From assembly GCA_903961015.1 (NCBI GenBank), contig CAJCCX010000126.1:1-36864 (forward strand): DNA of 36,864 nt, given 5' to 3'. The stretch comes from an uncultured bacterium. Its GTDB lineage: Bacteria; Planctomycetota; Phycisphaerae; Phycisphaerales; SM1A02. Below are positions 1 through 36,864 of the stretch, one piece after another. Below the pieces are notes generated by a model. That model was not told the DNA's origin and did no database searches. It saw nothing but the letters and a program-made list of their open reading frames with translations. Both the position numbers and the translations under genes were made by a program. Within the stretch, counting starts at the first letter, position 1; each line of letters begins with the position of its first letter.

Positions 1-5
1 AATTT

Positions 6-41
6 AGTTGCCGTCACTGAAAAGTGTCGGCAACTTTTTTT
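6..41 (+). terminator. Intrinsic terminator of an upstream gene
   Basis: Two 13-nt arms, 6-18 and 23-35, pair as AGTTGCCG-T-CACT with AGTG-T-CGGCAACT. There is one T-T mismatch and a GAAA tetraloop (19-22), and a run of seven T follows (35-41). The T run lies on the plus side only, so it ends a plus-strand gene lying left of the window. Confidence 0.9.
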
Positions 42-89
42 GCGATCAATTGCCCCGTGCAATTTGCCCAGTCCAATACATGCATCCAC

Positions 90-95
90 TAGTCT
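90..95 (+). promoter_or_regulatory. -10-like TAGTCT before queE
   Basis: A TANNNT hexamer lies 6 nt before an in-frame TTG at 102 and 12 nt before the ATG at 108. It fits the short-leader pattern seen at many genes here. It leaves open whether translation starts at TTG 102 or ATG 108. Confidence 0.45.
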
Positions 96-107
96 GTTCA
101 ATTGGCT

Positions 108-785
108 ATGACACTTCGCATCAACGAAATCTTCTTTTCGATTCAGGGCGAATCGACATGGGTGGGAGAGCCCTGTGTTTTCGTGCGCTTGACTGGATGC
201 CCACTGCGTTGTCGATACTGCGATACGGAATATGCCTTTCGAGAAGGAACGACACGAACGATCGATTCGCTGGTTGATGAGGTCTTGGCGAACCCATGCA
301 CACTGGTGGAGATCACTGGCGGCGAACCTCTTGCGCAGCGAAATGTTCACACACTCATCAGCCGTCTGCTTGATGCGCAGCGCACAGTGTTAATCGAAAC
401 ATCTGGTGCGATTGATACTGAGCCGGTTGATCCGCGCGCACACATCATCTTGGATGTCAAGACTCCGGACTCAGGCGAATCTGCGCGGATGGTTTGGGAG
501 AATCTCGATCGACTCCGCCCACACGACGAAGTGAAGTTTGTGCTTTCGTCACGAAGCGATTATGAATTTGCCCGAGAAGTCACTGCGAAACACAATCTTT
601 CTAAACGTTGTCGGTCCGTGCTCTTTTCTCCAGTGCATGAACAACCCAAAGGCTTGGAGATTCTTGGCGCATCAGGCTTGCATCCGCGCCAACTTGCGCA
701 GTGGATTCTGGCGGATCACTTGAATGTCCGATTGCAAGTTCAAGTTCACAAGATCATTTGGGAACCGCAGACACGCGGCGTGTGA
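108..785 (+). CDS. queE: 7-carboxy-7-deazaguanine synthase QueE (radical SAM)
   Basis: QueE converts 6-carboxy-tetrahydropterin to 7-carboxy-7-deazaguanine in the cytoplasmic queuosine/deazapurine pathway, using S-adenosylmethionine and a 4Fe-4S cluster. The N-terminus shows the family's INEIFFSIQGES stretch. The cluster cysteines C31, C35 and C38 are in CxxxCxxC spacing (GCPLRCRYCDT), and the SAM-binding motif EITGGEPL follows. At 225 aa it has the usual length. ATG 108 is chosen; TTG 102 is in frame and would add two residues. No other queuosine gene is adjacent. The next gene, on the opposite strand, ends one base away, so the pair is convergent with no room for a separate terminator. Confidence 0.93.
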   Translation: MTLRINEIFFSIQGESTWVGEPCVFVRLTGCPLRCRYCDTEYAFREGTTRTIDSLVDEVLANPCTLVEITGGEPLAQRNVHTLISRLLDAQRTVLIETSGAIDTEPVDPRAHIILDVKTPDSGESARMVWENLDRLRPHDEVKFVLSSRSDYEFAREVTAKHNLSKRCRSVLFSPVHEQPKGLEILGASGLHPRQLAQWILADHLNVRLQVQVHKIIWEPQTRGV

Positions 786-786
786 T

Positions 787-1533
787 TTAGAAAACCCAGC
801 CTTCGATAATCGCCTCTGCAGGAAACGCCGTAAAAACTGGTGGTGTCAGCAGGATAATCGCATCAAGCAGATCCCCTTCCGTGTCTTCAATGATTTTCTG
901 CATCATCACGTTAGAAATGGGAATTCCAGTTTCTTCCAGTCGCCTTGCGATCAATGCTCGCACTCGACTTGGGGGTACACCCTCGCCCTTATATCCCTTT
1001 GCCGGCCATCCCAAACGCTGCAAAACACTGGAAGGACAACCTTCACAAACCGTCGTGCGAGATCCTGTATTCGCCATCGGTGATATCGAAATTCCCGCAG
1101 CATGCAACGGCAACAGAACTTCGCACATGAGCGTCCACGTTTGTTTAAAAACGCGAAGATTCATTGGAGCCATCGGAGTACGCGCCTCGGCATCGGTCTT
1201 ACGCCGCGGTTCTTCGCGTGAAACTTCACGCAGCTTGGTACGCCACGCGCGAGGTGAACCAAACTTAGCAGACCACTGCGCACTTGCAAGCCAAGTCTCT
1301 TCAACTCCGTGCGCTCGAAGCGTCTGAATTGGCAAACCAACCGGCGCGTCGATTCTCCAAAGATGATTCTGTTCGCTCTTCGCCGATTCGAGAATCATTC
1401 GCACAAGCATTTTGCGATCAGCTCGTTCCACTGTGATTTCTGTCGGCGACTTCCAAGATGCGATGCGAATTTTATGAAGCCCCCCATTATCGGCTCCTGA
1501 AAAATCAACGCCATGCAATTGCAAAGAACTCAC
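787..1533 (-). CDS. DUF429-like protein (RNase H-fold, putative nuclease)
   Basis: A 248-aa protein with GVDFSGAD near the N-terminus, an ED near the C-terminus (IIEDTEGDLLDAIILL) and interior Asp/Glu residues. These resemble DUF429 proteins, which are predicted RNase H-fold nucleases of unknown substrate; the acidic residues would bind metal. I start it at GTG 1533, whose GTGA overlaps the TGA of the preceding FmdB-like gene. An upstream ATG at 1572 would add 13 residues that overlap that gene. Coupling suggests co-expression with the FmdB-like protein. The family call rests on motifs only. Confidence 0.65.
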   Translation of the reverse strand: MSSLQLHGVDFSGADNGGLHKIRIASWKSPTEITVERADRKMLVRMILESAKSEQNHLWRIDAPVGLPIQTLRAHGVEETWLASAQWSAKFGSPRAWRTKLREVSREEPRRKTDAEARTPMAPMNLRVFKQTWTLMCEVLLPLHAAGISISPMANTGSRTTVCEGCPSSVLQRLGWPAKGYKGEGVPPSRVRALIARRLEETGIPISNVMMQKIIEDTEGDLLDAIILLTPPVFTAFPAEAIIEGWVF

Positions 1534-1763
1534 TGATTGCCACACGCAGACTGGGGCTTCCCGCATGGGCAACAGCCACCGACATGGACATGGGGTGAAG
1601 ATGCAGGAGAACTTGTTCCAGTCACTCCGAATGCGCTGATCTGGCGGGTGAATTTTCTGCCGCGACCTTCTGGATCGCTGACTTTGTCGTCGGCTTGTGC
1701 CATTGAGCGCAAAAGAACAATCACTTCGCCGTCACTTTCACTGATGTATTCGTATTGAGGCAT
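1530..1763 (-). CDS. Small FmdB-like putative zinc protein
   Basis: A 77-aa protein that begins MPQYEYISESDGE, like FmdB-family regulatory/zinc-ribbon proteins (usual start MPxYEYxCxxCG). The two N-terminal ribbon cysteines are absent. Instead there is a cysteine-rich C-terminus after a Gly/Ser-rich linker: GGCCPCGKPQSACG, four cysteines and a possible metal site. Function is unknown. The start ATG 1763 has a TAGAAT hexamer 7 nt upstream and no SD. It is first in a two-gene unit, with its stop overlapping the start of the DUF429-like gene. Confidence 0.75.
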   Translation of the reverse strand: MPQYEYISESDGEVIVLLRSMAQADDKVSDPEGRGRKFTRQISAFGVTGTSSPASSPHVHVGGCCPCGKPQSACGNQ

Positions 1764-1770
1764 TTATTGG

Positions 1771-1776
1771 ATTCTA
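1771..1776 (-). promoter_or_regulatory. -10-like TAGAAT, predicted leaderless start
   Basis: On the minus strand TAGAAT lies 7 nt before the ATG of the FmdB-like gene. Transcription would begin at or next to the start codon. No SD is present. Confidence 0.55.
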
Positions 1777-1795
1777 CGATGAATTCGTCAAACGA

Positions 1796-2758
1796 TCATG
1801 ATGCCGAGCGGCGACCAGAGCCGCTGCTGCGGATCGACCGACCATTGGAATTCTTGGCTGGAGTTCTTTGTGGAGTCGAACTCCTGCGCGAAGTTGTCCG
1901 CAAATTCTTGCCAACGCTTTTGGTTACATTCTTCGATGGTGATGCGCGCCGTTTCTGAATCGTCGCCACATCTGCGAATGCTTCTTGCCGAAGTTGCGAC
2001 AACTCCGAGTGCGTGAGATCTCGCCACGCGCCGACTGCAAGACCTCTCAAACGAACAGGGCCCATTCGTGTTCGGCGCATTCGCTTCACGGGATGACCGA
2101 GATCCGCCATTAACTGACGAATTTGACGATTGCTGCCTTCGCGCAATTCCATAGTCAGAACGGTTCGTTCACCATCGCGCCGAAGAATCTTCAAATGAGA
2201 TTCTTGTGGTCGAGAGCCAGGCGTCTTCTCAGCTGGCGAAAAAATTCCTTCTTCGAGACGGTCAACATCTTCAGGACCAAGACTTCCTTTGACCATCAAT
2301 TCATATTCTTTATAGACCTCGTACCGCGGGTGTGTGAGGCGATTTGCAAATTCGCCGTCGTTGGTCATCAAGAGAAGACCACTCGAATCAAAATCTAATC
2401 GACCAACTGAATAGAGTCGAACGCGACTGGGATGCTCGACCAAGTCAGTGACCAATCGTCGACCCTCAGGATCAGAACTTGTGCAAACAAATCCTGGCGG
2501 CTTATGCAACATCACATAGACATGTTGTTCAGGTGGGCGCAACAATCTTCCATCGACGGTGATTCGATCGCGACTTGGATCGACCCACGCTGGTAACGCG
2601 TCAATCAGTTCGCCATTGACTCGCACGAGACCCTGTGTGATCATCGATTCCGCCTCGCGCCGCGAAGCGAGTCCGGCGTCGGCGATCACCTTCTGAATGC
2701 GAGTTCCGCGCGATGCATCGATAAACGAGTGAGTTGGTTTTTGACCGCGACGTGGCAT
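1796..2758 (-). CDS. rluB: Pseudouridine synthase, RsuA/RluB/RluE/RluF family
   Basis: Isomerises uridine to pseudouridine in rRNA, probably large-subunit. An S4 RNA-binding domain spans about residues 18-65 (IQKVIADAGLASRREAE). The catalytic motif GRLDFDSSGL has its Asp at 122, and REGSNRQIRQL lies in the C-terminal half. From about residue 255 a low-complexity, Arg/Lys/Ser-rich tail of some 65 residues extends beyond the catalytic fold, as seen in several members; it likely adds RNA affinity. ATG 2758 is preferred over GTG 2764 because a TACCTT hexamer sits exactly 6 nt before it. RluB is the likeliest subtype but this is not proven. Confidence 0.88.
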   Translation of the reverse strand: MPRRGQKPTHSFIDASRGTRIQKVIADAGLASRREAESMITQGLVRVNGELIDALPAWVDPSRDRITVDGRLLRPPEQHVYVMLHKPPGFVCTSSDPEGRRLVTDLVEHPSRVRLYSVGRLDFDSSGLLLMTNDGEFANRLTHPRYEVYKEYELMVKGSLGPEDVDRLEEGIFSPAEKTPGSRPQESHLKILRRDGERTVLTMELREGSNRQIRQLMADLGHPVKRMRRTRMGPVRLRGLAVGAWRDLTHSELSQLRQEAFADVATIQKRRASPSKNVTKSVGKNLRTTSRRSSTPQRTPAKNSNGRSIRSSGSGRRSAS

Positions 2759-2764
2759 CTCCAC

Positions 2765-2770
2765 AAGGTA
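2765..2770 (-). promoter_or_regulatory. -10-like TACCTT, predicted leaderless start of the pseudouridine synthase
   Basis: On the minus strand TACCTT is followed by 6 nt and then ATG 2758. It decides the start against the in-frame GTG at 2764, which would fall inside the 6-nt spacer. Confidence 0.55.
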
Positions 2771-2788
2771 GCGGTTTTTCAGCGGAAC

Positions 2789-2794
2789 TATGCT
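2789..2794 (+). promoter_or_regulatory. -10-like TATGCT, predicted leaderless start
   Basis: TATGCT ends 6 nt before ATG 2801. It faces away from the pseudouridine synthase's TACCTT, so two divergent promoters share the 42-bp gap. Confidence 0.55.
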
Positions 2795-2800
2795 TGCAAC

Positions 2801-4876
2801 ATGAAGAAATCTTCAAATGCGCATTTGTCGTTGATGATCCCCTTTGCTTGGACTTTCTCTTGCGCATTTTCGTCTGTTCTGGCATTTGCGCCTATGCGTG
2901 TGCGCGCGCAAGATCCGCCGCAGACAAATGATTTAGTTCCAACGCAAGTTCTTCCATTTTCGAAGGAATGCGCTGCTGCTACGGCTCTGCTCGACCCTTC
3001 GCCAAGCGCGAAAACTTTGGGACCGCTGATCGATACGAATCAACTTCGCGAACCGACAAATCTCGTACTTGCCGCGATCACTCAATATTGCAGTCGCGCT
3101 CCGGGCGCACAGATGGCTGATCCAATGCGACTGGTGATTGCACAACCCTTTGCACTGGCGAACATTTCTGCGGCGACAGTAACGCCGATACTGCGATTGA
3201 CGCTTCCTCCTGTAGAGGGAATTCGCAACACTCCACAACGTTCTGCCGCCGAATTTGTCTGCAAATGTTTCGGCGCAACGACTGAAGGACTCGCTCCATT
3301 TCAAGGCAAAATTCCAGTCGCTGATCCACAAGGCGCAATCTTTGCGATGGATTTTCTGCTCAACGAACCGCGCTTGAAATTTGCAAATGCGATTGAAGAT
3401 CGCCCGTCGCCCACTGAGTGCTTTGAATTTTTGCAGATGTTGACGACTGAGGTCAGCCCGAGTTCAACCACGGCGCAGCGATTTGAAAACTTTGCGATTC
3501 GAGCAAGACGAAAAATGGACATGAGCGAAGGTGGATTGATGCGTGCAGTTGCATCATCCCTCGCTCATATTGATGCAGGTTTCGGCGTCGCTGCGGATTG
3601 GAAATCTCTTGAAAATGAGACAGTTCCTGCTGAAATTGCAACTGCCGTTACAGGTCCCATCCTCGGCGCAGAAAAGGTGGAAGGATTGGGATGGGTCCTC
3701 GTCGGATCACTTGCCGACAATTCATATGACATGGGACGCATCGCAGCAGTTTTCGAACCTGGTGGCGATGACATATACACATGGTCCACTTTGCACACAG
3801 GCAATCAAGGGATCATTGATCTCGCTGGAAACGATCAATACAAAGGTGGCGATCAACAAGGACCCGCAGGGGCAATCTTGGGATTATCTCTGATCGATGA
3901 TGCTGCTGGTGACGACCAATATTCTGGCCCTCTTTTATCCTGCGGCGCGGGAATGTTTGGCGTCGGCATTCTTATCGATCGAAGTGGAAACGATCGATAT
4001 CACACAGGAGCTTGGAGTATGGGCGCAGGAATTCTCGGCGCAGGTTTTCTTTTCGATCAATCGGGTAGCGACGAATATCAAAGTTCTGTCAATTCCCAAG
4101 GGATTGGCGGCCCACTGGGAATCGGCGCACTTGTGGATACGCAAGGAAATGATCTCTATCGAGTTGATGGGATCTCGCCAGGCGTCGACGGAGTTCCAAC
4201 CGTTTCATTTGCAATGAGCCAAGGCATTGGATTTGGCGCACGACGACTGATTGCCGGTGGCGTGGGGATACTTGCAGATTTCTGCGGCGATGATCGATAC
4301 GAATCTGGCGAATTTTCCCAAGGTGGCGGTTATTTTTACGGATTCGGAATGTTGCTTGATCAAAGCGGAAATGATCTCTATCGCGGCAGTCATTATGCTC
4401 AAGGATTCTCTTCACACCAAGCTGCTGGAGTACTGATCGACCTTGCAGGCGACGATGCGTATTGGTCAATGATCAGTGCCGCGCAAGGCGCAGCTTGGGA
4501 TACTTCAATATCGCTGCTTCTGGATGCTGCGGGAAACGATTCGTATCGGGGGAATGCTCTCTCGCAAGGATCCGCTGCAGAACAAGCGCTTGCGATGTTC
4601 TGTGACCTCGATGGATCTGACCATTATGTTGGACTTGGGCCATTTATCCAAGGTGAGTCTGGTGACAATGCGTATCACTTCAAAGATACGAGAGCGCGCT
4701 CGTTCAGCGTGCTGATCGACGCTGGCAGTGGTGAAGATTTTTTCTCCTCGAAGAGAACGCGTGGTGGCGTGACCGTCACTGGGCCTGCGCTGACGGAGGG
4801 TGCGCCTGCTTCCGCCCCGCTCTTCGGTTTGATGATTGACCTTCCCCTGCAAGTTTCCAACACTTCAATCCGATAG
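2801..4876 (+). CDS. Exported protein with Gly-Asn-Asp-x-Tyr repeats
   Basis: A 691-aa protein. Residues 1-36 form a signal peptide (MKKSS n-region, hydrophobic core, VRA-QD cleavage site), so it is exported. Residues about 37-320 hold no motif I recognise. From residue 321 to about 655 there are 11-12 imperfect repeats of about 25-27 residues, one of them longer. The pattern is G[ND]DxY...QG...G.G.L.D..., for example GNDRY, GSDEY, GDDRY, GNDLY. The regular Asp/Asn and Gly suggest a calcium-binding beta-roll or beta-helix by analogy with RTX repeats, though these are not GGxGxD nonapeptides. ATG 2801 is chosen because the signal peptide begins there. Function is unknown; a surface or periplasmic structural or adhesive role is inference. 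Confidence 0.85.
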   Translation: MKKSSNAHLSLMIPFAWTFSCAFSSVLAFAPMRVRAQDPPQTNDLVPTQVLPFSKECAAATALLDPSPSAKTLGPLIDTNQLREPTNLVLAAITQYCSRAPGAQMADPMRLVIAQPFALANISAATVTPILRLTLPPVEGIRNTPQRSAAEFVCKCFGATTEGLAPFQGKIPVADPQGAIFAMDFLLNEPRLKFANAIEDRPSPTECFEFLQMLTTEVSPSSTTAQRFENFAIRARRKMDMSEGGLMRAVASSLAHIDAGFGVAADWKSLENETVPAEIATAVTGPILGAEKVEGLGWVLVGSLADNSYDMGRIAAVFEPGGDDIYTWSTLHTGNQGIIDLAGNDQYKGGDQQGPAGAILGLSLIDDAAGDDQYSGPLLSCGAGMFGVGILIDRSGNDRYHTGAWSMGAGILGAGFLFDQSGSDEYQSSVNSQGIGGPLGIGALVDTQGNDLYRVDGISPGVDGVPTVSFAMSQGIGFGARRLIAGGVGILADFCGDDRYESGEFSQGGGYFYGFGMLLDQSGNDLYRGSHYAQGFSSHQAAGVLIDLAGDDAYWSMISAAQGAAWDTSISLLLDAAGNDSYRGNALSQGSAAEQALAMFCDLDGSDHYVGLGPFIQGESGDNAYHFKDTRARSFSVLIDAGSGEDFFSSKRTRGGVTVTGPALTEGAPASAPLFGLMIDLPLQVSNTSIR
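3761..4767 (+). repeat. Coding tandem repeat (G-N/D-D-x-Y units)
   Basis: About 12 diverged units of roughly 75-81 bp encode the G[NDS]D-x-Y repeats. Unit starts read GGDDIY, GNDQY, GDDQY, GNDRY, GSDEY, GNDLY, GDDRY, GNDLY, GDDAY, GNDSY and GSDHY, with a degenerate final GEDFF. The sixth unit is expanded by about 20 residues. Confidence 0.85.
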
Positions 4877-4879
4877 ACT
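4874..4879 (+). promoter_or_regulatory. -10-like TAGACT, predicted leaderless start
   Basis: TAGACT plus TCAACT (6 nt) precede GTG 4886. Almost the same string, TAGGCT-TCAACT-GTG, precedes gmhB at 9915. Confidence 0.55.
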
Positions 4880-4885
4880 TCAACT

Positions 4886-6190
4886 GTGGATGTGCTGCAA
4901 AAATCTAGTCGCGGAATTGCTATTGCTCGCTATTGCATCCATCATCTTGCAGAAGTCAGAGCTCCAGATATGGCTGCTGCACTTTCTTTTCGAACGCTCT
5001 TCGGACTCGTGCCTGTGCTGTTTGTCGCAACACTTGCCGCGCGCTCGCTTGCTGGGGATCATTTTCCAGAATTTGTGGAATCCCTTGCTGACATGGCGGG
5101 GCTGAACGAAATTGGAATCGACGCCGTTGTCGAGGGAAGCAGTGCAGTTGAACAGCAACCACTGAGTAAATGGATCGAAGAACTCGTGCGCTTTTCTGGG
5201 ACAATAAATCTCTCTGCGCTAGGAATCATCGGCGTGATTGTTGTTCTTTTTTCGGCAATTTGGTTGATTGTTGCGATCGAAAAAACATTTAGCATCGTTT
5301 GTCGCTCTGAAAACTCTCGACCTTGGCATCGCCGAATACTTGTGTATTGGACCATGTTGACACTTGGTCCAATTCTGCTGGCAATGTTGCCCGTTCTTGA
5401 CAACGAAGTGAAAGGGTTTGTCGATGGACAAACGACTTTGCCAACGTCCTATGTCTTCGTCCGACCGATCCTGGGATTCTGCCTGCTCTTTCTTTTGCTC
5501 TTTATTGCATACTCAGTTATTCCAACCGTACGAATGCGTTGGAAGACGATCGTTACCGGAGCGCTCGTCGGCGCGATCGGTTTGGAATTGGGCCGTCGCT
5601 TTCTGGGCATCTATATGGAGAAGGCATTCACCGGCAATCGGCTTTACGGTTCGCTGGGACTTGTTCCGATTTTTATGTTCTGGGTCTATGCGATGTGGTT
5701 GATCGTGCTTTTCGGATTGCAAGTCTCTTCTCTCTTTCACGCACTCATCAGTCACGAACGCATTCGCAGCATTCTGAGTCATCAATCAAGCACATTCGAA
5801 CCTGCAATCGCCGTCAGCGCGATGGAATGGATTTGCGAGCATTACCGAAAAGGGTTGCCAGCAACTCTGTACTCAATGAGCGACACATTGAAATTGGATC
5901 TCACGACTGCGACGAGATTGATCCAACTTCTTGCGGAGTCAAATCTGGTGATTTATGTTCAAGAAAATGGCCGAATTCTCCCAGCTCGAGCGGTCGATTC
6001 AATCACCCTCGCCGAGGCACTGCGCATAGGCTTTCAGGTGGCATCCATCGAGCGAGCATCTGGAAATGACGATTTTATCGAATCACTTCGTATTGCACAG
6101 CTTGAATATGTAGGAAATCAGACATTTGGATCATCAAGCGCTTGCGAAAATCCGATTTCAAACACAGAATTGAAAGGAAGTAATTTATGA
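4886..6190 (+). CDS. YihY/BrkB family inner-membrane protein
   Basis: A 434-aa integral membrane protein of the YihY/virulence factor BrkB (UPF0761) family, whose activity is not established. About six hydrophobic segments lie between residues 25 and 295, including GLVPVLFVATLAA, LGIIGVIVVLFSAIWLIV and VYAMWLIVLFGLQVSSL. The family stretch LEFGR/LELGRR...Y...YGSLG is present (GLELGRRFLGIYMEKAF, RLYGSLGLVPIFMFWVY). A soluble tail of about 130 residues looks like a winged-helix-type region, as in longer members. The start is GTG 4886, leaderless by its upstream hexamer. Its stop overlaps the STAS gene start by ATGA, so the two are probably translated together. Confidence 0.85.
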   Translation: MDVLQKSSRGIAIARYCIHHLAEVRAPDMAAALSFRTLFGLVPVLFVATLAARSLAGDHFPEFVESLADMAGLNEIGIDAVVEGSSAVEQQPLSKWIEELVRFSGTINLSALGIIGVIVVLFSAIWLIVAIEKTFSIVCRSENSRPWHRRILVYWTMLTLGPILLAMLPVLDNEVKGFVDGQTTLPTSYVFVRPILGFCLLFLLLFIAYSVIPTVRMRWKTIVTGALVGAIGLELGRRFLGIYMEKAFTGNRLYGSLGLVPIFMFWVYAMWLIVLFGLQVSSLFHALISHERIRSILSHQSSTFEPAIAVSAMEWICEHYRKGLPATLYSMSDTLKLDLTTATRLIQLLAESNLVIYVQENGRILPARAVDSITLAEALRIGFQVASIERASGNDDFIESLRIAQLEYVGNQTFGSSSACENPISNTELKGSNL

Positions 6191-6564
6191 CTCCAGGAAC
6201 TCATGACACATCCACGGCGACATTAGTCACCGTCAGCGTGAAGAACAAGCACATGATTGCTCGTTTGAATGCTGTTTCTATTGGTCCACGCGAAGCAGCA
6301 CTCATTGCAACCGAGGTCTCGCGCATGTTGACCAGTTCCACGAAGGGAAAATGTTTGGTCATCGACCTCTCGAGAACAAACTCTCTCTCGAGCATGGGAC
6401 TTGGACTCTGCGTTGACCTGCGAAATCGCGCAGTTGATGCAGGACTTCGCCCAGTTCTTGCTGGAATGAATATCCAACTCACAGATCTCGTTCGCATGAT
6501 GCGCGTCGATCGTCTCTTCACGATTACATCGTCAAGCCACGATCTTGAGCGGTTGCTGCTGTGA
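6187..6564 (+). CDS. STAS-domain protein, anti-sigma-factor-antagonist type
   Basis: A 125-aa single STAS domain: beta-strand and helix pattern with KCLVIDLSRTNSLSSMGLG and a following helix. In SpoIIAA-type antagonists the loop reads DSSGLG with a phosphorylated serine. Here it reads SSMGLG, so the Asp and the second Ser are replaced and phosphoregulation may be lost or shifted to a neighbouring Ser. It is coupled by ATGA to the YihY gene before it and by GTGA to the lipoprotein after it. No anti-sigma kinase is nearby, so the partner is unknown. Confidence 0.8.
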   Translation: MTPGTHDTSTATLVTVSVKNKHMIARLNAVSIGPREAALIATEVSRMLTSSTKGKCLVIDLSRTNSLSSMGLGLCVDLRNRAVDAGLRPVLAGMNIQLTDLVRMMRVDRLFTITSSSHDLERLLL

Positions 6565-6818
6565 ACCACTATCGAACGCGCCGTTTGAAAGTTGGCAAGT
6601 GCCTTCTCGTTTTCACTTGCATCGGTGCGATTGGTGGAATTGTTGGCTGTTACGAAAAAGTTGTCCGCGTGAAATCGAATGGGTCAACAACCGAAATCGC
6701 CGATCCAGATTTCAACGAAAAACCAGGCGGACTTGACGAATTGATGTGGGGCCCAGTTCCCAAAGGACAAGATGCTGCCACATATTACCGCAAGAAAAAA
6801 CAATTTCTTGCTCAGTAG
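6561..6818 (+). CDS. Small lipoprotein, unknown function
   Basis: An 85-aa protein with a basic n-region (RTRRLKVGK), a hydrophobic stretch and the lipobox IVGC (C30), so it is probably lipid-anchored. The mature part is about 55 residues, hydrophilic, with no known domain. It starts at GTG 6561 inside the STAS stop (GTGA), so expression is translationally coupled. I do not recognise the family. Confidence 0.7.
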   Translation: MNHYRTRRLKVGKCLLVFTCIGAIGGIVGCYEKVVRVKSNGSTTEIADPDFNEKPGGLDELMWGPVPKGQDAATYYRKKKQFLAQ

Positions 6819-6838
6819 CCTTCCGCCTCTGCGGGGGA

Positions 6839-6844
6839 TAGACT
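6839..6844 (+). promoter_or_regulatory. -10-like TAGACT before nuoB
   Basis: TAGACT lies 8 nt before ATG 6853. The spacer contains GAAGGA, so a weak SD is possible, though too close for an efficient leadered start. Confidence 0.5.
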
Positions 6845-6852
6845 GAAGGACT

Positions 6853-7422
6853 ATGGGTATTGAGACAGTCCTACCGACCGACAGTGTCCTGACCACCAAC
6901 CTCAATCGCGTTGTCAATTGGGCGCGCAGATCGAGCGTGTGGCCAATGCCATTTGCAACCGCATGTTGCGGCATCGAATTAATGGCGACTGCATGTTCGC
7001 GCTTTGACCTCGCACGCTTCGGTGCCGAAGTCATGCGCTTTTCGCCGCGGCAATCTGATCTCTTGATTGTCGCTGGCCGCGTCAGCGTCAAGACATTGCC
7101 AGTGCTGCAACGAATTTATGCGCAGATGGCTGAGCCGAAGTGGGTCATTTCAATGGGCGCATGTGCATCGACTGGTGGCGTGTTCGACACATATGCAGTC
7201 GTGCAAGGAATCGATCAATTTATTCCCGTCGATGTCTATGTTCCTGGATGCCCTCCTCGACCAGAAATGCTGATCGAAGGCATCATGGCCATTCAGCGGA
7301 TAATCGACCAAGAAAATATTCCTCGTGATCCATCAGGACATCGGCGCGCTTTAAATATCGCACTGACTCCAAACTATGAACCGAAGAATCAGCCGCTTCC
7401 TGTGACCATCGGCGCGACGTAA
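6853..7422 (+). CDS. nuoB: NADH-quinone oxidoreductase subunit B (NuoB)
   Basis: NuoB carries the N2 4Fe-4S cluster that passes electrons to quinone in complex I, at the inner membrane's cytoplasmic face. The four ligands are present: adjacent C38-C39 ([10 protein letters not shown]), C104 (MGACAS) and C133 (VPGCPPRPE). At 189 aa it has the usual length. The odd point is context: no other nuo gene is adjacent. A lipoprotein gene lies upstream and a convergent aminotransferase ends 6 bases downstream, so nuoB is expressed alone from its own promoter. The remaining subunits must be encoded elsewhere. Confidence 0.95.
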
Positions 7423-7428
7423 TCGCGG

Positions 7429-8685
7429 TCAGCTTCGACTTGCAGCTTCTACTTGAACCAGTGATCGCGCGAACGCATCGATGCGCGCAACGCCTTTTTC
7501 TATTTGCGCTTGCGAGCATGCGAAGGAAAGTCGAATATGGTTGCGAGCGCACTCGCCGAAATCTTCACCAGGAACGACTGCAACATGCGCCTCCGCAAGA
7601 AGCGCCTCGGAAAACGCTTGGGCAGAATCGAGAAGCCTTCCGCCTGGCGACTTTCGACCAAGCAACTCTCCAATATTTGGGAAGGAATAAAAAGCCCCTG
7701 TTGACTGCACAACTTGGAACCCTGGAACCGCAGAGAGCAATTGATGAATCAACTTCGCACGCGCCGCGAATGCGACGCGCATCTTCTCGACCTCTGGAAG
7801 AGTCGCGGGCGACAAAGCTTCGATCACCGCTGGCAAGAAGAAACTCGCAATCGAATTTGTCATCTGGCCTTGAAGCTTGATCACTTCGCGCATGAATTTA
7901 CTCTTTTCACTTGGCGCGCACATGTATCCAATGCGCCATCCAGTCATCGCATATGCCTTGCTCATTCCATTGATCGTCACCGTGCGATCGGCAACGCGCG
8001 GATCGCTGCCAGGAGACCAATGCGAAATTCCTTGTGCAATTTCTGGGAAGATCAGCTTTTCATAAATCTCATCCGAAATGATTGCGATCTTTGGATGCGC
8101 AGCGATCACATCGACGATGGCACGCAGTTCGGACTCGGGATAGACAATCCCGCAAGGATTGCTCGGTGAGTTCAACAAAATTCCAATTGTCCGCGGTGTG
8201 ATTGCGCGCGAGATTTGTTCGGCAGAGACTCGAAAGCCATGCTCCATCGAACCTGGAACTTCGATGCAGACTCCACCAGCGAGTTCGATCAGCGGACGGT
8301 AACTCACCCACGCTGGAGTGGGCAGTAACACTTCATCGCCGCGGCCTGGCTCGATCATTGTCTGCAATGCCATGTACACAGAATGCTTTGCGCCAACTGT
8401 CACTGTCACATCTTCAGCGCGACACTGAATGCCGTTTTCTTCTCGCAACTTATTAGCAATCGCTTCGCGCGTTGGCTTATCACCTGCAGTTGGTGCATAC
8501 TTGGTCATTCCAGATTCGAGCGCCTTGATCGCAGCGCGCTTAATCGCAAGCGGCGTATCGAAATCGGGTTCGCCCATTGCGAAACCTATCACGTCGACTC
8601 CTTGCGCCTTCAGTGCAGCCGCACGTGCTCCTACTGCAAGAGTTGCGGACTCCTTCATTTCTGCGATACGGCTGGAAATTTGCAT
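7429..8685 (-). CDS. Class I/II PLP aminotransferase, aspartate-type
   Basis: A 418-aa pyridoxal-phosphate enzyme of fold type I. Visible are the N-terminal IGFAMGEPDFDTP, NSPSNPCG, the ISDEIYEKL Asp/Tyr pair, the PLP lysine in GMSKAYAMTGWRIGY, and the substrate-carboxylate Arg near NHIRLSFA. It fits the I-gamma aspartate (or prephenate) aminotransferase group; the exact substrate cannot be read from sequence. ATG 8685 is supported by TATTCT 6 nt upstream. It is divergent from the phosphofructokinase gene, and neither gene leaves more than about 35 bp between starts. Confidence 0.9.
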   Translation of the reverse strand: MQISSRIAEMKESATLAVGARAAALKAQGVDVIGFAMGEPDFDTPLAIKRAAIKALESGMTKYAPTAGDKPTREAIANKLREENGIQCRAEDVTVTVGAKHSVYMALQTMIEPGRGDEVLLPTPAWVSYRPLIELAGGVCIEVPGSMEHGFRVSAEQISRAITPRTIGILLNSPSNPCGIVYPESELRAIVDVIAAHPKIAIISDEIYEKLIFPEIAQGISHWSPGSDPRVADRTVTINGMSKAYAMTGWRIGYMCAPSEKSKFMREVIKLQGQMTNSIASFFLPAVIEALSPATLPEVEKMRVAFAARAKLIHQLLSAVPGFQVVQSTGAFYSFPNIGELLGRKSPGGRLLDSAQAFSEALLAEAHVAVVPGEDFGECARNHIRLSFACSQAQIEKGVARIDAFARSLVQVEAASRS

Positions 8686-8691
8686 TCATAA

Positions 8692-8697
8692 AGAATA
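8692..8697 (-). promoter_or_regulatory. -10-like TATTCT, predicted leaderless start of aminotransferase
   Basis: On the minus strand TATTCT plus 6 nt precede ATG 8685. There is no SD in the spacer. Confidence 0.55.
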
Positions 8698-8720
8698 GCG
8701 AATCAACACGAAGGCCTCGA

Positions 8721-9893
8721 ATGCACTACAGTTCGGCGCTTCCCATGAGTCCAGACTCCATTCGTCGCATCGGCATTTTGACAGGCGGTGGCGATTGCCC
8801 CGGCTTGAACGCTGTCATCCGTGTGGTTGCAAAGACGGCGATGTTGCAATTTGGTATCGAAGTCATCGGTATCGAGGATGGCTTTCAAGGATTGATCGAA
8901 AATCGTCTTCGTCCACTCTCTTTCCGCGATGTCTCTGGAATCCTGACCCGAGGCGGAACGATCTTGGGCAGTAATAATCGCTGCAATCCAAAAAGGTATT
9001 GCACTTCGATGGCCGCCGATGGAAGCCCGGTGTTTTCAGATGTCACTCCGACTTGCATCGAAACGATTCGCAAGAAAAAGATCGATGCACTGATCGTCAT
9101 CGGCGGCGATGGCACAATGAGTTGCGCTGCGCCGCTTGTCGAAGCTGGCATCAATGTCATCGGCATTCCAAAGACAATCGATAATGATCTCTTCGGTACA
9201 GAAATCACCTTCGGATTCCTCACTGCCGTAGCGACTGCGACCGAAGCGCTTGATCGCCTGCATTCAACGGCTGACAGTCATCACCGAGTGATGGTCTGCG
9301 AAGTGATGGGCCGAAATGCTGGTTGGATTGCGTTGACATCAGGCGTTGCGAGTGGATCAGATGTCATCTTGATCCCAGAGATTCCTTATGAAGAAGATGC
9401 GATCGCCGATTATGTCAAGCAGCGAATGAGTGGTGGACCAGGATTCGCAATCGTCGTCGTGGCCGAAGGTGCGAAGCCTATGGGCGGGGTACAGAGCGTT
9501 GCTCGAATCGATCCCACAAGTCCAGATCCAATTCGACTTGGCGGTATCGGCCAGCGAGTCGCCGACATGATCGCAGCGAAAACAAATGCTGAAGTTCGCA
9601 TGACATCTCTCGGTCACATTCTGCGTGGTGGTATGCCTATTGCCGCCGACAGAATCCTCGCCACAAATTTCGGGTATCACGCTGTATCCATCCTGATGGA
9701 AGGCGCAACGGGCCGTTTGGTTGTGCGAGAAAACAACGTCTTCAGCGATGTCGATCTTCTCGTCTCGGCAGGTCGTCAACGTCTCATTCCAACCAATCAT
9801 GCACTGATAACCGCCGCGCGTGCGCTGGGGACTTCTTTCGGCGATCGGCTCGGACACACGCACGGCGGTGTCGGACCATCCTCGGTGATCTGA
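8721..9893 (+). CDS. pfkA: 6-phosphofructokinase (G/K mixed type)
   Basis: Phosphorylates fructose 6-phosphate in glycolysis. At 390 aa, it shows the phosphate-binding GILTGGGDCPGLN (residues 18-30), GGDGT (128-132) and PKTIDNDL (150-157, catalytic Asp 154). ATP-specific enzymes have Gly at the equivalents of both position 131 and K151; PPi enzymes have Asp and Lys. This one has Gly plus Lys, as in group III enzymes such as those of actinobacteria, several of which use ATP. So ATP is likelier than PPi, but PPi cannot be excluded. ATG 8721 is chosen for a GAAGG SD 6 nt upstream; ATG 8745 is the alternative. Confidence 0.92.
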   Translation: MHYSSALPMSPDSIRRIGILTGGGDCPGLNAVIRVVAKTAMLQFGIEVIGIEDGFQGLIENRLRPLSFRDVSGILTRGGTILGSNNRCNPKRYCTSMAADGSPVFSDVTPTCIETIRKKKIDALIVIGGDGTMSCAAPLVEAGINVIGIPKTIDNDLFGTEITFGFLTAVATATEALDRLHSTADSHHRVMVCEVMGRNAGWIALTSGVASGSDVILIPEIPYEEDAIADYVKQRMSGGPGFAIVVVAEGAKPMGGVQSVARIDPTSPDPIRLGGIGQRVADMIAAKTNAEVRMTSLGHILRGGMPIAADRILATNFGYHAVSILMEGATGRLVVRENNVFSDVDLLVSAGRQRLIPTNHALITAARALGTSFGDRLGHTHGGVGPSSVI

Positions 9894-9914
9894 CGCACGC
9901 AGGCAATCATCCGC

Positions 9915-9920
9915 TAGGCT
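9915..9920 (+). promoter_or_regulatory. -10-like TAGGCT, predicted leaderless start of gmhB operon
   Basis: TAGGCT plus TCAACT precede GTG 9927. It would drive the five-gene coupled run to 14619. Confidence 0.6.
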
Positions 9921-9926
9921 TCAACT

Positions 9927-10787
9927 GTGAAGAGTGGAGTTTTTCTCGATCGAGACAATACGATTCTGGCCAATGATGGCGACTTGGGTGATCCCGCACT
10001 CGTGCGAATTTTGCCCGGAGCCGCATGGGGAATCCGCGCACTTCGCGAAGCTGGATATTGCGTGGTGGTCGTCACAAATCAAGGCGGAGTTGCACGCGGA
10101 CTTTATAGCGAGAACGATGTCGATGCGGTTCATGCGCGCTGTGAAGAATTGCTGACACGCGAAGCAGAGTGGACGCGCTCCGAGCCACTCATCGCGAAGT
10201 GGATGTATTGCCCCTTTCATCCCAACGGGATCGTCGCTGAATATCGCTGCGAACACCCGTGGCGAAAACCTGCGCCTGGAATGTTGATCGCAGCCGCAGT
10301 CGAACTTTCGATCGACTGCGCAAAGAGTTGGATGATCGGCGATCAAGAGCGAGATATAGACGCTGGTCGATCCGCAGGATGCCGCACAATTCTGATCACT
10401 CCCCCATCGCGTGTTGAAGCAGAAGTGCGCGCCACAAGTAGCGCGGATTTTGTCGAAGCAGACTTACTGCATGCGAGTCATCGTATTCTTCGCGTGGATG
10501 GACGCGATGGCGCGCCAATGTGGGCGCAGACGAGTTCGACAAAACTGATTGCGGTGTTCGGGCGACTTGCAGATGCGAACACAAGAAATGTGATTCAAGC
10601 GGCAGCGCGCGCGCTTGCAGAACGCGAAGAAGTGCGACTTGTGCGATTGACGGTCGACGAGTTTGGAGTCGACCTGGAAATCGTTGGCAGTGAGATCGTC
10701 GCTCTTGGATTTGCAGCTGAATTGCGCAGGAATACCAATCATTGGGCGCAGTCTCATGGTGATTTGCCACTCTGGGTCAACGGATGA
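9927..10787 (+). CDS. gmhB: GmhB-like HAD phosphatase with a C-terminal extension
   Basis: The first 180 or so residues match D-glycero-D-manno-heptose 1,7-bisphosphate 7-phosphatase (or a histidinol-phosphate phosphatase relative) of the HAD superfamily. HAD motif I is FLDRDNTI (nucleophile D8, acid D10; the usual Gly is Asn), motif II is VVTNQGG, and motif III is KPAPGM plus IGDQERDIDAG. A zinc loop has C-x-H...C-x-H (YCPFHPNG, YRCEHPW). Residues about 185-286 form an extra region I cannot assign. The next gene is a GT9 heptosyltransferase-type enzyme, which supports a heptose role. Start is GTG 9927; its stop overlaps the next start by ATGA. Confidence 0.85.
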   Translation: MKSGVFLDRDNTILANDGDLGDPALVRILPGAAWGIRALREAGYCVVVVTNQGGVARGLYSENDVDAVHARCEELLTREAEWTRSEPLIAKWMYCPFHPNGIVAEYRCEHPWRKPAPGMLIAAAVELSIDCAKSWMIGDQERDIDAGRSAGCRTILITPPSRVEAEVRATSSADFVEADLLHASHRILRVDGRDGAPMWAQTSSTKLIAVFGRLADANTRNVIQAAARALAEREEVRLVRLTVDEFGVDLEIVGSEIVALGFAAELRRNTNHWAQSHGDLPLWVNG

Positions 10788-11881
10788 GAGAGACTTCGCA
10801 ATCGATTTTTCCGATTCTTGCCAAAGATGCGCGCAACATCCTGGTCATCTTGCCTTCGTGGGTGGGCGATGCGTGTATGGCAACTCCAGTCCTTCGCCAT
10901 CTTGCTCAACATCGACCCGACGCGCGCATCGCCGTCTTCGGCCGCGCCAATCTGCGACCTCTGATGGACGGCCTTCCGTGGGTCAACTCATTTCACGCTG
11001 GTTCAATGCGAGGCGCGAAGGCAATCGGCGAAGTTCGCGGCATTCGCGCAGAGCATTTCGACGCGGTTCTTCTGCTTCCCAATTCTTTTCGAAGCGCTGC
11101 CTTCGCACGACTCTCTGGCATCGCGCACCGCGCAGGCACAGATCGTGATGGACGCGGGTGGTTGCTCAGTCACGGCTTTGCGCAAGAGAAATCACTTCAA
11201 AGCGCAGCGACTGCATACGCATCACTTGCAAGTTGGTGGATGGGATCTCCGCTGACCGACCAACATATGGAACTGCGCGTCACCGAACAAGATCGAAGCG
11301 CTGCAAAAATTCTTCTGCATGAACTGCCAGAGAAGTCACACGAAGCACATCGCGACTTGATCTTGCTCAATCCAGGTGCGAACCGAGAAGACAAACGATG
11401 GCCTGCAGATCACTTCGTGCAGGCCGCGCGCGCGCTTTCGTTGGCGCGCCCTGCCGGCGTTCCACCACGACCAATCGCCGTGAATGGGGGCCCTTCTGAA
11501 GCTGCCCTGTGTGCAGAAATCGCAGGGAAATCAGGGGGAATCGACCTCTGCGCTCGCGGTGTGATGTTGGGATCGCTCAAGGCGATTCTACAACGTACGG
11601 CGTTGCTTATCACAAACGACACAGGGCCGCGCCATATTGCAGCCGCACTAAATACTCCAACGATCGCTCTCTTTGGGCCAACGGATTATCGATGGACACC
11701 AACAGACTATCCACACGAGCGACGCATCATCTCAGAACCGTTCTTGACAGAAGACCGCATCGCAGACGATCACGCCGCACTTTGCGCAATTGATCGAATC
11801 TCAGTTGGCGATGTGTTGCATGCTGCGCACACCCTCGATCAATCACTCATCGCGCATGAACGAAGTAAGATTCCAACATGA
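10784..11881 (+). CDS. Glycosyltransferase family 9 (heptosyltransferase-like)
   Basis: A 365-aa GT-B enzyme of family 9, which transfers heptose from ADP-heptose to lipopolysaccharide core at the inner membrane. Visible are the N-terminal ILVILPSWVGDACMATPVL, the mid-protein LNPGANREDKRWP (typically LNPGA...KRWP) and the C-terminal NDTGPRHIAAAL...ALFGPTD, the nucleotide-sugar end. It resembles WaaF-type transferases most. It overlaps gmhB by ATGA before it and plsY by ATGA after it. Together with gmhB it suggests an outer membrane with heptose-containing glycolipid; the acceptor is unknown. Confidence 0.88.
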   Translation: MRETSQSIFPILAKDARNILVILPSWVGDACMATPVLRHLAQHRPDARIAVFGRANLRPLMDGLPWVNSFHAGSMRGAKAIGEVRGIRAEHFDAVLLLPNSFRSAAFARLSGIAHRAGTDRDGRGWLLSHGFAQEKSLQSAATAYASLASWWMGSPLTDQHMELRVTEQDRSAAKILLHELPEKSHEAHRDLILLNPGANREDKRWPADHFVQAARALSLARPAGVPPRPIAVNGGPSEAALCAEIAGKSGGIDLCARGVMLGSLKAILQRTALLITNDTGPRHIAAALNTPTIALFGPTDYRWTPTDYPHERRIISEPFLTEDRIADDHAALCAIDRISVGDVLHAAHTLDQSLIAHERSKIPT

Positions 11882-12588
11882 ACATTATGGCTGCTCCACT
11901 CTGGACTGTGATGATCGTCATTGGATTTGTCTGTGGCAGCATTCCATTTGGTGTGATCATCGGTCGCGCCAAAGGAATTGACATTCGTCAACATGGTTCG
12001 AAGAACATTGGCGCAACAAATGTTGGGCGAGTACTCGGTCGAAAATTTGGCCTGCTCTGTTTTTTCTTTGATGCACTCAAAGGAGCACTGCCTGTTCTTG
12101 GTGTTTGGTGGTTTCTTGCTCGACAACATCCAGAACAAACAAATATTGTTGGCATGTTGATGCCACTCGTTGGAGTCGCCTCAATTCTTGGCCATGTCTT
12201 TTCGCCGTGGGTTGGATTTCGCGGTGGAAAGGGAGTCGCCACCAGCTTTGGCGCACTTCTTTCAATGTGGCCGCTGATGACATTCCCCGCTCTCGGCGCG
12301 TTGCTCGTCTGGATCATCGTGCTGAAATTGTTTCGCTTCGTATCGCTTGCATCTCTTTGCGCTGCAATCTCACTGCCTTTGCTCTTGCTCGCTCGAGTGA
12401 AAATGATCGCATCAGAACCATCAATTGCCGTCGATTCCTATTTGCCGCTGCTGCTCGCCGTCACAACGCTCGCTTTATTGGTTATCTGGAAGCACCGAAC
12501 GAACATCACTCGATTGCGATCTGGAACCGAACCTCGTGTTGGCGCCACGAAACCGTTCGAGCCATCCTCCGCTACTCTGGGATCATGA
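11878..12588 (+). CDS. plsY: Acyl-phosphate:glycerol-3-phosphate acyltransferase PlsY
   Basis: PlsY makes lysophosphatidic acid from acyl-phosphate and glycerol 3-phosphate, the first membrane step of phospholipid synthesis. The 236-aa protein has five to six hydrophobic helices and three conserved motifs: GSIPFG with GSKNIGATNVGR, the long loop GHVFSPWVGFRGGKGVAT, and a late KHRTNITRLRSGTE. The C-terminus is about 25 residues longer than in short homologues. ATGA overlaps at both ends couple it to GT9 and purB. Confidence 0.94.
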   Translation: MNIMAAPLWTVMIVIGFVCGSIPFGVIIGRAKGIDIRQHGSKNIGATNVGRVLGRKFGLLCFFFDALKGALPVLGVWWFLARQHPEQTNIVGMLMPLVGVASILGHVFSPWVGFRGGKGVATSFGALLSMWPLMTFPALGALLVWIIVLKLFRFVSLASLCAAISLPLLLLARVKMIASEPSIAVDSYLPLLLAVTTLALLVIWKHRTNITRLRSGTEPRVGATKPFEPSSATLGS

Positions 12589-14030
12589 CCTCCGATTCGG
12601 CGAGTCACGGATACCGATCACCTCTTGAAACCCGCAATGCATCTGCGGCAATGCGTTCCATTTGGAGCGAACACCACCGCTTTACGACATGGCGTCGCGT
12701 CTGGCTTGCGCTGGCTCAAGCGCAAATGGAATTGTCACTCGGCCCAACTGCAGAACAAGTCGAATCGATTCGACGCGTTCTTGATTCTGTCGACCTCGAT
12801 GCTGCGGCCAAGCACGAACAACGACTGCGTCACGATGTGATGGCGCACGTCCATGCGCTGGGAGATCAAGCAATCGCAGCCCGCGCGATCCTTCATCTCG
12901 GTGCGACAAGTCAGGATGTTGTTTGTAATGCCGACGCAATTCTGCAACGCGAAGCGCTCTCTCTGATCGCCACTCGCCTTGCGCGAGTGATTGATCGACT
13001 TGGCGCATTCGCACAGAAGTGGCGCGAACTTCCAGTCTTGGGATTCACCCATTATCAACCTGCTCAACCTCTCACGATGGGTCGGCGCGCAACGCTATGG
13101 GCGCAAGAATTTGTCATCGCACTCGATGAGATTGAAATGCGCCGAGACGCGCTGAAACTTCGTGGACTGCGCGGAGCAACTGGCACTCAAGCATCTTTCT
13201 TGACGCTGTGCGGCGGAGATCCAAAGCGTGTCGATCAACTTGAACGCCGATTTGCCGAGATTTTCTGGGGAAATGCCGACGCGCTGTGGCCAATGACCAG
13301 CCAGACCTATCCGCGAATTTGGGACGCTCAAATGCTCTCATCGTTGGCGATTGGTGCATGCGCCGTTCATAAATGTGCGAATGACATTCGCCTGCTCTGC
13401 AATTTGCGCGAAGTCGACGAGCCATTCGAATCCGAACAAATCGGATCGAGTGCGATGCCATACAAAAGAAATCCAATGCGCTGCGAACGCGCAACGGGAC
13501 TCGCTCGTTTCGTGATCTCGCTGACGCACAACGCATACGACACTGCCAGCACGCAGTGGCTAGAACGAACACTCGACGATTCTTCCAACCGTCGTCTTTC
13601 AATTCCAGAATCATTTCTTGCTCTCGATGGGGCTTTGGAAGTGATGGCAAATGTTGCGGGCGGATTGGTTGTCTATCCCGGACAATGCACCGCTCGACTC
13701 GACGCCGAACTTCCATTCATGGCGACCGAAGAAATTCTTCTCGCCGCAGTTGCGCGGGGCGTGGACCGCCAAGAAGCGCATGAATCGCTGCGACAACATT
13801 CGCAAGCTGCTGCACAGCGCATCAAAGGCGATGGCGCTCCCAACGATCTCCTTTCGCGCCTTGCAGGCGATCCACACTTCAATGCGATTGACTTTCAGTC
13901 GCTCATCAGCGCAAAGCGATTCGTGGGTCGTTCCACAGAACAAGCGGACTCGTTCCTACGAGATTCCATCGAACCAATTCGAGCCCGATATGCAAAGGTT
14001 CTGCACGAAGAGCCTGAACTCCGCGTGTAA
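12585..14030 (+). CDS. purB: Adenylosuccinate lyase
   Basis: Cleaves SAICAR and adenylosuccinate, two steps of purine synthesis, in the cytoplasm. The 481-aa protein belongs to the fumarase/aspartase superfamily: HDVMAHVHALGDQ (region 1), LGATSQDVVCNAD, and the signature GSSAMPYKRNPMRCER with the catalytic-loop serine. TQWLERTLDDSSNRR is also family-typical. The start is the ATG at 12585 that overlaps plsY's TGA (ATGA); a much longer open frame upstream is the plsY gene read out of frame. Purine and envelope genes in one coupled run suggest growth-rate-linked co-expression rather than one pathway. Confidence 0.95.
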   Translation: MTSDSASHGYRSPLETRNASAAMRSIWSEHHRFTTWRRVWLALAQAQMELSLGPTAEQVESIRRVLDSVDLDAAAKHEQRLRHDVMAHVHALGDQAIAARAILHLGATSQDVVCNADAILQREALSLIATRLARVIDRLGAFAQKWRELPVLGFTHYQPAQPLTMGRRATLWAQEFVIALDEIEMRRDALKLRGLRGATGTQASFLTLCGGDPKRVDQLERRFAEIFWGNADALWPMTSQTYPRIWDAQMLSSLAIGACAVHKCANDIRLLCNLREVDEPFESEQIGSSAMPYKRNPMRCERATGLARFVISLTHNAYDTASTQWLERTLDDSSNRRLSIPESFLALDGALEVMANVAGGLVVYPGQCTARLDAELPFMATEEILLAAVARGVDRQEAHESLRQHSQAAAQRIKGDGAPNDLLSRLAGDPHFNAIDFQSLISAKRFVGRSTEQADSFLRDSIEPIRARYAKVLHEEPELRV

Positions 14031-14043
14031 TTGCGCCAAATCA

Positions 14044-14619
14044 ATGCCGATTCCCCGCCTTCATCCCGATTCAACCGCGCTCTTGGTGATCGACATTCAA
14101 GATCGCTTGATGCCGACAATTCACAATAGTGATTTGCTCGTTGCAAGATGCCGATCTCTGATTTCTGGGGCGGCCTTACTGAAGATGCCAATCATTGTCA
14201 CGGAGCAATATGTAAAGGGTCTCGGCCATACCTTTGCTCCGATTGCTGAAGTGCTTCCTGCGGGAACGCCCGTCGTGGAAAAACTTTGCTTCACGGGGCT
14301 CACAAGCGAAGTGCGCACGCACCTTCAGTCGTTCGGTCGACCAAATCTGCTCATCTGTGGAATCGAAGCGCATGTTTGTGTTTTGCAAACTGTTCTTGAC
14401 TGCTGCTCCTTCGGAATTCAAACATTTCATGCAACGGATGCGATTTCTTCCGGCCAGCCTGATCAGATCGAACCTGCATTTCGGCGAATGGAACGCGCTG
14501 GCAGTATTCCCACAGGCGTTGTTTCTGCGCTCTATGAAATGATGAGCACGTGCGAACACCCAGTTTTTAGAGCAATCTTGCCACTTGCGAAAACAGTTGT
14601 CTCGATTCCGCAGAAATAG
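14044..14619 (+). CDS. Isochorismatase-family hydrolase, ISOC1/YcaC type
   Basis: A 191-aa cysteine hydrolase-fold protein. The catalytic triad is visible: Asp in ALLVIDIQDRL, Lys in VTEQYVKGLGHT and Cys in GIEAHVCVLQT. The EQYxKGLG and VVEKLCF stretches place it near ISOC1/ISOC2-type proteins rather than true isochorismatases or nicotinamidases. The substrate is unknown. It starts 13 nt after purB, and no good promoter is seen between, so it is probably the last gene of the gmhB run. Confidence 0.85.
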   Translation: MPIPRLHPDSTALLVIDIQDRLMPTIHNSDLLVARCRSLISGAALLKMPIIVTEQYVKGLGHTFAPIAEVLPAGTPVVEKLCFTGLTSEVRTHLQSFGRPNLLICGIEAHVCVLQTVLDCCSFGIQTFHATDAISSGQPDQIEPAFRRMERAGSIPTGVVSALYEMMSTCEHPVFRAILPLAKTVVSIPQK

Positions 14620-14655
14620 CGAATTTTGTTGCGCGGGCTACCACAACGCAAAACG

Positions 14656-14681
14656 AAAAAACTCCGCTGATAAAAATCAGC
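14656..14681 (-). terminator. Weak intrinsic terminator after the Hc1-like gene
   Basis: On the minus strand a 6-bp stem (GCTGAT with ATCAGC, 4-nt loop) is followed by GGAG and six T (14661-14656). The rest of the 128-bp gap between 14619 and 14748 shows nothing else. Confidence 0.5.
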
Positions 14682-14747
14682 AGAAAAATCGAATGTTCGA
14701 CATCAGAGCGTCAAAACGCCATTTGCGGCGTTCGGCGCAGAGTCAAA

Positions 14748-14936
14748 TCAAGCCTTTGGTGGTTCTTCACGCCCAGCAAGGATCGCAGCGCGAACCTCTT
14801 GAGCGACAGAACGCACTTCTTGCATGTGCTTTCGTGCACGCGTTCCCGCGGCTCGATTGCCCCCAGCAGCCTTTTCAATGTCCTCACGTGCCCCATTGAG
14901 AACCGCTAGAAGTTTTTCATAACTTTGCATGATCAT
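14748..14936 (-). CDS. Histone H1-like protein, Hc1 family (short)
   Basis: A 62-aa protein, helical by composition. The core GGNRAAGTRARKHMQEVRSVAQEVR matches the GNKAAGTRxRK...EKxxKEfRK pattern of the Hc1-type histone-like family (PF07432), known from chlamydiae, Bacteroidetes and relatives. Chlamydial Hc1 condenses DNA through a Lys/Ala-rich tail, which is missing here: the chain stops right after the helical core. A DNA-binding or RNA-binding role is therefore inference. ATG 14936 is chosen for the SD AAGGAGGT 8 nt upstream, the strongest SD in the window, which suggests high translation. Confidence 0.75.
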   Translation of the reverse strand: MIMQSYEKLLAVLNGAREDIEKAAGGNRAAGTRARKHMQEVRSVAQEVRAAILAGREEPPKA

Positions 14937-14944
14937 TGGTTCAG

Positions 14945-14952
14945 ACCTCCTT
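14945..14952 (-). promoter_or_regulatory. Perfect Shine-Dalgarno AAGGAGGT
   Basis: Read on the minus strand it lies 8 nt before ATG 14936. It stands out because most operon-leading genes here have none. Confidence 0.85.
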
Positions 14953-15026
14953 AGTAGGTCGAAAGTGTAGCAAATTGCTATCTTCCCGTCACTCTCACCC
15001 CTCAGTAAAATTTACGCAAGCAAAAT

Positions 15027-15500
15027 ATGGCCGCCACACTCCTCTTTCCCCTTGAACAAATCGACCGTTCCCAAACTCTGTGTGACAAGGCAGAAATCGA
15101 TCGTTATCTGCCTCAGAGCGGCCACATGCGGATGATTGACCGAGTTATTTGGCTCTCGGAACTTGGGACTTCTGCATTAGGCGAACGCATCATTCGCGAT
15201 GATGAATTCTGGGTCGAAGGGCATATTCCGGGCAGACCAATTTTCCCTGGGGTGCTGATGATCGAAGCGGCAGCCCAACTTTGCAGCATCGCCCATACGC
15301 GTCTTGGTCGGACAACGGGCTTTCTTGGCTTCACGCGCTGCGATGATGTCATCTTCCGCGGACTAGTGGTTCCTGGCGATCATTTTTATATCCTCTCAAA
15401 AGAAGTTTCATACAACGTTCGCCGCTTCGTCAGTCAGACGCAAGGCATCGTGAATGACAAACTCGTCTTTGAAGCGACCATCACCGGAATGGCGATCTAA
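15027..15500 (+). CDS. 3-hydroxyacyl-ACP dehydratase, FabZ-like
   Basis: A 157-aa hot-dog-fold protein. The active-site stretch FWVEGHIPGRPIFPGVLMIEAAAQ contains the catalytic His (GHxPxxPxxPG) and Glu (EAAAQ) of FabZ. It would remove water from 3-hydroxyacyl-ACP in fatty acid elongation. The N-terminal LPQSGHMRMIDRV corresponds to FabZ's LPHRxPFLLVDRV but reads GHMRM. Planctomycetes often carry several FabZ/FabA-like paralogues, so this could be a specialised one. It starts at ATG 15027, divergent from the Hc1-like gene, and manA follows after 15 nt. Confidence 0.85.
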   Translation: MAATLLFPLEQIDRSQTLCDKAEIDRYLPQSGHMRMIDRVIWLSELGTSALGERIIRDDEFWVEGHIPGRPIFPGVLMIEAAAQLCSIAHTRLGRTTGFLGFTRCDDVIFRGLVVPGDHFYILSKEVSYNVRRFVSQTQGIVNDKLVFEATITGMAI

Positions 15501-15515
15501 ACTCGAGGAGTGATC

Positions 15516-16598
15516 GTGCTCGCCCCCTTTCTCGTTCAGCCAATTTTTCGCAATCGCGTGTGGGGCGGTGACCGACTTGGTCCATGGCTCGGACCAACTC
15601 CAACAGCAAACCATTCGTATCAGCAATGTCGTGCACGCAGCGCTGTGGGAGAAGCGTGGCTTGTTGCAGATCTTCCTGCAACAATTCTCGATGGCCGAAC
15701 TGCAATTGAAAGCGGAGAAGATGCAGGATTGACACTGCACGACCTCATGCAGAATCCTGTGCAGCGGCGCGCGCTCATGGGTCGTGCACTTTCTCAGAGC
15801 GGCCTCGAAACCGCTGGATTTCCCTTGCTTTTAAAGATTCTCGATGCTGGACAAAACCTCTCGGTGCAAGTGCATCCAGACTTGAATTACAGCACGCTCC
15901 ATCCGCACTCTCATATGAAAAGTGAAATGTGGTTTGTGCTCGATGCAAATCCTGGGGCCCTCATTTATCGCGGCATTCGTCCCGATATCACTCGCGCGCA
16001 GTGCGAGCGACATATTCAACAAGACGCGCTTCTGGAAATCATGATCACGCACCCCGTGCGACGAGGCGATTGTTTCTGGCTGCCCTCTGGCATCTGTCAT
16101 GCGCTTGGTGCAGGAGTTCTAGTTGCAGAAGTGCAAACTCCAAGCGATACAACATTTCGAATGTGGGATTGGGGTCGTAATGATCCGGCGCGGCCACTCG
16201 ATCTTGCTGCAGCGATGGAATGCTTGTTACTTGGCGAAGATCAGAATCTTTCCAACCTCGACCGCGCGCGAACGCCGAATGTTGTTCACTCGGATTCGAT
16301 CGCGATCGAAGGGCTCGTGCGCACTGACTGGTTCGATGTCGAAAAATGGAGCGTGAAACCAAACACTCCCCTGCGGCATGAATGCATCGGCGTCCCAGTG
16401 GTTTGGACAATCCTTGATGGGCAATTTGACGCCGATTCACTACCGCATCCCCTTCGCCGTGGATCTACGCTCATTCTGCCTGCGAATCACAGCGGATTGC
16501 AGGGTCGATCTTGCACAGAAGGGACGGAGATTCTGGTGACAACACTGCCAGACCCGATGAAATCGAGTACAGAATTCGGCGGAGTTCGCATCGCTTGA
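15516..16598 (+). CDS. manA: Mannose-6-phosphate isomerase, class I
   Basis: Interconverts mannose 6-phosphate and fructose 6-phosphate in the cytoplasm, feeding GDP-mannose and sugar catabolism. Zinc ligands can be read: Gln and His in NLSVQVHPD, Glu in SEMWFVLD, and His in ICHALGAGVLVAEVQTPSDTTFRMWDWGR, all typical of type I PMI. At 360 aa it is the compact bacterial form. GTG 15516 is preferred because GAGGAG (15505-15510) lies 5 nt before it; GTG 15510 overlaps that SD. Confidence 0.92.
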   Translation: MLAPFLVQPIFRNRVWGGDRLGPWLGPTPTANHSYQQCRARSAVGEAWLVADLPATILDGRTAIESGEDAGLTLHDLMQNPVQRRALMGRALSQSGLETAGFPLLLKILDAGQNLSVQVHPDLNYSTLHPHSHMKSEMWFVLDANPGALIYRGIRPDITRAQCERHIQQDALLEIMITHPVRRGDCFWLPSGICHALGAGVLVAEVQTPSDTTFRMWDWGRNDPARPLDLAAAMECLLLGEDQNLSNLDRARTPNVVHSDSIAIEGLVRTDWFDVEKWSVKPNTPLRHECIGVPVVWTILDGQFDADSLPHPLRRGSTLILPANHSGLQGRSCTEGTEILVTTLPDPMKSSTEFGGVRIA

Positions 16599-18110
<1,512 letters not shown>

Positions 18111-18113
18111 TTG

Positions 18114-18298
18114 GCTTCTCAGCGACGGATTCCGCTGAGAAGATGCAGACGGGCTTCGCAGAGTCCGATTCCGCTGCGACGATGCAGACCGCGCTTCGCA
18201 GCGACGGATTCCGCTGAGAAGATGCAGACCGCGCTTCGCAGCGACCGATTCCGCTGCGAAGATGCAGACCGCGCTTCGCAGCGACGGATTCAGCTGAA
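18114..18298 (+). repeat. 40-bp tandem hairpin repeat, 4.6 copies
   Basis: Units begin at 18114 (39 bp), 18153, 18193, 18233 and 18273 (partial, 26 bp). Each has two 9-nt arms around a 10-nt loop containing GATTCC. Copy 1 pairs CTTCTCAGC with GCTGAGAAG and copy 4 pairs CTTCGCAGC with GCTGCGAAG, both perfectly, so the middle pair changes T-A to G-C. Copy 3 has one mismatch. The array fills the gap between the convergent atpD and lipoprotein genes. Confidence 0.9.
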
Positions 18299-18306
18299 AA
18301 TAATAT

Positions 18307-18636
18307 TTATTGATCCCAAGCTGGCTTCTGCCAGCTTGTGGTTTTTCCATCGCCATCAAAGAAAATAACCCACACTCGGTCTGACGGCGGCTGATCTTTG
18401 AACATTGCATTCGAAGACAAAGTGGAAAGATTGTCACCATATTGCCATGAAGCCTGTCCAACCACTTGGCCGCTCTTGTTCAGCTGAGCAGGAGAGCGCG
18501 AAGATGGTTCTCCCAAAAGCGAAATGACTTCCGACTGGCTCATCCCCTTGTGTAATTGTTCAAACTTCCCTACTTCGGGAATCTGGCACGCAGTCAGGAT
18601 GAAGGCGAGGCCGCAAAGAATTATGCGTTGAATCAT
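18307..18636 (-). CDS. SmpA/BamE-like small lipoprotein
   Basis: A 109-aa protein with a signal peptide ending in the lipobox LTAC (C17). The stretch FEQLHKGMSQSEVISLLGEPS is the N-terminal mark of the SmpA/OmlA (BamE-like) fold: KGMs..eV..llG.P. A W-Y-G and VIFFDGDGK follow, as in that fold's later strands. BamE assists outer-membrane protein assembly, but many lipoproteins share the fold, so the role here is not fixed. ATG 18636 has TATTCT 8 nt upstream. Confidence 0.8.
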   Translation of the reverse strand: MIQRIILCGLAFILTACQIPEVGKFEQLHKGMSQSEVISLLGEPSSRSPAQLNKSGQVVGQASWQYGDNLSTLSSNAMFKDQPPSDRVWVIFFDGDGKTTSWQKPAWDQ

Positions 18637-18644
18637 TTGGACAA

Positions 18645-18650
18645 AGAATA
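18645..18650 (-). promoter_or_regulatory. -10-like TATTCT, predicted short-leader start
   Basis: Minus-strand TATTCT plus 8 nt precede ATG 18636 of the SmpA/BamE-like gene. Confidence 0.5.
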
Positions 18651-18703
18651 ACGATTTTCAGTCGATTGCCGCAAAGAGCAATTCAAGCCACAATGCACAG
18701 TCC

Positions 18704-20650
18704 ATGAAAGACCACGCACATATCGCCATTGCGGCACTCGTCGAGAAATTTGGATCTGCGGAGCGAACTCGCATCGAACGCGGAGTGGCGCAAGTCGCCG
18801 CCCGTTGGCAAACGATTGACGGCAATGATGCGGCATTCACAAAATTCTGCCTCGATCGGTTTGTGCCAACAGGTGCGGACTTGGTCCGACTGCTCGCACG
18901 CATCGAAGGTGCACTTGAACAGATCAATGGGCACTTGTACGAAATGCATCGCACGCTGCGCCGACACAGCGACTTAGCTGGCGATGACTTTCCTGGCATC
19001 GATGACATGTTGGCGACGTTCGATCCTGCGCCAGATTTATCAGAACAGTTTTATCGACAGCAATTAGCGTTTGTTGCACTGCTCAATTTCGAGCGCGCCA
19101 ATCTGGATTCAATGCTCAAGTCTGGGTCGAAATGGGATACAGACCAATGGGCATCTGTCAGAGTTGCGCAAGCATTCGGTGCGCGTATTCCAAAGGAGCT
19201 CTCTGAAAAAGCGCGCAAGATTGGCCACGCAGCATCGCAGTGGGTTTCGCACTTTCATATTCCAGTTGGAACATTGGTCGATTCGACGGGTAAGCGTTGG
19301 TTTGCGGAAGATCGCGCGCTGCTTACACACTGGCTGGTGCGCGAGGAAATCAAGGCGCAATACAACAACCCAGAAGGAATCCCCCGCCAACGTGCGCTTG
19401 CTGGAGTAATGGCGCGAGCGATCGATGGCGGCGTTCCAAAGTCGGTAATGGATCGCACAGCAACAGGCGATTGGAATGCGCAGAACAACACAATCGGTGG
19501 GATCGCCATCAAGGCGGACGAGACTATGGGGCTTGCGAGATATGAGCGGTGGATTGAACAGTTCAATCTCGCACGCGAATTTGATGCGCACTATCCAGAT
19601 CACCCAACGGCGATCGCGCGCAAGTTCGAACTCGCACGAGAAATGTCTGAGAAAGATGTCGAACGACTATTGACCGACTTGCTCGATCATCCGACGCGAA
19701 AGGATCTTGCGGCATATTTGCGTAAGCGCCTCGGGCGAGATCTCGAACCATTTGATATCTACTTTGACGACATCGCCGAATCGCGACCCGCATCGGAAAT
19801 GGATGCTGCAGTTGCGGCACGTTTTCCAGACGAAAAGGCTTTCCAAGCAGCGCTTCCGCAAGTGCTGCGCGACCTTGGATATTGCGCGAAGGATGCAGAC
19901 TTCTTAGGAACGCGCATCAAAGTGGAAATTGCTAAGGGATCGGGTCATGCGATGCGACCGCTGCTGACTGAATATGGCGCGTGGCTGCGAACAAGTCGGT
20001 TGAAGGATCAACTCGGGTGGGATGGCTTTGATACTGCGATGCACGAACTTGGCCACAATCTCGAGCAACTCTGTTCGACATACTTTGCGCCGCGACCTGC
20101 CCTGCGCAATGTTCCAAACACCGCGTGCACAGAGGCGTTTGCGTTTCTCTATCAGTCGCTCGGCAAGCGCGTGCTTGGTATCGAAGCGACCGATGGTGCC
20201 GACCGCGCATTTGCAATCGATAGTGTGCAGACGATGCTTGCTGCGTGCCAAATTGCTGGGCCGAGTCTGCTTGAACTTCAAGTCTGGCGCTGGCTGTATG
20301 CAAACCCAACTGCGACGGCAGAACAACTGCGGACAGAAGTGCTTGAGATTGCTGATCGACTTTGGACGCGGTTTTATGAGCGCGATTTCGGCTCGGATCC
20401 TTATCGATTGCTCGCGGCATATCAACACATGATCGGACATCCGCTGTACTTGGCGGATTACACACTTGGTCATGTGATGAGTCACCAGATTCGATCGTTC
20501 ATGCGAACCAAAGATATTGCAACGGAAACTCGCCGTATCACTTCCATCGGACGCTTGACGCCCGAGTTATGGATGCAGCGAGCGGTTGGCAACGGTATCT
20601 CGGCGAAGTCTCTCTGCGAAGACGCAGCGGGGTCGCTCGCTCGCGCCTGA
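18704..20650 (+). CDS. M3-like zinc metallopeptidase
   Basis: A 648-aa, mostly helical protein without signal peptide, so cytoplasmic. The zinc site is HELGH at residues 447-451 with the likely third ligand Glu 477 in TEAFAFLYQ, 25 residues on. That spacing matches the M3 (oligopeptidase F/thimet) layout of clan MA. YxxxxGHVMSHQIRSF near residue 590 resembles the M3 substrate-binding Tyr/His region. It is too diverged to assign to a named oligopeptidase. ATG 18704 is chosen; it lacks both a clear SD and a close TANNNT. Confidence 0.8.
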   Translation: MKDHAHIAIAALVEKFGSAERTRIERGVAQVAARWQTIDGNDAAFTKFCLDRFVPTGADLVRLLARIEGALEQINGHLYEMHRTLRRHSDLAGDDFPGIDDMLATFDPAPDLSEQFYRQQLAFVALLNFERANLDSMLKSGSKWDTDQWASVRVAQAFGARIPKELSEKARKIGHAASQWVSHFHIPVGTLVDSTGKRWFAEDRALLTHWLVREEIKAQYNNPEGIPRQRALAGVMARAIDGGVPKSVMDRTATGDWNAQNNTIGGIAIKADETMGLARYERWIEQFNLAREFDAHYPDHPTAIARKFELAREMSEKDVERLLTDLLDHPTRKDLAAYLRKRLGRDLEPFDIYFDDIAESRPASEMDAAVAARFPDEKAFQAALPQVLRDLGYCAKDADFLGTRIKVEIAKGSGHAMRPLLTEYGAWLRTSRLKDQLGWDGFDTAMHELGHNLEQLCSTYFAPRPALRNVPNTACTEAFAFLYQSLGKRVLGIEATDGADRAFAIDSVQTMLAACQIAGPSLLELQVWRWLYANPTATAEQLRTEVLEIADRLWTRFYERDFGSDPYRLLAAYQHMIGHPLYLADYTLGHVMSHQIRSFMRTKDIATETRRITSIGRLTPELWMQRAVGNGISAKSLCEDAAGSLARA

Positions 20651-20667
20651 TCCGTCGGTTTCCATGC

Positions 20668-20712
20668 GAGATGGGCGACCAGTGTCGAAAAACGACACAG
20701 AGCGCCCATTTC
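20668..20712 (+). repeat. 45-nt two-part hairpin, copy A
   Basis: The outer stem GAGATGGGCG (20668-20677) pairs with CGCCCATTTC (20703-20712). A 4/4 internal loop separates it from the inner stem GTGTCG (20682-20687) with CGACAC (20693-20698), closed by AAAAA. Copy B at 21816 is in the same orientation and identical at 39 of 45 positions. The hairpin's 3' arm overlaps the stop codon of the AbiEi-DUF559 gene. Confidence 0.9.
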
Positions 20713-21751
20713 AACGGGTAGCGCGCCGTCGGCTCAGCGCTGCATGAATGCGCAAGCCCACTGAATCGGACGAAACACGGAGCGCCTTCCAAGTGACATT
20801 CAGCACCATCCAACCTGCGACTTCGAGATCGTTGCGCCGTTCGCGATCACGCTCGAATGCCTCATCGGATGAGTGGAAAGCGCGGCCGTCCACTTCTATG
20901 GCTAGCCTGCAGTCGGGCCAGGCGAAGTCGATGCGGACGATTCGTGTTAACGCAACTTTGGGATGTCTGCGCTGACTATTCGTAGCGGGTTTTGTGAGAC
21001 TTCCTAGAGCGATTCGAACAGTGTGGTTTGGATGCCACCCGAGGCTTCCACCTCTGCGAAGCCCCGCACCAACGAGTACGCGTTTGAACAACCGCTCCGC
21101 TGCCGATTCGGTTCCTTCTAATGCGTGGCGCTGCGCGGCGAGTTGTGCACTTGTCACCCGCCGACCAGTTTGACCAGAGCGACGGGCGGCGATACGCGTC
21201 TCAACGAGCTCGCGCTTCAGCCAGCGCTGCTGCAGGAGAAAGTCGAGCAATCCTTCACGCATGTCGGACTGCACACTGTCAACGCAGTCAAGGAGAGCAG
21301 TCGTTCGATCCGCCAGACGCAGCTGACCCCGCGGCACAACTACACCGTCCATTGCACGCCGAACAATCCGCACTCCTTCGATTCGCATATGACTTCGAGA
21401 TGGAGGGTACGCAGTTGGTATATCAACACCGAAGCGCACGGGCCACTCTCCGATCGCACCAAGGCACTGCGCCGCCGCAGCGCCTGAGACCACAGTCTGC
21501 GGACCAATCCGAAACATGAGTGCATGTGCTACTGCCAAGTGGTAGTGCTCGACGAGCGAAGGGACTATCCACTGGCCGAGAAATTTCGTGATCGCACCCC
21601 TGCGAGCGAACGTGTCAAGGCGGCGAGAGGAATATCCGAGTTCACGAGCTTCGGTCGATGAAAGCACACCGCCATGTGATTGAGCGATGAGGATCAAAGG
21701 CGCAAGACTTGGATGAAGCCGAGGGTTGGAATTGAAGCTAGTAACTCTCAC
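20711..21751 (-). CDS. AbiEi-type winged-helix plus DUF559 (Vsr-like) endonuclease-domain protein
   Basis: A 346-aa protein. Residues about 20-65 (HGGVLSSTEARELGYSSRRL, RRGAITKFLGQWIVP) form the winged helix seen at the N-terminus of AbiEi antitoxins of type IV abortive-infection systems. The C-terminal about 100 residues are DUF559, a PD-(D/E)xK fold: VRIDFAWPD then LAIEVDGRAFH, and WMVLNVTW. The combination is common in actinobacteria, where it is often a solitary multicopy gene. No AbiEii-type toxin is adjacent. GTG 21751 has TAGTTT 6 nt before it. Its codons look more GC-rich than its neighbours' (by eye). Two direct hairpin copies bound it. Confidence 0.82.
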   Translation of the reverse strand: MRVTSFNSNPRLHPSLAPLILIAQSHGGVLSSTEARELGYSSRRLDTFARRGAITKFLGQWIVPSLVEHYHLAVAHALMFRIGPQTVVSGAAAAQCLGAIGEWPVRFGVDIPTAYPPSRSHMRIEGVRIVRRAMDGVVVPRGQLRLADRTTALLDCVDSVQSDMREGLLDFLLQQRWLKRELVETRIAARRSGQTGRRVTSAQLAAQRHALEGTESAAERLFKRVLVGAGLRRGGSLGWHPNHTVRIALGSLTKPATNSQRRHPKVALTRIVRIDFAWPDCRLAIEVDGRAFHSSDEAFERDRERRNDLEVAGWMVLNVTWKALRVSSDSVGLRIHAALSRRRATR

Positions 21752-21757
21752 GAGTCG

Positions 21758-21763
21758 AAACTA
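21758..21763 (-). promoter_or_regulatory. -10-like TAGTTT, predicted leaderless start
   Basis: Minus-strand TAGTTT plus 6 nt precede GTG 21751 of the AbiEi-DUF559 gene. It fixes this GTG as the likely start. Confidence 0.55.
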
Positions 21764-21815
21764 GCGGTCCGCAGGACAAATTTCGGAAACCATTCCAAAC
21801 TTCGGAATCGACCAT

Positions 21816-21860
21816 GAGATGGGCGCACAGTGTCGAAAAACGACACGAGACGCCCATTTC
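21816..21860 (+). repeat. 45-nt two-part hairpin, copy B
   Basis: Same architecture as copy A: outer arms 21816-21825 and 21851-21860, inner arms 21830-21835 and 21841-21846, AAAAA loop. The six differences from copy A are all in the unpaired linkers (CACA/GAGA against ACCA/AGAG). It lies between the start of the AbiEi-DUF559 gene and the end of iscA. Confidence 0.9.
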
Positions 21861-21900
21861 AAGGGTGTGTCGAGCGCGTCGCTAGCAGTTTGCGAAAACT

Positions 21901-22326
21901 TTACGCGCTGAAACTGGAACCGCAACCACACGATGTCGTGGCATTTGGATTGTTGAATACAAATCCGCGTCCCATGATTTCATCCTTGAAGTCGATCGTT
22001 GTTCCGTTGAGATAGAGGTACGACTTTGGATCGCACACAACTCTCACCGTGAATGGTTCGCCAGCAGATTCTGCGACTGCTGTTGCGACAGCAACCGAGC
22101 CTGCGCCTTCGTTTGCTCCTGCCTTCGCAGCGCGACGCCCATAAGAATATGACCAGCACTCGTCAGAATCTTTCTGGACTTCGGTGAGATCAAGGATGTA
22201 AGAAAAACCAGAGCAACCTCCACCCTTCACGCCGACTCTCAAGCAGATTTTTCCTGCGTCGAGTCCTTGCTGTTGGATGATGGTGTCGATTTCGCGAGCG
22301 GCGGTTTCAGTCACATGTAGAGGCAT
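21901..22326 (-). CDS. iscA: IscA/HesB family iron-sulfur carrier with an insertion
   Basis: An A-type carrier that receives and passes Fe-S clusters. The three conserved cysteines are C38 (GGGCSGFSY), C133 and C135 (TTSCGCGSSF), and FNNPNA is present. At 141 aa it is longer than the usual 105-110 because of an Ala/Gly-rich insertion of about 35 residues (roughly 55-90) between strands. ATG 22326 is preceded by AAGGAG with 6 nt spacing. Last gene of iscS-iscU-iscA; a longer open frame upstream is iscU read out of frame. Confidence 0.92.
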   Translation of the reverse strand: MPLHVTETAAREIDTIIQQQGLDAGKICLRVGVKGGGCSGFSYILDLTEVQKDSDECWSYSYGRRAAKAGANEGAGSVAVATAVAESAGEPFTVRVVCDPKSYLYLNGTTIDFKDEIMGRGFVFNNPNATTSCGCGSSFSA

Positions 22327-22337
22327 TTCAAACTCCT

Positions 22338-22778
22338 TTAGGCGTGTTGAGTCACCGGCATTGGTGATTGACTCGCCGGCGACGCGCCGGACTTCTTCTT
22401 CCAATCTTCGATCGCGCTGCGAATGGAATCTTCGGCAAGCACGCTGCAATGAATTTTCACTGGCGGCAAGCTGAGTTCTTCGACGATCTGCGTGTTGCGA
22501 ATCGTCAATGCCTCGTCGACGGTCTTGCCTTTGATCCACTCGGTGGCGAGCGAAGAACTTGCGATTGCGGATCCGCAACCGAAGCATTTGAACTTCGCAT
22601 CTTCGATGATTCCTTGTTCGCTGACTTTGATCTGCAGTTGCATCACATCGCCGCACTCTGGAGCGCCGACGATGCCGATGCCGATATCTTTGCGCGCGGC
22701 GACTTCCTTGGAAGTGCCAAATGCGCCGACGTTTCGTGGATTTTCGTAATGTTCGATGACTTTATTGCTGTATGCCAT
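22338..22778 (-). CDS. iscU: Iron-sulfur cluster scaffold IscU
   Basis: The scaffold on which IscS-derived sulfur and iron form clusters. Ligands are C42 with D44 (APECGDVM), C65 (KFKCFGCGSAIASSS) and C111 (VKIHCSVLAEDSI). The LPPVK motif (104-108) that HscA chaperones recognise is intact, implying an HscA/HscB pair elsewhere. The C-terminus carries about 15 extra Ser/Pro/Gln-rich residues. Start is ATG 22778, about 150 nt after iscS, with a 30-bp triple repeat in between. Confidence 0.95.
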   Translation of the reverse strand: MAYSNKVIEHYENPRNVGAFGTSKEVAARKDIGIGIVGAPECGDVMQLQIKVSEQGIIEDAKFKCFGCGSAIASSSLATEWIKGKTVDEALTIRNTQIVEELSLPPVKIHCSVLAEDSIRSAIEDWKKKSGASPASQSPMPVTQHA

Positions 22779-22820
22779 ATTGTTTACTTTCTTATTTTAG
22801 TGATACGGTTGTACCGAATA

Positions 22821-22910
22821 TTCTTTCTAAATCTCTCTTGGGTCGTAACAATCCTTCTAAAACTGACTTGGGTCGTAATGGCCTTTCTAAGTCTCTCTTG
22901 GGTCATAAAA
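22821..22910 (-). repeat. 30-bp triple direct repeat between iscS and iscU
   Basis: Three exact-period 30-bp units (22821-22850, 22851-22880, 22881-22910) share TCTAA and CTTGGGTC-[GA]-TAA on the plus strand, i.e. TTACGACCCAAG...TTAGAAAG in the transcript direction. The repeat lies in the iscS-iscU gap. It reads open in one frame (a TTQERFRK-like peptide), but there is no sign of translation. Confidence 0.85.
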
Positions 22911-22925
22911 GGCTGCATACTCAAA

Positions 22926-24182
22926 CTAATGCGCTTGCCAAACAATCTTTGAAAGATCCACCCCTTCTTTATGGAGATCATAAAGCGGGCTGAGCCGACG
23001 AAGATGATTCACTGCAGTTTCGATCATCACGATTGCTGAATCGATTTCCGCTTCCGTTGTCCATCGACCAAGTGAAAGTCGCAATGATGAATGAGCAAGG
23101 TCGTCGCCGATTCCAAGGCTCTTCAATACATACGAAGGCTCGAGGCTTGCGCTGGTGCAAGCTGATCCTGACGAGCAAGCGATTTCGCGTACGCCCATCA
23201 TCAAGCTTTCGCCTTCAACAAAACCGAAGGAGATGTTTGAAATATTGGGGAGGCGCTTTGTCGGATGACCATTGACAACCGTGACTTCGATCCGCTTCTT
23301 CAATTCTGTCTCCAAACGATCTCGCATCGCCAGAAGTCGCTTCCCTTCAGATTCCATTTCGTTGAAGCACAGTTCGCACGCCTTGCCAAATCCCACGATT
23401 CCGCTGACATTCTGCGTTCCTGAACGCATTCCGCGTTCCTGTCCGCCGCCATCCTGCAATGCTTCCAAACGAACGCGCGGCTTTCGTCGACGAACATAAA
23501 GCCCGCCAACTCCCTTCGGCCCGTACATCTTGTGGCCGCTCCAAGAGAGAAGATCAATTTGATCCGCTTCGACATTTGTCGGCATCTTGCCAACCCATTG
23601 CGTTGCGTCGGTGTGAAAAATCACTTCCTTTTCATGGCACAGTCGACCAATTTGCGGCACTTCATTGATCGTTCCAAGTTCATTGTTCGCCCACATGATC
23701 GAGACCAGAATTGTGTCGGGCCGCAAAGCAGCCTTGACCATTTCAGCGGTAATCACGCCATCCGCAGGAGGCTGGATGAATGTCGCATCGAATCCTTCGC
23801 GCATCAGACGGCGAATTGGATCGAGAACAGCTTTGTGTTCGTGAGCAGCAGTAATGATGTGTCCGCGACCTGTCTGCCCCGCTGCTGCGCGAGCATAAAT
23901 TTCCGCCGCACCTTTGATAGCGAGGTTGTTGGACTCGGTTGATCCAGATGTGAAGATCACTTCTTTCGCCTGAGCGCCGATCAACTTCGCCGCGTGTTCG
24001 CGAGCAATTTCGATGCCGTCTTCGGCTTGCCAACCGAATTGGTGGTTGCGCGACCCCGCATTTCCGAACATTTCGGTGAAATAGGGAAGCATGGCATCGA
24101 CGACCTTTGGATCGCATCGAGTCGTGGCGGCATGGTCGAGGTAGATTGGACTATTTGATGTTGGGCTATTGGATGAAATCAC
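22926..24182 (-). CDS. iscS: Cysteine desulfurase IscS
   Basis: A PLP enzyme that takes sulfur from cysteine for Fe-S clusters and thiolated tRNA. 418 aa from GTG 24182. YLDHAATT near the N-terminus, PLP lysine K218 in SWSGHKMYGPKGVGG, and the catalytic cysteine C342 in SSGSACTSASLEPSYV are present. The C-terminus SPLYDLHKEGVDLSKIVW matches the IscU-binding tail of classical IscS. The GTG is preferred to farther ATGs because AAGG precedes it by 6 nt and the protein then begins close to the fold. No iscR is adjacent. Confidence 0.95.
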   Translation of the reverse strand: MISSNSPTSNSPIYLDHAATTRCDPKVVDAMLPYFTEMFGNAGSRNHQFGWQAEDGIEIAREHAAKLIGAQAKEVIFTSGSTESNNLAIKGAAEIYARAAAGQTGRGHIITAAHEHKAVLDPIRRLMREGFDATFIQPPADGVITAEMVKAALRPDTILVSIMWANNELGTINEVPQIGRLCHEKEVIFHTDATQWVGKMPTNVEADQIDLLSWSGHKMYGPKGVGGLYVRRRKPRVRLEALQDGGGQERGMRSGTQNVSGIVGFGKACELCFNEMESEGKRLLAMRDRLETELKKRIEVTVVNGHPTKRLPNISNISFGFVEGESLMMGVREIACSSGSACTSASLEPSYVLKSLGIGDDLAHSSLRLSLGRWTTEAEIDSAIVMIETAVNHLRRLSPLYDLHKEGVDLSKIVWQAH

Positions 24183-24200
24183 GGAATTCCTTCTTGTAAG

Positions 24201-24217
24201 TTGAGACTCATTCTCAA
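24201..24217 (-). promoter_or_regulatory. Fur-like palindrome at the isc promoter
   Basis: TTGAGA-CTCAT-TCTCAA is a 17-bp inverted repeat with perfect 6-nt arms. Its core TGAGACTCATTCTCA differs by one base from a perfect 7-1-7 palindrome TGAGAAT-C-ATTCTCA, similar to Fur-family boxes. It sits over the predicted transcription start of iscS, where a bound repressor would block RNA polymerase. The factor is not known. Confidence 0.6.
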
Positions 24218-24223
24218 TAACCG

Positions 24224-24251
24224 ATTGTAGTAGAGACTTTACCCTGATCAA
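24224..24251 (-). promoter_or_regulatory. Predicted promoter of iscSUA
   Basis: On the minus strand TTGATC (24251-24246), a 16-nt spacer and TACAAT (24229-24224) form a good housekeeping-type promoter. The start would fall near 24217, at the edge of the Fur-like palindrome. This is a leadered promoter with an SD, unlike most here. Confidence 0.6.
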
Positions 24252-24260
24252 GGCAACGGC

Positions 24261-25112
24261 ATGAAAATTATCGAAAATGCTGAGAAACTGAACGAATACC
24301 GAGGCGGAGCACTCGTCCCAACCATGGGAGCACTCCATGAAGGCCACGCATCCTTGATTCGCGCTGGCGCTGCGAGCGGGAGACCCGTCCTGGTAACCAT
24401 TTTCGTCAACCCGACGCAGTTTGGTCCCAACGAGGACTTTGCGAGATATCCAAGAACCCTGGATGCGGATCTGAAAATCGCAGAAGCCGCTGGCGCATCA
24501 GCCGTCTTTATTCCAACCGTCGAATCAATGTATCCCAACGGGTTGGCGAACGCTGCATCGCATGCGGCGCAATTTTCGTTGCCTGCGATTGCAACGACCC
24601 CACTTCTGGAAGACGCAATTCGGCCAACACACTTTGGTGGAGTTTGCCTCGTCGTCAGTCGACTTTTCGATCTTTGCGAGCCATCACTTGCATTCTTTGG
24701 CGAAAAAGATTTTCAGCAACTTCGGGTGATTACACAGATGGTTGAAGAAAATTCTTCACGGTGGAAGTCGCTGAAAATTATTCCTTGCGTAACTATTCGT
24801 GAACCAGATGGACTGGCGATGAGCAGTCGCAATCGATATCTCGATCCTTCGCAGCGAACCTCAGCGCTGGGTATTTCTCGTGCATTGCAATCTGCTGCGA
24901 ATTATTCAAGCGTTGCTGCAGGCGAAAAATCGATGCGCGAAACGTTGGATCGGCATGGACTTGAAACTCAATACGCCGTCATCCGTAGCGAAACAACCCT
25001 GTGCGCACCCGAATCTGGTGCGAAATTCGCTCGTGCGCTTATCGCTGCGAAGCTTGGTGAGATTCGACTGATCGACAACGCTTCTGTTGGGATCTCGTTC
25101 ATAAATGGCTAG
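24261..25112 (+). CDS. panC: Pantothenate synthetase
   Basis: Condenses pantoate and beta-alanine with ATP to give pantothenate for coenzyme A. 283 aa, usual length. PTMGALHEGHASLI carries the HIGH-like motif, followed by FVNPTQFGPNEDFxRYPR, FGEKDFQQL (ATP site) and the KMSKS-equivalent MSSRNRYL. ATG 24261 has AAGG 7 nt upstream. It is divergent from iscS across 78 bp. No panB or panD is adjacent. Confidence 0.96.
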   Translation: MKIIENAEKLNEYRGGALVPTMGALHEGHASLIRAGAASGRPVLVTIFVNPTQFGPNEDFARYPRTLDADLKIAEAAGASAVFIPTVESMYPNGLANAASHAAQFSLPAIATTPLLEDAIRPTHFGGVCLVVSRLFDLCEPSLAFFGEKDFQQLRVITQMVEENSSRWKSLKIIPCVTIREPDGLAMSSRNRYLDPSQRTSALGISRALQSAANYSSVAAGEKSMRETLDRHGLETQYAVIRSETTLCAPESGAKFARALIAAKLGEIRLIDNASVGISFING

Positions 25113-25115
25113 ACT
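25110..25115 (+). promoter_or_regulatory. -10-like TAGACT with TTGGGA at -35, leaderless start
   Basis: TAGACT plus CTCTGA (6 nt) precede ATG 25122. TTGGGA lies 17 nt before the hexamer, one of the better -35 matches in the set. The hexamer overlaps the panC stop codon. Confidence 0.6.
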
Positions 25116-25121
25116 CTCTGA

Positions 25122-26510
25122 ATGCGCAAGACTTCCGCTGCGATTCTCTCGCTTGTGTTGAGTTCTCTTCTGCCGACTGCATATGGTCAATTCGGTGGTG
25201 GGTACGCACCTCCTCAGCCACCTTCGCCGCCACCAACGGAAACTCCCGCAGTTCCAGTCCCACCAATCGTTCCTGCACAAACGGCGCCTGCGGAACCGAC
25301 TGAAGAAGAAATTCGAAAATACCAAGAAGAAAATCCTGATGCAGTTCAGAAACCTGCAAATCCAAAAGCTGCGGAACCAAAACCAGTTGCACCAGTTGAT
25401 CCAAAAATCGAACAAGCAAAGCGCATCGAGTGCCAGGCACCAGAGAAATCATGGGTTGCAAAGTTGGATCCTGCAGATCAGAAAGCCTTGGAAGAAGGAC
25501 TGGGTTATGCCCTTCCACCGATGACCGCCAATGCGAAGTGGGTCGGATCAACTGCGACGAAATCTGCGCCGAATCTTGAAGGGAATGTAGTGATCATTCA
25601 AAGCATTGATGTTGGCAACACTGCACCCGCAATCATTGATCGCATTCTTGCGGCATTAGGAACGATGCCCGCAGATGAGACTGTCATCGTGATTGGCCTT
25701 CAAGTGCCAAACAAACTTGACCTCGCAAAGAAGCGCCTTGAAAAAAGTGTGGCCAAAGGAAATTTCTGCATTGATGAAGATGGTCAATGGTGCGATGCTC
25801 TTGGCGTTTATAAGAAGCCAGTCAATTTGGTTGTGGATCGAAATGGTGCAATTCGATACGTTGGGTTGAACGAAAAAGGCGCAGCAGCCGCAGCGAAGCT
25901 CTTGCAGGCGGAGCCGAAGAAAATCGTGGAAGTAGCACAAAAGCCGGTCGCAAAAGCTGCGGCACCTGCAATGGCGAAAGATGCTGTATTTCCAACCTTT
26001 ACTGAACCACTTAACAGCTGTGCAGATTTACGCGGTAAATCAAGTCCTCCACTCACGGTCCAAACATGGTTGACCCAAGAGCCCAATATGCAGGGGAAAC
26101 TTGTCATCGTTGACTTCTTCGCAACTTGGTGCGGGCCGTGTATGGCTGCCAGACCGCACATGAATGAGATTGCCAAGCAATACGCATCAACGATTGCTGT
26201 AGTCGGACTTTCTGACGAGAGCAAGAGCAATTTTGAAGATGGACTGAAAAAGAAAAACTTGAAAGAGAAGGACTTCAACTATGCAATCGCACTCGATCCA
26301 GCTGGCGTAATGAAAAAGGGATTTGGAGTTCGTGGGATTCCAAATATCGCCATCATCTCTAGCGATGGAATTGTGCGATGGCAAGGTCATCCAAACAGTC
26401 TCGATGCAGCCGTGCTTGATCCGCTCGTCGCAGCAAACGCGAAACTCTCTGCGCCCGATGAGAAAACAGTTGGAAAGTCAGGTTCGAGCGGAAGAGGCTG
26501 GTCGAAATAA
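25122..26510 (+). CDS. Exported protein with two thioredoxin-like domains (TlpA-like)
   Basis: A 462-aa protein. Residues 1-23 are a signal peptide (AYG-QF) and 25-65 are Pro-rich. Residues about 105-295 look like a thioredoxin fold that has lost its CxxC (the site reads DVGNTAPAI) but keeps a cis-Pro strand (KKPVNLVVDRNGAIRYVG). Residues about 310-450 are a TlpA/ResA-type thioredoxin domain with C337-G-P-C340 (FFATWCGPCMAARPH) and cis-Pro in RGIPNIAIISSDG. It likely reduces or carries disulfides in the periplasm; the substrate is unknown. Confidence 0.85.
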   Translation: MRKTSAAILSLVLSSLLPTAYGQFGGGYAPPQPPSPPPTETPAVPVPPIVPAQTAPAEPTEEEIRKYQEENPDAVQKPANPKAAEPKPVAPVDPKIEQAKRIECQAPEKSWVAKLDPADQKALEEGLGYALPPMTANAKWVGSTATKSAPNLEGNVVIIQSIDVGNTAPAIIDRILAALGTMPADETVIVIGLQVPNKLDLAKKRLEKSVAKGNFCIDEDGQWCDALGVYKKPVNLVVDRNGAIRYVGLNEKGAAAAAKLLQAEPKKIVEVAQKPVAKAAAPAMAKDAVFPTFTEPLNSCADLRGKSSPPLTVQTWLTQEPNMQGKLVIVDFFATWCGPCMAARPHMNEIAKQYASTIAVVGLSDESKSNFEDGLKKKNLKEKDFNYAIALDPAGVMKKGFGVRGIPNIAIISSDGIVRWQGHPNSLDAAVLDPLVAANAKLSAPDEKTVGKSGSSGRGWSK

Positions 26511-26535
26511 TCGCGCCAGTCTCGAAGTGCGAATA

Positions 26536-27549
26536 CTAGAATTCACGCTCGATTGTTGCGTCTGCGATGGACCAGAGCAATTGACGAGCTGGACTTTCGG
26601 GCAAGATTGAAAGGCGCGCTTTGGCTTTGTTGACGAACTCGGAAGCCTGTTCTCGCGCTGCTGCTAGTGATCCGGTTGATTCGATCAAGCGAAGAAGCGT
26701 TGGCACATCACATTGTTCGATCGCGTGAATTGTCGATTGACGAATGTCCCCAGTGCAGCGAGTCAGATGCGTCACCAGCGGAAGAGTGAATTTTCCCTTG
26801 CGTAAATCAATTCCGAGTGTCTTGCCAACAATCCGTTGTTCACCGACCAAATCCAGCACATCATCCTGAATTTGAAATGCCATTCCAAGTTCCTCGCCGT
26901 ACAAACACAGCGCCTCGCACACTGCAGGTGTTGCGCCGGCCAATCGTGCGGCTAATCCACAACATGCGCCAGCAAGCACGCCGGTCTTGCGACGAATGAT
27001 CTCGAAATATGTCTTGGAATCCAAAGTCAGATCGCCACGATGGGAAAGTTGAAGAATCTCGCCGCTGCAGAGGCGCGAAGTCATTTCTCCAAGCGCGCTA
27101 TTCAGCCATGATTCTCCGACAGAAGAACAGAGATGAAACGAACTTGATATAAGAAAATCTCCCAACATCACTGCAGTTTCGTTGCCACGCAAACTATTGA
27201 CAGTTTCACCACCGCGGCGCAGATCTGCTTCGTCGAGCACATCATCATGAACGAGAGTTGCCATGTGAATCATCTCGACCACCGCTCCAAGCGTGTCGAG
27301 GCTGTCATCGATCACACGATTTGCAGGACTGACGAGATTGAAAAGTGGATTTGCACGCACCGCCAATCCAGATGCGATCACCAATGTTGGCCGAAGCATT
27401 TTTCCGCGATAATTTTCGACATGCCGCGACAAAATATTGACAGCTGGCAGGTCGCTGACAAGTTCCTGCTCGAATCGCTTCGCAACACCACCCAACCGAG
27501 CGGCAAGGGTCGGCAATAACAAATCAGTTTCAGGAAGAAGGCTCATCAC
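26536..27549 (-). CDS. Polyprenyl diphosphate synthase (trans-type)
   Basis: Elongates allylic diphosphates with isopentenyl diphosphate for quinone tails or similar. 337 aa with the first Asp-rich motif at 102-109 (HDDVLDEADLRRG), and the second, QIQDDVLD, in the C-terminal half. The pattern fits octaprenyl/heptaprenyl synthases (IspB, HepT) more than farnesyl synthases, but product length cannot be read here. GTG 27549 lies 6 nt after TAGTAT; the adjacent ATG 27546 is equally possible as the first codon. Confidence 0.9.
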   Translation of the reverse strand: MMSLLPETDLLLPTLAARLGGVAKRFEQELVSDLPAVNILSRHVENYRGKMLRPTLVIASGLAVRANPLFNLVSPANRVIDDSLDTLGAVVEMIHMATLVHDDVLDEADLRRGGETVNSLRGNETAVMLGDFLISSSFHLCSSVGESWLNSALGEMTSRLCSGEILQLSHRGDLTLDSKTYFEIIRRKTGVLAGACCGLAARLAGATPAVCEALCLYGEELGMAFQIQDDVLDLVGEQRIVGKTLGIDLRKGKFTLPLVTHLTRCTGDIRQSTIHAIEQCDVPTLLRLIESTGSLAAAREQASEFVNKAKARLSILPESPARQLLWSIADATIEREF

Positions 27550-27555
27550 TTTCCA

Positions 27556-27561
27556 ATACTA
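27556..27561 (-). promoter_or_regulatory. -10-like TAGTAT, predicted leaderless start
   Basis: Minus-strand TAGTAT plus TGGAAA (6 nt) precede GTG 27549 of the polyprenyl synthase. This favours GTG over the ATG that follows it. Confidence 0.55.
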
Positions 27562-27608
27562 GGGTGATGGCAACGAAAACGTAGAACAATGTTTGACAAC
27601 AATCTTGC

Positions 27609-28439
27609 CTATTTTTCTGCGGCGATGTAGACAATCCACCCCTCACACGCTTCGCCGCGATGCGATGGTTTGAAGACGCCATTGCCTTCGCCACTTTTTC
27701 TTTCCGTTCCTTCCCAATAAACCACCGGCCTATGGAATCCAGCTTCAATCAGCACTTCCTTGATTTCTGGCAACGTCCAAAGTCTCCACTCATAGGTAAA
27801 TGCACGGCGGATTTCGCTGCCGTCTGGGAAACGAAAGTGGATGTGATTCACGACATGATGCGTGATGGGATTGATCTTGGCCTGGTGCCAGACATAGGTG
27901 AATCCATCCAGCGAGCGATCTTCTTCGCCAACCGCCCAAGAACCAGATCCACCATATGCATCGACGAAAATCATTCCACCATCCTTGACGTTCTTGCGTG
28001 CATTGGTGAAATATTCCAGCAACTGTGCTCTCGTATGAAAAACGAAATAACTAAAATTGAGCGCAAGCAAAACATCCGCGCCTTTCGTGCGTACACGATT
28101 GACATCGCCCTTCTTCAATTCAATTCGCTTGCGCTGATCCGCTGAAAGCGTCAAGATTTTTTCGCGCCCACGGCGCAACACTTTCGCGTCCAAATCGACG
28201 CCGACAGCAGAATTGGTTGCGCGCCACTGAACCCATTCGCGAGACATAAGGCCAGTCCCCGAAAAATCTTCACGCAAAGTATGCGGTGTTCGATTGAGCC
28301 GCTTACGAAAAACGCGGTCAATCATGATGCAATCAGATTCAGTCCCTTGAACGGAGAGTTCGTAGAGTTCGTGCTTGTCTGAATTTTTTGCGGTTCTCCA
28401 TGCTTTCCTGCTGGAGTTGGTGCTTTTCTTCTTCGCCAT
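27609..28439 (-). CDS. Class I SAM-dependent methyltransferase
   Basis: A 276-aa protein with a basic N-terminus (MAKKKSTNSSRK). The SAM-binding motif I is diverged: LREDFSGTGLMSREWV followed by AVGVDLDAKVL, the acidic residue of beta-2. LALNFSYFVF and GGMIFVDAYGG are later strands. The target is unknown. It starts 13 nt after the DUF1573 lipoprotein stop, so co-transcription is likely. A TAGACT 10 nt before the ATG (28450-28455) could add a promoter of its own. Confidence 0.78.
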   Translation of the reverse strand: MAKKKSTNSSRKAWRTAKNSDKHELYELSVQGTESDCIMIDRVFRKRLNRTPHTLREDFSGTGLMSREWVQWRATNSAVGVDLDAKVLRRGREKILTLSADQRKRIELKKGDVNRVRTKGADVLLALNFSYFVFHTRAQLLEYFTNARKNVKDGGMIFVDAYGGSGSWAVGEEDRSLDGFTYVWHQAKINPITHHVVNHIHFRFPDGSEIRRAFTYEWRLWTLPEIKEVLIEAGFHRPVVYWEGTERKSGEGNGVFKPSHRGEACEGWIVYIAAEK

Positions 28440-28452
28440 TGGGCGTCGGAGT

Positions 28453-29217
28453 CTAGTGTGTCACAGCGCGCTCTGGGGTGATATTCCTCAACCAAATAAA
28501 AACTTCCGAACAATCTGGCTTATCCGTTGCAATTCGGACCAAGAGTGTCGCCCACTTTCCATCAGCATCGAAGGTGAACTCTGGGATGGGAGTTGTAGCG
28601 ACCGCAAGCGTTTCAACTTCCTGCCAGTTGATTGAGAGCGCGTGTTCTATTGCCGCTTGGGATTCTCGCTGAATAACGACTGCTGGATACGACTGGAGAA
28701 TTGTGAATTTCTGATCCGTCAATGACTCAATCTGAAAAGTTCCTTCGGGATTGACTCCGCGAGAGATCCCACTTGGGGAAGACCGCAGCGATGATCGAAC
28801 TTCGTAGAGAACTTGGACTCGACCAAGAGGCTGGAAATTCTCATCAATAAATCGGATGAATTGTTGCTTGCGCCCCTGCCCCCAAAGTTCGAGGCGAACA
28901 TTCACTTTGATTTCTTGACCAGGAGCAATGACCGTGTTGGGCAGCAGATCAGGAATGGTGCAGCCACACGTTGCGACGAAACTACGGATTCGAATTGGCT
29001 CGACCGTTGTGTTGCGGAGCACCATCGAAATTGGTGGTGGCATTTCGCACTGAGACACCGCTCCACAATCAATTTGTGATGGGACAATGGACAACGGTTG
29101 CAATTCAACGCTCTTGGAAGAATCCGCAACCGATGTATTGGGAAGATTCGAGCATCCCAGCAGCAACTGCGAGAGGATCACAAGCCCGACTGGTAATAAA
29201 ACAGCTGGCAATCTCAT
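28453..29217 (-). CDS. DUF1573-domain lipoprotein
   Basis: A 254-aa protein. The signal peptide ends in the lipobox LLLGC. Residues about 45-140 are a DUF1573-type Ig-like fold with the family's TCGCT signature (FVATCGCTIPDL), N-terminal to a second part I do not recognise. DUF1573 proteins are frequent in planctomycetes and Bacteroidetes and their role is unknown. ATG 29217 is chosen since TACGCT lies 8 nt upstream and the signal peptide begins there; a TTG 15 codons earlier is less likely. Confidence 0.82.
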   Translation of the reverse strand: MRLPAVLLPVGLVILSQLLLGCSNLPNTSVADSSKSVELQPLSIVPSQIDCGAVSQCEMPPPISMVLRNTTVEPIRIRSFVATCGCTIPDLLPNTVIAPGQEIKVNVRLELWGQGRKQQFIRFIDENFQPLGRVQVLYEVRSSLRSSPSGISRGVNPEGTFQIESLTDQKFTILQSYPAVVIQRESQAAIEHALSINWQEVETLAVATTPIPEFTFDADGKWATLLVRIATDKPDCSEVFIWLRNITPERAVTH

Positions 29218-29225
29218 ACGGAAGA

Positions 29226-29231
29226 AGCGTA
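29226..29231 (-). promoter_or_regulatory. -10-like TACGCT, predicted short-leader start
   Basis: Minus-strand TACGCT plus 8 nt precede ATG 29217 of the DUF1573 lipoprotein. Confidence 0.5.
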
Positions 29232-29262
29232 CTGCGAAATGAATTGGTTTTCCAAAAGACAA

Positions 29263-30771
29263 TCAGTAACGATAGATCGCTGCTTTATAAGGACCATCCA
29301 CTGGAATTCCCATGTACTCCGACTGTTTTTCGGTCATCTTGGACAATCGAATGCCCAATTTGTCCAAATGAAGCCGAGCAACTTTCTCATCAAGAGACTT
29401 CGGAAGCGTATAGACCTTCTTCTCGTACTTTTCTGCGTTTGCATGCAGTTCAATCTGCGCAAGAACTTGATTGGCAAAGCTGGTGCTCATCACGAATGAT
29501 GGATGGCCAGTTGCACAACCAAGATTGAGAAGTCTTCCTTCAGCAAGCACGATGATCGATCGACCTTTCGAGATGACCCACTCATCCACCTGTGGCTTGA
29601 TATTCACTTTGCGAACTCCTGGGAGCGCAGCGAGTGAAGCCATATCGATTTCATTATCGAAATGTCCGATGTTTCCAACGATTGCCTTGTCCTTCATGCG
29701 CTTCATCAAGTCCGCGGTGATGACATTGCAATTTCCTGTCGCGGTGATGAAAAGATCTGCGGTCTCGACAGCATCTTCAACGGTGACCACTTCGTAACCT
29801 TCCATGGCTGCTTGCAGCGCGCAGATCGGATCAATTTCTGTCACCTTCACTCGGCAACCTTGGCCACGAAGACTATGAGCGCAACCCTTGCCCACATCAC
29901 CAAAGCCGAAAACGACGGCGGTCTTGCCACCCAACATCACGTCTGTGGCGCGCATGATTCCGTCCACGCACGAGTGGCGGCAACCGTACAAATTATCAAA
30001 TTTGCTCTTGGTTACAGAGTCATTCACATTGATCGCAGGGAATAGAAGTTGCTTTGATTCCTGCATCTGACCAAGTCGGTGAACACCTGTCGTTGTTTCT
30101 TCGCTCACGCCGCGCACACTTGGCGCAATGCGTCCAAACATGCCGGGAAAATTCTTCGACAAGTCATGCAAGAGTTGCAATACGACTTGAAATTCTTCAC
30201 TGTCAGCAGTTGCAGGATTTGGAATTTCGCCGGCTTGTTCGAATTGAAGTCCCTTGTGAACAAGCATCGTCAAATCTCCACCGTCATCGAGAATGAGCGT
30301 TGGTCCCTTTGCGTTCGGCCAATTCATCGCTTGATATGTGCACCACCAATATTCGGGGAGCGTTTCGCCCTTCCAGGCAAAGACTGGAATGCCAGCAGGT
30401 TTTTCAATCGTTCCATTTGGCCCAACAGCAACCGCTGCGGCAGCGTGATCTTGTGTCGAGAAAATATTGCATGACGCCCACCGCACTTCTGCGCCGAGGT
30501 CGACGAGAGTTTCGATCAACACCGCGGTTTGAATGGTCATGTGCAAGGAGCCAGAAATACGTGAACCCTTCAGCGGATTCTTGCCGGCATATTCCTTGCG
30601 AAGTGACATCAAGCCAGGCATTTCAATTTCAGCCAGTTCGATTTCTTTGCGCCCAAAGCGAACAGTATCCGCCGACAAATCCTTGACAAAGAATGGAGGA
30701 TTCGCGGTGAGCGGGAGGTTTGTGTTCATGAAGTTGGTCGTTTTTACGGGTGCAGATGCTGTTGTGGTCAC
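29263..30771 (-). CDS. ahcY: Adenosylhomocysteinase
   Basis: Hydrolyses S-adenosylhomocysteine to homocysteine and adenosine with bound NAD, clearing the product of methyltransferases. 502 aa, somewhat longer than typical. The NAD site [62 protein letters not shown] and the C-terminal [10 protein letters not shown] are all family marks. GTG 30771 has AAGGA upstream at a workable distance; ATG 30729 is the alternative. The promoter bears a palindrome, and an ArsR-methyltransferase regulator lies about 2.6 kb away. Confidence 0.96.
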
Positions 30772-30807
30772 TTGAAAGGTCCTTGTGGAGAGAGATGTTG
30801 CTGAACT

Positions 30808-30823
30808 ATCCGTTTATCCGGAT
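30808..30823 (-). promoter_or_regulatory. Candidate operator of ahcY (ATCCG-N6-CGGAT)
   Basis: A 5-6-5 inverted repeat, ATCCG-TTTATC-CGGAT, spans the predicted transcription start of ahcY. It has the size and position expected of an ArsR-family dimer site. Who binds it is inference. Confidence 0.5.
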
Positions 30824-30829
30824 GGACGC

Positions 30830-30857
30830 ATCATAGCCACCCAACCGCAAAAGTCCA
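30830..30857 (-). promoter_or_regulatory. Predicted promoter of ahcY
   Basis: On the minus strand TGGACT (30857-30852), a 16-nt spacer and TATGAT (30835-30830). The start would be near 30823, giving a leader of about 50 nt. Confidence 0.5.
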
Positions 30858-30923
30858 GTCTTTTACTTCGCTGCCTATGATGCAACTTTTACGCAACATC
30901 CACCCCCCGAAAGAACAACACGA

Positions 30924-31661
30924 ATGAACAATATGAAATCCCGAATCACTCTTTGTGCAACGACCATCCTGACACTCGTTGTTGGTGCATCACTCGGAGC
31001 TTCCAAGAGTGCGCCAACTGCGAAGGGATCCCCATATCCGCTGGCGACATGTCCTGTCTCAGGCAAGCCCCTCACCAAGGATGCTGTGATCTTTGTTATG
31101 GAAGACAAAGCAAACCCCCTCAATGACGGACGAGAGATTCGACTTTGCTGTGGTAATTGCGTCGAACCGTTCAAGGCAGATCCATCGAAGTTTCTCCCTG
31201 CGATCGATACCGCGATCATTGCACAGCAACGTGCTCGTTATCCACTGACGAACTGCGTCGTGATGACCGAAGATGAATTGCCTGCAGCAGGTTCGCCCGA
31301 TGCAGACAAGGTGAAGGAAATTGTTGTGTTGAATGACATGGTGCGGCTCTGCTGCCCAGGGTGCTTGAAGAAGATCAAGAAAGATCCGACCAAGTACCTC
31401 GCCGACATCAATGCGGCCGTAATCGCAACGCAGAAGAAAAATTACACGCTCGTGACATGCCCATTTTCTGGCGAAGCGCTTCCTGAAGAACCAACCGATA
31501 TCGTGATTGGCGAAAGACTTGTGCGATTGTGCTGTGGCGGTTGCGCAGACAAAGCACGCAAGGATCCAACGGCGATGTTTGCGAAACTTGACGCGGGAAC
31601 AAAGACATCTGCGCCAACTGCGCCGACAAAGCCAGCTGCTCCAGCAACCACGACGAAATGA
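30924..31661 (+). CDS. Exported protein with three CC-x-x-C metal-site repeats
   Basis: A 245-aa protein with a signal peptide (residues 1-26). Three homologous units of about 60-68 residues follow, each reading Y-P-L-x-x-C ... RLCC-x-x-C-x-x-x-x-K-x-DP. The cysteines are C43/C75/C76/C79, C111/C143/C144/C147 and C179/C203/C204/C207. They resemble TRASH/YHS-type heavy-metal-binding modules; a periplasmic metal-binding or sensing role is inference. The Ala/Pro/Thr-rich C-terminus (230-245) looks unstructured. ATG 30924 or 30933 could be the start; neither has a strong SD. Probable terminator at 31699. Confidence 0.82.
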   Translation: MNNMKSRITLCATTILTLVVGASLGASKSAPTAKGSPYPLATCPVSGKPLTKDAVIFVMEDKANPLNDGREIRLCCGNCVEPFKADPSKFLPAIDTAIIAQQRARYPLTNCVVMTEDELPAAGSPDADKVKEIVVLNDMVRLCCPGCLKKIKKDPTKYLADINAAVIATQKKNYTLVTCPFSGEALPEEPTDIVIGERLVRLCCGGCADKARKDPTAMFAKLDAGTKTSAPTAPTKPAAPATTTK

Positions 31662-31674
31662 TTTGCTTTCGGTA

Positions 31675-33378
31675 ATGCCCATGATTCCAAGCAAATTGAG
31701 CGCCCCAACACTGGGGCGCTTTTTTCTTTTCCTACTTGCGCTTTGCGCATTTAAAGGATGCGACACGGGACCGAAAAACCCCCAGACCGTTGTCACGACA
31801 GTCGCAACGAAAACAACCGCCAGCAACAAAGAGTCAACGGCAACAGATGTCTTTGAACTCGATGAAGCCACCATCGCCGATTTGCAACTGCGTATGACCA
31901 ATGGCAAAGACACAGCGCGCTCGCTGACGGAAAAATATCTTAAGCGAATTGAAGAGATCGACCGCAATGGTCCAACTCTGAAGAGCGTCATCGAACTGAA
32001 TCCTGATGCACTTTCGATTGCAGATGCGCTCGACGAAGAGCGTAAGAATCGTGGATCGCGCGGAGCGCTCCATGGAATTCCCGTGCTCATCAAGGGCAAT
32101 ATTGCGACAGCAGATCGAATGACAACTACGGCTGGATCATTTGCACTTGAAGGGTGCATCTCTCCTCAAGATGCTTTCATCGTGAAACAACTTCGCGCGG
32201 CGGGAGCTGTGATCATTGGAAAAACCAATCTGAGCGAATGGGCAAACATGCGATCGACACATTCGTCCAGCGGTTGGAGCGCAATCGGTGGACAGACGAA
32301 GAATCCTTACGCACTTGATCGCAATCCATCTGGATCAAGTTCAGGATCTGGATCTGCGATTGCGGCAAACCTCGCTGCGGTCGCAGTTGGAACCGAGACC
32401 GACGGTTCAATCGTCTCGCCGGCGAACAACAATGGATTGGTCGGCATCAAGCCAACACTTGGACTTGTCAGTCGAACGGGAATCATTCCAATTGCGCATA
32501 GCCAAGACACCGCAGGACCAATGGCGCGGACTGTGACCGACGCAGCGATTTTGCTCGGCATTCTTGCGGGAAATGATGATGCAGATCCGATCACCGCCGA
32601 ATCGACTTCGATGGGCAAGCGCGAATACACCGCATCGCTCGATCGCAATGGTCTGCGCGGCGCGCGCATTGGCGTTGTGCGTGACAGGTTTATGGGATAT
32701 AGCGCAGACGTCGATCTGGTGATGGAAGTTGCGATTGCGGATCTGAAGCGTCTCGGCGCAATCATCGTCGATCCTGCAAACATTCCAACGCTCGGCAAGT
32801 TTGACGAAAGCGAGTTGACGGTGTTGCTCTATGAATTGAAGAGCGACCTGCCGAAATATTTCCAGTGGCTTGGCGATAAGTCTCCCATGCATTCGCTTGC
32901 CGATGTGATTGCGTTCAACAAACGAAACGCTTCGCGTGAGATGCCGTTTTTCAAGCAGGAACTTTTCGAGATGGCTGAAGCGAAAGGGCCGCTGACTGAT
33001 CAACAATATCTTGATGCTCTCGCGATGAATCGTCGACTCGCAGGTCCCGAGGGAATCGATGCCGTCATGGATCAATATCAACTCGACGCTCTCGTTGCAC
33101 CCACAAATTGCGAAGCGTGGTTGACCGATCATGTCAACGGTGATGCTGTCAGCGGTGGAAGTTCATCGCCTGCCGCAGTTGCGGGTTATCCCGCCATCAC
33201 CGTCCCCGCAGGGCAAGTGAACGGATTGCCTGTGGGCATCTCATTCTTTGGGCGTGCGTGGAGCGAACCACGACTCATTCAGTACGCGTTTGCGTTCGAG
33301 CAAGGAACGAAACACCGTAAATCGCCGATGTTTTTGGACTCGGTTATCCCTTCGGCCGGCGCGTCATCAGCGCGCTGA
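31675..33378 (+). CDS. Amidase-signature family lipoprotein
   Basis: A 567-aa amidase. The AS-family triad is present: K140 (PVLIKGN), the cis-serine in GSSSGSGSA (around 221-223) and nucleophile S245 (TDGSIVSP). Such enzymes hydrolyse amides; the substrate cannot be read. Residues 1-28 form a signal peptide with FFLFLLALCAF and a loose lipobox (FKGC, C29), so the enzyme is probably exported and anchored. ATG 31675 or 31681 starts it, 13 nt after the preceding gene. An intrinsic terminator lies inside the signal-peptide codons. Its 3' end overlaps the convergent regulator gene by 35 bp. Confidence 0.88.
   Translation: MPMIPSKLSAPTLGRFFLFLLALCAFKGCDTGPKNPQTVVTTVATKTTASNKESTATDVFELDEATIADLQLRMTNGKDTARSLTEKYLKRIEEIDRNGPTLKSVIELNPDALSIADALDEERKNRGSRGALHGIPVLIKGNIATADRMTTTAGSFALEGCISPQDAFIVKQLRAAGAVIIGKTNLSEWANMRSTHSSSGWSAIGGQTKNPYALDRNPSGSSSGSGSAIAANLAAVAVGTETDGSIVSPANNNGLVGIKPTLGLVSRTGIIPIAHSQDTAGPMARTVTDAAILLGILAGNDDADPITAESTSMGKREYTASLDRNGLRGARIGVVRDRFMGYSADVDLVMEVAIADLKRLGAIIVDPANIPTLGKFDESELTVLLYELKSDLPKYFQWLGDKSPMHSLADVIAFNKRNASREMPFFKQELFEMAEAKGPLTDQQYLDALAMNRRLAGPEGIDAVMDQYQLDALVAPTNCEAWLTDHVNGDAVSGGSSSPAAVAGYPAITVPAGQVNGLPVGISFFGRAWSEPRLIQYAFAFEQGTKHRKSPMFLDSVIPSAGASSAR
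31699..31725 (+). terminator. Strong intrinsic terminator inside a coding start
   Basis: A perfect 8-bp stem AGCGCCCC (31699-31706) with GGGGCGCT (31713-31720), 6-nt loop AACACT, then six T (31720-31725). It ends the metal-site gene's transcript, but lies within codons 9-17 of the amidase. Confidence 0.88.
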
Positions 33379-34354
33379 AAAGTCCAGGGCCACGAACATC
33401 GACTCCCGGAGTGATGCGAGACCAGCGATCAAGATTCAATCCACTCGCGCGTGCCCACGTCTTTGCATCTCTCTGGGAAAATCCAAGGTGCTGATGACCC
33501 ATCGTTGTGCGATATTCACTTCTATCATGTTCGACCATATCGATGACGAGCAATCGTCCCCCCACCTTGATTGTGCGAGCCAATTCGATGACCGCCGCAG
33601 ATGGATCGTCGACATGATGAAAGAGCAGCATCGCAACTGCTGCATCGAGCGCGCAATCCTTCAACGGCAATTTCATCACATCACCTTGGCGAAATTCAAT
33701 ATTGCGTACGCCGCTCAGTCTGCGCTTGGCAGCGTCGATCATCGCCGCCTCGCGGTCGATTGCTAGAACTCGTCCAACATACGGAGCGATTCTCTGCGAA
33801 ACCTCGCCAGTTCCACAACCAATATCCGCAACAACCCACTTGGGATCTAAGAGTCCCAAGACCGCATCGGAACCAATGACCTCTCCGAAAAGTGTGCGAC
33901 GAATCGAATCCCATTCCCCGCCAATTCTCCCGAAGAAACCAGTACTTCCCAATCTGCGAGATGCGATGACTGCTGCAAGTCTTGCATCATCATCGTTTGA
34001 TTGCGGAGTTGATTCCAATCGCGTGCGCGTCAATGTCCACAGTGCGCGAACCTCGCTCGAAAGTACAGAGGAATCAGCTCGGTACAAACTTGTTGTTCCT
34101 TCCACACGGCGTGTCACAAACTGCGCATCAAAGAGTGGCTTGATGTGCCGACTCGCTGTTGACTGTGGCATCTGCAGCGCTCGTGCAATTTCTCCAACCG
34201 CCAACTCGTGTGCTTCAAGTGCTCGCAAGACTCGAAGTCGAGCGGGGTCGCTCAACATAGCAAGCAGCGCAGCCCACTCCTTCGTGGACATCACTTTGGA
34301 ATCGGATCGCAACGAATTCGTTGATGCGCCTCGCGCTCGCGAATCACGTGGCAT
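33344..34354 (-). CDS. ArsR-family regulator fused to a SAM methyltransferase-like domain (SahR-like)
   Basis: A 336-aa protein. Residues about 22-100 are an ArsR winged helix (ALLAMLSDPARLRVLRALEAHELAVGEIARAL, STASRHIKPL as recognition helix). Residues about 165-290 are a class I methyltransferase fold with VVADIGCGTGEVSQRIAP and VLAIDREAAM. This architecture is that of SahR, which senses S-adenosylhomocysteine and controls ahcY and methionine genes in Proteobacteria. ahcY lies 2.6 kb away, so regulation of it is plausible. It follows the TPR lipoprotein gene by 20 nt. ATG 34354 is used; ATG 34291 (at the domain start) is the alternative. Confidence 0.82.
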   Translation of the reverse strand: MPRDSRARGASTNSLRSDSKVMSTKEWAALLAMLSDPARLRVLRALEAHELAVGEIARALQMPQSTASRHIKPLFDAQFVTRRVEGTTSLYRADSSVLSSEVRALWTLTRTRLESTPQSNDDDARLAAVIASRRLGSTGFFGRIGGEWDSIRRTLFGEVIGSDAVLGLLDPKWVVADIGCGTGEVSQRIAPYVGRVLAIDREAAMIDAAKRRLSGVRNIEFRQGDVMKLPLKDCALDAAVAMLLFHHVDDPSAAVIELARTIKVGGRLLVIDMVEHDRSEYRTTMGHQHLGFSQRDAKTWARASGLNLDRWSRITPGVDVRGPGLFSALMTRRPKG

Positions 34355-34374
34355 TCGTTTGAATTTCCATCTCG

Positions 34375-35058
34375 TTAAATACCCGGCGGCAATGCAGTCG
34401 ATGCATCGAGCGGGACACCTTGCATTTGAAGCGCTTGAATCACGCGGGGATCGGATGCGGATATTCCGTATGCCTGACGCAGGCGACGCGTCGCTTCTGC
34501 CTTGTTTCCAAGGCTGAATTGCAACATCGCCAATTGATAGTACGGCTCGGTCGTGCGCGGTCGCACTGCGCCGCTATCCACTTCGATTGCAGATTGAAAT
34601 GCGAGAATCGCGCTGTCATTATCTTTCAACTTGATCGCGTACAAACCCAGAATGAGATATGGCTCAGTTCGACCAAGCGACGCACCAGCGCCACGCAGAA
34701 GTTGAAAGAGTTGCCCTGTGTCGCCTTGGCGATACATCACTTCCGCGAGCGCTTCAATGATTTCCATGTTGCCCGGCGAATGATCGTTTGCAGTCTCGAG
34801 ACAACGACGCGCAGTTACAAGGTCTCCTAATTGAGACATCGCAACGCCATAGCCATATTCACCTTTCCAAAGTCCAGGCGAATTGATTGTGACAGGTTGA
34901 AATTCGTCAGCAGCTTTCTGCCATTCACCAAATTCGAGATAGTGATTTCCCAAATCGATCGACTGCTCTGTCGAACGAGGACTTTGACAACCTGCAAGAG
35001 TCATCGAAATCGAGGCGAACGAAAAGGCGATCCATCGCACGGTAGTGTGGCAGTCCAT
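34375..35058 (-). CDS. TPR-containing lipoprotein
   Basis: A 227-aa protein. The signal peptide ends in the lipobox MTLAGC (C24). About five TPR-like helix pairs follow (NHYLEFGEWQKAADEF, VAMSQLGDLVTARRCLETA, EVMYRQGDTGQLFQLL, AIKLKDNDSAILAFQSAI, LAMLQFSLGNKAEATRRL), which would bind other proteins at the membrane. ATG 35058 is fixed by TACAAT 8 nt upstream; two ATG/GTG codons farther up are less likely. First gene of a unit with the SahR-like regulator. Confidence 0.82.
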   Translation of the reverse strand: MDCHTTVRWIAFSFASISMTLAGCQSPRSTEQSIDLGNHYLEFGEWQKAADEFQPVTINSPGLWKGEYGYGVAMSQLGDLVTARRCLETANDHSPGNMEIIEALAEVMYRQGDTGQLFQLLRGAGASLGRTEPYLILGLYAIKLKDNDSAILAFQSAIEVDSGAVRPRTTEPYYQLAMLQFSLGNKAEATRRLRQAYGISASDPRVIQALQMQGVPLDASTALPPGI

Positions 35059-35066
35059 TAAGAAAG

Positions 35067-35072
35067 ATTGTA
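35067..35072 (-). promoter_or_regulatory. -10-like TACAAT for the TPR lipoprotein
   Basis: Minus-strand TACAAT plus 8 nt precede ATG 35058. It overlaps by two bases (35071-35072) the plus-strand hexamer for the divergent gene. Confidence 0.55.
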
Positions 35073-35076
35073 CGGT
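35071..35076 (+). promoter_or_regulatory. -10-like TACGGT for the divergent gene
   Basis: TACGGT plus CATCCTT (7 nt) precede GTG 35084. The two polymerases could not occupy these overlapping elements together. Confidence 0.5.
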
Positions 35077-35083
35077 CATCCTT

Positions 35084-35503
35084 GTGGAACGACGAGCCGA
35101 CAATATCTGGCTGCCTATGGCTCTTGCACGGCACGATGTCCTGGGGGGAAACTTTCACTTTGACTGGTTCTTAGGGCGAATTGCGGAATGCGCCGATGAC
35201 GATGCGCGAGTCGTTCGCACAATGCGATGCCACTCCCGCATCGACGTGTCCCTTGCCGCCGAGGGCATCGCTATAGAACCGCTCGATGATCATCGCTGGT
35301 TCTATCTGCATCTCGGCAAGCAACACGAACTTTCGCAAGGTCGAGGCGTGGTCACTCCGATGGCGCGCGGAGGGTGGCGAAAAATTGAAGCAACCGTTGG
35401 ATCGGCCAATGAGAACATTGAATTGCGCTGGGATGCGGATCCAACGATTCGCCGATGTTGCATCACTCCCCCGCCTGGAAGTCGTCTGCTCACTTTGGAT
35501 TAG
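35084..35503 (+). CDS. Hypothetical protein
   Basis: A 139-aa soluble protein without signal peptide, membrane segment or motif I recognise. It contains His/Trp-rich stretches (GGNFHFDWFLGR, HRWFYLHLGKQHEL) and ends in TPPPGSRLLTLD. GTG 35084 is chosen by the upstream hexamer; ATG 35117 is the alternative. It is divergent from the TPR lipoprotein and overlaps the convergent flavin reductase by 14 bp. Balanced amino acid use and a clean open frame support it over the antisense frame. Confidence 0.6.
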   Translation: MERRADNIWLPMALARHDVLGGNFHFDWFLGRIAECADDDARVVRTMRCHSRIDVSLAAEGIAIEPLDDHRWFYLHLGKQHELSQGRGVVTPMARGGWRKIEATVGSANENIELRWDADPTIRRCCITPPPGSRLLTLD

Positions 35504-36110
35504 GCTTCGCATATGGAAATCGTGCAATGCGCTGCGCTTGAAAATATGTGTCAAGTCCGCTGATACACGCTACCTGCGCATCCTCGAGTCGAAGGCTTCC
35601 GTCTGAATCGACAAGACCATCGTTGATGAAAACGTGATCGATTTGACCGATCATCAGCCGGGTGTCATTCAATTCGATTTTAATCTCTTGGACAAAGCGC
35701 ATCCCGATCTGCACTGGGGCTTCTTGCACAAATGGCGCAGTGAATCCCATTGCATATCGAGGGGTGAAACCACACGCCTTGAATTCAGAAATATCTTTTT
35801 CAAACCGCGCAGATGTGTGATGCGCCTGCTCCACATGCGCCGCCGAAACATGATTGATTGTGAAAAAGCCAGACGCAATAATGTTTTTGTATGTATGACT
35901 TTGTTCGCCGATTGGTCGCTGAATGAAGCCAAGAAGCGCGGGATCGGAACCGAGGTGCACAACCGAACTGAAAATTGCCAGGTTTTCAACTCCATCACTC
36001 CCAAGAGTGCCGATCAGATTCGCCGGCTTATAGCCACTGAGACTGTTGACCAGATTGACGCGAAAGTTGCGTTCCATCTGAAGAATTCCCGCTCGATCGA
36101 AATGTTGCAT
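35490..36110 (-). CDS. Flavin reductase-like domain protein (FMN-binding split barrel)
   Basis: A 206-aa protein of the flavin reductase-like/FMN-binding split-barrel family: NSLSGYKPANLIGTLGSDGVENLAIFSSV, then FFTINHVS and IGQIDHVFIND are the family's strands. Such proteins reduce or bind FMN, often as partners of monooxygenases, but no partner is adjacent. ATG 36110 has TACATT 5 nt upstream; GTG 36125 and ATG 36077 are also possible. Divergent from the DUF456 gene. Confidence 0.85.
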   Translation of the reverse strand: MQHFDRAGILQMERNFRVNLVNSLSGYKPANLIGTLGSDGVENLAIFSSVVHLGSDPALLGFIQRPIGEQSHTYKNIIASGFFTINHVSAAHVEQAHHTSARFEKDISEFKACGFTPRYAMGFTAPFVQEAPVQIGMRFVQEIKIELNDTRLMIGQIDHVFINDGLVDSDGSLRLEDAQVACISGLDTYFQAQRIARFPYAKPNPK

Positions 36111-36115
36111 AATGA

Positions 36116-36121
36116 AATGTA
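36116..36121 (-). promoter_or_regulatory. -10-like TACATT, predicted leaderless start
   Basis: Minus-strand TACATT plus 5 nt precede ATG 36110 of the flavin reductase gene. Confidence 0.45.
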
Positions 36122-36139
36122 GCACCCCGGCTGTTGCGC

Positions 36140-36145
36140 TAGCCT
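36140..36145 (+). promoter_or_regulatory. -10-like TAGCCT, predicted leaderless start
   Basis: TAGCCT plus CCCACCC (7 nt) precede ATG 36153 of the DUF456 gene. Confidence 0.55.
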
Positions 36146-36152
36146 CCCACCC

Positions 36153-36692
36153 ATGTGGATGGTCTATTCAACTGCGACAATCTTCGCGCTACTCGCGGGA
36201 ATATTTGGAATATCGATCATCTTTGGATTGCCGGGTATTTGGTTCATGATTGTGCTGGCAGTTGCCAATGAAGTTGTCGATGCTTGGTGGTTGGGGTCGC
36301 AAGGCGGATGGTTTGCGTGGTCGGCAATTGGAGTTGCAGTCATTATCGCACTCGGTGCCGAAGCAGTGGAATTTCTTGCGGGTGCTGCGGGCGCGAAAGC
36401 TGGTGGCGCATCGAAGTGGGGAATGATTGGCGCGCTGATCGGCGGAGTAATTGGCGCACTCGTCGGAACAATATTCATTCCAATTCCACTTATTGGAACG
36501 CTTGCAGGCGCGATGCTCGGCGCTGCAGTTGGCGCAATCTGCGGAGAAATCGGCGGAGGCGGAAGATCTCTGAAAGGTTCGATCGCACCCGCTGCAGGTG
36601 CGGCGGGCGGGCGACTTGTCGGCACGCTAGCCAAGATTCCATTTGCTGTTGCTGCGTGGCTCGTGTTAGTTGTCGGCGCGTTTTGGCGATGA
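36153..36692 (+). CDS. DUF456 membrane protein
   Basis: A 179-aa protein with several Gly/Ala-rich hydrophobic segments. It has the DUF456 order: an N-terminal hydrophobic pair with GLPGIWFMIVLAV, a central AEAVEFLAGAAGAKAGGASKWG, and glycine-zipper stretches GALIGGVIGALVGTIFIPIP and GALAGAMLGAAVG-like repeats. Function of the family is unknown; glycine zippers suggest oligomers in the membrane. It ends 15 nt before the convergent hisS fragment. Confidence 0.85.
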   Translation: MWMVYSTATIFALLAGIFGISIIFGLPGIWFMIVLAVANEVVDAWWLGSQGGWFAWSAIGVAVIIALGAEAVEFLAGAAGAKAGGASKWGMIGALIGGVIGALVGTIFIPIPLIGTLAGAMLGAAVGAICGEIGGGGRSLKGSIAPAAGAAGGRLVGTLAKIPFAVAAWLVLVVGAFWR

Positions 36693-36707
36693 ATCACCCA
36701 AGTTTTT

Positions 36708-36864
36708 TCACGCGCACGCGTGCGTGATCTTCTCGACGATCTCCGCAACTGGAACGAGCGACTGCGAATTCGCATCGAGATCCTTCAGGGCAACCATCCC
36801 CTGCTCGAGTTCTGCGCCGATGATCACGGCGAATCTCGAACGACACTTTCCCGCTTCGCTGAGA
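36708..36864 (-). CDS. hisS: Histidine-tRNA ligase, C-terminal fragment (runs off the window)
   Basis: The last 51 codons of a minus-strand gene entering from beyond the right edge, stop at 36708-36710. The chain CRSRFAVIIGAELEQGMVALKDLDANSQ then VPVAEIVEKI matches the anticodon-binding domain of histidyl-tRNA synthetase (ARYAxxIGxxELxxGxVxVKDL...qxxVxxxeL). It was read by hand from the reverse strand. The call rests on the C-terminus only; another class II synthetase with the same domain is possible. Confidence 0.72.
   Translation of the reverse strand, partial: LSEAGKCRSRFAVIIGAELEQGMVALKDLDANSQSLVPVAEIVEKITHACA

What the first reader, a model, noticed from the sequence alone, without database searches (positions are those of the whole stretch)
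20668..21860. AbiEi-DUF559 gene bounded by two directly repeated 45-nt hairpins
Copies A (20668-20712) and B (21816-21860) are in the same orientation. All stem and loop bases are identical; the six differences lie only in unpaired linkers, so structure is being kept. Copy A overlaps the gene's stop codon. The gene type is typical of actinobacteria and its base use looks richer in GC than its neighbours. The unit (about 1.15 kb) has no transposase, yet looks like a cassette. The hairpins could be recognition sites for the DUF559 nuclease itself (a homing or REP-like system), an RNA partner, or recombination sites. None of these is described to my knowledge.
Basis: partly seen in the sequence, partly recalled or inferred. 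Interest (0 to 1): 0.78.

Follow-up and report, generated by a model that had tools for sequence, protein, structure and literature searches.

The report
Nuclease gene flanked by mobile hairpins
A single gene for a homing-type DNA-cutting enzyme sits between two copies of a short DNA hairpin, and the same layout, with a different hairpin each time, recurs in many bacteria, which points to an undescribed kind of selfish DNA.

Summary
The window (genus labelled Planctomycetes in public records) holds a 346-aa gene, AbiEi-like half plus Vsr/I-Bth0305I-type nuclease half, between two direct ~45-nt imperfect palindromes. Three relatives have one hairpin (one of them degenerate) and no gene at the same junction, so gene plus hairpin is an insertion at a resident hairpin. 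The hairpin is dispersed: 9 places here, found in 7 of 19 genus genomes. In two samples of related genes, 27 of 76 and 32 of 58 are flanked by direct repeats (0 of 120 neighbouring ORFs); 47 of these 59 repeats fold well as hairpins. Several such hairpins are scattered as solitary copies, and one large family covaries as a stem. No Y1 (RAYT) transposase was found in the genus. I read it as a REP-like selfish system tied to a homing-type nuclease instead of a tyrosine transposase. Association, dispersal and insertion are shown; cutting of the hairpin is inferred. Against: about half of these genes show no flanking pair, four hairpin-bearing genomes lack the cognate nuclease, gene and hairpin do not co-occur by genome in the genus, and the occupied site keeps intact hairpins, unlike classical homing.

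The parts
20668..20712 (+). Hairpin A: imperfect palindrome, outer stem 10 bp, inner stem 6 bp, loop AAAAA; covers two bases of the nuclease gene's stop codon; covariance-model match 20666-20715
20711..21751 (-). 346-aa nuclease gene: AbiEi-like N-terminal half (model residues 13-211) and DUF559/MTES_1575, Vsr/I-Bth0305I-like catalytic half (216-344)
21816..21860 (+). Hairpin B: direct repeat of A, upstream of the nuclease gene; its linkers match the resident hairpin of relatives; covariance-model match 21814-21863
20678..21825 (.). Inferred inserted segment (1148 bp), if the crossover lies in the 10-bp left arm: hairpin A from its left linker on, the gene, and the left arm of B. The exact crossover point within the hairpin is not certain
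   Evidence: alignment with G012, G010, G016 and G002; inference
18704..20650 (+). Left neighbour, 648-aa gene, no Pfam match at 0.001, convergent with the Fe-S gene; marks the insertion locus
21901..22656 (-). Right neighbour, ORF with an Fe-S biosynthesis domain; marks the other side of the insertion locus

Best explanation
This is a selfish one-gene element. Its unit is one palindromic hairpin plus a gene for a nuclease made of an AbiEi-type DNA-binding half and a Vsr/I-Bth0305I-type homing-endonuclease half. SHOWN by comparison: the unit sits between two direct copies of the hairpin; at this locus it was added at a hairpin that relatives still hold singly; the hairpin family is dispersed; the same architecture with other, unit-specific hairpins recurs in Actinobacteria and Planctomycetes. 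INFERRED: the protein, probably as a dimer, recognises the ~50-nt palindrome (as duplex, cruciform or single-stranded hairpin) and cuts it; repair from a copy that carries hairpin-gene-hairpin installs the gene and leaves two hairpins; recombination between the two can delete the gene and leave a solitary hairpin. How hairpins reach wholly new sites is the least certain step.
For: Single-hairpin counterpart at the same convergent junction in G016 and G002 (intact) and G012 (degenerate), remnant in G010, with the nuclease there only in the window genome. A second hairpin-gene-hairpin unit in G017 stands between two genes that are adjacent in 16 other genomes. Flanking direct repeats in 27 of 76 and 32 of 58 related genes against 0 of 101 and 0 of 19 control ORFs; rescored 61 of 134 against 5 of 661 mismatched flank pairs. 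The genome's own hairpin type is scattered singly in several genomes. A nuclease at least 60% identical to that of the TTGATCATGG units occurs in 6 of the 10 genomes with that hairpin and in 0 of 138 without (p = 1.6e-8). Stem covariation. One unit 93% identical in G008 and G012 with unrelated left flanks. Fold of the nuclease half like I-Bth0305I (Z 13.1) and Vsr (Z 10.6), of the other half like AbiEi (Z 9.2). I-Bth0305I dimerises on a target of nearly 60 bp (PMC3943268, passages); AbiEi binds inverted repeats (PMC7319586, abstract). No Y1 transposase in 19 genus genomes.
Against: No binding or cleavage data. The occupied site keeps two intact hairpins, so if the hairpin is the target the gene would not protect its own locus, unlike classical homing. 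47 of 76 and 26 of 58 genes show no repeat at score 16, and 12 of the 59 repeats called do not fold clearly (z above -2). G207 (52 places), G133, G213 and G197 have the TTGATCATGG hairpin without a close nuclease. Hairpin and domain do not co-occur by genome in the genus. Protein and hairpin divergence are not correlated overall (Mantel, 472 of 2000 permutations as high).
Confidence: 0.55

Rival explanations
1. The hairpins are transcription terminators or insulators. The gene arrived with its terminator and recombined with another terminator of the same family; the nuclease has nothing to do with the hairpin.
For: Window-type hairpins often lie at gene ends, several between convergent genes; the downstream copy overlaps the stop codon in 36 of 59 units.
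Against: 0 of 120 neighbouring ORFs have such flanking pairs. In the same genome, units with unlike proteins mostly have unrelated hairpins. Hairpin and a close nuclease go together across genomes in one family. The stems are not followed by a clear T-run (read; not scored).
Confidence: 0.15
2. The hairpins are a mobile repeat moved by another, unrecognised enzyme, or spread by host recombination and repair; the nuclease gene is a passenger that is favoured at such sites.
For: Solitary hairpins outnumber units. Some genomes with the hairpin lack the nuclease. In G000 and G012 the window-type hairpin lies inside larger modular repeats.
Against: No Y1 transposase in the genus (other transposase families were not searched for). 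The gene inside is repeatedly of one family, with different hairpins in different hosts.
Confidence: 0.17
3. The palindromes are operators: the AbiEi-like half represses its own promoter by binding the inverted repeat, and the second copy is a by-product of gene insertion.
For: AbiEi antitoxins autoregulate by binding inverted repeats in their promoter (PMC7319586, abstract). The upstream copy starts a median 108 nt before the ORF.
Against: The downstream copy abuts or overlaps the stop codon, and solitary copies lie far from the gene. Covariation deep in the stem is not needed for two operator half-sites.
Confidence: 0.08

Closest known systems
REP sequences with RAYT/TnpA-REP (REPtrons, REPINs)
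   Same: Short dispersed palindromes, one-gene driver flanked by the same palindromes, solitary copies, enzyme types paired with palindrome types (PMC3733652 passages; PMC8266576 abstract; PMC3116915 passages)
   Different: The enzyme has a Vsr/EDxHD-like nuclease fold, not a HUH tyrosine transposase; no Y1_Tnp match in 19 genus genomes
Homing endonuclease genes of the EDxHD/Vsr kind (I-Bth0305I)
   Same: Catalytic-domain fold (Z 13.1); occupied and unoccupied alleles at one site; a target length of tens of bp (PMC3943268 passages)
   Different: AbiEi half instead of the tethered DNA-binding regions described there; the putative target is a dispersed intergenic palindrome, and both flanking copies stay intact after insertion
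AbiE type IV toxin-antitoxin system
   Same: N-terminal half has the AbiEi profile and fold; AbiEi binds inverted repeats
   Different: Fused to a nuclease; no AbiEii toxin gene beside it in the window
MTES_1575-type Vsr domains of large conflict proteins
   Same: Same Pfam domain; described as a novel Vsr-REase (PMC3710099 passages)
   Different: Those are multi-domain proteins (frames over 900 aa also seen); here a stand-alone gene, median 314 aa in the 59 units, with flanking hairpins

Membership tests
REP/RAYT (REPtron) | Driver gene is a HUH/Y1 tyrosine transposase | tested here: not met
   PF01797 in 0 of 19 genus genomes, control rings in 5 of 14; the gene between the hairpins has a Vsr-like nuclease fold
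REP/RAYT (REPtron) | Short palindromes dispersed in many copies | tested here: met
   9 places in the window genome; 5 to 13 listed places in six other genomes; 6 to 52 in ten genomes
REP/RAYT (REPtron) | Copies are extragenic | tested here: inconclusive
   Simple ORF calls around 46 window-type sites put many between genes, but spurious ORFs in repeat arrays cloud the count
REP/RAYT (REPtron) | GTAG (or CGTC) tag at one end of the palindrome | not tested
   No systematic scan was made
Homing endonuclease gene | Nuclease domain of a known homing family | tested here: met
   I-Bth0305I catalytic domain, Z 13.1, rmsd 2.2, 96 residues; eight invariant residues incl. E219, D275, E286, D288, H293, D302 in 50 sequences
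Homing endonuclease gene | Occupied and unoccupied alleles at one orthologous site | tested here: met
   Unit in G000; single hairpin in G016, G002 and (degenerate) G012
Homing endonuclease gene | Insertion splits the target, so the occupied allele is immune | tested here: not met
   Both flanking hairpins are complete; applies if the hairpin itself is the target
Homing endonuclease gene | Enzyme cuts the unoccupied allele | not testable with these tools
   Needs biochemistry
AbiE toxin-antitoxin | AbiEi antitoxin fold | tested here: met
   6y8q_D Z 9.2, rmsd 6.7 over 170 residues; PADLOC AbiEi E 7.1e-8; Pfam AbiEi_4 below cut-off
AbiE toxin-antitoxin | AbiEii (DUF1814) toxin gene beside it | tested here: not met
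   At the window locus only: neighbours have an Fe-S domain and no Pfam match; the rest of the genome was not searched for it

The most novel reading that the evidence does not exclude
AbiEi-Vsr (DUF559/MTES_1575) genes drive a separate, transposase-free class of REP-like elements, widespread in Actinobacteria and Planctomycetes. Each nuclease homes to its own palindrome, installs itself between two direct copies, often with its stop codon inside the downstream hairpin, and spreads or maintains the palindrome as solitary copies: a second origin for bacterial palindromic repeats.
Probability: 0.5. Interest if true: 0.9.

Novelty: categorically new. Interest (0 to 1): 0.85.

Why it matters
The domain is common: 75 of 148 sampled genomes of one actinobacterial class match it at E <= 1e-6, in stand-alone genes or large proteins, yet Pfam still calls DUF559 a protein of unknown function. 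If the stand-alone genes are selfish and tied to palindromes, that explains scattered one-gene islands and gives palindromic repeats outside the RAYT world a candidate driver; [quoted passage not shown] It also offers many enzyme-hairpin pairs whose specificity can be tested directly.

Tried and rejected
REP/RAYT membership: rejected, no Y1 transposase in 19 genomes. Rfam: no family reaches its gathering score in the window. Phage or plasmid carriage: 4 phage and 66 plasmid records match the window protein, none over 80% of it; the rows listed cover 14-23%, all near the nuclease domain. Genome-level co-occurrence in the genus: none. Overall protein-hairpin co-divergence over 48 units: Mantel rho 0.033, 472 of 2000 permutations as high. 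By identity bin, hairpin score >= 18 in 11 of 11 pairs at >= 70%, 5 of 26 at 50-70%, 2 of 27 at 40-50%, 0 of 1064 below 40%; 10 of those 11 close pairs are of the one TTGATCATGG group. Covariation on the first 8 window-type copies is not above shuffles. Empty sites of solitary hairpins: 15 sites queried, 3 aligned: one shows presence and absence, with adjoining bases also changed; in one the hairpin is present in all four genomes; in one G012 has the hairpin where three relatives have other, variable DNA. L203/G071 passed as a unit, but its repeat is a local array on one contig.

Rows dropped before counts: 6 of 102 loci without a matching ORF and 4 of 80 clusters with too little flank; 2 of 60 loci with short flank; a place matched on both strands counted once; the partial hit at C221 and the weak hit at G012:C4 left out of the 46 sites fetched (the latter proved to be the degenerate hairpin at the window junction). 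One search scores at most 25 candidates a genome and its listing is cut. One search's listing is cut; the 60 genes fetched are those with frames of about 270-530 aa, taken by eye in order from the top. Sample 1 includes the window's and G017's own units. Control ORFs lie in the same loci. Of 13 loci named only 8 were read, as the others were not yet in the script's file.

Full report
OBSERVATION. The two 45-nt copies are at the stated places, in the same orientation, 1148 nt apart. The six differences (positions 11, 12, 32-35) lie in the linkers only. Both fold far better than shuffles (z -7.2 and -8.9). The gene between them runs 20711-21751 on the minus strand; its TGA lies in the arm of copy A.

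THE GENE. Pfam gives MTES_1575 and DUF559 for the C-terminal part. AbiEi profiles cover residues 18-195 (PADLOC, E 7.1e-8; Pfam AbiEi_4 below cut-off). An AlphaFold2 model from an alignment of 50 sequences (pLDDT 90.6, pTM 0.82) puts residues 216-344 on the catalytic domain of the homing endonuclease I-Bth0305I (3r3p_A, Z 13.1, rmsd 2.2, 96 residues), NGO0050 (3hrl, Z 12.7) and Vsr (1cw0, Z 10.6), and residues 13-211 on AbiEi of Streptococcus agalactiae (6y8q_D, Z 9.2, rmsd 6.7) (Foldseek E 3.7e-4 for 6y8q_A). S216, E219, D275, E286, D288, G289, H293 and D302 are invariant in the 50 sequences.

THE LOCUS. The neighbours are a 648-aa gene and a gene with an Fe-S biosynthesis domain, convergent. 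The end of the 648-aa gene is found in 18 of 19 genomes of the genus. The nuclease is at this junction only in the window genome. G016 and G002 have one intact hairpin there, G012 a degenerate one, G010 the right remnant of one; 11 others have a gap of 10-73 nt with no such hairpin seen; G008 and G017 are rearranged there. In the alignment the flank left of A is ancestral, and so is what lies right of B's left arm, including B's linkers (GCACA as in G012, GAGA as in G010); A's right flank and B's left flank are not. A's left linker (ACCA) is one base from that of G002 (TCCA), so the exact crossover point in the hairpin is uncertain, but the segment gained is one gene plus one hairpin, 1148 bp.

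THE HAIRPIN FAMILY. A covariance model from 8 copies finds 9 places in the window genome and matches in 7 of 61 genomes, all 7 among the 19 of this genus, 0 of 42 outside it (stricter filters, which can lose weak matches). Several sites are shared by species at orthologous places. One solitary copy is present in G012 and G010 and absent at the same gene end in G000 and G002. The public label of the genus comes from two matches by contig number and length: G017:C15 (27384 bases) with CANETX010000015.1, 'Planctomycetaceae bacterium isolate CH-Jul18-113', and G012:C58 (13431 bases) with CAMAXY010000058.1, 'Singulisphaera sp. GP187 isolate ME-21oct19-76'.

A SECOND INSERTION. In G017 a 333-aa relative, 43% identical, lies between two direct copies of a different hairpin, and this unit stands between two genes that are adjacent, without it, in the 16 other genomes where both could be seen.

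GENERALITY. I scored ungapped direct repeats between the 5' and 3' flanks of related genes. Sample 1: 102 loci (22, 80), 96 genes, 80 clusters at 85% identity, 76 testable: 27 of 76 reach score 16, against 0 of 101 other ORFs in the same loci. Sample 2, from 148 genomes of one class around a Cellulomonas genome: of 60 genes 58 were testable, 32 of 58 reach 16, against 0 of 19 control ORFs. With one routine for both samples the figures are 29 of 76 and 32 of 58; upstream flank of one gene against downstream flank of another gives 0 of 376 and 5 of 285, the five probably because related units in sample 2 share a hairpin. Of the 59 repeats, 47 fold with z of -2 or lower against 100 shuffles; 12 do not (L161, L183, L197; L339, L353, L357, L362, L363, L367, L378, L384, L386; L384 shows only part of a known hairpin). 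The repeat is a median 51 nt long and 88% identical, the upstream copy starts a median 108 nt before the ORF, and the downstream copy overlaps the stop codon in 36 of 59. Named isolates include Rhodococcus sp. 1168 (L231), Mycolicibacter acidiphilus M1 (L178) and Cellulomonas sp. URHD0024 (L176).

DISPERSAL AND SPECIFICITY. Eighteen hairpins were searched together in 19 genomes (25 candidates scored at most, listing cut). Places listed for the genome's own hairpin, each including the two beside the gene: G062 10, G063 8, G064 8, G069 8, G004 13, G068 5. G001 and G066 have only the pair; G067 lists the pair. Hits to another genome's type are few: one in G065, and one listed in G072, whose own hairpin was not in the query. 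G073, whose hairpin was not in the query either, has none. In sample 2 one hairpin, TTGATCATGG..CCATGATCAA, occurs in 10 of 148 genomes at 6 to 52 places each; the reversed control pattern is at 0. A nuclease at least 60% identical to that of its unit is in 6 of 148 genomes, all 6 among those 10 (p = 1.6e-8). G207 (52 places), G133 (21), G213 (7) and G197 (6; a 47% relative only) lack it. Around 8 such genes read, 5 have two full hairpins, 2 one full and a partial one, 1 only the upstream copy. Forty-seven of these hairpins, from five genomes, covary: pairs 15-20 are formed in 77-100% of sites against 45-82% with the 3' letters shuffled, most with several Watson-Crick types; relatedness of sites inflates this. 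In the same genome, units with unlike proteins mostly have unrelated hairpins.

MOBILITY. A 1.28-kb unit is 93% identical in G008 and G012, while the ~1.3-kb left flanks share nothing detected (only 83 nt of right flank exist in G008). In G000 two single hairpins carry that unit's ~45-nt left extension, one of them with a right flank like that of the G008 unit (76% over 162 columns), as expected of sites before gain or after loss of the gene.

MECHANISM. Shown: association, insertion at a resident hairpin, dispersal, fold. Inferred: a dimer binds the ~50-nt palindrome with the AbiEi half and cuts with the Vsr-like half; repair from a flanked copy installs the gene. I-Bth0305I dimerises on a target of nearly 60 bp (PMC3943268, passages), and AbiEi proteins bind inverted repeats (PMC7319586, abstract). 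Covariation inside the stem favours recognition of an extruded hairpin over plain half-sites. The solitary copies aligned show no evident target duplication and changed neighbouring DNA, which would fit break repair. A difficulty: the occupied site keeps two intact hairpins, so homing in the strict sense would leave it open to cutting; a REP-like or excision role would not suffer from this.

AGAINST. 47 of 76 and 26 of 58 genes show no pair. Hairpin and domain do not co-occur by genome in the genus. Overall co-divergence is not significant. There are no cleavage data.

LITERATURE. 'DUF559' is in 14 held papers, none of which by title or start of abstract concerns flanking repeats. Searches for Vsr + homing endonuclease + palindromic + REP + mobile (5 papers), REP + endonuclease + RAYT + non-autonomous + Actinobacteria (0), DUF559/AbiEi/hairpin/flanked/repeats (1), palindromic repeats + nuclease gene (0), Vsr-like/homing endonuclease/fractured genes (31, 10 listed) and MTES_1575 (4) listed no paper whose title or start of abstract describes this layout. 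The library holds only open-licence papers, and these were read as listings, so prior description is not excluded.

Noticed in passing
window 22823-22908: Three 26-nt direct copies at 30-nt spacing (CTTTCTAAATCTCTCTTGGGTCGTAA) between the Fe-S gene and the class-V aminotransferase gene.
   Followed up: no
L061 left flank (query 1441-1503): A 63-nt stretch hits dozens of places in G000, G012 and G010, and some in G002, G008 and G016: a separate, abundant dispersed repeat of the genus.
   Followed up: no
L053, L054, L055, L059-L065, L073: In G000, G012 and G002 the window-type hairpin often lies inside a longer modular repeat (about -100 to +260 around it) with internal repeats.
   Followed up: partly
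L282 and L264: A t6-type unit (G008) and a single t6 hairpin (G000) lie directly after what looks like a tRNA 3' end, read by eye.
   Followed up: no
G071:C111:3926-6078 (L203): The own repeat of this genome is a local array of at least 7 copies beside the nuclease gene instead of a dispersed family.
   Followed up: no
G148:C393:4679-5080 and G148:C327:1913-2197: Fragments of the cognate nuclease gene lie near TTGATCATGG hairpins, as if units decay in place.
   Followed up: no
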